Of a DNA stretch of 54,292 nt, positions 1-54,292 are shown in pieces. A program made the translations under genes and the position numbers. Location: positions 1 to 54,292 of the forward strand of contig QKCN01000095.1 in assembly GCA_003245675.1 (NCBI GenBank), given 5' to 3'. How positions within the stretch are numbered: position 1 is the first letter of the stretch; each line of letters begins with the position of its first letter. The notes under the pieces were generated by a model. That model saw only the letters and a list, made by a program, of their open reading frames with translations. It was not told the DNA's origin and did not search any database. This DNA is from Bacteriovoracaceae bacterium (GTDB lineage Bacteria > Bdellovibrionota > Bacteriovoracia > Bacteriovoracales > Bacteriovoracaceae).

Positions 1-28
1 AGGTAGGCAACTTTTTTTCTTTTTAGTG

Positions 29-55
29 TAAAATTTTATTCAGAATGTCCGAAAG
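29..55 (+). promoter_or_regulatory. candidate sigma-28-like promoter of the receiver gene
   Basis: Seen: TAAAATTT (29-36), 11-nt spacer, TCCGAAAG (48-55). Against TAAAGTTT-N11-GCCGATAA this is 7/8 and 5/8 matches with the exact consensus spacing. The predicted transcript start near 62 gives a leader of about 40 nt, and a GGAG ribosome site lies before the ATG at 103. The -10 half is weak, so the call rests mainly on the -35 half, the spacing and the resemblance to stronger copies elsewhere in the window. Confidence 0.45.
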
Positions 56-102
56 ATGTTTGAAATGTGTTTTTACGTTAGCAGCAAAATGGAGACTATA
101 AA

Positions 103-513
103 ATGAGTATTCCCAAGAACATAAATTTTCTTATTGTTGATGACTTCTTTTCAGTCCGAAAAATCGTGGTATCAAGTTTAAAGCGTATGGGGTTTTCTGG
201 ACAATTTTACGAAGCAGAGAATATTGCAGATGCAGAAACTATTTTACGAGAACACCAAGGAGCAGATGATCAAGTGCATTTTGTGTGTTCAGACTGGGAT
301 ATGCCAGGAGGAAGCGGTCTTGATTTTCTAAAAATAGTAAGGGCCGATGATCAATTTAAAAATCTCCCCTTTTTAATGATCACCGCTGTTGGCGAAAGGG
401 ATAATGTTTTAGCAGCAGTTCAAGCTGGTGCAAGCAATTATCTTATGAAACCTTGGACAATGCCCGATTTTACAAAAAAAATCGATGCTGTTTGGACCAA
501 ACACCATAAATAA
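103..513 (+). CDS. CheY-like single-domain response regulator
   Basis: A 136-residue protein that is entirely a receiver domain. The acidic pair is D13-D14, the predicted phosphoacceptor is D64 in SDWDMP, the switch Thr is T94 and the conserved Lys is K116 in LMKPW, so all key residues are present. No output domain follows, so it should act by docking to a partner, as CheY does at the flagellar motor. GGAG sits just upstream of the ATG. The next gene starts 12 nt downstream on the same strand and encodes a degenerate HD-GYP protein, a possible partner. CheY proper cannot be told from a stand-alone receiver, so no symbol is given. Confidence 0.93.
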   Translation: MSIPKNINFLIVDDFFSVRKIVVSSLKRMGFSGQFYEAENIADAETILREHQGADDQVHFVCSDWDMPGGSGLDFLKIVRADDQFKNLPFLMITAVGERDNVLAAVQAGASNYLMKPWTMPDFTKKIDAVWTKHHK

Positions 514-525
514 AAGAAGCAAGAA

Positions 526-1857
526 ATGAAGCAAATTGTTTTTATCACAGGAAAACAGGCAAAATTGCAAGAGCTCTTGCGCAATCTAGAAGGAAATGTT
601 TCAGGAAACTTGATTGAGCGTGAAACAATTGATGACGTCTTAGCACTTTTATCCTTAGTCAGAGATATCGATTTGATTATCACTCCAGAGCAACTTCCCA
701 AAGAGGGTTCTGTTGCCGCCAAACTATCTGAATTCCTTATTTCCAGTGATCTCCAAATTCCGCTTCTTATCTCAGGAGAAAACGCTCAGGCATCTGAGGG
801 GATTCATGTAATTCCTCCTTCTCAGCTAACTGTAGAACACCTAACGGACAAAATTGAAACACTCCTTGGTGGACATGTTGATAGCTCTGGTAAAAAAATT
901 GAAACGACAACCTATCATCCTCTTCCACTAAGTTATCTCTATTATGTCAAAACTCTCCCCTGTCATATTTACAAAAAGGTATCCGATAAGCCTAGCTACA
1001 ATGTGCTAATTCGTATCGATCAAGATCTTTCCAAAGAACTATTGGATACAGTTGGCAAAGAATACAAAGAAGTATTTGTTCCAAGAGAGTATCACCCCAA
1101 CCTCATCAATAATATTACCAACTCAATGACTGCCCATTTCTCTGCGGCGGGATTGACTCTTGAAAATCGTCTGAAAGCAAATTCTAGCCTTTATACTATT
1201 TTGAAAAAAGAAATTAATCTTTTTGGAATCAACCATAGTATTTCCTACTTAGTAGAATTAGTGTTTCAATCAGTTTTAGAAGGGGCCATGGAAGTCTTCG
1301 ATAAAGAAGGACTTCAACAATATGCTCAAAAAATTTCAGAAAGTACGACAACTTTTGCTTATAAAATTGTCCACTTGAATGCTCTTTATGCTTGCTACTT
1401 GATGACAAAGCTCGTGCGGGAATTTGTTGAATATCAAATAATTGTTGGCTACCTTGCCTTCTTTTCTGATATCGCACTCCCCGACCGCTACTTAAAAATC
1501 AGAAGTACGGAAATGCTAAAAGCTTTGGGAAATATACCGGCCGATGAAGATGCAACCATTCGAGAACACGCACTGAGGGCTTCTCGCATTATTGGAGAAT
1601 ACCGCCAAGCACCAACTGGTGTGGCCAATCTAATAAAGAAACATCACGGTGCAAATGATGGAATTGGCTTTCCTGATAAGCTTCCCGACGACGTGAATAA
1701 GATTATTATGGTTTTCTTTATTACAGAAACAATGACTCATGCAATGCTAGCACAAGGTGTTCCCTACCTTACCAAAGAAGTTATTGATTCAGTTGCGCCC
1801 AAGTTTGATGGACCCAATCAGCAGAAAATCATTAAAGTCTTACACTCTATTTGCTAG
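526..1857 (+). CDS. degenerate HD-GYP-like protein with N-terminal pseudo-receiver
   Basis: 443 residues. The first 120 or so have a receiver-like alpha/beta pattern but no acidic pair, so any phosphorylation is doubtful. The C-terminal third resembles HD-GYP cyclic-di-GMP phosphodiesterases: a His in REHALRASRII, then HHGANDGIGFP, close to the canonical HHExxDGSGYP. The signature HD pair is replaced by Ser-Asp in AFFSDIALP, so the metal centre is probably incomplete and the protein may bind rather than hydrolyse its ligand. It is probably cotranscribed with the receiver 12 nt upstream. The 3' end overlaps the convergent serine hydrolase gene by 11 nt. The family assignment is moderate; loss of activity is inference. 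Confidence 0.7.
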   Translation: MKQIVFITGKQAKLQELLRNLEGNVSGNLIERETIDDVLALLSLVRDIDLIITPEQLPKEGSVAAKLSEFLISSDLQIPLLISGENAQASEGIHVIPPSQLTVEHLTDKIETLLGGHVDSSGKKIETTTYHPLPLSYLYYVKTLPCHIYKKVSDKPSYNVLIRIDQDLSKELLDTVGKEYKEVFVPREYHPNLINNITNSMTAHFSAAGLTLENRLKANSSLYTILKKEINLFGINHSISYLVELVFQSVLEGAMEVFDKEGLQQYAQKISESTTTFAYKIVHLNALYACYLMTKLVREFVEYQIIVGYLAFFSDIALPDRYLKIRSTEMLKALGNIPADEDATIREHALRASRIIGEYRQAPTGVANLIKKHHGANDGIGFPDKLPDDVNKIIMVFFITETMTHAMLAQGVPYLTKEVIDSVAPKFDGPNQQKIIKVLHSIC

Positions 1858-3013
1858 AATCGGGTTCTGTCACAGGAAAGTAAAGCTTGCCTATTTCAGT
1901 GGCAATGGCCCGACGTAAAGCAATCAGATTGCGTTTTCCCTTCAAAGAATCGCCATAATAGACCCTATTCGTTAGAATAAGGATCATAATGCCTTGCCCC
2001 TTTTCTAGCCACACAGACGTTCCTGTATAACCTGAATGTCCAAAAGAGCTTTCTTTAGGAATAATTTCTCCGCGCAGACTATCTGCATAGGGAGAGAGGA
2101 CATCAAATCCAAGTGCGCGAATAGCATCACCAGCAACACTCGTCATTTGTGCAACGGTTTCTTTCTTAAGTAGCTCCTGCCCGTCATCAAGAAAAATGCT
2201 CATAAATTTTGCAAGATCTGGCATCGTCGCGAAAACACCTGCATGTCCAGCAGCTCCCCCAATTAAACGGGCACGTGGATCATGAGGAATTCCCTTCAAT
2301 TGATTAGGGATAGTTGGGGCCAAGCGATCAAATAGGGCCTCGCTCGGATAGAAATAAGTGTCTTCGAGCTTAAGTGGCTTAAAAATTGATTCTTCCACAA
2401 AACTTGCAAAAGGCTTTTCAGCGACTTTTTCGACAATTCTAGAAAGGGTCATATAACCGATATCACTGTAAATGAACTTTTCACCAACTTCCGCACTCAT
2501 TTTGGTATTAAATACATTTTCCCACATTTCCTCTTTGGTATAGCGCGCGCTATCTAAGTCTGCGAGACTATTTACTGGGGCCAAACCAGAGCTATGAGTT
2601 AAAAGATGGGTAATAGTGATTTGCTTTTTCTCTTCCGTTTTAAAAGCATCAATATAATTAGAAACAAGATCTGTATATTTGATTTTGCCTTGATCAACGA
2701 GCAATCCAATGGCCGTCGCGGTATAAATCTTGGAAATAGAGGCTAAATCATAAATCGTATTTTCTTGAACTGGAATTTCTGAAATTTTTTTAACTTTATT
2801 AAGTGGTATGAGATCGATCTCTTGTGCGCCAAACATTTTTTTATAAAGAGGTTCACCTTTTTGATTGGCCACCCAGATGATCCCACCAGGAATCAGCTTT
2901 TTATTCCATTCTGTTTCCAGAATAGGCTGAACAATTTTCTCAAAATCTTCTTGAGTCTGTGCCATCAAACTTAAAGGCAATAAAATGGCGATGATTAAAA
3001 AGATCTTTTTCAT
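1847..3013 (-). CDS. exported serine hydrolase, beta-lactamase/esterase (class C-like) family
   Basis: 388 residues with an N-terminal signal peptide ending near LMAQ. Motifs of the penicillin-binding serine hydrolase fold are in order: S92-x-x-K95 (SISK) with the nucleophile Ser, Y182-S-D as the second motif, and HSG at 326-328 in place of KTG. This matches the beta-lactamase-related family of esterases, DD-peptidases and amino-peptidases. It should act in the periplasm or outside the cell on an ester or peptide substrate that cannot be deduced. An AAGGGGGAG ribosome site supports the ATG at 3013. It is divergent from the lipoprotein at 3092, and a TATAAT on the minus strand at 3042-3047 is a possible -10. 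Confidence 0.88.
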   Translation of the reverse strand: MKKIFLIIAILLPLSLMAQTQEDFEKIVQPILETEWNKKLIPGGIIWVANQKGEPLYKKMFGAQEIDLIPLNKVKKISEIPVQENTIYDLASISKIYTATAIGLLVDQGKIKYTDLVSNYIDAFKTEEKKQITITHLLTHSSGLAPVNSLADLDSARYTKEEMWENVFNTKMSAEVGEKFIYSDIGYMTLSRIVEKVAEKPFASFVEESIFKPLKLEDTYFYPSEALFDRLAPTIPNQLKGIPHDPRARLIGGAAGHAGVFATMPDLAKFMSIFLDDGQELLKKETVAQMTSVAGDAIRALGFDVLSPYADSLRGEIIPKESSFGHSGYTGTSVWLEKGQGIMILILTNRVYYGDSLKGKRNLIALRRAIATEIGKLYFPVTEPDSSK

Positions 3014-3091
3014 ATTGACTCCCCCTTATTTTACAAAGAGCATTATAAAGTGATTGTTTATAGATTTTCCAGCTAAAATTTGGGAGTAATA

Positions 3092-3628
3092 ATGAAACTT
3101 GCCTCTATCCTATTGATTTTTATGAACCTATTGTCCTGTACAGGAGAGCAAATGCCACAAAAAGTTAGTCAAAAAGAAGATCAATTGATGAAAAGCTTTT
3201 CTGTTATTGATTCTGAAAAACATGAATACTCATTCCACCTTCCAAATGAAAAGAAACTAACAGTTCTTTTCTATTTTGCGACCTGGTGTCCAGATTGCCA
3301 TAAGGAAATTCCCTACCTAAAACAGGTCGTGGAAAAATTTAAAAGCAATGATGCTGTTCAATTTATGGGAATCCGCACCTTCACTCACAAAGATAAAGAA
3401 AACGACCTTCAAAGATTTATGAGTAAATTTGAACCCAACTTCCCAATCTATACAGACCCAAAATCAGAAGAGTTCCCCAAAGGAAGGCTTGTCGCAGATC
3501 ATGCAATCACTTGGGTTCCAACAGTTAAGCTCGTAACTTCTCAGGGTGAAGTATTTAAAGTCAAGGCCTACTCTGAATATCAAACATATATCGAAGACCT
3601 AGAGAAATTCATCAAGGAAAAACTTTAA
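3092..3628 (+). CDS. thioredoxin-like (TlpA/ResA-type) lipoprotein
   Basis: 178 residues. A short signal peptide ends in the lipobox LLSC (C16), so the protein should be membrane-anchored. The thioredoxin fold follows, with the redox motif WCPDC (C66, C69) in FYFATWCPDCHKEIPYL, and later an Ile-Thr-Trp-Val-Pro stretch that supplies the cis-Pro region. TlpA/ResA proteins reduce periplasmic disulfides, for example in cytochrome c maturation or on exported Cys-rich proteins. The start at 3092 is chosen because GGGAG lies 5 nt upstream; an in-frame TTG at 3080 would place that site inside the gene. A bidirectional terminator follows directly. Confidence 0.9.
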   Translation: MKLASILLIFMNLLSCTGEQMPQKVSQKEDQLMKSFSVIDSEKHEYSFHLPNEKKLTVLFYFATWCPDCHKEIPYLKQVVEKFKSNDAVQFMGIRTFTHKDKENDLQRFMSKFEPNFPIYTDPKSEEFPKGRLVADHAITWVPTVKLVTSQGEVFKVKAYSEYQTYIEDLEKFIKEKL

Positions 3629-3632
3629 ATAA

Positions 3633-3657
3633 AAAAGGGGCCGTAAAGGCCCCTTTT
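3633..3657. terminator. bidirectional intrinsic terminator between the TlpA-like gene and glnN
   Basis: GGGGCC (3637-3642) pairs with GGCCCC (3648-3653) around a 5-nt loop, flanked by an A-run (3631-3636) and TTTT (3654-3657). Each strand therefore has a GC stem followed by a T-run. It lies between two convergent stop codons (3628 and 3660). Confidence 0.9.
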
Positions 3658-3659
3658 GT

Positions 3660-5852
3660 CTATCTAGCAAACAATAAATCGTAAGACTTAGGCAATGGCC
3701 AAAGATTATCAGGGATAATATCTTCTATCTCATTGCATAGCTCCGAAAGAGCTTCCATTTGAGGAAACAGAGTATTAGCAATAAAGTCTGCCTCTTCCTC
3801 AAATTGACTGCTGCGTTTAGCATATGATTGAGCCAATTTGTCTACGCTATCTTGCAAGCGAATGGCCATGCTCTCTAAACGTGACAAAATAGAATCGGTC
3901 AACACTGAATTATGGCTATTTTGCTTTTGGAGCGTAAGCAATTGCAATAGCTCTTTTTGATAAGAGAAAAGAACTGGCATAACATGTTGCTCAACCATTA
4001 AATGAAGAGTTTTATACTCAATTTCACGATGCTTGATATAGCGCTCTAAGAGGACATTGTAACGAGTCAAAAGCTCTCCTGAGCGAAAAATCCCTGTGCG
4101 CTCAAAGAAAGCGATTTTATTTTTATCTTTAAACGCTGCAAGTGCTGCAACAGTGTTCTTCAAATTAGGAAGACCTCGTCTTTCAGCTTCTTTAAGCCAA
4201 TCTTCGCTATAGCCATCTCCATTGAAGATAACATTTTCAGATTGAACGAAAAAAGTTTTTGCCAATTTGAGTAGTGCTTCATCAGCAGAACTTCCCTTTG
4301 CCAGTTCATCTTTGAGCATTTGAGTGGCATCTAAGACGACATCACAAAAGGCAGCATTGAGAACGGCCAGCGGAAACCCAACTGCCGCGGTAGATCCCAC
4401 GGCACGAAATTCAAATTTATTACCAGTAAAGGCAAAAGGCGATGTCCTATTGCGATCGGTGTTGTCTTTCAAAAGCTTCACCAGTTGACGAGCGCCCATA
4501 TCCAATTCAGCGACTGCACTTCCAGAAGTATTGCGCCCTTCACTAAGGTCTTTAAAGATATTAGTTAAGGTCGTCCCAAGAAAAACGGACAAGATAGAAG
4601 GAGGCGCTTCATTTGCGCCTAGACGATGATCATTGCCGTGAGAAGCGATTGAAGCTCGAATAATCTCAGGATGGCGACGAATAGTCTCCAAGGCCATGGA
4701 TACACAGGCTAAAAAGATTTTGTTCTCATGAGGAGTTTGACCTGGTTCAAAAAGATTAATCCCAGTATTTGTAGCAAGTGACCAGTTCAAGTGCTTTCCA
4801 CTACCATTAATCCCTTGAAAAGGCTTTTCATGCAAAAGCACTACAAAGTCATGCTTCTTGGCAACTTTCTTTAAAGTTGTCATCACGAGATGGTTATGGT
4901 CAGAAGCAATATTTCCTTCTGAAAAAATACAAGCTAATTCAAATTGTCCGGGGGCAACTTCGTTGTGGCGAGTCTTTGCTGGAACTCCCACTTTATAGAG
5001 CTCAATTTCCACTTCTTGCATAAAATCAACAACACGCTCAGGAATCTCTCCAAAGTAATGATCTTCCAATTGCTGATTACGAGAAGTAAGAGACCCAATA
5101 AGGGTTCTTCCAGTCATCACAAGGTCGCGGCGTTGGAAATAAAATGCTTTATCCACAAGAAAATATTCTTGTTCAGCACCGCAAGTTACAATGACATTCT
5201 CAACATCGGTTAGTCCCGCTGTTTTTAAAAACTCTGTCGTTAAGTGATTTACTTTATTCAAGCTTCTCAAAAGAGGTGTTTTAATATCGAGAGCATCACC
5301 ATGGTAAGATACAAAAGCGGTAGGAATACAAAGTGTTTTACCATTAGTATTTTCAATCAAGAAAATAGGAGAAGTAACATCCCACGCAGTATAACCACGA
5401 GCTTCAAAAGTGCTCCGCGCCCCCCCATGAGGAAAGCTAGAGGCATCAGGCTCTCCTTGCATAAGTTGAGATACGCCGAGCTTTTCAATGGGCTGTCCAT
5501 TTTTTCCAATATTTAAAAAGGCATCATGTTTTTCTGCGGTTGTTCCTGTCAAAGGTTGGAACCAGTGACAAAAGTGAGTTGCTCCTTTACTCATGGCCCA
5601 TTGAGTAACGGCATTGGCGTAAATAGAAGCAAGCTCTTGGCTTAAGGGCTTTCCTTCTTCAATCATCTGAACGAGTTCTCTTTTAACCATTTCGCTAATC
5701 AAGGATGTCTTCTCAATCGAAAACACATTTTCACCAAAATACTCGCTCACTGCCAATTTTTTTCCGCTCAATTTATTGGTCGGAATGTCAGCGAATTTGC
5801 GAGGGCGATCAATTGCTTCTGCCCGAGCTTTCTCTCTTGCATTAATAGTCAT
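3660..5852 (-). CDS. glnN: glutamine synthetase type III
   Basis: 730 residues, the usual length of GSIII and much longer than GSI or GSII. It condenses glutamate and ammonia with ATP to glutamine. Diagnostic segments include HWFQPLTG near residues 96-103, the Gly-rich stretch FPHGGARSTFEARGYTAWD at about 140-158, CGAEQEYFLVD, NGSGKHLNWSL and a C-terminal NRTSPFAFTGNKFEFRAVGS. The ATG at 5852 is preceded by AGGAG at 5859-5863; a longer in-frame reading to 5984 would run through the end of htpX and has no such support. Only one nucleotide separates the htpX stop from this start, suggesting translational coupling. Confidence 0.95.
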   Translation of the reverse strand: MTINAREKARAEAIDRPRKFADIPTNKLSGKKLAVSEYFGENVFSIEKTSLISEMVKRELVQMIEEGKPLSQELASIYANAVTQWAMSKGATHFCHWFQPLTGTTAEKHDAFLNIGKNGQPIEKLGVSQLMQGEPDASSFPHGGARSTFEARGYTAWDVTSPIFLIENTNGKTLCIPTAFVSYHGDALDIKTPLLRSLNKVNHLTTEFLKTAGLTDVENVIVTCGAEQEYFLVDKAFYFQRRDLVMTGRTLIGSLTSRNQQLEDHYFGEIPERVVDFMQEVEIELYKVGVPAKTRHNEVAPGQFELACIFSEGNIASDHNHLVMTTLKKVAKKHDFVVLLHEKPFQGINGSGKHLNWSLATNTGINLFEPGQTPHENKIFLACVSMALETIRRHPEIIRASIASHGNDHRLGANEAPPSILSVFLGTTLTNIFKDLSEGRNTSGSAVAELDMGARQLVKLLKDNTDRNRTSPFAFTGNKFEFRAVGSTAAVGFPLAVLNAAFCDVVLDATQMLKDELAKGSSADEALLKLAKTFFVQSENVIFNGDGYSEDWLKEAERRGLPNLKNTVAALAAFKDKNKIAFFERTGIFRSGELLTRYNVLLERYIKHREIEYKTLHLMVEQHVMPVLFSYQKELLQLLTLQKQNSHNSVLTDSILSRLESMAIRLQDSVDKLAQSYAKRSSQFEEEADFIANTLFPQMEALSELCNEIEDIIPDNLWPLPKSYDLLFAR

Positions 5853-5853
5853 G

Positions 5854-6759
5854 CTAAACTCCTTTCTCCAGCTCTTGAATCCTTTCTTCAAGTGGAGGAT
5901 GGGTTGATAAAAGTTCCGTAAAACTTTTGGGGGATGATATTTTAAAACACTTAATATTATCTGCTGATGCAGGAAGGGCATCATAAGTTCTTTGTAGGGC
6001 CTTCAAAGCCGCAATCATTTTCCCTCTTCCTGCAATACTTGCCCCATCTCTATCGGCCGCAAACTCTCTAATGCGAGAAAAATAAGCCACTATAAACATG
6101 GCAAAAAAGCCAAGAACAACCTGCAATACATAAACAGTGAGATGATAGGCTACGCCATTAACTAGCCCTGGACTATCTTCTTCGTCGCGATCTCCGCGAA
6201 TAAAATTTTGAATTCCAAAAGCGATAATGCGGGCAAAGAACATGACAAAAGCGTTCATCACCCCTTGGACTAATGCCATAGTAACCATATCTCCATTTTT
6301 GATATGTCCTAATTCATGCCCAATGACACCTTCTAATTCTTCTTCGCTTAAGTGATGTAACGCTCCTTGCGACACGGCCATGAGAGCTGAAGATGCTGTT
6401 GCGCCTGTCGCAAAAGCATTAACTTCACGCCCTGGATAAACACCAACTTCTGGCATATTAGGAAGTCCCGCTTGCTGTGATAAACGCTGCGTCGTCATAT
6501 AGAGCCACTGAAGCTTGTGGTCTCCCACTGTATGATCAAAGACCTGAACCCCCATGGTCATTTTCACCATAAACTTTGAAAGGAGTAAGGAAATAAATGA
6601 TCCCGCCATCCCCCAAATCAAGCAAAAGACAATTAAGGAGAAATAATCAATTCCTGCAGCAGTGATATGTTCATTGACTCCTAAAATGGTGGTGACAACA
6701 GAAATAGTCAGAATGATGGCGATGTTCATTCCGAAAAAAAGCCCAAATCGTTTAAGCAT
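5854..6759 (-). CDS. htpX: HtpX-family membrane zinc metalloprotease
   Basis: 301 residues. Two hydrophobic helices occupy the first 60 residues, the zinc motif H148-E149-L-G-H152 follows, and two more membrane helices come after it, the standard HtpX arrangement with a cytoplasmic catalytic site. A third zinc-ligand Glu is likely in IREFAADRDGASIAG. HtpX degrades damaged membrane proteins. The start has a strong GGGAGGA ribosome site. The gene is followed with a 1-nt gap by glnN and preceded by a leader containing a hairpin (6780-6809). Confidence 0.95.
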   Translation of the reverse strand: MLKRFGLFFGMNIAIILTISVVTTILGVNEHITAAGIDYFSLIVFCLIWGMAGSFISLLLSKFMVKMTMGVQVFDHTVGDHKLQWLYMTTQRLSQQAGLPNMPEVGVYPGREVNAFATGATASSALMAVSQGALHHLSEEELEGVIGHELGHIKNGDMVTMALVQGVMNAFVMFFARIIAFGIQNFIRGDRDEEDSPGLVNGVAYHLTVYVLQVVLGFFAMFIVAYFSRIREFAADRDGASIAGRGKMIAALKALQRTYDALPASADNIKCFKISSPKSFTELLSTHPPLEERIQELEKGV

Positions 6760-6779
6760 ATAAATCCTCCCAATCCATC

Positions 6780-6809
6780 TGAAGGGAAAGCCTCAAGGAG
6801 ATCCCTTCA
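6780..6809 (-). repeat. inverted repeat in the htpX leader
   Basis: TGAAGGGA (6780-6787) and TCCCTTCA (6802-6809) form a perfect 8-bp stem with a 14-nt loop. There is no T-run, so it is not a standard terminator. It lies just upstream of the htpX ribosome site and could affect translation or mRNA stability. Confidence 0.5.
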
Positions 6810-6841
6810 AATGGTCTCTCCTATCTCATATTTAGCTAAAA

Positions 6842-6870
6842 GCTATAAATGATTTTTTTTAATTTGTCAT
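6842..6870 (-). promoter_or_regulatory. candidate sigma-70-like promoter of htpX-glnN
   Basis: On the minus strand ATGACA (6865-6870), 17-nt spacer, TATAGC (6842-6847). Five of six and four of six bases match TTGACA and TATAAT with ideal spacing. It lies between the pyk stop and htpX and would give a leader of about 75 nt that includes the hairpin. Confidence 0.45.
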
Positions 6871-6897
6871 GAGACACTTTGCCAATTAAACCAAAAA

Positions 6898-8355
6898 CTA
6901 ACAAAAACTGGAAAAGGTTTTTTTCTTTAAAGGTTCCTTGAGCTTAATGATGCGAATTGAGTTGGAAGATCCATGCTCGAAGGCCCCCCTGTCTCCTTTG
7001 ACGATCACAATTTTGTCTTTTGACTTCAATTCACAAATATTGCGAATCATTTCAATAACTTCGTATTCAAATACGGGGTTTGATTCATCAACATTTTCAA
7101 GAACAAGTGGTGTCACACCCCAGCAAAGTGAAAGTTGGCCACCCACAGTTCCAGAGTCAGTCACGGCCAGAATAGGCACATTGGGACGAAAACGAGAAAA
7201 GTAGCGGGCCGTTTTACCTGAAGCCGTAAAGCAGATAATTTTGCGGGCCTTTACATTGCTAGATAAAACAGAGGCAGTATAGGCAATGGCTAGATCTGAA
7301 GCTTCAAGTCCTGTTTGTTCGAGCATAATATCGTGAAAGTCGCTTTGCTCGGCTTCATAAATGATATTGTCCATTTCTTGAATTGCTTCAAGAGGATATT
7401 TACCAGCGGCCGTCTCTCCAGAGAGCATTAGCGCATCTGTACCATCCCATACGGCATTGGCAATGTCTGTAGCTTCAGCGCGCGTACAGCTAGGATTATT
7501 AATCATCGATTCTAGCATTTGTGTGGCAGTAATGACGGGAATACCTCTTTCATTACAGGCATGAATAATGCGTTTTTGCTCACGAGGCACAGCATGATTT
7601 CCAATTTCAACGCCCATATCTCCACGCGCGACCATGATGTAATCTGAGACCTCGATGATTTCGTCGAGATTGGCCAGACCCTCAGGATTTTCGATTTTCG
7701 CAATAATGCCCATTTTAGGAGAGTGTTCATTTAAAAACTCTCTGACCTGAAGAACATCTTCTTTTCTGCGCACATAGGATAGAGCAACGAGCTCAATTCC
7801 AATGCCAATCCCAAAAAGCAAATCATCTTTATCTTTGGCAGTAAATGATGGCGTTGAAACCTTGGTATCAGGAAGGTTGATTCCCTTCTTGGATTTAAGT
7901 AGACCGCCATGGTTAATTTTAATCGTAATGGTATTTTCATTAATGCCAATAACTTTGGAGTCAATAAGACCATCGTCAAACAAAAGGCGATCACCAACTT
8001 TACAGTCCTTAGCAAAATCTTCAAACACAGAGGGAATGTACTTATCCCCACTTCTAAATTTTTCAACACCTACTTCCCATTCTTCACCATCTTTAATAAT
8101 GATAGGCTCCGCGAGATTATCAACGCGAATTTTAGGGCCTTGGAGATCAAAAAGAACGCCAACATGGACATCACGCTCACGGGCTGCTCGGCGAAGATTT
8201 TCAACAATATTTTTCTTATCCTCATGCACTCCATGACTCATATTAATTCGACAAACATCCATACCTGCATCAATCATATTTCCGATCATTGCGTATTCAG
8301 AAGATGATGGGCCAAGGGTTGCGATAATTTTTGCACGACGATGTTGGTGTTTCAT
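6898..8355 (-). CDS. pyk: pyruvate kinase
   Basis: 485 residues, normal length for bacterial pyruvate kinase, the last glycolytic step (phosphoenolpyruvate + ADP to pyruvate + ATP). Recognisable segments: N-terminal RRAKIIATLGPSS, DVCRINMSHG, the metal- and phosphate-binding IAKIENPEG, and the signature ITATQMLESM followed by RAEATDIANAVWDGTDA. The C-terminal regulatory domain contains ICFTASGKTARYFSRFRP. No clear ribosome site is visible before the ATG. A good sigma-70 promoter lies about 40-65 nt upstream. Confidence 0.97.
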   Translation of the reverse strand: MKHQHRRAKIIATLGPSSSEYAMIGNMIDAGMDVCRINMSHGVHEDKKNIVENLRRAARERDVHVGVLFDLQGPKIRVDNLAEPIIIKDGEEWEVGVEKFRSGDKYIPSVFEDFAKDCKVGDRLLFDDGLIDSKVIGINENTITIKINHGGLLKSKKGINLPDTKVSTPSFTAKDKDDLLFGIGIGIELVALSYVRRKEDVLQVREFLNEHSPKMGIIAKIENPEGLANLDEIIEVSDYIMVARGDMGVEIGNHAVPREQKRIIHACNERGIPVITATQMLESMINNPSCTRAEATDIANAVWDGTDALMLSGETAAGKYPLEAIQEMDNIIYEAEQSDFHDIMLEQTGLEASDLAIAYTASVLSSNVKARKIICFTASGKTARYFSRFRPNVPILAVTDSGTVGGQLSLCWGVTPLVLENVDESNPVFEYEVIEMIRNICELKSKDKIVIVKGDRGAFEHGSSNSIRIIKLKEPLKKKTFSSFC

Positions 8356-8392
8356 AATAGGGCATTCCGATTGTTATTAACAAGTTATGGCG

Positions 8393-8420
8393 ATTGTAGT
8401 CATTCACGGCCCGCTGTCAA
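8393..8420 (-). promoter_or_regulatory. sigma-70-type promoter of pyk
   Basis: On the minus strand TTGACA (8415-8420), 16-nt spacer, TACAAT (8393-8398): six of six and five of six consensus bases. The predicted start near 8386 gives a leader of about 30 nt before the pyk ATG. This is the best housekeeping promoter in the window and a useful contrast to the sigma-28-like sites. Confidence 0.8.
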
Positions 8421-8536
8421 GAAAGGAAATGTCAGAAATTATTGAAGATTAACAACAAGACCAAAATTTATTGTCCAATAGATTCTACTGAGAATATCAC
8501 AGACCAAAATTTCATCAAATTTTTTGCAGAAAAATC

Positions 8537-8563
8537 TAAAGTTTTTGCAGACTTAACCGATAA
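8537..8563 (+). promoter_or_regulatory. sigma-28 (FliA)-like promoter of the channel gene
   Basis: Seen: TAAAGTTT (8537-8544), exactly 11 nt, ACCGATAA (8556-8563). This matches the enterobacterial FliA consensus TAAAGTTT-N11-GCCGATAA at 15 of 16 positions. The predicted start near 8570 leaves a 24-nt leader containing GGGGTG (8581-8586) before the ATG at 8594. The rest of the 238-bp gap between pyk and this gene holds the divergent pyk promoter and no credible gene. Confidence 0.8.
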
Positions 8564-8593
8564 AGTCCATAGAAGGGCTTGGGGTGCTAATCG

Positions 8594-9958
8594 ATGGATT
8601 TTAAATCATTCGACATTGACTCAAAATTTAAAAAGCGGATCATCTGGAACGTACTGATTTTCGTTGCAATTTTATGGACTGCAATAGAGGCTCCCTATAG
8701 TTTCGTCAAGGCTTTGCCTTCTAAAGAATCTTCCATGTGGTGGGATGGCATTCTCTCTTCTATTTTCGTTGTGGATGTTGTGTTACGCCTTATGGGAAAA
8801 CTCAGCATTAAGCCCGAAGAAGTCGCAGATTTCCCAGGCCTCAAGGGTCACACCAAACCTTATCACAAAACGATATGGTTCCCATTAGAACTCATCTCAT
8901 GTATCCCTTTTGAAATTATCTGCGGATTTTTTGGATTGCCTTACTATTTGCGCCTTATCAAAATGGCCCGTCTCTTTCGCGCTGTCACAGTTATCGGAAC
9001 AATTCGCACACTTGATACCATGGCCCTCCTCCCTCGCGGAATTAAATTAGGTGGCATGGCCATTGCCGCATTGATGTTTCTTCACTGGATTACCTGCGGC
9101 TGGATGTTGATTTATCCCGATCCAACCCTTGATGCAACTTCCTTTTACATAAAGGCCAATTACTGGGCCTTAACGACACTGACGACCATTGGCTACGGAG
9201 ATATTACCCCCACGACCAATGTGGGACGCATTTTTACGATGTTTATCATGGTGACGGGCGTTGCCATGTACGGTTTTATTATCGGTAACGTTTCTCGCCT
9301 TTTGATGCTCGCCGACCGACGCAAGGAGGCTCAAAAAGAAAAAATGGGTGAACTCAGTTTTCTCATGAAGCACTATCGCGTTCCCATGGGGCTACAAAAA
9401 CAAGTGTTCTCCTTCTATCATCACTTGCTCAGTAACCGCTTTATGGATGCAGAATCCAAGGTTCTAAGCGAACTCCCACCAGCTCTGCAAAACGAATTGC
9501 AAGTCTATATGAAAATGAAGTTGATCAGTAATATTCCGATCTTCGAAGGTTGCAAAGTTGTCGCTTTGAAGATGATTGCTTCTGCCCTTCAGCAAAACTT
9601 CTATACTCCCAATAGTCACATTATCCGTTCAGGTGAAGTTGGTGAGGAAATGTTTATCATTGGCCACGGCGAAGTTGATATTTTTATCAATGATAATTTG
9701 GTGACGACCTTAAAAGAAGGACAATTCTTTGGAGAGATTGCCCTTTTGGAAGAGACCACTCGCAGTGCTGATGTTAAGGCCAAAACCTATTGCGACCTCT
9801 ACAGCCTACATAAAGAGGAATTTTTAGACATTGTTGAAAAATTCCCTGAAGTAGGAGAAAGAGTCCGCAATATCTACAAGCGAAGAAGAAGTGACGCTCC
9901 CCGCAATAAACGTCCAATTTCCCGCGAGGTCACTGAAGACTTTAAAAAAGCTTCTTAA
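8594..9958 (+). CDS. voltage-gated-type K+ channel with C-terminal cyclic-nucleotide-binding domain
   Basis: 454 residues. Six membrane segments are followed by a cytoplasmic domain. An S4-like stretch (YLRLIKMARLFRAV) carries spaced Arg/Lys. The pore has the K+ selectivity filter TIGYGD (G200-Y201-G202-D203). The C-terminal cyclic-nucleotide-binding domain keeps the phosphate cassette FFGEIALLEETTRSADV with E381 and R390, the residues that contact the ribose and phosphate, so cAMP or cGMP binding is expected. The architecture is that of bacterial CNG/HCN-type channels. The start is set by GGGGTG 7 nt upstream. Gating ligand and physiological role are inferred. A class III cyclase is encoded at 42006-44228. 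Confidence 0.92.
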   Translation: MDFKSFDIDSKFKKRIIWNVLIFVAILWTAIEAPYSFVKALPSKESSMWWDGILSSIFVVDVVLRLMGKLSIKPEEVADFPGLKGHTKPYHKTIWFPLELISCIPFEIICGFFGLPYYLRLIKMARLFRAVTVIGTIRTLDTMALLPRGIKLGGMAIAALMFLHWITCGWMLIYPDPTLDATSFYIKANYWALTTLTTIGYGDITPTTNVGRIFTMFIMVTGVAMYGFIIGNVSRLLMLADRRKEAQKEKMGELSFLMKHYRVPMGLQKQVFSFYHHLLSNRFMDAESKVLSELPPALQNELQVYMKMKLISNIPIFEGCKVVALKMIASALQQNFYTPNSHIIRSGEVGEEMFIIGHGEVDIFINDNLVTTLKEGQFFGEIALLEETTRSADVKAKTYCDLYSLHKEEFLDIVEKFPEVGERVRNIYKRRRSDAPRNKRPISREVTEDFKKAS

Positions 9959-10006
9959 TCAGTTACACTTCTGGCAAGCAAAAATTTTTACGGCCAGGAG
10001 ACGTCT

Positions 10007-11275
10007 ATGCTTAATCTTATTTGGGTTTCCTTCTTTATTCTTGCGGCGTGCTCGGCCCTCTACCAGCTGATCTTCAAGGGAAATGTCGAGGTTTTTAATA
10101 CGATGATGGAAGCCTCCTTTTCCATGGCCAAAACCGGTTTTGAAATATCTTTGGGACTAACGGGAGTTATGACCTTCTGGCTGGGCATGATGCGCATCGG
10201 CGAAAAAGCAGGTGTCATTGCCATCATCACGAGATTGGTTTCTCCTATTTTCCGCGTTCTTTTTCCTTCAATTCCTGAAGGGCATCCAGCCACCGGTAAT
10301 ATTATGATGAATCTTGCTGCCAATATGCTAGGCCTTGATAATGCGGCGACGCCCTTGGGACTTAAGGCCATGAAAGACCTTCAGGAACTCAATCCCAATA
10401 AAGACACTGCTTCTGATGCTCAAATCATGTTTTTGGTTATTAATGTTTCTTCTGTCACAATTATTCCTATTTCGATTTTCACTTATCTCCACCAACTGGG
10501 TTATCAAAATCCAACTGAAGTTTTTATTCCCATTTTGTTGGCCACTTTTTGCTCCACTTTCTTTGGTGTCCTTGCCCTATCGCTTTACCAAAAAATTAAT
10601 CTCTTCCGCGCCAGCTTTCTTCTTCCGGTAGGTGCCATTATCACTGTCATCAGTACGGGGATGTATTTTCTGCAAGGGCTGGAGCGCGAAAAAATGCAAA
10701 TGGTTTCCCTCCTTGTAAGTAATCTTTTTATTTTTGGCGTTATTTTGTGGTTTGTAGGCCTTGCTTTTATCCGCAAAGTAAATGTCTATGAAGAATTTAT
10801 TAATGGTGCCAAAGAAGGATTCCAAGTTGCCGTCACTCTAATTCCCTACCTTGTTGCCATGCTCGTGGGGATTGGAATTTTTAGGGCAAGTGGAGCTTTA
10901 GAAATCCTTATGTATATGATTGCTTTTCCTATCGAACAAATAGCACATCTATTAACCTCGCTTGGAATTATGCACTACCATGGTGGACGCCCAGAGTTTA
11001 TTGAGGCATTGCCCACTGCCTTGATTAAACCTCTAAGTGGCTCAGGGGCCAGAGGTATGATGATTGAGACAATCAAAACTCACGGCGTCGATGCTCTCGT
11101 ATCCAAAATGGTTGCTATCATTCAGGGAAGTACCGAGACCACTTTTTATGTTTTGGCCGTTTATTTTGGCTCTGTCGGAATTAAGAATGTCCGTCACGCC
11201 CCCGTCTTCGGCCTATTGGCCGATTTTTGCGGAGTCGTCGCGGCCGTCACAATCACCTATATTTTCTTTGGCTAA
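10007..11275 (+). CDS. SpmA-SpmB-type nucleoside-recognition membrane protein (fusion)
   Basis: 422 residues, about ten membrane segments in two halves. The N-terminal half resembles SpmA (GNIMMNLAANMLGLDNAATPLGLKAM), the C-terminal half SpmB (LPTALIKPLSGSGARGMM and QGSTETTFYVLAVYFGSV). In Bacillus these are two proteins acting in spore core dehydration, but single-chain versions are widespread in non-sporulating Gram-negatives, where the role is unknown and probably transport. AGGAG precedes the ATG. It lies 48 nt after the channel gene with no terminator seen, so the two are probably cotranscribed. It ends in a 4-nt overlap with the convergent porin-like gene. Confidence 0.85.
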   Translation: MLNLIWVSFFILAACSALYQLIFKGNVEVFNTMMEASFSMAKTGFEISLGLTGVMTFWLGMMRIGEKAGVIAIITRLVSPIFRVLFPSIPEGHPATGNIMMNLAANMLGLDNAATPLGLKAMKDLQELNPNKDTASDAQIMFLVINVSSVTIIPISIFTYLHQLGYQNPTEVFIPILLATFCSTFFGVLALSLYQKINLFRASFLLPVGAIITVISTGMYFLQGLEREKMQMVSLLVSNLFIFGVILWFVGLAFIRKVNVYEEFINGAKEGFQVAVTLIPYLVAMLVGIGIFRASGALEILMYMIAFPIEQIAHLLTSLGIMHYHGGRPEFIEALPTALIKPLSGSGARGMMIETIKTHGVDALVSKMVAIIQGSTETTFYVLAVYFGSVGIKNVRHAPVFGLLADFCGVVAAVTITYIFFG

Positions 11276-12336
11276 AAGAAGTCAAAAAGAAAACGAGTCC
11301 CAACTAATAAGCTGGTTTCATCGGCATCATATATCTGTGCATGATTAGAAGTGCTGTATTCTTTTTCATTTCGCATAAGAACAAGGTGATAGCGGTATTC
11401 AACATTCTCCATAGGGTAAAATTCCAAAGCAAATCGGTAATTGCGATAATCGTAATTCATTGCAGTGCCACTCAAACTTGATTCAAAAGATTTCACTTCT
11501 CCCTGAGAATATTTAACAGAGGGACGCCAGTGAGGATGCATGTATTTTAAATGAACGACAATACCTGTTTCTGTGTCATCTTTTCCCATAAAAGTCTGAT
11601 CTTCATGCACATTATGTAAATAATCCAGATGCAATTCAAAATTTTTGTATTTTTGAGTATGCCCTAGCGCCATGAGAATTTCTTTTTGATCGTCTGTAAT
11701 TTTGTAATAATGAAAAGTGATATAGGGCAATGCTGTTTTATCAAAAAAAGAACCACGATACATTGCCCCTACTCCAAAACCATGTTGAGAGGACTTTTCA
11801 TCATCATTTTCCTCCTGAGAGCTATTGGATAATCCCAGCATAAAGTGCTGATCACTTACGCGATAATGTGCCTGTAGTCCTTCGGCCAAAGAGTATTTGG
11901 CCTGAGTAGCAACCGCTGATGCATCTGAAAAATGATAGACTTCTCCAGATCCCCAATAGTTTTCAATGCCTCCAGTATAGTTAAATAACTTACCTAGCAT
12001 CAGATTGAATTCCTTAGAGAACTGATGAGATATCCAAGCAAACTCCACAAAATGAGAAGATTTACTATTACTATCTTGGGAGGTGCTATCGAAATCGACG
12101 CTTGGGTTCAGGCGCAAAAGATACGAAACCTGTGGCACGGCCTCCCCTTTTGCAACAAATTTTAGGCGATTAAAGCGAAATGACTCATAGCTAGGGTTGG
12201 CATTGGGGTTCGCTGAATTAGTCTCTTGGTTGTAAGATTCATAATCAATGCGAGAGTCAATTGAAAGATGACTGCCAGTTGCATAACTAACTGAATTAAT
12301 TAAACAAAGTACACAGACAACAAATAAACGTGTCAT
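11272..12336 (-). CDS. porin-like outer-membrane beta-barrel protein
   Basis: 354 residues with a signal peptide (MTRLFVVCVLCLINSVSYA). The mature part is built of alternating hydrophobic/polar strands rich in Tyr and Phe and ends in FLFDFF, the terminal Phe expected for BAM-inserted barrels. The N-terminal FNRLKFVAKGEAVPQVSY region recalls phosphate-selective porin (OprO/OprP) proteins, but no substrate can be assigned. The ATG at 12336 is preceded by a GAGGGGG ribosome site; upstream in-frame codons lack both a ribosome site and a sensible signal peptide. The gap to the divergent lipoprotein gene is 165 bp. Confidence 0.75.
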   Translation of the reverse strand: MTRLFVVCVLCLINSVSYATGSHLSIDSRIDYESYNQETNSANPNANPSYESFRFNRLKFVAKGEAVPQVSYLLRLNPSVDFDSTSQDSNSKSSHFVEFAWISHQFSKEFNLMLGKLFNYTGGIENYWGSGEVYHFSDASAVATQAKYSLAEGLQAHYRVSDQHFMLGLSNSSQEENDDEKSSQHGFGVGAMYRGSFFDKTALPYITFHYYKITDDQKEILMALGHTQKYKNFELHLDYLHNVHEDQTFMGKDDTETGIVVHLKYMHPHWRPSVKYSQGEVKSFESSLSGTAMNYDYRNYRFALEFYPMENVEYRYHLVLMRNEKEYSTSNHAQIYDADETSLLVGTRFLFDFF

Positions 12337-12451
12337 AAATACCCCCTCACCACAATAAAATCCTATCTTACAATTAAATGCGAATCCGTCCGACCTAAGA
12401 AATTTTAATATGTTGAGAGGCATCATTTTCCATCTCCCAAAAAATTAGCCT

Positions 12452-12457
12452 TATAAT
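12452..12457 (+). promoter_or_regulatory. candidate -10 element upstream of the 12502 lipoprotein
   Basis: TATAAT within TTATAATGTA, 45 nt upstream of the ATG. No good -35 is visible 16-18 nt further up. The same 10-mer occurs at 26238-26247 (plus) and 22451-22460 (minus), each time just upstream of a gene. Confidence 0.35.
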
Positions 12458-12501
12458 GTAGAATGATTATTGAGATATTGCGTCTTGCGAGGAGCTAGTT
12501 T

Positions 12502-13329
12502 ATGGGAAAATTATTGATCTTTATCTTTATGCTAAGCCTACTGGCCGCTTGTAATGGGAAAGATGCTGGACTGACCTGGATCAGTAACGAAAACGCCAAG
12601 ACTAAAACAGAATATACCTTTAAGGTGACTAATATCAGCCATACGAGTGATGGCAGTCTTAAAGTAGAAGGAAGTAATCTAGGTGTAGTCAATGAAGTAA
12701 AGATAAAAACTCCTGTGACAACACTTCCGCTCTATATGGAAACTCAAACACCTACTACAATTTATTTAAAAGCAAAAGCAGCTCTCTCTCTTGCCATGGA
12801 GACAACATTTGAAATCATTATGACTTCATCTTATGCAGAGCAAAGCTTTCCCATCACTCCTAGCATTGCCAATGGAAGCCTACGCTACTATCAGCTTAAT
12901 TCACTTGATGCACCAGGAGCAGACTACGTCTTGTCTTCTGATGGCAATGGAAATGTTGAGTGGAAAGCCGCAAATTCTTATTTCAATGTAGATCTCAATG
13001 ACATCTGCCCCAATGTGACTTATCTGGGAGTGACTTACGGGTTTACCATGATCGGCACCGACCCCAAGCAAGCTGGCACTTACTGTATTAGTGCCGAATT
13101 AGTTAATTTACCTTTTGATTCGGCCCTTAATTTTTGCCACCAGTTAAATGGTGATCTCTGTAGTCCCACAGAATTGCGCATGGCCGTTACTCCGACTCAA
13201 CAAGTATGGAGCAATCTTATATCCCATGATGGAACTGAGATGATTGTAACAACTCTGGACAACACTCTTAGCTACAGCACAGAACCCTATGCCTCAGGCA
13301 ATTTAGCTTTTTACTGCTGCCGTCGTTAG
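12502..13329 (+). CDS. predicted lipoprotein of unknown function
   Basis: 275 residues. Lipobox LAAC with C17 after a short hydrophobic stretch predicts a lipid-anchored surface or periplasmic protein. The middle part looks like Thr/Ser-rich beta structure. The last 85 residues contain evenly spaced Cys (TYCIS, LNFCHQLNGDLCS, YCCRR), a layout seen in disulfide-stabilised C-type-lectin or sulfatase-modifying-like folds: a Cys, a 'C-x-x-L-x-G-x-L-C' centre and a terminal Cys pair. This suggests a binding domain, at low confidence. GAGGAG precedes the ATG. The 3' end overlaps the convergent MobA-like gene by 4 nt. Confidence 0.8.
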   Translation: MGKLLIFIFMLSLLAACNGKDAGLTWISNENAKTKTEYTFKVTNISHTSDGSLKVEGSNLGVVNEVKIKTPVTTLPLYMETQTPTTIYLKAKAALSLAMETTFEIIMTSSYAEQSFPITPSIANGSLRYYQLNSLDAPGADYVLSSDGNGNVEWKAANSYFNVDLNDICPNVTYLGVTYGFTMIGTDPKQAGTYCISAELVNLPFDSALNFCHQLNGDLCSPTELRMAVTPTQQVWSNLISHDGTEMIVTTLDNTLSYSTEPYASGNLAFYCCRR

Positions 13330-13886
13330 TTAAACTTTTTAAACTCTTCTTGAGTATTAAACTGCTGGTGGACCTGTGCAAACGGAAACTCTAGGACAGA
13401 GCTTTCTGTTTGAGATAATTCCCTAATAAGATTATCCAATCTTCCCTCTTTCATCGACTTAATTTTTTTCTGAAAAGCACAAGATAAAAGAACGGGATGG
13501 CCGGCCTTTCCTTGAAAACTTGGGCGCACAACAAGCTTTCCAGTACGCTCTTCTTTGAGCATTGGCTCCCAAATTTCTTTTGGCATAGGCATAAAATCAA
13601 CAGGCAAGAGAAAGGTTGGCAAGGCCATTTCTTTGAGCTGAGTAAGGCCGTATTGCAAGGATTCAAAAGGTGTACATTCAGGGGCAAAAGGATTGATTAA
13701 AGACTTCACATTTTTGAATTCTTTGAAATTGTGTTTTCCCATTACAATATAAACTTGACCAAACCCCATAAAAGATTCTGCATGATGTTCTACAAGAGTT
13801 TTTCCATGAAGTTGTAACTCAGCCTTGCTTTCCCCCATGCGCGAAGACCTTCCGGCGGACAGAATCATTAAGTTTGCTCTATTCAT
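13326..13886 (-). CDS. MobA/MocA-like nucleotidyltransferase
   Basis: 186 residues. The N-terminal LSAGRSSRMGESK (residues 9-21) is the nucleotide-binding loop of the MobA-like NTP transferase family (usually LAAGxSxRMGxxK). Further matches are LLPVDFMPM around the metal-binding Asp and QGKAGHPVLL, as in molybdenum-cofactor cytidylyl/guanylyltransferases. No molybdopterin gene lies nearby, so the substrate is uncertain. It could equally be a sugar-phosphate nucleotidyltransferase. It stands alone on the minus strand, 83 bp beyond the end of the 13970-17931 operon. Confidence 0.8.
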   Translation of the reverse strand: MNRANLMILSAGRSSRMGESKAELQLHGKTLVEHHAESFMGFGQVYIVMGKHNFKEFKNVKSLINPFAPECTPFESLQYGLTQLKEMALPTFLLPVDFMPMPKEIWEPMLKEERTGKLVVRPSFQGKAGHPVLLSCAFQKKIKSMKEGRLDNLIRELSQTESSVLEFPFAQVHQQFNTQEEFKKFN

Positions 13887-13919
13887 TTTTATATCTTTTG
13901 GAATTAGTGGTGCATGGCC

Positions 13920-13950
13920 CTTGCCGGAAGCTTAGAAAGCTTGCGACAAG
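13920..13950. repeat. imperfect intergenic hairpin
   Basis: Arms 13920-13933 and 13937-13950 pair at 12 of 14 positions around a 3-nt loop (AGA); both arms contain AAGCTT. There is no T-run on either strand, so it is not a standard intrinsic terminator. It lies just downstream of the 13970 gene's stop and may still stabilise the 3' end of that operon's mRNA. Confidence 0.5.
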
Positions 13951-13969
13951 AGACCACACACGCAGAAAA

Positions 13970-15268
13970 TTATTTCTTAGGCAAAGGCCAATAAAGATCG
14001 TAAGGGTTTACTGATTGAAGCTGAACGGTTCTAATCATTTTTTCATCATAGGAATGAGACTCGAGATAGCCCAATAGCATTCCTTCATTGATTTTTTGAG
14101 ACAAATAAAGGGAGTCAATAAAGCTTTCGACAAATCCTCTAACTCGATCACCAACAGGAATAAAGTTTACACCAATTTTAGAAAGACCAAGAAAAAGTCT
14201 AAAGATGGCCACACGATAAGGGTGGTCCAAATTATAAGCAACTGAAGCCTTGCTAGAGAAGCGATGCTTTTTGTCCAAAAGACTGACGATCAAACGACTT
14301 CCTTTTTCGGTGTAAGCTCTTTGGAAAGCATGCCCCAAAGTCCTACCTAAACGGTCATAGCTAGATTCAATGCGACGGGCACGTGTTTTACAAGAACGAA
14401 CTTCAGTATAGAACTTATTAAAGCCGTAAATTTCCCAATTACGAACAGCACTGTTTGATTCCCAAACAGATCCCAGAGAAATTTGAGCCTCATAAATGGA
14501 ACTCATAGCACGATCTGCCTCAGATTTTGTCAAACCAAGCTCGGAAGGCTCAAAACGCTCAAGATAATAGCGCAACATATTTTGATGATAAAGTCTTCTC
14601 TCATGAATAAGACCATCAATACGCCGAATCACATAGGCTGCGAGGTTTAAAAGAGGCTTATCCTTAAAAATCTTCTGAGCATACTCCAAAGTTTTCTTAA
14701 CGATATTGTTCATCCCACGCTGAGTATAGTAGTAGCGTGGATTATCAAGGCGAGCAACTGTTGCAACATTTTGTTGTTTAAAGTAAAGCTTCACTTGTTT
14801 CTTAAGTTCTACCCATACTTTTTTCATGTTCTCACGGCTAAACAACTCTCTCAAATTGAGATTAGGCAAGCGAATTAAACCTTGGGAGATGTAATCATTA
14901 GATCCCATTGCACTTAAACCTGAACGAAGTTCTTTTTTCAATTCCTCATCCACTTCAGGATCATTGATTGCTCGTTGCATATCTTCATAAAGAAGTTGGT
15001 CTAATTCTTCGACCTCTTCGCCATAAGCCTTTGCCCCAAGAGCGGCAACCATCTGACGCTGATATTCTGCATCCTCTACCATCCGGTCTAAAGCTGGCTG
15101 AACATCAAAATCCTTCCAAGCTAAAGAGCGATCATGAATGGCCACAACCTCACCTTGATCATTTTTTTCCAAAACAAATCTTTGCTTGAATTTTTCTAGA
15201 CTAATTTCTCCGGCACTCAAGCTCAAAGAAAAAGCAATGAACACAAATCCTAGTACTAGCTTTTTCAT
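13970..15268 (-). CDS. exported protein of unknown function
   Basis: 432 residues with a clean signal peptide (MKKLVLGFVFIAFSLSLSAG). The mature protein is predominantly alpha-helical, with many charged residues and no recognised domain. It is rich in Arg and Tyr in the middle (for example RRIDGLIHERRLYHQ). AGGA precedes the ATG. It is the last gene of a minus-strand operon (LptF/G permease, SprT-like, zinc ribbon, this gene) with a 14-nt gap to the gene before it. The context hints at an envelope role, but nothing in the sequence fixes one. Confidence 0.8.
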   Translation of the reverse strand: MKKLVLGFVFIAFSLSLSAGEISLEKFKQRFVLEKNDQGEVVAIHDRSLAWKDFDVQPALDRMVEDAEYQRQMVAALGAKAYGEEVEELDQLLYEDMQRAINDPEVDEELKKELRSGLSAMGSNDYISQGLIRLPNLNLRELFSRENMKKVWVELKKQVKLYFKQQNVATVARLDNPRYYYTQRGMNNIVKKTLEYAQKIFKDKPLLNLAAYVIRRIDGLIHERRLYHQNMLRYYLERFEPSELGLTKSEADRAMSSIYEAQISLGSVWESNSAVRNWEIYGFNKFYTEVRSCKTRARRIESSYDRLGRTLGHAFQRAYTEKGSRLIVSLLDKKHRFSSKASVAYNLDHPYRVAIFRLFLGLSKIGVNFIPVGDRVRGFVESFIDSLYLSQKINEGMLLGYLESHSYDEKMIRTVQLQSVNPYDLYWPLPKK

Positions 15269-15282
15269 AAATCCTCCGATGA

Positions 15283-15669
15283 TTATTTCCTGGCTATATG
15301 TAAATAAAAAGCTTCTTCAACATCTTTTCCAAAAGCTTTCTCACAAAAAGGGCAATGCAGCCAAAATTGTAAATCAACAAGCTGATGGCAAGATTCACAG
15401 TGATGAGCAAAAGAAAAGCGCTCCAAGCGTTCCTCATCATCCAATCCCACGAAAAGGTCTCTACGCAATGCTCTTAAAGTCTGAGGATGAGCGAGATAGA
15501 CAGCTGGTAAAAGTGGGTCAATTTTAAACATGCCAATCGAGACATCATTGTGAGGACGAAATTGAACTTTAATTTCCTCCTGCTGATCCATGCGATAAGC
15601 GGCTTTTTGATTTTCCCAATTATCTTGGGCAAAACGTTGATAAAGTAACTCATTGAAATCTTTGCTCAT
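15283..15669 (-). CDS. small protein with a zinc-ribbon motif, unknown function
   Basis: 128 residues, no signal peptide or membrane segment, so probably cytoplasmic. Two CxxC knuckles, HCESC and HCPFC, lie about 15 residues apart near residues 92-112, forming a likely zinc ribbon. The rest is not recognised. It sits between the SprT-DUF2786 gene (34 nt) and the exported 432-residue gene (14 nt), and so is probably cotranscribed with them. No strong ribosome site is visible at its ATG. Confidence 0.75.
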   Translation of the reverse strand: MSKDFNELLYQRFAQDNWENQKAAYRMDQQEEIKVQFRPHNDVSIGMFKIDPLLPAVYLAHPQTLRALRRDLFVGLDDEERLERFSFAHHCESCHQLVDLQFWLHCPFCEKAFGKDVEEAFYLHIARK

Positions 15670-15703
15670 AAGACAAGAATTGTTTCAAAGCTCATGCGAT
15701 TAA

Positions 15704-16819
15704 TCAAGACTTGAAAAAATTCAAAAGTCTGACATTTCCCGTCTTCCCCTCTAATGCTCGACGGATTTTTAGCTCTTCCCCTCTCATACGCCCCTGCTGT
15801 CGAGCATGTGAATCTTCTTTGAAATGCGAATGGGTAAAGCGCAAACGTGGATAGACTAACTTTTTGACCCCAAGATCAAGTGCCTTTTCCGATACAATTA
15901 GCGCTCTGGAATTCATTTGTGACTGAGAAAGGGTAATTTGTGTCTTAAATCCCTCTGCAAGGCCTCTAAAAAAAGAATTTTTGGCCAATTGGCCTTTTAG
16001 CTTTTGACTCTTTTTTTCTCTTTCCCAGAGATGCTCAAATTCTTGCTGCAAAAAATGAAAAATATATTCTGCGATTTTTATATTTTCAGAACTTCCAATA
16101 ATTTCAAGGTAGCAACAATCCATCCCATGGTTGAGCACAGAACGGACCTGAAAAAGATCGAGAATCTCTCGAATGGACTGCAATTTGGGAGAAAATCTCT
16201 TTGTTTGGCAAATCCGCTTCAAATAGATGTCAATATATTCTTGCTCTGGTGAAATGGACTTTAAATTGTGTTCTAAAATGAGCTGGTTGACCTTTTTGAG
16301 GGCAACTTCCGCCTCATGAGGATTAGAGCTATCGGCCAAAGCAAGAAGCTTTTTCACTTTTTCGAGAATCTTTTCTTTTTTAGAATTCGGATCATCGAGC
16401 AGCATTTCATCCCAACTCTGAGCAGCCTTTCCAATTTGTTCATCCTTAAAAAAGCGCAGGCAAAGTTCACGAAAATGAGCATCATGGTGGGCAGTAGGGC
16501 TTTGGCTTTTATCAAAAAGATGTTGATAAAAATGAACCAATTCATGTCGCAAAATATTTCGGACTATCTCAGGATCTGAAAGCAAAAAAAGCTTTTTATT
16601 CAGTCCAATCTCTAATAGATGAGGATTAAAATACCCCCACTCTCCTTTACCTTCAAATAAAACAAAGTTCAGCGTATAGCGGTAAAGTCCTTTTTCAAAA
16701 TGCACACTCCGGCTACGGCAATGGGCCGGTATCTCCATCTCGTTCGTCATTATAGAAGCAGCGTCTGCACTAATTTGCTTCAAAAGCCGAATGATGCTTT
16801 CTGAAAAGAGAAATAGCAT
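15704..16819 (-). CDS. SprT-like metalloprotease domain fused to DUF2786
   Basis: 371 residues, no signal peptide. The N-terminal part holds the zinc motif in ILRHELVHFYQHLF (HExxH), with a later His in HHDAHFRELC that may be the third ligand, as in SprT/Spartan-type proteases. The middle segment KILEKVKKLLALADSSNPHEAEVALKKV is a typical DUF2786 helix pair. The C-terminal part resembles the region that usually accompanies DUF2786. Spartan relatives remove DNA-protein crosslinks, but for the DUF2786 fusions the substrate is unknown. The start lies 2 nt after the permease stop (TAG then ATG), suggesting coupling. Confidence 0.82.
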   Translation of the reverse strand: MLFLFSESIIRLLKQISADAASIMTNEMEIPAHCRSRSVHFEKGLYRYTLNFVLFEGKGEWGYFNPHLLEIGLNKKLFLLSDPEIVRNILRHELVHFYQHLFDKSQSPTAHHDAHFRELCLRFFKDEQIGKAAQSWDEMLLDDPNSKKEKILEKVKKLLALADSSNPHEAEVALKKVNQLILEHNLKSISPEQEYIDIYLKRICQTKRFSPKLQSIREILDLFQVRSVLNHGMDCCYLEIIGSSENIKIAEYIFHFLQQEFEHLWEREKKSQKLKGQLAKNSFFRGLAEGFKTQITLSQSQMNSRALIVSEKALDLGVKKLVYPRLRFTHSHFKEDSHARQQGRMRGEELKIRRALEGKTGNVRLLNFFKS

Positions 16820-16821
16820 GA

Positions 16822-17931
16822 CTAGAGCTTCCTCAACTTAAAAGACCTACGCAGAACATAAATAAGTATAAGAATGCTTGGTCCAAAAATAGCAAGAAAG
16901 GCATTAGCTCGTCCGCTTGTTGCTAACCCCATCATCGAAGAATAGATCAGCCAATAAAAAACAGTAAAAACGATAGTAAATAATATATTCTTCCCCATCC
17001 CTCCTGCTCTTCGATTAGGGTTAAAGAGAACGGAAATGGGAACGAGTGCAAAAATTAAAGTAGTCAGTGCATTATTAATAATTTCAAAAATATGAACTTG
17101 AATAATATCTAAATTGGTTCCCGTCTGACGAGCATATGACCAATAATCATAGAGCTGCAAGGGCCCCATTTGGAAAACCTCACTCTCGCCCCAGTCAAAC
17201 ATATCTATATTAATAGGCTGATCTGATTGAAGTGTTTTGCCTCGCTCTAAAGAAGGCATTGCATTTATATCTAAGCTTTGAATGTGCGCATAGTTATCAA
17301 ATAGCCAAGATTTGGAATCCTCCATGGGAATAAGAGTTTCCCCTTCAATATATTCTCGCAGACGACTATTTGAATCATTGAGATGAAAAATCTGAGCATC
17401 TTTAATTACTCCATTTTTCTTTTCAAATGCTTTATAAGCGATAATGAAATTTTTCCCTTTTAACCAAAAACGCCCATTGTAAAAAACGCTTCCTTTTAAG
17501 CTTTCACTTGTATTGGCCTTTTTAAAGCGCGCACCTGAATTTTGTAACCAATCAATTCTTGCCTTATTGGACCAAGGAGCAATGATCGAATTGTTAACAA
17601 TGAGAAAAGCCCCCAAAATCCCTGACAAAAGCAACACATCATAAAAAATTTGCATGGCAGAATAGCCTGATGCAAAAATCGCCACGAGTTCATTATGTCT
17701 CTTGAGATTTTCTAATCCAAAAAGAGTTCCGCACAAACAGGCAAAAGGAAAAATCTTTTTCAACCAGCTTGGAAGTTCATACATTAGATTAACAAGTGAT
17801 TCATCAACGCTGACCACTTCTCGGATAGAGGCATCAACAAAGCTGGCCAGCACCAAGATGAGAAACAACAAGAAAAAGGCCCCTAAGAAGGCCTTAATCC
17901 AAGATATAAAAACAAGTCTTTTCAAAATCAT
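16822..17931 (-). CDS. LptF/LptG (YjgP/YjgQ) family LPS-export permease
   Basis: 369 residues. Three membrane helices in the first 115 residues, a central soluble beta-rich periplasmic domain (about 130-270) and three C-terminal helices are the layout of LptF/LptG, which with LptB2 extracts lipopolysaccharide from the inner membrane. NxxRRAGG before the fifth helix is family-typical. LptF cannot be told from LptG here, so no symbol is given; a second paralogue is not in the window. No ribosome site precedes the ATG at 17931, and a TTG at 17958 is an alternative start. The gene is divergent from the 18027 lipoprotein; its upstream region overlaps that gene's sigma-28-like promoter. Confidence 0.88.
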   Translation of the reverse strand: MILKRLVFISWIKAFLGAFFLLFLILVLASFVDASIREVVSVDESLVNLMYELPSWLKKIFPFACLCGTLFGLENLKRHNELVAIFASGYSAMQIFYDVLLLSGILGAFLIVNNSIIAPWSNKARIDWLQNSGARFKKANTSESLKGSVFYNGRFWLKGKNFIIAYKAFEKKNGVIKDAQIFHLNDSNSRLREYIEGETLIPMEDSKSWLFDNYAHIQSLDINAMPSLERGKTLQSDQPINIDMFDWGESEVFQMGPLQLYDYWSYARQTGTNLDIIQVHIFEIINNALTTLIFALVPISVLFNPNRRAGGMGKNILFTIVFTVFYWLIYSSMMGLATSGRANAFLAIFGPSILILIYVLRRSFKLRKL

Positions 17932-17963
17932 AGCAACGATTTTGAACGATTTGGTCAAATAAT

Positions 17964-17990
17964 TAAAGGATTTTTTTTAAATTCCGATAA
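17964..17990 (+). promoter_or_regulatory. sigma-28-like promoter of the 18027 lipoprotein operon
   Basis: TAAAGGAT (17964-17971), exactly 11 nt (mostly T), TCCGATAA (17983-17990): 6/8 and 7/8 matches to TAAAGTTT-N11-GCCGATAA. The predicted start near 17997 gives a 30-nt leader with AGGAG at 18015-18019. Confidence 0.7.
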
Positions 17991-18026
17991 AATAATGCAG
18001 TGTGTCGTCTTCTTAGGAGCATTTTT

Positions 18027-18932
18027 ATGAAAACACTTAATTTTTCTTCCTTGCTATGTTTCAGTCTTGTTTTAGGAGCTTGTTCAAGTTACAGGGCCCC
18101 TGAATCGATAGAATCCAAAATGGCACGTTATGAATCTAAAGAAAAATTAGAAAATAATATTCAAATTGAGGCCATACAATATAAGTACCGAGGCAGATCA
18201 ATTGCATCGACACCAGATGATCAAATGAAAGAGCGCTACTACAGCAAACTCTCTCACCGCAGTGTCTATTTTCTAACTCTACATAATCAATATAGAGAAT
18301 TGGCTTCCTTTCTTCCTCAGGAAGTTTCTCAAGTTGAAATTTGTCCTGCGTTTCATACTGCCCTAGTAGATACGCCCCCAACCTCTTTTACGCATAAAAA
18401 TATTAATTACCAAAAGCTGGCCCTTGCTCCTCATGCGCTCGAGAATGCAGCTCTTTATCCTGAACTTTCTCTATCAGTAAACGACGGTGTGCAATTCAAC
18501 AGTCTTCAAAATATTTTGACCCAAGAACCCTATAAAAAATCTCAGTTTGGAGAAATTCTTTTGTCCGCAGTAGAACTTCACTTATCTCAAATCAGACAAG
18601 AGCTTGAGACCCTCTGCCAAAGTGGGCAAAGCGCTAATTACCATATCTATGAAAATCTTCTGACATACTATGGTGAAAAAATTTCAGCACAAAAAGATTC
18701 TGAAACGATGAAAATGCTTTTAAAGACGAATCTTTTCGTTAATACAGCACTCATCAATTCTCTTCAACAATATCAAAAACAAGGTGGACGCTCTATTGCA
18801 TCAGATGAATACTCAATCGAAGACACAGGAGTAGTGCTGCACAAAGAAAGCTTAAGACGCCTAGGCGCAGAATGGACTGAAGATTATTTCAAAACAATCT
18901 ATACAAAGCGTCGTAGTTTGGGAAATAATTAG
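18027..18932 (+). CDS. predicted lipoprotein of unknown function
   Basis: 301 residues. Signal peptide ending in the lipobox VLGAC (C19). The mature protein is mostly helical and Gln/Glu/Tyr-rich, with two further Cys (VEICPAF and ETLCQSG) that could form a disulfide. No family was recognised. The ATG at 18027 has AGGAG 7 nt upstream; an in-frame GTG at 18000 lies only 3 nt after the predicted transcript start and has no ribosome site. A second lipoprotein follows 32 nt downstream, probably in the same transcript. Confidence 0.82.
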   Translation: MKTLNFSSLLCFSLVLGACSSYRAPESIESKMARYESKEKLENNIQIEAIQYKYRGRSIASTPDDQMKERYYSKLSHRSVYFLTLHNQYRELASFLPQEVSQVEICPAFHTALVDTPPTSFTHKNINYQKLALAPHALENAALYPELSLSVNDGVQFNSLQNILTQEPYKKSQFGEILLSAVELHLSQIRQELETLCQSGQSANYHIYENLLTYYGEKISAQKDSETMKMLLKTNLFVNTALINSLQQYQKQGGRSIASDEYSIEDTGVVLHKESLRRLGAEWTEDYFKTIYTKRRSLGNN

Positions 18933-18964
18933 GGAAAGATAAACACACTTCGAGGAATTGTATT

Positions 18965-19696
18965 ATGAAAAGCCTTTTTTCTGTTTTTCTATTATCTTCC
19001 CTACTATTCGCTTGTGGGAAAATCGATCAAGGTGATTCTGCAAGTACAAGTTTCTCTCAGGTTGGTCAGACCGTTAATACCGCATCTATCAAAAGAAAAC
19101 TCACTGCATCTGAGTTAACTCTCGTGCAAAATACCTGCCTTGCGCTACGATCATTGAGAGAAAGCTATACTACAAAATTTGAATCTAGCTCTTCGGCTAA
19201 ACTCTTATACAACATCAAAAAGAGTGAATGTAACTCGCAAGTCAATTCAGGAACGGCCTATAAAAAATTGCAAAAACTTTTTGGCCAAGATGTGAGTTGG
19301 GAGATTGTTAATCCAACAATGAGTTATGATGATATTGCCAAAGTGGAAACAGACACAACAGGAATTCTTTCCAATTTTTGTACTTCAACAGCTTATGGAA
19401 CAGATAGCGATGCTTATAATATAATCTCCAATAGCGAGGGAGGATTCTACATTTTGAAGCAAATCATTCAAGACCCTAATGATGCTTCCTATGTCTATCA
19501 AATTGCCACAACCCTTCCTTATAATAGTCAACAAATCCAGGAGACGGTAGATATTTTTCGAATCTCTTCTTCGGCTTCCCATAAAGGCTTAACCCTTGCA
19601 AAATCCAAAACAAGCTTATGCAATAGCGACCCCTATAACAGTTATCGCTATTACGACGCAGAAGAATTGCAAGAGAATGCCTCTACTTGGCCTTAA
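18965..19696 (+). CDS. predicted lipoprotein of unknown function
   Basis: 243 residues with signal peptide and lipobox LLFAC (C17). The mature part begins with a Ser/Thr-rich stretch, then a helical segment with paired Cys (NTCLALR and KSECNSQ), and a C-terminal region rich in Ser/Tyr (DPYNSYRYYD). No domain was recognised. GAGGAA precedes the ATG. It lies 32 nt after another lipoprotein gene with no terminator between, so the two are likely cotranscribed from the sigma-28-like promoter at 17964. Confidence 0.8.
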   Translation: MKSLFSVFLLSSLLFACGKIDQGDSASTSFSQVGQTVNTASIKRKLTASELTLVQNTCLALRSLRESYTTKFESSSSAKLLYNIKKSECNSQVNSGTAYKKLQKLFGQDVSWEIVNPTMSYDDIAKVETDTTGILSNFCTSTAYGTDSDAYNIISNSEGGFYILKQIIQDPNDASYVYQIATTLPYNSQQIQETVDIFRISSSASHKGLTLAKSKTSLCNSDPYNSYRYYDAEELQENASTWP

Positions 19697-19733
19697 TCTC
19701 TTTTTATAATTAGACTTTTATTCAGGATGTTTT

Positions 19734-20324
19734 ATGCGCTATTTATCTATTGATTTAGAATCGACTGGTTTAGAAGAAAATGCTCATATCATTGAGTTTG
19801 CCGCAGTACCCTTTGATACAGAAACAGGAAAAATTGAAGAGGAGCACACTCTCTGGTGTTATGTACAATGCCCAACTTTTGAAGACCTAAAAGATAAGTT
19901 GAATCCTTGGGTTATTGAACATAATGAGGGCCTGATTAGAAAAGCTTCTGAAGAAGGAAAAAATCGCATTGAATTTCAACAATACATTGAAGAATATCTA
20001 GACTCCTCTTTTGCCAAAAAGTACTTTGGTGATAATCCTATTGTACTCTTTGGAAAAAGCATGAGTGCAATTGATCTTCCATTTCTCAATCGTGATTTGG
20101 GTTGGGAATGGATGAATCAAAAATTTTCTCACAGAACACTCGACCTTACCTGCTTAGTCTATGGCATGATTGATTTAGGAATTTTGCCTGACAAATGCGA
20201 ATCAGGTAGTGAACTGATGAAATATCTTGGAATGGGAGAAGTTGCCCATACGGCCAAAGAAGATGCCATTAACACAGCAAAAATGTACTTGCGCCTCTTG
20301 GAAATGTATAAGCATCAAGCTTAG
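19734..20324 (+). CDS. DEDDh 3'-5' exonuclease (DnaQ/RNase T superfamily)
   Basis: 196 residues. All five catalytic residues are visible: D7 and E9 in SIDLEST, D114 in SAIDLPFLNRD, and H172 with D177 in AHTAKEDA, giving the DEDDh signature. This fold includes the DNA polymerase III epsilon subunit, RNase T, oligoribonuclease and small stand-alone exonucleases. Length and lack of extra domains fit a stand-alone nuclease, but DNA versus RNA substrate cannot be decided. It is 37 nt after the lipoprotein gene. Its stop codon interlocks by 4 nt with that of the convergent M23 peptidase gene. Confidence 0.88.
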   Translation: MRYLSIDLESTGLEENAHIIEFAAVPFDTETGKIEEEHTLWCYVQCPTFEDLKDKLNPWVIEHNEGLIRKASEEGKNRIEFQQYIEEYLDSSFAKKYFGDNPIVLFGKSMSAIDLPFLNRDLGWEWMNQKFSHRTLDLTCLVYGMIDLGILPDKCESGSELMKYLGMGEVAHTAKEDAINTAKMYLRLLEMYKHQA

Positions 20325-20980
20325 CGTTGAGCATAACGAATAGTGCGATCTTTAGGAGGCGGAAGATAGGCGACTGGATTAACCGCTTTGTTATTGAGTC
20401 GCACTTCAAAATGCAAATGAGGCCCCGAGGAACGCCCTGTATTTCCTAAGGTTGCAATAACCTGTCCGCGATACACCTTTTCACCTTTTTTGGCATATAG
20501 ACTTTGATTGTGTGCATAGACAGTGTGGATTCCACTGCTATGTTTGATAATAATCAAATTACCATAACCGCTTAAACCATTTCCTGAATATGTAACCGTC
20601 CCATCAGCAGCGGCAATAATATGAGTCCCTTTTCTTCCGGGAATATCAATGCCGTCATGGCTTTTTCCCCATCTTCGACCAAAACCAGAACTAATTTTTT
20701 TAGTACTAGGCACAGGCCAACTAAACTCTGTTTCCGACAAGATATAAGCTGGATCAAAACCATTGAGAATTCCTGTTGGTAGCGGAACAAATACCCATTC
20801 GCCAGCCTGAAATTCAGTATTGGGATTTGCTTCTCGCAATAGATACTCTTGGATACCATATAAGCGTGCAATTTTCTGAGGCGTTTCTCCAGAGCGAAGC
20901 ATAATATACTGCCCGCTTCTCATCATATGTGAACAAGAAGCAAACACGAAAATGAATAATAGGGGCAATAACTTAAGCAC
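20321..20980 (-). CDS. LysM-M23 peptidoglycan peptidase lipoprotein (NlpD-like)
   Basis: 219 residues. Lipobox FASC (C16), a LysM repeat (about 23-67: YIMLRSGETPQKIARLYG), then an M23/LytM domain with zinc ligands in GKSHDGIDIPG (His and Asp) and GPHLHFEVR (HxH). Unlike E. coli NlpD, which lost them, the metal ligands are intact, so it may cut peptide crosslinks rather than only activate amidases. The GTG at 20980 has AAGGAA just upstream and overlaps the surE stop by 8 nt; a GTG at 21001 is less well supported. Adjacency to surE is conserved in many proteobacteria. Confidence 0.9.
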   Translation of the reverse strand: MLKLLPLLFIFVFASCSHMMRSGQYIMLRSGETPQKIARLYGIQEYLLREANPNTEFQAGEWVFVPLPTGILNGFDPAYILSETEFSWPVPSTKKISSGFGRRWGKSHDGIDIPGRKGTHIIAAADGTVTYSGNGLSGYGNLIIIKHSSGIHTVYAHNQSLYAKKGEKVYRGQVIATLGNTGRSSGPHLHFEVRLNNKAVNPVAYLPPPKDRTIRYAQR

Positions 20981-21761
20981 AAAATTCCTTTTCCAAATCA
21001 CTTATAAAATTATTCAAAGCTTCTTTTTCCTTTTCGGCCGTTTCGTTGAGAGAGATAAGAGAAATGGATATTTTCCGTTCTAAGATGGCCTCAATGTCAC
21101 TTTTTTCCGAGAAAAACTTATGATGACTAGCCACCTTGCCACCCAGCCAAAAATACTCCCGCCCGCGCAGGTCCTCACGTTTTTCAACACTATCCCGGTA
21201 AGTCCGAAGACCTGGTAAGGTTAGCTCTATTCCCTGAATCTCTGCTTGAGAGCAATTAGGAACATTAATATTTAAAAAGGAATGTGCGGGAATATATTTA
21301 GCGAATCCTCTTTTAATCAATAACGCGGCAAAATGAGCGGCTACACTAAAATGCCTCATGGACTTCTTTTCATCGTATTCAGTGACAAGACTTAGGCTAA
21401 TTCCAGGAAGAGACTTAAAGCAAGCTTCTCTCGCTCCTGCAACTGTTCCAGAGTAATAGAGATCCTGCCCTAAATTTCCTCCTGCATTAATGCCTGAAAT
21501 AACGATATCAGGCGAAAACTCGTGAATACCCAAAATAGCACAATCTGCAGGACTTCCTGAGCAAGCAAAGCGAGCTTGACCTGCAACTTCCTTGAGTCGG
21601 ACAATGTCGTTTAAAGAAATAGAATGGCCACAAGAAGATCTTTCTTGGTCAGGAGCAACTGTGACAAGCTTTACATCAACCTTGGCAAAACTTAGCTCGA
21701 GTGCCAGAAGTCCCTCTGCCGAAATCCCATCATCATTGACTAAAAGTATTTTGCTACTCAA
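20973..21761 (-). CDS. surE: 5'/3'-nucleotidase SurE
   Basis: 262 residues. The N-terminal ILLVNDDGISAEGL carries the metal-binding Asp pair. SGSPADCAILG and SGINAGGNLGQDLYYSGTVAGA complete the SurE signature. SurE dephosphorylates nucleoside monophosphates and is linked to stationary-phase survival. The start is TTG at 21761, supported by AGGAG 7 nt upstream, and it overlaps the preceding gene's TGA by 4 nt, so coupled translation is likely. It is part of the folC-lptD-surE-nlpD-like operon. Confidence 0.95.
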   Translation of the reverse strand: MSSKILLVNDDGISAEGLLALELSFAKVDVKLVTVAPDQERSSCGHSISLNDIVRLKEVAGQARFACSGSPADCAILGIHEFSPDIVISGINAGGNLGQDLYYSGTVAGAREACFKSLPGISLSLVTEYDEKKSMRHFSVAAHFAALLIKRGFAKYIPAHSFLNINVPNCSQAEIQGIELTLPGLRTYRDSVEKREDLRGREYFWLGGKVASHHKFFSEKSDIEAILERKISISLISLNETAEKEKEALNNFISDLEKEFCA

Positions 21762-22447
21762 AATATTTCTCCTAACTCTAAACTTTTCCTCTTCCAGTGC
21801 TCTATTTCTTTTTTGATCAGTAAGTGATTGGGAACTCGGTAAGCCTCTTCAACTTCATTATTTACTTCTAGAGACAACAAACGAATAGGCAGCATATCAA
21901 TGGCACTATGAAGTAAAGAACTTCTCCATTCTTGCTTTAAAACGAGTTCTATTTGTGGATTAATTTTTACAATTTCAAAAACTTCTCGCCACAAGTACCC
22001 CAATCTATTTTGAGCACTTGCCTCCTCCAGCTCTTTGCCTGTCAATACGAGATAACGAAAATTCTCAGGGGCCCTACTCACTTCCCTTAGAAGGCCTTCA
22101 CGGAAATAGACTGAAAGTTTTAACGGTAGCTCTTTAAGTAAGTCAAAACGATGCTCAAATTCAAATTCGAAGAAGAACTGCTCGCGAATAATTTCTCCAC
22201 CCAAAGAAGATGAAAGATCATTGACGATTTTCTCAAGAAAAAGGGGATTTTCATGATCAAACTTTAGAAAATAGGAATGCTTCGTACTAAAACGTGTTTC
22301 CATCCATTCCAAAAAACGATACTCTGGCAAAAAATTCATTGAACGAGGTCTAAAATCAAAACCCAAAAAAGTGATTCCGCCTCTTATGACATTGTCCCAA
22401 AGGCCATCATCGTAAATTCCATCTATTTTTAAAGAAACTCCACCCAT
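21758..22447 (-). CDS. TrpF-like (phosphoribosylanthranilate isomerase-like) protein, probably divergent
   Basis: 229 residues, no signal peptide. The N-terminus, LKIDGIYDD...GGITFLGFDFRPRSMNFL, lines up with the TrpF start (KICGxT...GADxxGFxFxxxSxR). The catalytic Cys of KICG is Asp here, and later TrpF motifs are not obvious, so tryptophan synthesis is doubtful. It may be a re-purposed TIM barrel. No tryptophan gene is nearby; it lies between lptD (63-nt gap) and surE (4-nt overlap). There is no ribosome site at the ATG, and TATAAT (minus strand) ends only 6 nt before it. The family call is tentative. Confidence 0.6.
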   Translation of the reverse strand: MGGVSLKIDGIYDDGLWDNVIRGGITFLGFDFRPRSMNFLPEYRFLEWMETRFSTKHSYFLKFDHENPLFLEKIVNDLSSSLGGEIIREQFFFEFEFEHRFDLLKELPLKLSVYFREGLLREVSRAPENFRYLVLTGKELEEASAQNRLGYLWREVFEIVKINPQIELVLKQEWRSSLLHSAIDMLPIRLLSLEVNNEVEEAYRVPNHLLIKKEIEHWKRKSLELGEIF

Positions 22448-22510
22448 TCTTACATTATAAGCAAAGGCTTCAATTTTTAAGAGTCCGGAAAGAAATGCCA
22501 GATAGTAAAA

Positions 22511-24910
22511 TTAGCGACTTACGCCAGTAAAGCGATTGTCAGAGAAATTAACCAGAAACGCAAAAGAAAATTGATTATCCACAAGGTCTTGACGATAGTT
22601 GAGTTCTAACTGCCAGCAGTTATTGGCCGGGGAATAAAGAGCAGAGTAGCGAGCCGCAGTTTGGCGTTTTTCCAAAAGATCATAGTCAAGATTGTAACCA
22701 AAAAGAATACTAGGAAAAACTCGAGTTTCACTTTTCAAAATTAAGTCTTTTTGGTTCGGTGAAACGGAATCATTCCAGCGGTGGGTTAAAGAAAGGTACC
22801 CTAGCTGATGTGTATATCTAAAAACTAAATCCATAATATGGGAGCTTGTTTGATGGAAATAATATTCTCTAAGAAAAATTCCAACGTCCATAATAGAAAA
22901 GCCTGTCTCAACTTTTAAGCGAGTCAAACGATCTTGCCAATCTTCCTCTTGAGAGTCAGAAGAGCGAAGCTCAATCCCCTGAGATAAGTCAAAATGGGCA
23001 ACTTTACTATATATAAAGTTGTCACGCAAAGTGGTATTGTCTGCAAAAGAATTTTGGCCTCTGCTCGTTTTTTTGATAACAGAATTATTCCATTGAAACT
23101 CAAGCGTGTTGAGCACTGGAATATTAGTACTTGAGCTCACATCGCCGGCCAAATGCTCCTTGGTCTTAACCGCGTCTTTATAATCAAACCAGCCCTGAGA
23201 GCTTTCAATTTGCTCTGCAAATTTCTTATTGCCAAATATTTTCTCCACCGTTGTGTAATGATGCAATAGCTTAAGCTCTTGCGCATGCTTATAGCCAAAG
23301 CGCTCCTTAACCACCCCTTCAATCTCTTGGTTTTTTTCAATATCAGCAAGTTTTCCGATAAGATGCTCCTGATATTTCAGCTCTTCCTCACTTTTTAAAG
23401 CTGCCTCTTTGATTTTTTTCTTTTCTTCTTCGGGGATTCTCTCAAACTCAATTTTTTCTCGATAAGAAAGTCCAATCACTTTTTCTAACTCGAGCTTGAG
23501 TTCAGTCGTCAAAGTCGTTCCGTATTTTTCCATTGAATCTTCTTTAGAATCACGAAACCAGTACTTTTGATGCGCAAACTCAGCTTGTGACTGAATATGA
23601 ATGGGTCCCAAATATCCAATATCCCAGTTTAAATACGGAGCAATATGAGTCCGGTGGGCATTGCGCAAATACAGATCCTCTTCCTGATGATTCTGCCTAA
23701 AGGAGCTTCCCTCTAGCTCCATACCAAAACTTAAGCGCTTCATACCAAAACTTTTTGATCGCAGTAGGCTTGTAGGCATTACCGAAAAACTAAATTGAGG
23801 AACAGTTTGTACGTATTTATCGTCAAACGAAAGAGTTTCCTCTTGAAGTGTATTTTTTTGATATGAGGTCCTAAAAGAAAAATCAAAGTTTTCAAATCGT
23901 CGATCCCAAAAAGCAGAGAGCCCAACACTGGCGTTGCGTTGATACTCATCCGTGAAATCAGAAAAATCATTGAGAATATCATTATCTCTCAAATAGCTCA
24001 TCTTCAAATGGTGCTGATTGTTATTGTCTGCTTGCCAATTGTGTTCATAATTAAGATAAGCGCGATAAAAACTATGATCATTAAAGTCGGAATAAGGTGA
24101 ATACTCTTTATCCATTAAAGAAAGAGAATTAAATTCAAACCAAGAGTCGGGAGTAAAAATCTGACGATACTGCAGCTCACTTCCCATCCCTCTCTTGCCA
24201 AAAAATGCAGGTGTCACTGTTGCATCTTTATCATCGGCAATGGCCCAAAACCAAGGCTGTTGATAGCTAACCCCTTCACTAAAAGAAGTTGAAAACTTGG
24301 GAAAAAGCAAGCCGCTCTCTCTTTCTTTTTTAATGGGGAAAATAACGTAAGGTAGATACAATACAACAACGCCGTTAATTTTAACGAGTGCATGTTTTAT
24401 CCGAATGTACTGTTTTGGAGTTAGCTCGACATCTTGCCCAAAAACACTCCATGATTCAGGACAATCCCGGCAAGTAGTATATTCTGCCTCTGTCGCATTA
24501 TAGAGATCTTTTTTTTCTCGTGAAATCAACTTACTCACAACATAATAGCCTGAAGAAATAACGCGAGCATTGTGCACTTTAAGTTTTTTATCTTTGATAT
24601 TATAGAAAATTTTGGAACCATACAGGGTCATATTTTCCGTAATATAACGAACATTCCCCTCAACGAGTAACTCCCCTGTCTCAATATTGAGTGATGCAGA
24701 TTCACCATAAAGAGTATCATTATGATGAGAGATGACCACGTTGCCCACAGCTTCAAAAAGACGACCGGCATCTCGCCGATAGGCTTTGTCAGAGAAGACA
24801 CTAATTTCATCCCCTGCACGAAATTGCAGAGTATTCCCCCAAACACTTTCGCTTAGCAGAATCCCTAAAAAAATAAAAAGAGCTAGAGGAGAACCTCTAT
24901 ATTTTTTCAA
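22511..24910 (-). CDS. lptD: LPS-assembly outer-membrane protein LptD
   Basis: 799 residues. Signal peptide (MKKYRGSPLALFIFLGILLS, cleaved after SVWG), an N-terminal OstA/jellyroll domain (about 26-150) and a large C-terminal barrel. Family-typical segments are TTCRDCPESWSVFG, with a Cys pair as in LptD disulfides, and YLPYVIFPIKKERESGLLFPKF. It inserts lipopolysaccharide into the outer leaflet together with LptE. A charged helical insertion (roughly residues 480-560, Lys/Glu-rich) interrupts the barrel and is unusual. The start is TTG with AAGGAA upstream, overlapping the end of folC by 14 nt. Confidence 0.93.
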   Translation of the reverse strand: MKKYRGSPLALFIFLGILLSESVWGNTLQFRAGDEISVFSDKAYRRDAGRLFEAVGNVVISHHNDTLYGESASLNIETGELLVEGNVRYITENMTLYGSKIFYNIKDKKLKVHNARVISSGYYVVSKLISREKKDLYNATEAEYTTCRDCPESWSVFGQDVELTPKQYIRIKHALVKINGVVVLYLPYVIFPIKKERESGLLFPKFSTSFSEGVSYQQPWFWAIADDKDATVTPAFFGKRGMGSELQYRQIFTPDSWFEFNSLSLMDKEYSPYSDFNDHSFYRAYLNYEHNWQADNNNQHHLKMSYLRDNDILNDFSDFTDEYQRNASVGLSAFWDRRFENFDFSFRTSYQKNTLQEETLSFDDKYVQTVPQFSFSVMPTSLLRSKSFGMKRLSFGMELEGSSFRQNHQEEDLYLRNAHRTHIAPYLNWDIGYLGPIHIQSQAEFAHQKYWFRDSKEDSMEKYGTTLTTELKLELEKVIGLSYREKIEFERIPEEEKKKIKEAALKSEEELKYQEHLIGKLADIEKNQEIEGVVKERFGYKHAQELKLLHHYTTVEKIFGNKKFAEQIESSQGWFDYKDAVKTKEHLAGDVSSSTNIPVLNTLEFQWNNSVIKKTSRGQNSFADNTTLRDNFIYSKVAHFDLSQGIELRSSDSQEEDWQDRLTRLKVETGFSIMDVGIFLREYYFHQTSSHIMDLVFRYTHQLGYLSLTHRWNDSVSPNQKDLILKSETRVFPSILFGYNLDYDLLEKRQTAARYSALYSPANNCWQLELNYRQDLVDNQFSFAFLVNFSDNRFTGVSR

Positions 24911-26117
24911 AACCTTGTTCCTTTAAATAAAGTCGGCAAATCGCAATAAAGTAGTAAGACCCACTAATTAAAAAAAGTCTTTCCTGCTTGCCCACTCTGT
25001 CACTTATCCACTTTTTATGATCTGAAACCCAAGGCCTTGTGTCAATTAAAGAGCGCAATTTATTTGAGTCAAAAGCTTTAGGATGCTCAAATGCGGCAAA
25101 AGAACTCTTGGTATCCAAATATTCATCAATTATTTTTAAAATACAAGTTAGATCCTTCTCATCTCTTTTTGAAAATGACCAAAGAGCCTCCGACACTTGT
25201 TTACAAGGAAAGACTTTGAGCAAAGAACGAACGCCATCGCTATTGTGCGATCCTGACAAAACAATTCGTGTACCATTTTTCTGGAAAAACTCCCTTCGCC
25301 CACGTCCTGTTTTAAAATGGTAATACAAGTCCCAAAACTCTTCTTCAGGTAGCGCCTCACCCGACAAGCAAAAATCATGATAGGCCGCTCTGGCAAGGCA
25401 CAAATTATTAAAACGGTAATCAGCTTGTCGCTCAATCTGTGCTTTATTTTGAGTAAAAACATCCCAATGAGAAGCTCTTTGGGACACGCAAGCTTTTTGG
25501 ACGATTTGGCGGCAAAATCGCAAAGGCAGACAACTAAAAATTTTCTTTTCAAAGTGCAAAACGCCTAATTTGTCCTGCAAAATACTCCGGTAACTGTTTC
25601 CCAAAAACTCTTGGTGATCTCGTGAAATTGAACTCATTAAAATACGTGGAGCCTTGAGGACATTGACGGCATCAAAGCGGCCACCTAAACCCACTTCTAG
25701 CACCATTTGTTTCACCCCTTTTTCAAGAGACCAAATAAGAAAGGCTGCAAACATAAATTCAAAGTAGGTCAAAGGAATTTGACTTTCTTGCATACGTGCA
25801 TAAACTCTTTCAAACAAAGAGAAACACTCCTCTTCTGAAATTTCCTTTCCATTGAGGTTGAAACGCTCTTTCAAACTGTGCACATGAGGCGAGGTAAAAA
25901 GAGAAAAATTCCCCCTTGGATTTCTCCTCAATAGTTCTGCTAAAAAAAAGGCAGTCTCCCCTTTCCCATTTGTGCCGGCAATAGTGAAGACTTCACAACT
26001 TTCTGAAAGTACGATCTCTTTTGCCAAAAATTGCGACAAACGAGTGAGTCCCGGAGAAAAGTGTTCTTTAGGCAAATGAGCAGATGCCCAACAATCAATA
26101 TTTAGTATATTTCCCAT
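24897..26117 (-). CDS. folC: folylpolyglutamate synthase / dihydrofolate synthase family
   Basis: 406 residues. The P-loop is in FTIAGTNGKGETAFFLAELL, followed by FTSPHVHSLKERFNLNG and VLEVGLGGRFDAVNVL, the standard FolC motifs, and then a shortened C-terminal ligase domain with LSGSHNSDGVRSL. It adds glutamate to folates and may also make dihydrofolate from dihydropteroate. No ribosome site is seen at the ATG. It is the first gene of a five-gene minus-strand operon that is otherwise concerned with the envelope and nucleotides. Confidence 0.92.
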   Translation of the reverse strand: MGNILNIDCWASAHLPKEHFSPGLTRLSQFLAKEIVLSESCEVFTIAGTNGKGETAFFLAELLRRNPRGNFSLFTSPHVHSLKERFNLNGKEISEEECFSLFERVYARMQESQIPLTYFEFMFAAFLIWSLEKGVKQMVLEVGLGGRFDAVNVLKAPRILMSSISRDHQEFLGNSYRSILQDKLGVLHFEKKIFSCLPLRFCRQIVQKACVSQRASHWDVFTQNKAQIERQADYRFNNLCLARAAYHDFCLSGEALPEEEFWDLYYHFKTGRGRREFFQKNGTRIVLSGSHNSDGVRSLLKVFPCKQVSEALWSFSKRDEKDLTCILKIIDEYLDTKSSFAAFEHPKAFDSNKLRSLIDTRPWVSDHKKWISDRVGKQERLFLISGSYYFIAICRLYLKEQGFEKI

Positions 26118-26256
26118 AAAATTATTTTACTCGCAAAATGCCAAAAAAAACAGGCTCTACTTTGTGGAAAAACCATGGAAAACCAATGTAATTACAACGC
26201 CTTGAGCCATTTGATCACTTCAATAGTTGCCATTCTCTTATAATGTAAAAAATTAC

Positions 26257-26284
26257 TTAATTTTCTGCTTTCGATTTCCGAAAA
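26257..26284 (+). promoter_or_regulatory. candidate sigma-28-like promoter of the giant lipoprotein gene
   Basis: TTAATTTT (26257-26264), 12-nt spacer, TCCGAAAA (26277-26284): 6/8 and 6/8 matches to TAAAGTTT/GCCGATAA. The predicted start near 26291 gives a 24-nt leader with AAAGGA (26299-26304). A separate TATAAT at 26239-26244 without a good -35 is an alternative promoter in the same 197-bp gap. Confidence 0.45.
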
Positions 26285-26314
26285 GAAACTCAGAGAGCAA
26301 AGGATTGCATCTAG

Positions 26315-29300
26315 ATGAACAAAATGAACTGGACCAGAATATTAACTCTTTTCATGCTATGGGGATTTATCTCCCTCATGCTTGTTGCCTGTGTTCCACA
26401 GCAAGGAACCTCCGGTGGAACTCGCACTACTGCCTCCTCTGATTCTAGTGAAGAAGACGAAGATACAGATACAACGATTGTTAATACACAGAGCTTATTT
26501 TTCTACACTCAGGGTACTTCCGCTCTTGATGTTACTGTCGATGCGGCGGAGACTGATAATATTTACCTTCGTGGAAGTTCCATTGAAAAACTTTTTAAAA
26601 TGGAACTCAAATCTGGATCGACTTACACCCTTCCCGATTTTACCAATGAAGAATTCTGCTTTCGTATGGCCTTCAAAATTTCTTCTAGTCTCACAAGAGA
26701 ATTACGAGTACGTGCCGTTCCCGTTTCTCTTTATGTAGATGGTGTCCGCGAAAACTTTTTTCGAATTGAACTCTCCAACAAAGAAGCAAATGAAAGCCTT
26801 TGCTCCTCTGTCCCAAGTTCTGGAATTACCAGTGCTAATATCAAGTACACAACAGAAGAGCTCTGCGCAAGTGGAGAATGTAGTGGGACTTTTGCAACTT
26901 TAAACGATGATCAAGAAACTCCTGTAAAAGCAATTTATATGATGAGTTCGCTTGCCACCCTCATTGAAACAGCTGAGACATTAAATGACGCCGAAGTTTT
27001 AGCTAGCGAATTAACGGCACCTGACCTAACAACATTGACCTTAAGAGTGAATCCAGAAAACGACACTGTTATTTCCTCTTGTTCTGACTCAGCCTGCCAA
27101 GCTGCAGGTTATAGCTGCTGCCTCAGTGGTCAATGCGTACAAGCAGGGGCAGAAAGGCCTTCTGCCAGCAACGATGAGCTTTTCACAAGTATCATCAGGG
27201 GAATAGTATCAGCTCAACCTTCACTCTATCGCGATTATCCACAATATTACTATGTCTGCGAAAACTACGTTGACCCAACTCCCACCGCCACAGCAACGAC
27301 AGATCCCGTAGCTGAAGCTGATCAGCTTCTTTGGGATTCTGCCGTTTATTATCTCTATTCCACTTGTAATGGTGATGATGCTTTTAATGCTGATCTTGTA
27401 GCTTGTAGCTCTGGGGAATCCCTGCCTCTCGTTTCGGGAGTTAGCATCAGCTACTCCAATGCACCGGCCTTAACAGATGGCACAGTCCTTACGGGAGATA
27501 AGGCCAGAGAAGACCTACTGACACGCTGTAATTGTACAACAGGTGCCGATAATTGTCCGACCTACACCTATGTTCCGGTCTATAATCAGTACAATAAAAT
27601 TGCTTCTTTTGAATGTGTTGCCCAAGTTGTTGAAGCAGACCCTACTCCTTTTCAGTCGCTCAATGTTGAAGTCTCTGCTCGAGCAGCGCCACATCGCTTT
27701 TATCGCGCAGACACAGGGAAAGCAGTTGATGACATTGAAGATCTAAAGGGAACCAGTGTTCAACCAGAAGGAGACGCCTTCTCTTATAATGGCGGTTATC
27801 TACTTTCCCCCAATCAAGAAAAACTCAGCATGAATGCCATTTTGGGGCAGTTCTCTGTCGAACTCGACAAAGCACTCCCCGCCAAAGAAATCGGTGTTCA
27901 GCACGATACAACTTATGTCATCCGCGTAAATTCTGCTTACTACACTCCTTGTACTTCATGTGCCAAGGATTCTTGGTTCCAGATGTTCTCGGCCCATCCG
28001 CCTTCGACAATGGGAAAAGGCTTACAAGCAATTGGTCACACCGTAAGTCGTGATGCCATTTCAACAAATACAACAAATGGAAACTATGAAGATACTATTT
28101 TTGGAAGGGCCTGCTGGCTACCTCCAACCATGGTGCCCTTCACTCATTCAGATCAAGACCAGAATGATGCTGTTTTCAGCAATCTTGCAGAGCAAAGACA
28201 ACAACGCCTAAAAGCGCAGGCTGCTCTTTACGACAACGGATACCAACGCGACTGGTTTGGCTTTAATAAAGGTTCCTTGATTGGATCATTCGACGGCGTG
28301 ACTTGGTTCTCCATCGGGAAAGCTCGCCGTGTAAAATCCACATCTACCAAACTTTTCTTGGCAATTAATGCTCCTTTTGCAGACCTTGCCACCAACACTA
28401 GTTTTGCCATTGAGGTGATTGAAGAAGGCGATACAGAGGATGAAGTTGCTGCGAACTATGATTATGACCCTTCGCTCAACTACAATGCCCCAGAGCAAAC
28501 CGAAGGTGCTTCTTGCCAAAAATATCATCAGTGTTCTAATGACATTGATTGTGTAACCCGATTGGGCTGGGAATACTCTTGTATTGATGTCTACAAATAC
28601 AAAACCCTATGGCCGAAATTTGACTCTAATGCCAATGAGCTTGTAGGAAGCTACAATAATTATAAATTCCCTCAAATCCTTCAAGTCAAAGACTATCTTC
28701 CTGGAGATAGCTCAAAACGCTGCGTTTATAGAGGAGCTGGTGCCCCTTGCGTTCGCAATGTGAATGCTTTTTCCGACGATACGCGGGAGAAGTTTTTCAC
28801 TTGTGCCCCTAACTTTTACTGCGAGCTCCCTAGTCAAAAGGCTTTTAATGGAAGGATCATGCGTCATGTGGGAAGCCTTGATGGCATTCTATTAGAAGAG
28901 TCTCAGCCACATCTTTATGGCCAAGATGCCAATGTTTTAGGTCGCCCCGAATACTACATTATGCCTTCATGGCATGTTAATGCTGTTGCTCTAGATAGTC
29001 TCTTTGGAATGACAAAAGTGTTGGAAGACAATGCTGCTTGGCTAAAGGAAGGTGGCTATATTAGCGAAGACCCAGTGATGGGAATATGCCGCCCAGGTAA
29101 GGCCATTACAACAACGGCAACGACAACAGGGGCTCAAGACCGACATAAAACGAAAGATTCTAACTACAGGACAGATTATATTTCACAAATTGGATCTTGT
29201 GACGTGAACTCAAGTTCTCGCACACTGATGATCAATAACTGCCCTGCTTTCGATATGGACACCGACAGTGAAAACTATGGCAATTTACTCAATTTTGATA

Positions 29301-31816
29301 ATTTTAACACAACAAGTATAGGGATGCAGAATACCTGTGGTGGCTCGTCATATATGGAAGATAAAACCAACACGACTTTCTCTAACTTAGAGAAGAAATC
29401 GCTCTATTTGGCAGCAGATACCACCAATGAAGGCCCCATTTTTAGCCCAGCACTTGCCCTTAATGCCTGCTTTAGAAAAGCAGGAGCAGTTTGCCATACC
29501 AACCTTGACTGCTCTCCTAATGTTATGCATTCAGAGCAGGCATTGTATTTTACCAAAGAGGATTTTGGCGGAAGAGAAGAAGAGAAAAAATATTGGGAAG
29601 AAAATTTGATTTGTGGCCAGACAGAACCTGTTCCTTATTCAAGTCTCAGTATCTTCACCACTTACAATATGAGTAATAATCGCTGCTGCCGCGAGACAGG
29701 AAAAGATCTCACTCTTTATACTAGAACTCCTGAGCGTAGCGCTCTAAGTTTCTTAACTAGTACAAGCTACGATGCAGATCTAGACAATCGCTATAGCCGT
29801 TATTCTGTTTTGAGTTCTCTAGGAAGTGGTCTTTATCCTTATCCAACCACAAATACCTCAACCCAAAGCCTCCTAAAATACCAGTGGAATACATTGGGGA
29901 GAACTGCTCAAAAATCCTGTTGTGGCGGTGGCTATATTAGAAAATTTGCCGATGACTCTCATGACTGGACTGTGCGCGACCGCTTCAAATTTGATATCAC
30001 CAACTTCAGATGTTTGAATTACCCTGATGGATTAGCATTGCAAGAATCAGGTAGTGTTTACGTCGATCGCGATAGCAGTGATGGTTATCACTTCCCTAGC
30101 TTTACGCGTGATTCTTCCAACTATTGTAAACAGCTCTGGCCAACAACTGATGGCCAAAATGCCTGTGTCCAATTGATGTATCAAGATATTGAAGATGCTT
30201 CTAATCCTGCGGAACCGATTAATAACTGGACCTATAGCGGATCTACGCCCCTCAAGTCTTTTGATATCTATACAAGTAGTTTTTTTACCACTTATAATTT
30301 TGGCTATTACGCGACTCAAAGTCCCTACAATATGATTACGGCGCAAAATATCAATGATATCTATGATATGAGATTTTTATCATTTGTTCCTTTCCCTCCA
30401 GTTCCCGTTCCTGGCTATCCTTCCGACTTTACCCAAGCGACCTTGACCGCCGACGAATCCGCTGTTTCAGTAGCTGGTACAGGTGGAGACAGTATCGAAA
30501 CATTCAAATACTATATCCCTTCTTATGTTCGCATTAAGAGTTCAGCTTGGGGAGCAGATGGTCAGAGGCTTCTTGATCCAACAAGTTTTGCAGTTATGTT
30601 TATTTACAGAAAAACACCTGATGACTTTAATGCCAGCAGTGGAGATCGAGTACTTCCAACCCCAAAAGAAACAAGTAGCGTCCGCCTAGTCAACTGTTGG
30701 CAAACAAACAAAGCAGGTATGGACCAAGTAAAGCTAAATGACTCTTGCTTTGACTACTCTGCAGTGACGAGTGGAACTTGTAGTGGCATAAGCAGAAACC
30801 TAAGCAGTATTGAGCTGATTGGAGATTCTGACTCCAACCATATTTATTGCTGGTATGACTACGATGAAAGCAATGACTCCGTTGAAATCGTTTATCGCCA
30901 TCACCCCACTGACCCTTTTTCGGGGCTCTCAGACACAGGAGTTCTGGACCTCGCCTCTTTTATTTTCAGAGTTACCCCTTATTCTTTAAATGGAGGAGAC
31001 AAAGGGTTCTATCCAGGAGATAGCAATTTTTATCTAGAGCGCTTATCTAAACTTGAACTACTGGGCATTCCACAAGTTCCTCAGGCTCCTGTTTATTGTA
31101 ACTCTAGCCAAAACAAATTGATTCCTAACCTCTATACAATCGACACGCGAACAGAGGCTCAAAACAATGATTGGTTTACCAACTACTTATCGACAACGAA
31201 CGGCTATGACAATATCGGAAGTGCTCTCAGAGGAGACCTTATTGATTCCTCTGTCGACAAAATCTTTAGCGAAGAGACATATACTTGCTGTGTAGAGCTC
31301 GGAGAGAAAGTCTCTGACGGAGATTCCTCTCGCTGCTGTAGTAATTATGCGGTTGATGACAAGTGTATGCTCCCCCCCGGCACAGACCTAAATGTCTATT
31401 TTAATCCCTACGTTTCCAGTGAAGCTTTGCGCTCTAGTAACGGCTTTGTATTACCTAAAGTAGTCAGTGGTGTGGTTAGCTACGATGGCAATAAATCTTT
31501 TGATGAAGTTACCGGTGAACCAACCTATGATGCTCGTGAAACACTAATGGTCCTTGGCCAAAAGTATTGTGAAAATGGGACGCGCGCTGGTGGAGCTTTT
31601 GGCTACTACCCTGGAGAACCTTTGGCCGTGAGCATTTTTGAACCGTCGGTAACACCAGATCCTGATATTAAGGCCCTCGCTCGTTGGAGTATTCTCGACT
31701 CCTACACTGATAATGAAGTCGATGAAGACGGCAACCCTATTCGTGGCGTCTGGGCATTTGAAAAAGGTTTTCGCTGGAACAATCACATTTACTGTGATGA
31801 TCCTGATCCAACTTAA
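26315..31816 (+). CDS. giant cysteine-rich lipoprotein, unknown function
   Basis: 1833 residues. An N-terminal hydrophobic segment ends in the lipobox MLVAC (C26), followed by a Ser/Thr and then Asp/Glu-rich linker (about 30-50), suggesting a tethered surface protein. Many Cys occur in clusters such as CSDSACQAAGYSCC, RCNCTTGADNC, CQKYHQCSNDIDC, RKAGAVCHTNLDC and TCCVELGEK, recalling small disulfide-knit modules, with Tyr/Asn-rich beta-type sequence between them. Extensive oxidative folding would be needed; the TlpA-like lipoprotein at 3092 is a possible helper (inference). No catalytic motif was recognised. The 3' stop interlocks by 4 nt with the HAD nucleotidase. A surface adhesin or prey-contact protein is one possibility, not shown. 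Confidence 0.85.
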   Translation: MNKMNWTRILTLFMLWGFISLMLVACVPQQGTSGGTRTTASSDSSEEDEDTDTTIVNTQSLFFYTQGTSALDVTVDAAETDNIYLRGSSIEKLFKMELKSGSTYTLPDFTNEEFCFRMAFKISSSLTRELRVRAVPVSLYVDGVRENFFRIELSNKEANESLCSSVPSSGITSANIKYTTEELCASGECSGTFATLNDDQETPVKAIYMMSSLATLIETAETLNDAEVLASELTAPDLTTLTLRVNPENDTVISSCSDSACQAAGYSCCLSGQCVQAGAERPSASNDELFTSIIRGIVSAQPSLYRDYPQYYYVCENYVDPTPTATATTDPVAEADQLLWDSAVYYLYSTCNGDDAFNADLVACSSGESLPLVSGVSISYSNAPALTDGTVLTGDKAREDLLTRCNCTTGADNCPTYTYVPVYNQYNKIASFECVAQVVEADPTPFQSLNVEVSARAAPHRFYRADTGKAVDDIEDLKGTSVQPEGDAFSYNGGYLLSPNQEKLSMNAILGQFSVELDKALPAKEIGVQHDTTYVIRVNSAYYTPCTSCAKDSWFQMFSAHPPSTMGKGLQAIGHTVSRDAISTNTTNGNYEDTIFGRACWLPPTMVPFTHSDQDQNDAVFSNLAEQRQQRLKAQAALYDNGYQRDWFGFNKGSLIGSFDGVTWFSIGKARRVKSTSTKLFLAINAPFADLATNTSFAIEVIEEGDTEDEVAANYDYDPSLNYNAPEQTEGASCQKYHQCSNDIDCVTRLGWEYSCIDVYKYKTLWPKFDSNANELVGSYNNYKFPQILQVKDYLPGDSSKRCVYRGAGAPCVRNVNAFSDDTREKFFTCAPNFYCELPSQKAFNGRIMRHVGSLDGILLEESQPHLYGQDANVLGRPEYYIMPSWHVNAVALDSLFGMTKVLEDNAAWLKEGGYISEDPVMGICRPGKAITTTATTTGAQDRHKTKDSNYRTDYISQIGSCDVNSSSRTLMINNCPAFDMDTDSENYGNLLNFDNFNTTSIGMQNTCGGSSYMEDKTNTTFSNLEKKSLYLAADTTNEGPIFSPALALNACFRKAGAVCHTNLDCSPNVMHSEQALYFTKEDFGGREEEKKYWEENLICGQTEPVPYSSLSIFTTYNMSNNRCCRETGKDLTLYTRTPERSALSFLTSTSYDADLDNRYSRYSVLSSLGSGLYPYPTTNTSTQSLLKYQWNTLGRTAQKSCCGGGYIRKFADDSHDWTVRDRFKFDITNFRCLNYPDGLALQESGSVYVDRDSSDGYHFPSFTRDSSNYCKQLWPTTDGQNACVQLMYQDIEDASNPAEPINNWTYSGSTPLKSFDIYTSSFFTTYNFGYYATQSPYNMITAQNINDIYDMRFLSFVPFPPVPVPGYPSDFTQATLTADESAVSVAGTGGDSIETFKYYIPSYVRIKSSAWGADGQRLLDPTSFAVMFIYRKTPDDFNASSGDRVLPTPKETSSVRLVNCWQTNKAGMDQVKLNDSCFDYSAVTSGTCSGISRNLSSIELIGDSDSNHIYCWYDYDESNDSVEIVYRHHPTDPFSGLSDTGVLDLASFIFRVTPYSLNGGDKGFYPGDSNFYLERLSKLELLGIPQVPQAPVYCNSSQNKLIPNLYTIDTRTEAQNNDWFTNYLSTTNGYDNIGSALRGDLIDSSVDKIFSEETYTCCVELGEKVSDGDSSRCCSNYAVDDKCMLPPGTDLNVYFNPYVSSEALRSSNGFVLPKVVSGVVSYDGNKSFDEVTGEPTYDARETLMVLGQKYCENGTRAGGAFGYYPGEPLAVSIFEPSVTPDPDIKALARWSILDSYTDNEVDEDGNPIRGVWAFEKGFRWNNHIYCDDPDPT

Positions 31817-33195
31817 GCACCTGTTGTTATTGAAAACTCATGGGCCAAAGACCTCTTAACGGCACGATAATAATGCCGTGGGGAGTAGTTTAATAGGTCT
31901 CCCACACTTCCCATATAAATACAAGCATAGCGTTCTATTTGATCGGCCAATAGGCTTTCTTCCTGACCGGCCCTCATTAATTCACCCCAGTGAGGATTAA
32001 AAGCCTTCTGATATTTTTGAATCTCTACTCCAATCTTTTTATCGATATCTTCTATTTTGCGATACAGACTATCGAAACGAGAACGTGCAATCACTTTGCC
32101 TTCTTCTAACTTCTGAGCGTGAAGACCATTAAACTTTAATTCCAATTCTGATTTTTGCTCCATCAAAGCGTCAATGCGCTCCTGAACTTTTTTGGTTTTC
32201 CGCAAAGAATCCACTTCATTTAAGATCGGCTCAATGATTAAGCCTGTTCGCCAGGCCAATACTTTTTTGAGGCTCACCACATCACCATAAATATGATCTC
32301 CGAGATATAAAATCTCTCGCCCGTTGATTTCAAAATCTTGCTCTAATTTCTTAGCGCAACCACCTTGATATACTAAGCCTGGTTGCAGTTTTCCTTCAAC
32401 ATTTTGCAAAGTGCCAGTTGCGAGATCAACTTTCAAAAAACGAAGATTATCAGTAAAAAAGCGAGGCTTGGTTGAAGAAGTCACGACAATTTCAAAAAGT
32501 TCGCGCCATGATTTATGTTTTTTCAAAAAGGGAGAAATGGCGTAATCGAGTAATAATTTGGTATACTCAAATTCAGAATTGGTAATAACCCAAATTCTTT
32601 TTCCATACTCTTTGAAGCGCTCCAAAGTTTCAACAATAGAGCGATCTTGCATAATATATTTTTTTATATCTTTTGCAACTTCCACCTTAAGGCTTCCATC
32701 GCGATGACAAAGATCAATCATATCTCTAATATCTGCAGATAGTTGCTCATAGTTAGGCAGCTTTATGCCTTTTTTCTTCATCTCAACAAGCTGCATAAAA
32801 ATAATACCGAAAGACGTGGCAAAATAAGTATCTAGACTTTGGTAAATTGAATCCCGCAAATCAATACTCATACTTTCGTAAAGCTCTTGCTGTCTTTTAA
32901 AAGGAAGAGGCTCTGTTCCAAAATAGCAAAGCTTTACCTTATTATAACGCGATAATTTGAGAACTGTTCCATGCATCTTATCAATAACGAGGCCCTGAAT
33001 ACATAGATCAAACTCAAACTTATTTTTCATTATTTTTTGAGGGTATTTTTTTATTTTGACTAATTTCTCAAGGGTTTTATAGAAAGCAAGCTCTTCAAAA
33101 GCGCGAGTATGATAACGAATAATTGTGTGATCCATATCAAAGCCTAATACTTTGATCTTTTTCATATTTAAAACGCGATTGACAAAAATTCCCAT
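31813..33195 (-). CDS. HAD-IG family 5'-nucleotidase (purine nucleotidase-like)
   Basis: 460 residues. Motif I is D20-M-D22-H-T in VLGFDMDHTIIRYH, with the nucleophile and acid/base Asp. RIWVITNSEFEYTKLLLDY supplies motif II and YLGDHIYGDVVSLKK motif IV. Size and pattern match the HAD-IG 5'-nucleotidases related to human cytosolic purine nucleotidase II and found in Legionella and Bdellovibrionota. It probably dephosphorylates IMP/GMP. A helical insertion (about 325-380) follows the active core. AAGGAG precedes the ATG at 33195, supporting the longer start over an internal ATG at residue 11. Confidence 0.9.
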   Translation of the reverse strand: MGIFVNRVLNMKKIKVLGFDMDHTIIRYHTRAFEELAFYKTLEKLVKIKKYPQKIMKNKFEFDLCIQGLVIDKMHGTVLKLSRYNKVKLCYFGTEPLPFKRQQELYESMSIDLRDSIYQSLDTYFATSFGIIFMQLVEMKKKGIKLPNYEQLSADIRDMIDLCHRDGSLKVEVAKDIKKYIMQDRSIVETLERFKEYGKRIWVITNSEFEYTKLLLDYAISPFLKKHKSWRELFEIVVTSSTKPRFFTDNLRFLKVDLATGTLQNVEGKLQPGLVYQGGCAKKLEQDFEINGREILYLGDHIYGDVVSLKKVLAWRTGLIIEPILNEVDSLRKTKKVQERIDALMEQKSELELKFNGLHAQKLEEGKVIARSRFDSLYRKIEDIDKKIGVEIQKYQKAFNPHWGELMRAGQEESLLADQIERYACIYMGSVGDLLNYSPRHYYRAVKRSLAHEFSITTGA

Positions 33196-33389
33196 ATTTG
33201 TCTCTCCTTATTTTTACTTTTAAATCTTCAATCTATTTTAACTGCAATGAAAATTTTGGGAATTACTTTTTTGCTATTTTATTTCTTCACTCAATATGCT
33301 CCCTTCGATCCATCTCACCAGCTGAAAAACAGAAAAATCGAGATGTAAGTTGCCGAAAAAAGAAAACCCAGAATAACCAATGCAAACAC

Positions 33390-33417
33390 TCAAGTATTTT
33401 CAGATTTCTACCGATAA
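33390..33417 (+). promoter_or_regulatory. candidate sigma-28-like promoter of the 1170-residue secreted protein
   Basis: TCAAGTAT (33390-33397), 12-nt spacer, ACCGATAA (33410-33417): 6/8 and 7/8 matches. The predicted start near 33424 leaves only about 3 nt before the ATG at 33427, so the AGGGAG touching the ATG would mostly be absent from the mRNA. The other 190 bp of the gap to the nucleotidase gene shows nothing clear. Confidence 0.55.
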
Positions 33418-33426
33418 GACAGGGAG

Positions 33427-36400
33427 ATGAAATATATATTCTTAAAAACATGTCTCCTCATTTCTGTTTCAGCTTGGGCCTTTGCCCAAGAAATGGTTCC
33501 TCTTTGTCCTATTATTACAACCGAATTTAGCACAATGCCCCCTGAAATTCTGCAATTACAGGGACTGGAAAGTAAAATTTGTCCGTTCACTCAAGAAGAA
33601 TTTGCAGAGTTGGTTGAGATTGAAAATGTCAAAGTTAGTAACCTTCAACAATATCAGAAGAAACGCAAAGAAAAATTTCATCTCTTTAAATTAATCTACC
33701 CACTTCTACCTAATAAAGCTGGAGGCACTAAAGAGCTCATAAAAAAGTATTATCAATGTGGAGGGAAAAAAGGCTCTGAGGCATTTATTACAAGTATGAT
33801 CTTAGAGGAACTCGATAAAGCTTGCATCTTAGCAACCTCCGATAATCCCAACAACCCATTGGCCTTCAAAGATGCTCTCGAAATGGCAACCACTATTGCT
33901 AGAGGCTATGAAAATCGATCGCTACTCAATCTAAATAAAAATGTAGAGAAAATAGAGCAAGAAGTTCTTCATAAAGCAATTGATAAAGTCCTAGATAGCT
34001 ATCTTAAACCATATATTGACGATGAAAATAAACGCCAAGAAGTCTTATCTAAAAACCGAGACCTCAAATACATGCATCAAAAAATCGACCTCGCCTTCAG
34101 TAAAAAGCATGGAAAAACAGATGTCGACGATATGTATGATTACCTCGACTACGTTTTTTCCAAAGATGCAGCCTACTCCTTGGCCGATGAATTGGTTTGG
34201 GCATCTCTAGAAAAAGAGTTAAATCCATACCTACCTGCGGGCACTAATAAAGAGGAATTCAAAAAAGGATATCTCAAAAACTTAAATACGTGCTTGGCCC
34301 CTTACCAAGATGCCTCCTTGGCCCTTATGAAGGAACAGGACGCCAGTTCTGAGCATTCTCACAAAAGAGATCACTACAAGATTCAAACACGCAAGAAACT
34401 AGAGAAAAAGCTATGTAAAGAAGAAAGTAAAAAAGAAAAGAAAGAAAAAAAGGAAAGTCTTTCTCCAAATTGTTCCGCGCAATCTTGTCGCGATCAAATC
34501 AATTTCTCTCTTGCCCAAAAAAGTGATATCTCAGAGCAAGATCTAGTTCAGGGATGTGCCTTTGGAGCCTTACTCCAGTCACTTGAAGGTTTAGTCACCC
34601 AAAGCATCGAAAACAACAAAGAATCTCTGGCTAAATATTTAAGTTCCGAACAGATGAATGAGCTAAATGACCAAAGTTGGCGCGAGATGAAAAAATGCAT
34701 CAATACAGGACATGAGCAGGCCCTCATCGACGATTCAAATAATCTCAACACCCTTGCTTTAGCACATCTTTCCACAGAGGCAGTTTCATCGCAAATCAAG
34801 TCCTGCATGGATCCTGTAACTAGTAAAGCGGGAGAATTTGTTATTGATAAATATCTACGCTCAGATCCCAGTATTAAAGCTGCTTTTGAAAGCTCTCATA
34901 TTTTAGGTGAAAAAGTTGGCCAAGATGAATTTAATCAAGACATTCTCACGAAGGCTTACTGGCCTTGTATAAAAGCACAAGAACAGCTGGTTCAAAAAGG
35001 AATCTACTCTTCAGTGGATCCAGCAGGTTGTGAAGCGGCCATTGAGATGGAAGTGGCCAAGAATTTGGTTGATGATCAACTCAGTTCTCTCTTTAAAGAA
35101 CCGTACCCTCCTCAATTCAAGCAAGCACAAAGACTTCTTTCACAATGCCAAGACCAGGCAAAAAATAATTTTTATCAAAAACTGGATACTCCCGTCGAAA
35201 ATTATCTTGATCAAAATCCAGAGTTTTATAATTGCGTAAAAAACTCAATTGAATCAGTCGTTCCGAGCTATACCGAAAAAAGTTATTTAGAGACTGTTGA
35301 AAAAACGGATGCTCTAACTGATAAAAAATTTGCACGCGCACAAAAAGAAAAGTTCATGAAGATATCTCAGCACTGCTTCAAGACTAAAGTTGGAGCACTG
35401 GAATATTGGAGTGATTTTAAAACGAGCTTAAGCGATGGACGCTTTGATAAGATTCAAAAAAACTGCACCGATCTTGTGACAGGTAGTGCGACGGGAAATC
35501 TTGTTTTGCATGAAACAGAAATCTCTCTCGATAAGGAATTAGCAAGTCTAGAAGAAACTGGTTTATTGACTGCTGACGAGAGTAAGGAACTAAAAAACAT
35601 TATTCTTAGCTCAGGAACAAATGTTCTCATGCAATCTTATAATATTCAGGATCAGGACATTCTGGCATCTAATCGCCCCGCCTCGATTGTGGGAAACTCC
35701 TACTTGAAGCATCAAGCACAGGGCAAGAAAGATGATGATTTCTTTAATGACTACCAGACAATTATGACGACAACGGCATATGATGAAATTCGAAACTTCT
35801 TTTTGCTCAAGCTTGATACATATATTAGAAAGAACTATCCTCAGCTAAAGGCTTATGATATTCCGTTTAAATTGAATATGGTCATTGATGCAGCCTGCAT
35901 TCAAAACCTACAACACGCTTTTTCCGATGCCGAGAGCACAAACTCAAGTACGACATCCCTAAATATAGACAGTATTTTAGAAATGCTTGCTAGTGGCTTC
36001 AACTATCTTCACCAAAAAAGTCCCAATGACATTAATAGTCTAGTCTCCCAAATTGATCAAATTTGCAAAAAACATCCCGTTACTCAACATGACATAATGA
36101 ATCTCAGCGACTTTATTATTAAGGGGCAAATTCAAAATTCAATAAAAGACTCTCTCAATTCATTTGTGGGCGACCTGAAGAAAAAAACAACAGTCCCCCT
36201 CGATGTTGAAAGCCTTATTGAAACGTTAAATGACTTCCCCTCTTTTTACAAAAAAGCTGATAATCAAGAAGCAGCTAAACGCAATTATGCCTCAAACTTT
36301 GCAGTTAATCCCACAGTACAACAACAGGTGGAACAAATAAGAAAACAACAAATTTCGGATCTAGAGGCACTGATTCGCAATAAAATTGAAAACTCAAAAG

Positions 36401-36939
36401 AACTCGATAAACTTATCTTTAGTGATGGAACCATTACCAATTTTGCTAAAGAAAACCTCAGTGAATTGACAAACCCCAAGGGGGCCAAATATCAAGAATT
36501 ACAGCAAGCGGTTATCACTCGCCTCTTTCAGGAAGACAAAGACTTTGCCTCAAAATTCACTGAAATAAATTTAGCGGCAAGTATCGCTGAAGCCGGCATG
36601 TTCAAGGTATATCTATCTGTCACCGAAAAAACCGATACTATTTTTCTCAGTGAAAAGACGGCCAATAGAGCAGTCCGTACGGCCGTGAAGAACTGGGATT
36701 ACAATCTCATTAAGGAAAAGATGGACTGGCAAAATGTAGATGAAAAGAAACGAAAAGAAATGATTTCGTCCTTGCGCAACAATGTCATTGTTCCTCAGAT
36801 GAATGGGGAAAAAGGAAATTTAAGTGCTGTTGAAGAGCTCGTAACCAATTTTGCCGATAGCTACCGATACTCCGACAACCAGACTCTCACCGAAAGACTT
36901 TCTGAAGCCGTTGAGAAAGAAGTAAAAGAAGTCATCTAA
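33427..36939 (+). CDS. large secreted helical protein of unknown function
   Basis: 1170 residues. Signal peptide (MKYIFLKTCLLISVSAWAFA, cleaved before QE). The mature part is almost wholly helical and Lys/Glu/Asp-rich. Single Cys recur at intervals in similar settings: NTCLAPYQDA, KKCINTGHEQAL, KSCMDPVTSK, PCIKAQEQL, QHCFKTKVGA and KNCTDLVTGS. These look like diverged copies of a helical module with one conserved Cys. A Lys-rich stretch near residue 340 (KKEKKEKKE) marks a linker. No known family was recognised. A stop codon lies four codons upstream of the ATG in frame, so the start is well bounded. The next gene, 96 nt on, encodes a small membrane protein. Confidence 0.82.
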   Translation: MKYIFLKTCLLISVSAWAFAQEMVPLCPIITTEFSTMPPEILQLQGLESKICPFTQEEFAELVEIENVKVSNLQQYQKKRKEKFHLFKLIYPLLPNKAGGTKELIKKYYQCGGKKGSEAFITSMILEELDKACILATSDNPNNPLAFKDALEMATTIARGYENRSLLNLNKNVEKIEQEVLHKAIDKVLDSYLKPYIDDENKRQEVLSKNRDLKYMHQKIDLAFSKKHGKTDVDDMYDYLDYVFSKDAAYSLADELVWASLEKELNPYLPAGTNKEEFKKGYLKNLNTCLAPYQDASLALMKEQDASSEHSHKRDHYKIQTRKKLEKKLCKEESKKEKKEKKESLSPNCSAQSCRDQINFSLAQKSDISEQDLVQGCAFGALLQSLEGLVTQSIENNKESLAKYLSSEQMNELNDQSWREMKKCINTGHEQALIDDSNNLNTLALAHLSTEAVSSQIKSCMDPVTSKAGEFVIDKYLRSDPSIKAAFESSHILGEKVGQDEFNQDILTKAYWPCIKAQEQLVQKGIYSSVDPAGCEAAIEMEVAKNLVDDQLSSLFKEPYPPQFKQAQRLLSQCQDQAKNNFYQKLDTPVENYLDQNPEFYNCVKNSIESVVPSYTEKSYLETVEKTDALTDKKFARAQKEKFMKISQHCFKTKVGALEYWSDFKTSLSDGRFDKIQKNCTDLVTGSATGNLVLHETEISLDKELASLEETGLLTADESKELKNIILSSGTNVLMQSYNIQDQDILASNRPASIVGNSYLKHQAQGKKDDDFFNDYQTIMTTTAYDEIRNFFLLKLDTYIRKNYPQLKAYDIPFKLNMVIDAACIQNLQHAFSDAESTNSSTTSLNIDSILEMLASGFNYLHQKSPNDINSLVSQIDQICKKHPVTQHDIMNLSDFIIKGQIQNSIKDSLNSFVGDLKKKTTVPLDVESLIETLNDFPSFYKKADNQEAAKRNYASNFAVNPTVQQQVEQIRKQQISDLEALIRNKIENSKELDKLIFSDGTITNFAKENLSELTNPKGAKYQELQQAVITRLFQEDKDFASKFTEINLAASIAEAGMFKVYLSVTEKTDTIFLSEKTANRAVRTAVKNWDYNLIKEKMDWQNVDEKKRKEMISSLRNNVIVPQMNGEKGNLSAVEELVTNFADSYRYSDNQTLTERLSEAVEKEVKEVI

Positions 36940-37035
36940 TATTTCAGAGCCTCTCTTCTCTATTTTCTAAATTAACAATTTGTAACTTTCGTTTTAGAAT
37001 GAGAGACCGGTTTAGCAGGATAACGAGAGGAACAA

Positions 37036-37506
37036 ATGAAACAACAAAAATTTTGGACAGCACTAGAGATTCTAACGATTGGCCTCCCTTTTTGTGCCTT
37101 CAAAATTATTTTTGGTTTTTTTCTCATGCAATGGCCATCTTTTTACTATCTGGCGCCTCTTTTCATTGTTTGGGGAGTTCTGGACGTCATCCTCAATTTA
37201 ACCAATTTACTTTCTCTTATTGCAAGACCAGACCCTTGGGCCAGAACTTGCACTCTCAATTATATTGTTAGACCCATTTTACGAAGAACCTCTTATCGCC
37301 ATCTTGGAAAGAAAGACCTTGGAACGGCACTTGATGTGGCCTTCTCATTTTCGATTGTTGCCTTCATGGTAGGCGGAAGTTTCCTTGGCAAGCTTCCTCA
37401 CCTACAATCAGTGATCTGGAATTGGAGTGTTGTACTTAACGTCTTAAGTGCTGGACTCAATAGAATTGCAGAATCGCTAAAAAGACTTGAGAAAAAAGTA
37501 GACTAG
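37036..37506 (+). CDS. small integral membrane protein, unknown function
   Basis: 156 residues with about four hydrophobic segments (roughly 13-35, 38-60, 97-115 and 122-140) and a basic loop between the second and third (RPILRRTSYRHLGKKDLG). A short charged tail (ESLKRLEKKVD) should be cytoplasmic. No family was recognised. GAGAGGAAC precedes the ATG. It follows the large secreted protein by 96 nt. Its stop interlocks by 4 nt (CTAG) with that of the convergent coiled-coil protein gene. Confidence 0.78.
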   Translation: MKQQKFWTALEILTIGLPFCAFKIIFGFFLMQWPSFYYLAPLFIVWGVLDVILNLTNLLSLIARPDPWARTCTLNYIVRPILRRTSYRHLGKKDLGTALDVAFSFSIVAFMVGGSFLGKLPHLQSVIWNWSVVLNVLSAGLNRIAESLKRLEKKVD

Positions 37507-38327
37507 CGCGGCTTTAGCTCAGACTTATAATCCTCATCTGCTTTCAACTGCTGTGGCATTGGCCCTAAAGAAGGATTATCTGAAACCTCTGAATACCAGC
37601 GATCAGAAAAGATTTCCTGTCGATCAATTTGATAGAACTCAAGTGAGTTATCTATTTCATCCATTTCTCGCTTAAGTCTTACTTGTAATTGCATATTATC
37701 TTTTTTGCGAGTCACTAAATCATCTAAAGCCTTACGCTTTTGCCGCTGTAACTCGACAATTTGTGCATCATACTCTGCTGCAAGCTGCATTTTTTTCTGA
37801 TCATAGGTCCAAAGATAATGGTTAATTTGGCTCAATTGCTTTAAAAAATCACTGCGCTTTAGAATCAATTCGCGGCGAAATTTAGCAGCAGAAGAAACAC
37901 GTTCTTCTAGCACTTTTGATTTAAAATATAAGGTTGTGCCTCTTTTGAAATACAAATGAGAATCATAGCAAAGGTCAAGATCCGAAACATGCAAAATGAA
38001 ATGCTGATCTTCTACGTCTTTAACTGTTCCATAACAAAAACGCTTGCCCTTATCTCCAATTGTAAAAGCTAAGCGATCACCACTTCTCAAAAATTTTGAA
38101 TTTTTATTTTCCGATTTAAGCTTAAATGTATGGCCAGATTTGTCCCTGTCTGTAACACGGGCCACCAACTTTTGATAATCAACACCAGGATCTAAAAAAC
38201 CTTTCTGATCCTCACGCAAAAGTCCCTCTTCGGGATAATTCGGCGCATTGACCTGAGCACCAAGAGACAAGGCCAACGAGAGAAGAGACCAAAACAAAAT
38301 ATGTTTTAACAAATACGATATTTGCAT
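37503..38327 (-). CDS. exported coiled-coil protein, unknown function
   Basis: 274 residues. The N-terminus MQISYLLKHILFWSLLSLALSLGAQ is a signal peptide. Residues about 55-150 look beta-rich with two Cys (KRFCYGTV and DLCYDS) that could pair. Residues about 160-250 form a long charged helix likely to be a coiled coil (QKKMQLAAEYDAQIVELQRQ and onward). No family was recognised. The start at 38327 is chosen because a signal peptide begins there; a longer reading to 38405 would overlap the divergent protease gene and lacks a sensible leader. Confidence 0.72.
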   Translation of the reverse strand: MQISYLLKHILFWSLLSLALSLGAQVNAPNYPEEGLLREDQKGFLDPGVDYQKLVARVTDRDKSGHTFKLKSENKNSKFLRSGDRLAFTIGDKGKRFCYGTVKDVEDQHFILHVSDLDLCYDSHLYFKRGTTLYFKSKVLEERVSSAAKFRRELILKRSDFLKQLSQINHYLWTYDQKKMQLAAEYDAQIVELQRQKRKALDDLVTRKKDNMQLQVRLKREMDEIDNSLEFYQIDRQEIFSDRWYSEVSDNPSLGPMPQQLKADEDYKSELKPR

Positions 38328-38370
38328 TACTAATAGTATCACCAAGTTATCAGGTCTCTGCAAGAAAAAC

Positions 38371-38397
38371 TTAAGAAAATTGTTAAATATCCGATAA
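38371..38397 (+). promoter_or_regulatory. candidate sigma-28-like promoter of the matrixin-like gene
   Basis: TTAAGAAA (38371-38378), exactly 11 nt, TCCGATAA (38390-38397): 4/8 and 7/8 matches. The predicted start, about 7 nt past the -10, falls at 38404, the A of the ATG. The -35 is weak, so the evidence is the -10, the spacing and the absence of any ribosome site. Confidence 0.45.
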
Positions 38398-38403
38398 CTT
38401 AAC

Positions 38404-39204
38404 ATGGTGCGTCAATTGATTTTAATATTATCTTTTTCATTACTGCAAGCTTGCGGCAACCCCCTTAAGGGAACAAGTGCCAGTAGCTCAGGTATTCAGG
38501 CTTTTGGTGTTTCTGATTCCGAACTAACTACTTATTGGGATAGTTCTCAGTTTCCCTTAACGATACAGATTGATCCCTATTTTGAAGAAGATGAATACAA
38601 TGGAATTACTGAAATCGGAGATGTCTGGAATCAGGCGGCAGGAAAAAGTCTGCTAAAATTTCAACGAGCATCGGACTCTCTGCAATATGTTGACCTTAAT
38701 AGCTATCGCGATAGTTCTCTGGGAATTCATTTTATGGAGCAATGGTTTGACGATCTGTCGCCTCATGCTCTGGCCGTCACTCAATTCTATGGTCAGAAAA
38801 TAGTCAAAGACGGAACGGAAATGATCAAAATTATCCATGCAGATATTCTCATTAATGGTGAATACTATGACTTTTCCATAACCTCTGCATCAGGAAGATA
38901 TGATCTCTTGTCAGTGGTTTTACATGAACTAGGTCACTTTTTGGGATTAAAGCACGACTACAGCGAAAGTTCTGTCATGTTGCCCGTACTCTCAATCGAA
39001 CAGCAAAAAAGAGTTTTGGCCACTAACGACAAGGCTGATCTTCTAAAACTCTACCCACAAGCAACTACACAAAGCCTTGCAATCAAATCAGTGTCAGCCT
39101 CTCAAATATCCGACTCAAAGAGTCCAGAACTAGTCGTCGGAGTTTATGAAATCTCTCCCACTGGCGAAAGTTATAAACAAAGAAAAATTATCCCCTCTCC
39201 CTAA
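38404..39204 (+). CDS. matrixin-like zinc metalloprotease lipoprotein
   Basis: 266 residues. Lipobox LLQAC (C17). The metzincin motif is complete: H174-E175-L-G-H178-F-L-G-L-K-H184-D185, with a Met-turn candidate at SVM (M192). The upstream segment (DVWNQAAGKSLLKF) matches the start of matrixin catalytic domains. A surface-tethered protease acting on proteins outside the inner membrane is expected. There is no ribosome site before the ATG. The gap to the divergent coiled-coil protein gene is 76 bp; the FecR operon begins 74 nt downstream. The substrate is unknown. Confidence 0.88.
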   Translation: MVRQLILILSFSLLQACGNPLKGTSASSSGIQAFGVSDSELTTYWDSSQFPLTIQIDPYFEEDEYNGITEIGDVWNQAAGKSLLKFQRASDSLQYVDLNSYRDSSLGIHFMEQWFDDLSPHALAVTQFYGQKIVKDGTEMIKIIHADILINGEYYDFSITSASGRYDLLSVVLHELGHFLGLKHDYSESSVMLPVLSIEQQKRVLATNDKADLLKLYPQATTQSLAIKSVSASQISDSKSPELVVGVYEISPTGESYKQRKIIPSP

Positions 39205-39234
39205 TTGTCAAAAAAAGCCATTATGTGGTTAAAT
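39205..39234 (+). promoter_or_regulatory. weak sigma-70-like promoter candidate for the FecR-cyclase operon
   Basis: TTGTCA (39205-39210), 18-nt spacer, TTAAAT (39229-39234): five of six and four of six consensus bases. It lies in the 74-nt gap between the protease gene and the FecR gene; no sigma-28-like site is seen here. Confidence 0.3.
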
Positions 39235-39278
39235 TTCCTTGATTTTCAATTTTCCATTTTTACACAGGGAGATTTTCC

Positions 39279-40394
39279 ATGGCCGGCCAAAAATTATCCT
39301 TTTTGATACTTGCCCTTTTATTTGCAAGTCCTTCACTGCAAGCAAAAATTGCAAAAGTCATAATGGTTAGAGGAGAGGTCTACGTCAGTGAAAATGGAAA
39401 TCAAGTTCCTCTGAAAAATGGGATATGGCTAGAAGAAGGAGATAGGATAACAACTCTTGATAAAAGTTTTGTCCGCCTCCAATTTATAGATAAGTCAACG
39501 ATGAATGTGGGCAGCCAGTCTCAAATTGAAGTTAAAACATTTAACGATAACTCAAAAAGTCTCATCAATATTATCAAAGGAAAAATTCGAGCAACCGTCA
39601 CCAAAGATGCACTAGCTCGTCAAGAAAACAAGATGATAATAGCCACTAAAACGGCAGCCATGGGAATTCGTGGAACAGAATTTATCGTCAGCTACAATGA
39701 GAAAGAAAATGAAACAGCTCTACTCACCCTGAAGGGCCTAGTTGCCATGGCCCCGATTGAAGCAAATGACAATATCCGCAGTGCTACAAACCTTATTAAT
39801 CATTTAAACACAAAAGCGCTGGAGATTCCCGCGGGACTGGCATCTCGTTTTAATCCAAACGAAAAAAATATGGACGTCAAAAAAATTGATCCTATTCAGC
39901 GCTACCAACTTGGAAAAGCAGAAAACAAAAATGCCATTGATAAACTAGCAGACTCAAAGGGGAAAGTGAGGGAGGTTCTACTTCCAGGTACTTCTAAACA
40001 AGGAATGGTAAAAGATGCTCCAACGGTCTCGAAAATTGAACAAGAAATAGAGAAAAAAGATAGTAAAAAAATTAAAGAGCTAGAACAACAAATTCCTCAA
40101 CCCAAATACAAACTCGATGAAAATACTTTTCACCTTGATCTCGAAAAAAACAAAATTGAAAAAACAGAAGACCAAAGAGAGAGAATCCGCAAACCATTTT
40201 CAGATCGCCGTTCCAAGTTACCTGGGCTCCCTCCCTCTGAAGACAGGCAAGGGTTGCTCTGCAGTGGCAACCTCTGCAACGTTCCAGATTCTCTGACGGA
40301 CTATGCTGAATATCGAGAAGAAATAGAGGATGCTGCTCTTGTGAAAATCCTTCCAAATTCTAAAGTGAAATTTAATATTCAACCTCGTCAATAA
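39279..40394 (+). CDS. FecR-domain periplasmic protein
   Basis: 371 residues. Signal peptide (MAGQKLSFLILALLFASPSLQA), then a FecR domain (about 25-150): VRGEVYVSENGNQVPLKNGIWLEEGDRI, FIDKSTMNVGSQSQIEV and MGIRGTEFIVSY. The C-terminal 200 residues are Lys/Glu-rich and probably extended or helical, with one Cys pair (LLCSGNLCNVP). Such stand-alone FecR proteins lack the anti-sigma helix of E. coli FecR and occur with CHASE2 cyclases and TPR/barrel proteins in many bacteria. AGGGAG lies 7 nt before the ATG. The next gene follows after 13 nt. Confidence 0.9.
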   Translation: MAGQKLSFLILALLFASPSLQAKIAKVIMVRGEVYVSENGNQVPLKNGIWLEEGDRITTLDKSFVRLQFIDKSTMNVGSQSQIEVKTFNDNSKSLINIIKGKIRATVTKDALARQENKMIIATKTAAMGIRGTEFIVSYNEKENETALLTLKGLVAMAPIEANDNIRSATNLINHLNTKALEIPAGLASRFNPNEKNMDVKKIDPIQRYQLGKAENKNAIDKLADSKGKVREVLLPGTSKQGMVKDAPTVSKIEQEIEKKDSKKIKELEQQIPQPKYKLDENTFHLDLEKNKIEKTEDQRERIRKPFSDRRSKLPGLPPSEDRQGLLCSGNLCNVPDSLTDYAEYREEIEDAALVKILPNSKVKFNIQPRQ

Positions 40395-40407
40395 AGTAGG
40401 CTAAAGC

Positions 40408-41991
40408 ATGAAATCAATTGTTAAAATAGTATCGCTCATTGCTTTATATTTGGTTCTCGTAAGCCAGACACATGCAACTCTTCCAGAAGCTCTTGTCGCC
40501 TATCGCAGCGGGGATTACGCCACAGCAATTAAAAAGATCAAAGAGGTTCAAAAAGAGAATGCGACAAATGCAACTTTGCACTACTGGCTAGGGGTTATTT
40601 ATAATCGAGTTCAAGAGTTCGAATTGGCTAAAGATGAATTGACCAAGGCTCTTGAACTAAAATTTGATGCTCGCGACCTTTATTACGAATTAGCTCAAGC
40701 GTTATATGCTCTCGACAAAATAGACTTGGCCCGCAAGTCTTTTCTCATATCAACGAAAAAAGGATACATGAGAGGACAATCGCTTTATTATGCCGCTTAC
40801 ATATCACAACTAAAAAATGAAATCCCCCCTGCGATCTCTTATTATCAACAACTCTACAATTTGCCTTTTGAAGAAAGAAAAGATGTTTTTCAAGCAGCTA
40901 TGCTTCAATTGGGTGAACTGTATTATACCCAAGCCCTTAAGCATCCCAGCACTCAAAAAATGGTTGAGCGCTACGTCCTACCGCAACTAGAGCTTGCCTA
41001 CCGTCTTGATTCCAAGTCTCAATTGGCTGCAGAGATTGAAGATCGTATTTATCAAATCAAGATTGACCACGGAATTTCGAGCACGAAAATGCGCAATGGC
41101 CGCCCTATTCCTCGCCAAAAATGGGAAAATAAGGTCTATGCAGAAATCACCTACGATAGCAATGTCGTCTATGAAGCAGATGACGCCATTGAAAAAGCCC
41201 AAAATAAAAGTTCTATGATTTCCAAATTTGATCTTCTCAGCACTTATCGAGAAACTCTTGGCAACTCCGTATGGGTTATTCCCGGAATCAATCTCAATGG
41301 GAGCTACTATTCCAATCGAGATGAATCAGGTGTCTACCAAAATGATGGGTTTGAAATTCAGCCTTCACTGCGAACGTCCTTTGAGCACACGGTAGGAGCA
41401 GAGATGGCGGCCCTGTCCTTGGACCTTGACTATGTACATGCACAAAAAGATGTCTATGCTGATGGTACAGTAAGAACGGATTCAAATGACTACTCCATCT
41501 CACTAGGAGAGCAACTTAAATTTTTACCTCAAGGACCCACAACATTTAAGCTAAGGTACAAGTCAAGCAACTCCTATGATCCAACACTTGACTCCCAGAC
41601 AACAGGATTCTCTTTTGATCAGAATTTTTCTTTTAGCAGTGGAAATATGTTCATTTTTATTGCTGCTCTCGATATGACAAAATACAGCCAGTCGCCAGAG
41701 CAGGATTCTCGCTCTCTTAGCATGGTAGGAAGCTACATCATGCCTCGCTGGGGGACTCGTTTTGTTCTTCCAACATTTTCTCTGGCATATACAATGACAG
41801 ATCCACAAGAACAAAAAGAAGAAAGAGGATATGAGCACTCTTTTACACCTGAATTTCATCTTTCCTATATGTTCACTCCATCCCTCAAGCTGCGTTGGGC
41901 GGTGAACTACACTAAAAAAATATCAAAAGATGAAGAAAGTTATGCCTATCAAAAATGGACGACAGGTTTTCGTCTCATTCACGCATTTTAA
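40408..41991 (+). CDS. TPR protein with C-terminal outer-membrane beta-barrel
   Basis: 527 residues. Signal peptide (MKSIVKIVSLIALYLVLVSQTHA). TPR repeats at about 28-210 (YRSGDYATAIKKIKEVQKEN, LGVIYNRVQEFELAKDEL and others) would lie in the periplasm. From about residue 235 to the end come alternating strands rich in Tyr/Ser/Asp, ending in FRLIHAF with the terminal Phe of barrel proteins. The TPR-plus-barrel layout resembles Slam-type or DUF560 proteins in outline only. It lies between the FecR gene (13 nt) and the cyclase gene (14 nt), so the three products probably work together across the envelope. Confidence 0.82.
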   Translation: MKSIVKIVSLIALYLVLVSQTHATLPEALVAYRSGDYATAIKKIKEVQKENATNATLHYWLGVIYNRVQEFELAKDELTKALELKFDARDLYYELAQALYALDKIDLARKSFLISTKKGYMRGQSLYYAAYISQLKNEIPPAISYYQQLYNLPFEERKDVFQAAMLQLGELYYTQALKHPSTQKMVERYVLPQLELAYRLDSKSQLAAEIEDRIYQIKIDHGISSTKMRNGRPIPRQKWENKVYAEITYDSNVVYEADDAIEKAQNKSSMISKFDLLSTYRETLGNSVWVIPGINLNGSYYSNRDESGVYQNDGFEIQPSLRTSFEHTVGAEMAALSLDLDYVHAQKDVYADGTVRTDSNDYSISLGEQLKFLPQGPTTFKLRYKSSNSYDPTLDSQTTGFSFDQNFSFSSGNMFIFIAALDMTKYSQSPEQDSRSLSMVGSYIMPRWGTRFVLPTFSLAYTMTDPQEQKEERGYEHSFTPEFHLSYMFTPSLKLRWAVNYTKKISKDEESYAYQKWTTGFRLIHAF

Positions 41992-42005
41992 AAAGGAAAA
42001 AAGAC

Positions 42006-44228
42006 ATGAAATTATCTGAAAAAATAATAAAGTATTCTGTTGTCGTTTTTCTCTTCTTGTTTTGTGTCCTATCAATCTATCTCACCTCTCTTGCTCGTGG
42101 AGCAAGTCTTGTTGGTTTTACTGAGACAATTTCAAAATACGCCTCAATGCTAGAAGACCAATTTTATGACTTCCGCATGAAAAACAATAGAGCAACAGAT
42201 CAGATGGCCAAGCAAATTGCCCTGGCCCATATTGATGACAATTCTCTTGCGAAAATTGGACGTTGGCCTTGGAGTCGAACTGTTTGGGTCAAGGTGTTGC
42301 ACAAATTGGACAAATTTGGGGCTAAAGTTATTACAAGTGATATTTTCTTTTCTGAACCAGAAGAAGTTTGTAATGCAAGCTCTCCAGATCTTGACCTTGC
42401 TGCGGCCATTAATAAATTCAAACAAAATGGAGAAGGGCGAGAGGTAATTCTACCCTATTCCCTCGCCGCCATGAATGATCCCATGATGGAAGAAGTTCCA
42501 GGGGACCTTTTCAATTGGGTATTAGATAGTGAAGTCCAAGGTAGCGTCACAGGCTATGACAATAATATTTACCAATCAAAGATTAATAGCACAACATTCC
42601 CAGTACCCACTCTTTTGGAGACAACGCCAGGCTTGGGGTTTCTCAATACCTACGCTAACCTCGATGGGGTGTTTCGCCACTTCCCTGTTCTCGCAAACGT
42701 GGACACTCTCTATTTCCCCTCCCTTGCTCTTATGAGCTATGAGGCTTTTTCTAAAGATAAATCAAAGCTTAGTATTGATGCTTACGGCAATGTCACTTTT
42801 AATGTTAAATCTGGCTCTTTCCAACTCAACAAAGCAGGTGAAACAAAAATTCGCTATTTTGGTGATGCAAGTCAATTTCCTGAAATGAGTATCTGGAATA
42901 TTCTCAATGCATCAGATGATGACCCTAAAGCAAAAGCTCTTTTTGAGAACAAAGTTGTTTTTCTTGCTACAACAGCGATGGGCGCACACGACTTAAGGCA
43001 TACCCCCCTTGATGCACAAATGCCTGGAGTGTTCATTCACATGAATCTACTTCACATGTTACTTGAAGGATATTTCTTCAAAAATTTTGATGACTCTATT
43101 CTCTTTTCTTTGGCCCTCCTTGTGCTGGGGCTAACTATCTTGCTTTTGGTACAGGCGCGGGCCAATGCCATTTTAGATCTTGTGACATTATTGGCCCTAT
43201 TTGTTGCCAGCTACTATATTGATGTAAAATTGTTTCTCCCCGATGGTTATGAAATTCGTCTGCTATTTTGCTATATCTGTTTTTTGGGAACCTATTCTTG
43301 GATTACTTTTTATCAATTCTACAAAACCAGTAAAGAGAAAGCACATATTCGCGGAGCCTTTGCCCGCTATGTTGCTCCTGCCATTGTGAATCAAATGCTA
43401 GAAAATCCAGACAGACTAACTTTAGGTGGTGAGAAAAAAGATATCACCTGCATTTTTTCCGATGTCCGTGATTTTACGTCCATCAGCGAAAAGCTAACTC
43501 CAACTCAGCTTTCGACGGCCCTTAATATTTACATGACCAAAATGACTAACATCTTATTCGATAATCTGGGAACTCTCGACAAATACATTGGTGATGCGAT
43601 TGTCGGCTACTGGGGAGCCCCTGTTGATGATCCAAATCACGCTTACTACGCAATCAAGGGAGCGGTTGCCATGGTTGAGGCCCTACCAGAGGTTAATGCC
43701 GAGCTCATTCCGATGGGGATTCCTGAATTTAAGTTTGGAATTGGTTTAAATTCCGGAGAATGTTCTCTGGGAAATATGGGGTCCGATCGCATTTTTTCTT
43801 ATACTGCCCTTGGCGATAATATGAACTTAGGGGCCCGTTTGGAGGGGCTGACTAAGTTTTATGGAGTACAACTGATGATCTCTGAGTTTACTCATGCGAA
43901 ATTAAGTGATGAACAACAAGCTGAATTCACCTTTCGAAAACTAGACTGTGTACGGGTAAAGGGCAAAGAAAAGCCTGTGGTTATTTATGAAGTTTTGCAT
44001 CCTAAGCATCATTTAATCAATGATCCAGAAGCCTTAGACGTATTTCATAATGCTTTTGACCTTTATACTCAACAAGAATTCAATAAGGCCATTGAGCTTC
44101 TTAATCCATATAAAGAAAAATATCCTGAAGATAAAAGCTTTAAACGCTTAATTGAAAATTGCCAAGAATACTTAGAGGTTCCACCTCCGCCGGGCTGGGA
44201 TGGAGTAACAGTTTATAAAACGAAATAG
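42006..44228 (+). CDS. CHASE2-domain class III adenylate cyclase
   Basis: 740 residues. One N-terminal membrane helix, a periplasmic CHASE2 domain (about 35-350; IDDNSLAKIGRWPWSRTVW, TSDIFFSEPE), three helices (about 360-445) and a class III catalytic domain (about 475-650). Catalytic residues are visible: metal Asp D486 and D530, purine-selecting K526 and T600 (a Lys/Thr pair typical of adenylate cyclases), N607 and R611. It should make cAMP in response to a periplasmic signal. The true start is the ATG at 42006 with AAAAGG upstream; earlier in-frame codons lie inside the preceding gene. The C-terminus after 660 holds one TPR-like repeat. Confidence 0.93.
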   Translation: MKLSEKIIKYSVVVFLFLFCVLSIYLTSLARGASLVGFTETISKYASMLEDQFYDFRMKNNRATDQMAKQIALAHIDDNSLAKIGRWPWSRTVWVKVLHKLDKFGAKVITSDIFFSEPEEVCNASSPDLDLAAAINKFKQNGEGREVILPYSLAAMNDPMMEEVPGDLFNWVLDSEVQGSVTGYDNNIYQSKINSTTFPVPTLLETTPGLGFLNTYANLDGVFRHFPVLANVDTLYFPSLALMSYEAFSKDKSKLSIDAYGNVTFNVKSGSFQLNKAGETKIRYFGDASQFPEMSIWNILNASDDDPKAKALFENKVVFLATTAMGAHDLRHTPLDAQMPGVFIHMNLLHMLLEGYFFKNFDDSILFSLALLVLGLTILLLVQARANAILDLVTLLALFVASYYIDVKLFLPDGYEIRLLFCYICFLGTYSWITFYQFYKTSKEKAHIRGAFARYVAPAIVNQMLENPDRLTLGGEKKDITCIFSDVRDFTSISEKLTPTQLSTALNIYMTKMTNILFDNLGTLDKYIGDAIVGYWGAPVDDPNHAYYAIKGAVAMVEALPEVNAELIPMGIPEFKFGIGLNSGECSLGNMGSDRIFSYTALGDNMNLGARLEGLTKFYGVQLMISEFTHAKLSDEQQAEFTFRKLDCVRVKGKEKPVVIYEVLHPKHHLINDPEALDVFHNAFDLYTQQEFNKAIELLNPYKEKYPEDKSFKRLIENCQEYLEVPPPPGWDGVTVYKTK

Positions 44229-44310
44229 AAAATGATGTGTTTAAGATTTCCATACTGTATTAACATTTCTAAACTATAATTAGGGTAGTTTTGTAACAAA
44301 GGGTGACAAA

Positions 44311-44991
44311 TTGTTTGCAATTGAAGAAAGATGGGTACAGGGCCTACCACCTGAGCTTATCAAAAAAATTCTCGAAAAAACAAAAGAGTTATTGGAGCAT
44401 TATCTCAATCGCAAAGAGATTCAAGGATACACAAAGCTCCTTCACGACAAAGGCGCTCAATATTTGGAATGCACTGTTTTGTCTGTATTCTACTCTCTTT
44501 TAATATGTGAAAAATTAGATTGGTGGACAAGACCAACTCTGGAAAAAGTCTGTCTAGGCTGTATTTTGCAGGATATTGACGCACTTAATTTGCAAAATCT
44601 TCCCCCGCTGGCAGAGGAAGATGAGGTCGATCCAAGCTCTCCAGAACTAAGTGCATGGCAAAAGCACCCTCTTGCAGCAGCAGATAAGGCCTCTTCCTTT
44701 AATTTTTGCAATGAATCGGTTCGCCAAATAATTATTCAACATCACGAAAATTTTGATGGCTCAGGTTTCCCTCGTCATATTGCAGGCCTAAAGATCTACC
44801 CCCTGGCCCGTATCGTTCGCTTGGCGACATATTTATCCAAAGCAATCATTTTTGAAAACTATAGTCTCAAAACATCAGTACAGCAGTTACTCAAAAATAC
44901 TCAAAAAATCAATTCATTTGATCCACAGCTTATCAAGCAGATCATATCTGCCTTGACGGGGAAAAGCGTGGAAGAAAAAGAAGGGGCATAA
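44311..44991 (+). CDS. degenerate HD-GYP-like protein
   Basis: 226 residues. The C-terminal half keeps QKHPLAAADKA and HHENFDGSGFPRHIAGLKIYPLARIVRLATYL, very close to HD-GYP phosphodiesterases. The defining HD pair is Gln-Asp (LQDIDAL) and the upstream metal-ligand His is also absent, so catalysis is doubtful. The start is TTG at 44311 with GGGTGA upstream. It lies 82 nt after the cyclase gene and 1 nt before a receiver gene, a pairing that repeats the 103-1857 locus. TATAAT at 44275-44280, without a good -35, could start a separate transcript. Confidence 0.72.
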   Translation: MFAIEERWVQGLPPELIKKILEKTKELLEHYLNRKEIQGYTKLLHDKGAQYLECTVLSVFYSLLICEKLDWWTRPTLEKVCLGCILQDIDALNLQNLPPLAEEDEVDPSSPELSAWQKHPLAAADKASSFNFCNESVRQIIIQHHENFDGSGFPRHIAGLKIYPLARIVRLATYLSKAIIFENYSLKTSVQQLLKNTQKINSFDPQLIKQIISALTGKSVEEKEGA

Positions 44992-44992
44992 C

Positions 44993-45466
44993 ATGAACGA
45001 GCAATCAACATCTAGGGGGCAATTACTTATCGTCGACGACGAAGAAGAACTGCTCTCATTACTAGAAGAAACTTTAGCTAACCCAAACATTGAAATTCAC
45101 ACAGCACTCAATGGCAAAGAGGGATTGGAAGTTTTATCCACCCAAAACATTGACTGCGTGATCTCAGATATTAGCATGCCAATTATGGATGGTGTTGAAT
45201 TCATAAAAAAAGCAAGGGCCGAAAATCACGAAATGCCTTTTATCTTTTTTACGGGACATGGCAATGAATCAATTCTCGACGAAGTCTCGCGCTATGGTGC
45301 TTTTGATTTCCTCAACAAACCAGGCTTGGAAGATTTAGAAGCCTCTGTGGAGAGAGCAATTAAAGCTGTTAAACAGGATGGCTTTCAAGTGTCTAAACAC
45401 GAGGGGCTCAACGAAGAGGAACGCCGCGAATACATCAACATATTAGAAAAAAACAAGAAAGATTAA
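44993..45466 (+). CDS. single-domain response regulator
   Basis: 157 residues. Receiver domain with acidic pair D15-D16, phosphoacceptor D59 in ISDISMP, T87 and K109 in LNKPG, all present. A C-terminal charged helix (about 120-157) follows but no DNA-binding or enzymatic output domain. Only one nucleotide separates its ATG from the stop of the degenerate HD-GYP gene, so the two are probably coupled and may form one signalling unit. AAGGGG precedes the ATG. A strong terminator follows. Confidence 0.92.
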   Translation: MNEQSTSRGQLLIVDDEEELLSLLEETLANPNIEIHTALNGKEGLEVLSTQNIDCVISDISMPIMDGVEFIKKARAENHEMPFIFFTGHGNESILDEVSRYGAFDFLNKPGLEDLEASVERAIKAVKQDGFQVSKHEGLNEEERREYINILEKNKKD

Positions 45467-45495
45467 TTTACAATTTCCATATTGCCCAAAAAGAA

Positions 45496-45524
45496 AAGAG
45501 GCTCGATTCTCGAGCCTCTTTTTT
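45496..45524. terminator. bidirectional intrinsic terminator between the receiver gene and nrdJ
   Basis: Arms AAGAGGCTCG (45496-45505) and CGAGCCTCTT (45511-45520), loop of 5 nt, followed by T-run 45519-45524. An A-rich stretch on the left gives a T-run on the minus strand too, serving both convergent genes. Confidence 0.92.
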
Positions 45525-45549
45525 ATCATCACATCTCTTCGTCTAATAA

Positions 45550-48500
45550 TTAAGAGCAGCCAGTTGTTGCTCCACATGTATCACACTTCAAACAAGTTCC
45601 GTTGCGAACCAAAGTATAAGCCCCACAATCATTACAAGGCTCACTGGCGTAGCCTTTTAATTGAGCTTCTTGACGACTGCGCTGCTCTTTGAGCATATCG
45701 GAATTAGCCTCTCGTGTATAAACTTTTTGGGTTTCAACACTTACTTGCCCATCGGGATGATGAACTTCTTTTCCTTCAAAGATGGCCAATAAAGGTTCTT
45801 GCTCTTCTTCTTCATTTTGAATGGCATCATTTTTCAAATCAGTTGGTTTCACATGTACGAGATCATAACGAGAAAGATATCTCATTGCTAAATCTCTAAA
45901 GACATAATCGATAACCGATGTAGACATTTTAATATTGTCATGTCCTACAACCATTCCATTTGGCTCAAAACGAGTGAAAGTGAAGGCATCAACATATTCT
46001 TCGAGTGGCACTCCATATTGAAGCCCAAGAGAAATAGCGATTGAAAAACAGTTCATCAAAGAACGATAAGCAGCTCCTTCTTTATGCATATCGATAAAGA
46101 TTTCACCAAGAGATCCATCTTTATACTCACCAGTTCTAAGATACACTTTGTGTCCGGCCAATTTCGCCTTCTGAGTATATCCCTGACGACAGTTAGGTAG
46201 AGAGCGACGCCCTGAAACATGTTTATAAACAATCTTTTCAACAAATTTCTCTGCAACTTTCTCAATCTTTTCAGTTTGGCTCATTTCATCCCAATCCATA
46301 AGGCCAAGATCATTGAAAGCTTGAGCATTAAGAGGTTGAGAAAGTTTGGATCCATCGCGATAGATGGCATTGGCCTTTGTCCCCAATTCCCATGACAGTA
46401 AATATGCTTCTGAGATTTCCGCAATAGTCGCAGAGTTATCCATATTAATTGTCTTAGAGATCGCACCAGAAAGGAAAGGCTGACAGGCGGCCATCATACG
46501 AATATGACCTTCCCAGGAAATATAGCGCTGACCAGTTCTGCCACACTTACTAGCACAATCAAATACGGCCAAATGCTTGTCCTTTAGATGTGGCGCACCT
46601 TCGATTGTCATTGTTCCACAAACATAATTATTCGCATTAGAAATCACATCATCGCTAATTCCAATGACTTTTAAAACATTGAGCTCAGGATCAGAGATTT
46701 GAACATCAGTAAGCTTTAAGACATCTCTTAAGAAATCGTCACCTAAAGCATAACGATTAAAGGCAAAGCTAATATCAAATGCCGTCATAAGGCCAGCTTC
46801 AATGGCTTCGATCTTACCATCGGTGAATCCCTTTGCCTTCAAGACCTTATGGTCAAGACCAGGACAACCAACCAAAGTTCCATGCCCAACAAGGTATTTC
46901 TCAATATCGTCAATTTGCTTTTTAGTATAACCCAAAGCCGAAAGAGCATAAGGAACTGATTGGTTAACAATTTTAAAATACCCGCCGCCAGAAAGTTTTT
47001 TAAACTTCACAAGAGCAAAGTCAGGTTCAACACCAGTTGTATCACAATCCATCACAAGACCAATTGTCCCTGTTGGTGCAAGTACTGTCACTTGAGCATT
47101 GCGATAACCATGCTGCTCGCCAAGGGTCAAAGCTTCATCCCAAGATTCTTTTGCAGCCTCTGCCAAGTAAGCATCAACGAACTTCTGATTCAATCCTTGA
47201 GGTAAGACCTCGAGTTTTTCATACTCTTTGGCGGCAGCATTATGGGCCGCGCGACGATGATTGCGAATAACGCGCAACATATCTTCTTTATTGTTTTCAT
47301 AGCGAACAAATGTTCCAAGTTCTTTGGCCATTAAAGCAGATGTTTTGTAGCAAACCCCTCCCATAATCGCAGAAATTGCAGCAGCTAAATTGCGTCCGCG
47401 ATCAGAATCATAAGGAATTCCAAGACGCATTAAAAGTGCACCAATATTGGCAAAACCAAGACCAAGAGTTCTATAGTCAAAACTTCTTTGAGCAATTTCT
47501 TGAGAAGGAAATTGCGCCATCAAAACAGAGACTTCAAGAACAATGGTCCATAAATAAACAGAATGTTTAAATCCTTCCACATCAAACATACCTGTTACTG
47601 GATCCATAAATTTCACAAGGTTTAAAGATGCGAGATTACAAGCGGTATCATCCAAAAACATGTATTCGGAACAAGGATTGGAAGCATTGATACGACCATC
47701 TTTAGGGCATGTGTGCCATTCATTGATGGTATCATCAAATTGCACTCCTGGATCAGCACACTGCCAAGCCGCTTCTGTGATTTTACTCCAAAGATCCTTT
47801 GCCTTAACGGTTTTAGCAACTTTGCCATCAACACGGTTAATAAGATCCCAGTCCCCTTCATTTTTAAGAGACTTGAAAAATTTATGAGAAATTCTCACTG
47901 AGTTATTAGAGTTTTGTCCACCAACTGTTGCATAAGCCTCAGAGTTGAAGTCTGTATTGAAAACTTCAACAGGCATAAAGTCAAAACCTTGTTTTGCCAA
48001 TTCAATAGCACGTTGAAGAATATTCATGGGAACTTGGTTCATATTTGCTTCACGCAAAACTTTGCCCAAATCCTTATTTATCTTCCCTGCATAGGCTGCA
48101 TCGCCCAATTGAGTATTCCCTTGAATTGCTTCAAAAACTTGATCAATATATTTTTTGATCATTTTGGAACCAGTGACTAAAGAAGCAACTTTGCGCTCTT
48201 CTTTCACCTTCCACATAATAAATTCTTCAATATCTGGATGGTCGAGATCAAGGCACACCATTTTAGCGGCACGACGAGTTGTCCCACCAGACTTAATCGC
48301 TCCTGCGGCACTATCGCCAATTTTAAGAAAGCTCATCAAACCAGAAGATCGCCCTCCACCAGAAAGACCTTCACCAGATCCTCTAATATTTGAAAAGTTT
48401 GTCCCTGTGCCTGAGCCATATTTGAAAAGACGAGCTTCACGTGACCATAGGTCCATGATACCGCCTTCACTGACTAAATCATCTTTAATAGATTGAATAA

Positions 48501-49047
48501 AGCAAGCATGAGGCTGAGGACGCTCATAGGCTGAAGTCGATTTTTTAAGTTCTCCACTTAGTGGATCTACAAAGTAATGCCCTTGAGGAGCACCAGCGAG
48601 ACCATACGCTGTATAAAGACCGGTATTGAACCATTGAGGAGAGTTTGGCGCACACATTTGATTTGCTAGCATAAAAGAAAGTTCATCTTGAAAAGCTTGA
48701 GCATCGTCTTCGGAATCGAAGTATTTATGCTTAGCTCCCCAAGAGGCCCAACAACCGGCCAATCGATCAAAAACCTGACAAGCGCTAGTCTCGCCACCTA
48801 AGATCGCCTTACCGGCATCATCTAATAAAATTTCATTTTTTTCATTTTTCTGGGGAACACCAGTTTTGCGAAAATATTTTTGAGCAAGAATATCAGTAGC
48901 AACTTGTGACCAAAATTTTGGAACTGTTACTTCCATAGATGAGAAACTAGAGCCATCTGTTTTTTTGATTTCGCTAGTCCTCTTTTCAAACTCCATTCCT
49001 GCATAAGGGGATGAACCTTTCTTGGTAAACCTTCTTACAATTTTCAC
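45550..49047 (-). CDS. nrdJ: vitamin B12-dependent (class II) ribonucleotide reductase
   Basis: 1165 residues. Recognisable segments are [29 protein letters not shown], the NPCSE motif in [24 protein letters not shown], and [22 protein letters not shown]. The C-terminus has a TSCPD-type domain and a Cys-rich tail [22 protein letters not shown] ending in CS, which should bind zinc and shuttle electrons. It reduces ribonucleotides using adenosylcobalamin and works with or without oxygen. The start is GTG at 49047 with AGGAG 6 nt upstream; an in-frame codon at 49131 has no such site. No other ribonucleotide reductase is in the window. Confidence 0.95.
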
Positions 49048-49106
49048 TTGTCTCTCCTTTAAATAGTCTTCACTGGGTCGGTGAAAAAAATCAACTTGTG
49101 TGTGTG

Positions 49107-49158
49107 TTATATAAAATGGTGAAACTTTCAAAAGGTTTCGTCAATACCACATGTAGTA
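49107..49158 (-). promoter_or_regulatory. possible NrdR-like boxes upstream of nrdJ
   Basis: TACCACATGTAGTA (49145-49158) is a near-palindrome matching the NrdR core CwATATaTwG at most positions. A weaker TTATATAAAA (49107-49116) lies with its centre 40 bp away, close to four helical turns. The remaining part of the 287-bp gap holds an ATAGT/ACTAT inverted repeat (49214-49227); no cobalamin riboswitch motif was seen. Confidence 0.3.
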
Positions 49159-49334
49159 GTATTTCTCTTTTTTTTTGAACTAAACCACAAGATAAGACGA
49201 TTTGTGAGTACTCATAGTGTCGACTATCTGACAGAGGAAAATGACTAAAAAATGGCAATCTATTGAAAATGCGACTTCAGCAACATTTTAATGCTTTGTT
49301 AGTTGACATAACAAAAATATCATCAAGAAAAATT

Positions 49335-50603
49335 CTAAAGATTCTCGCTCTTTTCAGCTTCTAACTCGAGGCTACGTGCCGCTTCCTGATCTCCTATTTC
49401 TCGCAAAGCGGCGATAGTCTTTAAGTAAGTGAGCTTACTTTTACTCTTCAGTTTGGCGATAAGATTGAGTCCCTGCTGTGCCGATTCTTCTCTCGAATAT
49501 TCCTCTTCTTTTACGAGATAATTGGCAACCCAGTAATCCTCAGAATCGCAATTCTGTGGGGGAAAGAAGTCTAAAATATGACGTGCTTCTTTCACTAATC
49601 CCTGCCGCGATAATTCTTCAACACCTGCGCGCAAAAATCGAGTTTGAGACTGACTATTTTGGGCCATCTGCAAATAGAATCGCAAAGCCTCATCAGTATT
49701 GTGCTTTTTCAAATAAAATTTCCCGGCAACAAATAAACCAGAACACATGTGGGCCAAAACATCTTCTGTCTCCTGCTCAACAAGAGAGAAATCATTGTAA
49801 AGAATTTCCCCAATATCCTTAAAGTGACTTGTTTGTACCGCCAAACGTATTTGTCGGCTCAAGCGCTGAGGGTTTCCTGGGAAAAACTTTATAAGCTCTC
49901 TTCCAATGGAATAAGCTTCACTCCACATTTCTGCTTTGATCAATAGGTCAAAAAGCCCCGACAAACACTTAAAATGGAGCTTATTTTTGCTAAGTCCCTT
50001 GCGATAGTTCGCTTCTGCAAGATCCACGCGCTCCTTTTTTTCTTCAATCTGAGCAAGTTTTCCGAATGCCAAAGCACCATCACCTTCTTGCTGTAGCAAC
50101 ATTTTCAAAATTTTCTCAGCGCCAGAAATATTTCCTTGTGCCAACATTTTAGAACTGAGCTGTACTTGCTTCATATAGAAAGAGGGATTAATTTTATCAC
50201 GTAATGTATTTTCCAAAATTTGCTTAAAAGATCGAACGGTGTATGGGCGCAGAATATAAGCATCAACTTCTTCTTCCGCCCCTCTGGCAACTGCGCTCTG
50301 GGAAAAATTTGACGTTAATAAGATAAAAAGAGATTGCTCTGAGCGCTCTTTTTGTTTGGCCATCTCAAAAAATTCAAAGCCTGATCCTCCATTGATTTGA
50401 TAATCACAGACGATTAAAGAAGGCATTTGCTTTTCCAGGATAATCAATCCATCAGAAAAATTTGAGCTACAAAAAATTTTTTCATTTTTAGCCCCCATTT
50501 CCACCAAGGTGCCACAAAGCCTGTTCCTTGCAGAAGGGATTCTGTCCATAATGAGAATTGTGCTATTTTCTAGAAAATCTTTTAATAACTGCTCTTTTTC
50601 CAC
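49335..50603 (-). CDS. receiver-like domain fused to TPR repeats
   Basis: 422 residues. Residues 14-125 form a receiver domain with D20 and phosphoacceptor D67 in VCDYQINGGSGFEFF, but the second acidic residue is Arg (R21) and the conserved Lys is Arg (R119 in ILRPY), so phosphorylation may be altered or absent. Residues about 145-410 are TPR-like helical repeats (AEANYRKGL, EALRFYLQMA). The layout suggests a scaffold that docks other proteins. It is a single gene on the minus strand between nrdJ and a 300-bp gap. Which partner it serves cannot be read from the sequence. Confidence 0.85.
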   Translation of the reverse strand: MEKEQLLKDFLENSTILIMDRIPSARNRLCGTLVEMGAKNEKIFCSSNFSDGLIILEKQMPSLIVCDYQINGGSGFEFFEMAKQKERSEQSLFILLTSNFSQSAVARGAEEEVDAYILRPYTVRSFKQILENTLRDKINPSFYMKQVQLSSKMLAQGNISGAEKILKMLLQQEGDGALAFGKLAQIEEKKERVDLAEANYRKGLSKNKLHFKCLSGLFDLLIKAEMWSEAYSIGRELIKFFPGNPQRLSRQIRLAVQTSHFKDIGEILYNDFSLVEQETEDVLAHMCSGLFVAGKFYLKKHNTDEALRFYLQMAQNSQSQTRFLRAGVEELSRQGLVKEARHILDFFPPQNCDSEDYWVANYLVKEEEYSREESAQQGLNLIAKLKSKSKLTYLKTIAALREIGDQEAARSLELEAEKSENL

Positions 50604-50843
50604 CTTGCTAGGCTCCTTTTAAAGTACTCATATCAGGGAAAAAATTAAAGATTGCTTTTTATCGCCAAAAAACGATGGCAGACTAAAGCAATCCTCCCCC
50701 CTTTTCGTCCCTTTCTTACAATTCTTTACCCCCTTTTTTTTCGACACTTACTCACGTTTTTAGGGCAAACCTTTCCGAAGATGCCAAAAATATGCCAAAG
50801 AGAATACGACAAACTCATATAATGAGAGAAACTTGAGAATCCC
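50604..50843. other. intergenic region, pyrimidine-rich on the plus strand
   Basis: No credible gene. About 50691-50765 is strongly C/T-rich on the plus strand (runs of C and T). The minus strand has GGCGATAA (50659-50666), close to the sigma-28 -10, but the matching -35 region is poor. Confidence 0.5.
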
Positions 50844-50871
50844 TAAAGTTTGAACTCTATAATTCCGAAAA
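50844..50871 (+). promoter_or_regulatory. sigma-28-like promoter of the 999-residue secreted protein
   Basis: TAAAGTTT (50844-50851), an exact consensus -35, 12-nt spacer, TCCGAAAA (50864-50871) with 6/8 matches. The predicted start near 50878 gives a 26-nt leader containing GGAAG (50895-50899) before the ATG at 50904. Confidence 0.7.
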
Positions 50872-50903
50872 GATAAGTGGATTAATATAAAATTGGAAGC
50901 CAG

Positions 50904-53903
50904 ATGAAAAAAATGAAATTTAAATTTTACAACAATGCTTCTCTCCGACTCTTTCTTTTTTCTATTTGCTGCATCTTGCCTCTTGGAGCTTTTGCGCAAA
51001 ATAAAAAAACAACGACAGTAGAAACAGAAAAGGTGAATAACCCGTACAGACATTTAGGCAGTAAAACAGGTATTGATTTCGCAGCAGATTATAATTTCCG
51101 CATAAAACCCCAATTGCACGACGCGCTATGCACGATAGAAAACTCTGGATTCTACGACTGTTACATTAATGAAGTGATGGAAGAAGAAAAGAAGAAACAA
51201 ATGCATGAACCTCAAATTCACGCAAAAGGTGAAACCCCAAAGAGCGAAGTGAATCCAGAGAATCATGAAAAAACTCATAAAGAAGGGTCCGCTGACGAAA
51301 ATGCTGATGAAGAGATGTATGTAGAAGCTCAGCCAGACAAAGGCGCCATAACAGATTGTAAAAGTGCTTATCTAAATTTAGCGAGCTTGCAAGCGCAACA
51401 ATTGGGTCTTGTAAATGGAAGAGAGAAGAATCCTCTGCGAAATTTAATGATGGCGCATGACTATCTTACAAGCCAACTTGCTCTTTATGGTGGAATGATG
51501 AAACTAAAAGGAGATGTGGATACGCTTTTCAAAGGAGATAATGTACGACCAAATTTTGCGCAATATTCTCAGATTGAGAACTTTAATACGCGCTTTGAAA
51601 AGGCAGAGAGTTCCATTCATTCTGGATCGGCAATTTCAGAATCGCTAAAGCCTCAAAATGAGGATTTCCTCAAAGACATTTTTAGCGACCAAAGTATTTT
51701 TGAAGGTCCCAAGACTCAGGAACAAAAGACAGAACTACTTTACAAGAAAATGAGCAAAACACATTGCGCCCCCGAAAAGTTAGTTGAGGCTCCTTCTCTT
51801 GAAAAGATTTGTAAAGGTTTAAAAGAAACAAACCCTTCCAACAAAGAAACCTGTCCTCTCACCGACTACCTTGTAGTCCTAGAGGAAAGAAAAAGACTTT
51901 TTAATAACGATGTTGGGAAAATGCTAGAACAACAGCGAATTGACCAAGAAGGGTTTAATGTTGTTTTTGAGTTTGGAGAAGAATCGGTCAACAAGACCAT
52001 AAAGCCCCAAGTCGAAAAGCTGCTAAATAAAAAGGAAGAATGCGACAGTAAAGCTAAAAAAGAAAAAGAAAAATGTCTTGCCGAATACACTCTTATCCAA
52101 GAAGAGTTCGAGGGGAAATTTTTCGAAGATATTTCACTCAGCTACAATCTCATGACAAGTATTATTCCAAAGAATGAAACAAACCCAAGTCTTGCAGTCC
52201 TCTCGGCCCTTACTGGCGATATCCCCAACGGAAAATTTGATGAGCAAGCGCTATACAATAAGCTTATAAAAAGCCCCTACAAAAGTAATGAAAATGGAGC
52301 AATGACCAAGACGGATAAGGAAAACTTCTTCGGAAAGCCTATTCATCAGTTGATGCAAGAGGCATATGTATCTCTAAGCCCAAGGCTTGATCAAGGCATG
52401 CAAACGCACAACAAAAAGATAGAGGCAAACTTTCTACAATATGATTTAAGCATGGATAACATCATGTATTTTCTCGATCATACGAAAAAGAATAATATAC
52501 TTGCAGATAATGAAGCATTTCAAAATATGATAGTGGAAAGCTGCACTCCTTTTTCTCACGATGAAGAGTTATCTGAGATAACGGGAAAAAGTCAACATAG
52601 TCTCAAAAACTTAGGAAAGATTCAAAATTGTGCGCAGAAAATTTTATGCAATTTTTGTGACAGCGAAAAGCATAAAGCAACTTGCCCCAGCGGTGGCTCT
52701 GGCGAAGATCAACACCCACTCGTTTGTTCGAAAGCTTCAGAGCTAGACAGCATCGCCAAAGACAAGCAGGATGTGTTGAAAAAATATCCAGAAATGCGTA
52801 AGAGCTTTGAACAAAATTTACTAGACGAACTTGCAAAGCTTCCGGGATTTTGTGGCAGCTATTTTTCAAATATTAAAAGCTTTGATCTGCCAGATAAAGA
52901 AAAAGAGCTATACACTCAAGTTTATAAATGTGTTCATGAAGCCTACCCTAGTTGGAAAGATAAATTCAATGCATTGAAAAAACAACTCAGTGACATAGAT
53001 GAGGAGATCGCAGATATTAAATCAAATTCGAAGTACAATGAACTGGAAATAGCCAAGTCTCTTGTTATTACTGAGTATTTAGACCCCAACAACTGCAATC
53101 CACTGGCAAATGAAGATGGGCCCCAGACCCTTTGCGGCAACTACTCTCTTTATCATTTTTCAAGCAATGATCTCCTCGGAGGCATTGAAGAAATGTCCCT
53201 TTTCCTTGATAAGAAAATAAGTAAAGACAAAAGTAAGGAGCAGCGTAGAAAATTTCTTTCAGAGAACTGCTCTAAAAAAGCAGGTCCACAATCCCCATCA
53301 ATTCAGTCTCTCTGCCTAACTCTAGAGGGACAAAAGAATTCAGGAAAGCAAAACACTCCTACAGGCAAAAGATTGGATTCAAATAACGAAGACACCCCAA
53401 ACTCCCCCTCCTCCAATTGGCAGAACAAAAACCAAAGGGACAATGGTAAAGATAACAATCAAGACCCTAATGGCACTGCGAGAGTGAAAACAGAAAAAGA
53501 ACTACGCCAAGAACGCATCGATGCCTATCGCGCGAAACAAAAAGAAGAACGTCAAAATAGAAATCTTGAAGATACTGCAGGATACAATATGCTACTAGGA
53601 GTACAATCCTCCTTTAATAATGTTTCCAGCGTTTATGGAAGATACCAAAGTAGTGTTGCTTATCAAAACTATCTTCTATCAAACGCACTAAACTCTGCCT
53701 ATGTATCTTCTTCAATTAGAAGTCAGCCTTTTACCGGCTATACTCCAGTCTATAACTCGACATTATACGGTAGTACATCCAGCACAAGTAGTACAACAAC
53801 TCGCTTTACCATTAGTTCTCCAGGTAATCTTTATTATGGTCTTGGTACAGATAGCGTTAGTTTTTCCCCAGTATCCCCTTATTATGTAACAGGAAACTGG
53901 TAG
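50904..53903 (+). CDS. large secreted protein of unknown function
   Basis: 999 residues. The N-terminal hydrophobic stretch RLFLFSICCILPLGAFAQ is a signal peptide. The body is helical and Lys/Glu-rich with scattered Cys, including KILCNFCDSEKHKATCPSG, a tight cluster. Around 830-880 comes an Asn/Asp/Lys/Gln-rich low-complexity linker. The last 90 residues change to Ser/Thr/Tyr/Gly-rich sequence (YGSTSSTSSTTTRFTISSP) ending in GNW. No family was recognised; in size and style it recalls the 1170-residue protein at 33427. The stop codon TAG overlaps the ribosome site of the next gene. Confidence 0.83.
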   Translation: MKKMKFKFYNNASLRLFLFSICCILPLGAFAQNKKTTTVETEKVNNPYRHLGSKTGIDFAADYNFRIKPQLHDALCTIENSGFYDCYINEVMEEEKKKQMHEPQIHAKGETPKSEVNPENHEKTHKEGSADENADEEMYVEAQPDKGAITDCKSAYLNLASLQAQQLGLVNGREKNPLRNLMMAHDYLTSQLALYGGMMKLKGDVDTLFKGDNVRPNFAQYSQIENFNTRFEKAESSIHSGSAISESLKPQNEDFLKDIFSDQSIFEGPKTQEQKTELLYKKMSKTHCAPEKLVEAPSLEKICKGLKETNPSNKETCPLTDYLVVLEERKRLFNNDVGKMLEQQRIDQEGFNVVFEFGEESVNKTIKPQVEKLLNKKEECDSKAKKEKEKCLAEYTLIQEEFEGKFFEDISLSYNLMTSIIPKNETNPSLAVLSALTGDIPNGKFDEQALYNKLIKSPYKSNENGAMTKTDKENFFGKPIHQLMQEAYVSLSPRLDQGMQTHNKKIEANFLQYDLSMDNIMYFLDHTKKNNILADNEAFQNMIVESCTPFSHDEELSEITGKSQHSLKNLGKIQNCAQKILCNFCDSEKHKATCPSGGSGEDQHPLVCSKASELDSIAKDKQDVLKKYPEMRKSFEQNLLDELAKLPGFCGSYFSNIKSFDLPDKEKELYTQVYKCVHEAYPSWKDKFNALKKQLSDIDEEIADIKSNSKYNELEIAKSLVITEYLDPNNCNPLANEDGPQTLCGNYSLYHFSSNDLLGGIEEMSLFLDKKISKDKSKEQRRKFLSENCSKKAGPQSPSIQSLCLTLEGQKNSGKQNTPTGKRLDSNNEDTPNSPSSNWQNKNQRDNGKDNNQDPNGTARVKTEKELRQERIDAYRAKQKEERQNRNLEDTAGYNMLLGVQSSFNNVSSVYGRYQSSVAYQNYLLSNALNSAYVSSSIRSQPFTGYTPVYNSTLYGSTSSTSSTTTRFTISSPGNLYYGLGTDSVSFSPVSPYYVTGNW

Positions 53904-53913
53904 GAGTTTATTT

Positions 53914-54292
53914 ATGAGAGCACTTCTTTTAGGAATTCTTATTTTGGGGAGTTTTCAAATTCAGGCGAAGCTCGTCGCAAACTATGATTTTGACGATATC
54001 AGCATTGCCCTTAAAGACGGAAAACTCTTTCAAAAGATGAAACCAAAACAACAAGTTGAATTCGTTCGAGCTTATCGTCTATTCTTTGCGCAGATGGACA
54101 CTCTTTACTTAACAGGTCAAATTTCCTTTAAAGAAAGAAGCTTACTGCAAAGATCTTTTTCTATTTTTATTGACGATGCCATGGCTCAAACAAGTCCAGC
54201 AAATGAATATACTATCTGTGGAACTTGGCCATGTGACAAAGGATGGGCAGAATTTAGAGATAGAAATGCCCTGCCTCTTCAGGTTTCCGATG
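53914..54292 (+). CDS. exported protein, 3' end beyond the window
   Basis: The reading frame is open from ATG 53914 to the window end (126 codons plus one base). MRALLLGILILGSFQIQA is a signal peptide; the next residues include NYDFDDISIALKDGKLF and a helical stretch, then a Cys pair in YTICGTWPCDKGW. TAGGAG (53901-53906) overlaps the upstream stop codon and lies 7 nt before the ATG, so translation is likely coupled to the 999-residue gene. No family was recognised from this fragment. Confidence 0.82.
   Translation, partial: MRALLLGILILGSFQIQAKLVANYDFDDISIALKDGKLFQKMKPKQQVEFVRAYRLFFAQMDTLYLTGQISFKERSLLQRSFSIFIDDAMAQTSPANEYTICGTWPCDKGWAEFRDRNALPLQVSD

Follow-up and report, generated by a model that had tools for sequence, protein, structure and literature searches.

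NsrA, a barrel protein of the outer membrane in Sinorhizobium meliloti, and CyaK, the CHASE2 cyclase encoded next to it, are reported to be both needed for the perception of a signal that is extracellular and for which the ribosomal protein uL2 is a candidate (PMC7529298, PMC13001267). NsrA consists of a FecR domain (residues 66-160), a TPR region (378-590) and then a barrel, all within a single chain of 1190 amino acids, and nsrA overlaps cyaK by one base. Combinations of some of these domains have been described in other bacteria. A cluster of CHASE2-cyclase, FecR, TPR and phosphodiesterase genes is present in Campylobacterota (PMC9239204); in Burkholderia, biofilm formation has been linked to the BiofilmReg operon, which encodes a CHASE2 kinase and a FecR protein with LysM (PMC5192318); and in magnetotactic bacteria, the gene of the periplasmic TPR-containing protein MtxA (mtxA) is followed by the gene of a CHASE2 adenylate cyclase (PMC4439547).

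The present analysis concerns a stretch of 54,292 nucleotides (hereinafter, the window) from a Bacteriovoracaceae bacterium, the genome assembly of which amounts to 2.59 Mb in 124 contigs and is 87.9% complete. A first-pass annotation of this DNA had pointed out three genes, 13-14 nt apart, and had proposed that the barrel protein senses something outside the cell and that the FecR and TPR parts pass it on to the CHASE2 domain of a cyclase. Open reading frames and Pfam domains bear out the gene trio: a FecR-domain protein (39279..40394, 371 aa, identified by a match to PF04773 and hydropathy), a protein combining TPR with a predicted outer-membrane beta-barrel (40408..41991, 527 aa, with a signal peptide and a C-terminal Phe) and a predicted CHASE2-sensor class III adenylate cyclase (42006..44228, 740 aa, identified by Pfam and residue alignment) are all encoded on the plus strand, with intergenic gaps of 13 and 14 nt.

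The domain order, FecR-TPR-barrel-CHASE2 cyclase, is that of NsrA-CyaK (and CyaD1/CyaD2) of S. meliloti, with the difference that FecR, TPR and barrel, which are joined in one chain in NsrA, are here divided between two proteins, and the barrel is smaller. The barrel-to-cAMP idea, then, is not new in kind, NsrA-CyaK being its fused form; the first-pass annotation called the mechanism not worked out, which holds for its details, yet a barrel-to-cyclase relay has already been published for this one relative. In plasmid loci of Shinella and Paracoccus (L075, L076), the TPR-barrel, FecR and CHASE2 cyclase genes lie in a row, as they do here, but the FecR gene is the second one, and its product carries a Slam-cargo-like C-terminal domain (detected below the cut-off) that is absent from the window FecR protein. 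The Campylobacterota cluster, which was compared by description only, includes a cAMP phosphodiesterase, whereas none is recognisable at the window trio (PMC9239204). In BiofilmReg, a FecR protein likewise adjoins a CHASE2 sensor, but the output is through a histidine kinase and a response regulator, and there is no barrel (PMC5192318); the mtxA-CHASE2 cyclase pair resembles the trio in gene succession but neither a barrel nor a FecR domain has been described for it (PMC4439547).

The FecR protein starts with a signal peptide (39279..39344, plus strand; recognised by hydropathy, with cleavage after ...SLQA placed by eye), which is followed by the FecR domain (residues 55-155, 39441..39743; Pfam E-value 1.7e-14) that has an RGT motif in common with NsrA. 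The profile of the window FecR family matches NsrA residues 60-161 with an E-value of 3.8e-6, so the FecR cores of the two proteins are homologous. The sole hydrophobic segment found by hydropathy analysis comprises residues 6-25; because there is no transmembrane segment besides the signal peptide, the protein is predicted to be soluble in the periplasm. The juxtaposition of a FecR domain with an outer-membrane protein would fit also canonical FecI-FecR-FecA surface signalling through an ECF sigma factor, but Pfam and hydropathy revealed neither a cytoplasmic anti-sigma domain nor a transmembrane helix in the window FecR protein, and the genes next to the trio include neither a sigma factor nor a TonB-dependent receptor; we ruled out this reading, the probability of which appears next to negligible, on the basis of domain content and neighbours.

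The second protein of the trio also has a signal peptide, with no further hydrophobic segment. Its periplasmic TPR/helical region (approximately residues 27-220, 40486..41067, plus strand) includes a TPR_16 match (Pfam, 5.8e-7) and is helical in a low-confidence model; the predicted beta-barrel occupies approximately residues 240-527 (41125..41988). The barrel part has no Pfam match, and a search of the PDB with the profile of the barrel family retrieved TPR structures only. An AlphaFold2 run on two input sequences yielded a model of low confidence (pLDDT 46.7, pTM 0.34) in which the barrel was not formed, and in an hhalign comparison of the barrel family with NsrA, which was not significant, the TPR region alone was aligned, and weakly. 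We infer that the C-terminal half is an outer-membrane barrel because it is strand-rich in the alignment, because the last residue is aromatic, as in 31 of the 40 barrel homologues (26 F and 5 Y), and because the two genes resemble NsrA. The layout of TPR followed by a barrel is typical also of exopolysaccharide export porins of the PgaA/BcsC/PelB type, for which the FecR protein could be an accessory. This common layout apart, there are no polysaccharide synthase genes nearby and no match to exopolysaccharide porins in Pfam or the PDB, and the porin reading, which we consider highly improbable, was likewise dismissed on domain content and neighbours.

The cyclase contains an N-terminal transmembrane segment, a CHASE2 domain predicted to be periplasmic (residues 46-375, 42141..43130, plus strand; PF05226, 6.3e-46), additional hydrophobic segments after CHASE2 detected by hydropathy, and a catalytic domain (residues 477-657, 43434..43976; Guanylate_cyc, PF00211, 3.6e-18). 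CyaK is about 28% identical to it over 82% of its length. An earlier in-frame ATG at 41955, which would make the gene overlap the barrel gene, was rejected as the start codon: homology with the relatives begins at residue 5-6 of the protein initiated at 42006. The catalytic residues reported in the first-pass annotation are indeed retained, as seen in the alignment with the solved CyaB and CyaC: D486 and D530 (metal binding), K526 and T600 (purine recognition), N607 and R611 (transition state). Across 32 aligned cyclases, all of these other than T600 are identical, and T600 is replaced, by Ser, in CyaK only. The K/T purine pair predicts that the enzyme is an adenylate rather than a guanylate cyclase.

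Taken with the precedent of NsrA-CyaK, these features make it, in our assessment, reasonably probable that the trio is an outer-membrane-to-cAMP signalling relay of the same type, except that two proteins make up the receptor. Under this scheme, the TPR/barrel protein would be embedded in the outer membrane and extend a TPR arm into the periplasm, where it would hold the soluble FecR protein, most likely via the conserved C-terminal strand of the latter. Together, the two proteins would act on CHASE2 so as to change its state, and the cyclase in the inner membrane would respond by making cAMP, with a surface signal as the presumed input. The observed components are the gene order, the co-conservation, the FecR-barrel fusions of relatives, the integrity of the cyclase active site and the presence of cNMP-binding proteins in the genome; the outer-membrane location, the docking of the tail, the contact of FecR/TPR with CHASE2 and the surface origin of the signal are putative components of the scheme.

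The relay scheme had been made dependent on co-conservation of the three genes, and this aspect held: when each trio protein was searched against 129 genomes of the class and the matches compared by coordinates, the adjacent, co-oriented trio was found in 46 of the 129. Among the matches listed (149 for the barrel), FecR is directly upstream of the barrel on the same strand in 125 pairs, and the cyclase follows the barrel in 52 cases (within 80 nt, by hit edges, in 49); of 53 close barrel-cyclase pairs in this set, a single one deviates from the tandem arrangement. The trio is real, conserved and functionally coherent. Barrel and cyclase also co-occur at the level of gene content, with 102 genomes encoding both, 8 the cyclase only, 8 the barrel only and 11 neither (p=1e-6); for genomes that are at least 90% complete, the respective numbers are 65, 3, 1 and 8 (p=7e-8), although these p-values overstate independence given that most absences fall into a handful of genera and of reduced genomes. 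Among complete genomes, G040 has the barrel only, and G096 and G077 have the cyclase only. CHASE2 proteins as such are encoded in 128 of the 129 genomes, and most of the genomes that lack both barrel and cyclase retain one CHASE2 match of a weaker-scoring kind; the copy of this kind examined in the host genome encodes a 635-aa histidine kinase. Because this weaker-scoring protein persists where barrel and cyclase are lost, the presence of the barrel correlates with the cyclase specifically and not with CHASE2 generally.

Linkage is far from universal. Among the matches listed, 79 FecR-barrel pairs have no adjacent cyclase, and roughly one in two genomes encoding both the FecR-barrel pair and the cyclase has them unlinked. 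This pattern would be expected if the cyclase sensed a periplasmic ligand of its own via CHASE2 and were merely co-regulated with an outer-membrane pair of another function, and CHASE2 domains are indeed found also in kinases, and in cyclases without barrels (PMC10581220). We nevertheless regard such independent sensing as distinctly unlikely: independent gene orders reunite the three genes, their presence is correlated, and NsrA-CyaK provides a tested precedent that speaks against an own-ligand interpretation. In a mirror-tree comparison, the distances for FecR and barrel correlated with those for the CHASE2 half of the cyclase (partial r of 0.65 and 0.72, respectively, after hemF) more strongly than with those for the catalytic half (0.40 and 0.39), but DUF3943 and a small outer-membrane-like protein encoded beside the trio in relatives track the CHASE2 half about equally (0.60-0.64), and because other envelope genes of the locus show such similar values, we set this signal aside as specific evidence.

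In most of the linked relatives examined, the trio belongs to a larger locus with the order DUF3943, small outer-membrane-like protein, in some cases an ArsC-like protein, FecR, barrel and cyclase, and with a divergent hemF; the hemF, DUF3943, small outer-membrane-like and ArsC-like genes are conserved in loci L097-L116, and the small outer-membrane-like protein was not found in the genome to which the window belongs. In one genome, DUF3943 and the small outer-membrane-like protein are followed by the cyclase, without FecR and barrel (L083), and in one genome by FecR and barrel, without the cyclase (L091), arrangements that tie both halves of the trio to the same upstream genes. The order cyclase-FecR-barrel, in a genome from another family of the phylum (G187, locus L132), indicates that the association of the three genes survives rearrangement. 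Outside the class, the full-length barrel was found in at least 9 genomes among the matches listed, G187 being one of them. The trees of the barrel (constructed without some minus-strand loci) and of the cyclase agree: in each, the sister group of the window protein, with starred support, is a clade whose members carry the FecR-barrel pair far from the cyclase; the simplest reading would be that an ancestral trio split in the sister clade and that both halves were kept.

The class includes single-chain proteins of 656-687 aa, described here for the first time in this class, in which the FecR domain is N-terminal and a barrel of the same family is C-terminal (six checked loci, L140-L142 and L144-L146); no TPR is recognisable in these fusions. 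Another new observation pertains to the C-terminus of the unfused FecR proteins. Among the homologues, the FecR domain is followed by a variable and often Pro-rich linker, after which the last 10-12 residues form a conserved motif of alternating character, resembling a beta-strand (for example, TKVKFNIN). This motif is found within the last 15 amino acids of 32 of the 39 FecR homologues, compared to 8% of shuffled tails. In the window FecR protein, the linker is shortened and the tail, NSKVKFNIQPRQ (40356..40391, plus strand), is retained. The fusions, in which FecR and barrel are covalently linked, lead us to hypothesise that, in the split form, docking is through the tail, which is, at present, a candidate for this role.

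What the FecR-barrel pair does where the cyclase is elsewhere, or absent, is suggested by an alternative neighbour. Lipoproteins of a family that shares an N-terminal Cys-rich domain, consisting of a lipobox at C19 and five further invariant Cys, with no good Pfam match, are encoded beside FecR-barrel pairs without a linked cyclase (locus L094 of the host genome G000, contig C34, 231-7780; also L143, L133-L136 and L087-L090). The C-terminal regions of these proteins vary, with Kelch in some, and Big_1 and DUF1554 in a protein that may be a distant member. Of the 149 barrel matches listed, 96 lack a linked cyclase, and 18 of these have such a gene within 5 kb, as against none of the 53 cyclase-linked ones; conversely, 19 of the 150 listed lipoprotein matches are located no more than 5 kb from a barrel, with fewer than one expected. 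Several of these genes are 24-74 nt downstream of the barrel, in the slot used by the cyclase elsewhere, and both forms coexist in the host genome, in which a second FecR-barrel pair (contig C34) is followed, 24 nt after the barrel (hit to hit), by a lipoprotein gene. The family has 1-7 copies in 109 of the 129 genomes, and its distribution over the class is associated with that of the barrel (p=6e-9). The FecR-barrel pair is, we conclude, a portable module, the neighbour of which is either the cyclase or this previously undescribed lipoprotein family, an arrangement that is new here. The window itself encodes a giant Cys-rich lipoprotein of 1833 aa (26315-31816, plus strand) with a lipobox-like LVAC sequence, which is outside the FecR-barrel-linked family.

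Given the 79 pairs without an adjacent cyclase and the 18 units beside lipoproteins, the barrel may not be dedicated to sensing for the cyclase; it may instead act in export or assembly, or as a lipoprotein co-receptor. The main rival to the relay, which we view as a minority possibility that deserves to be taken seriously, is accordingly worded: FecR and the TPR-barrel would form a machine of the outer membrane whose primary task is to export large lipoproteins or to display them, with CHASE2, in the cyclase-linked form, reporting engagement of the machine or regulating the supply of cargo. The neighbourhood and co-occurrence data on the lipoproteins fit such a machine, as do the layout of periplasmic TPR followed by a barrel of about 290 residues, which is like that of Slam/type XI systems, and the sub-threshold C-terminal match of the Shinella and Paracoccus FecR protein to Slam-dependent surface lipoproteins. 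Several observations point the other way. The TPR/barrel protein gave no match to PF04575 (SlipAM, the Slam barrel) in the Pfam scan, and there was none in the host genome at E<=10, the latter being a weak argument against Slam because the control was silent as well; the lipoproteins have their conserved domain at the N-terminus, in contrast to known Slam cargo; Pfam reveals in the window FecR protein no C-terminal TbpB-like barrel of the kind found in Slam cargo; and NsrA, the nearest studied relative, acts as a receptor. A broader version, in which FecR and TPR/barrel are a general outer-membrane device for handling or displaying this large family of lipoproteins, with the CHASE2 cyclase as an exchangeable reporter, seems to us rather unlikely; if it were true, cAMP would reflect the condition of the lipoprotein machinery at the cell surface. 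The relay proposed in the first-pass annotation is, on balance, partly supported, by co-conservation and the NsrA-CyaK precedent, and is qualified by the cyclase-free pairs and the lipoprotein-side barrels.

These findings bear on the question of what CHASE2 domains sense: in this lineage, the data suggest periplasmic or outer-membrane proteins, and not just a small ligand. With a defined pair of partners, a short C-terminal tail and natural fusions, the contact between them can be tested directly. That the same FecR-barrel pair can have either a cyclase gene or a lipoprotein gene as its neighbour points to a modular system of the envelope that extends across Bacteriovoracia and related bacteria.

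Scans for promoters and terminators gave results at chance level. Directly upstream of the FecR gene, 74 nt away and on the same strand, is a gene for an M10-type metallopeptidase, probably a lipoprotein (38404-39204), which was not seen beside the other loci examined. Downstream of the cyclase (44311-45466, plus strand) are the genes, 1 nt apart, of a degenerate HD-GYP-like protein, which matches HD_5 and in which the first HD motif is not intact, and of a lone receiver domain; neither is conserved beside the cyclase in the relatives examined. With respect to potential targets of cyclic nucleotides, the host genome contains at least 6 frames with cNMP-binding domains, and the window encodes a protein of 454 aa (8594-9958, plus strand) that combines a potassium-channel filter sequence, TTIGYGD, with a C-terminal cNMP-binding domain and is, judging by this domain composition, a possible cAMP or cGMP effector.
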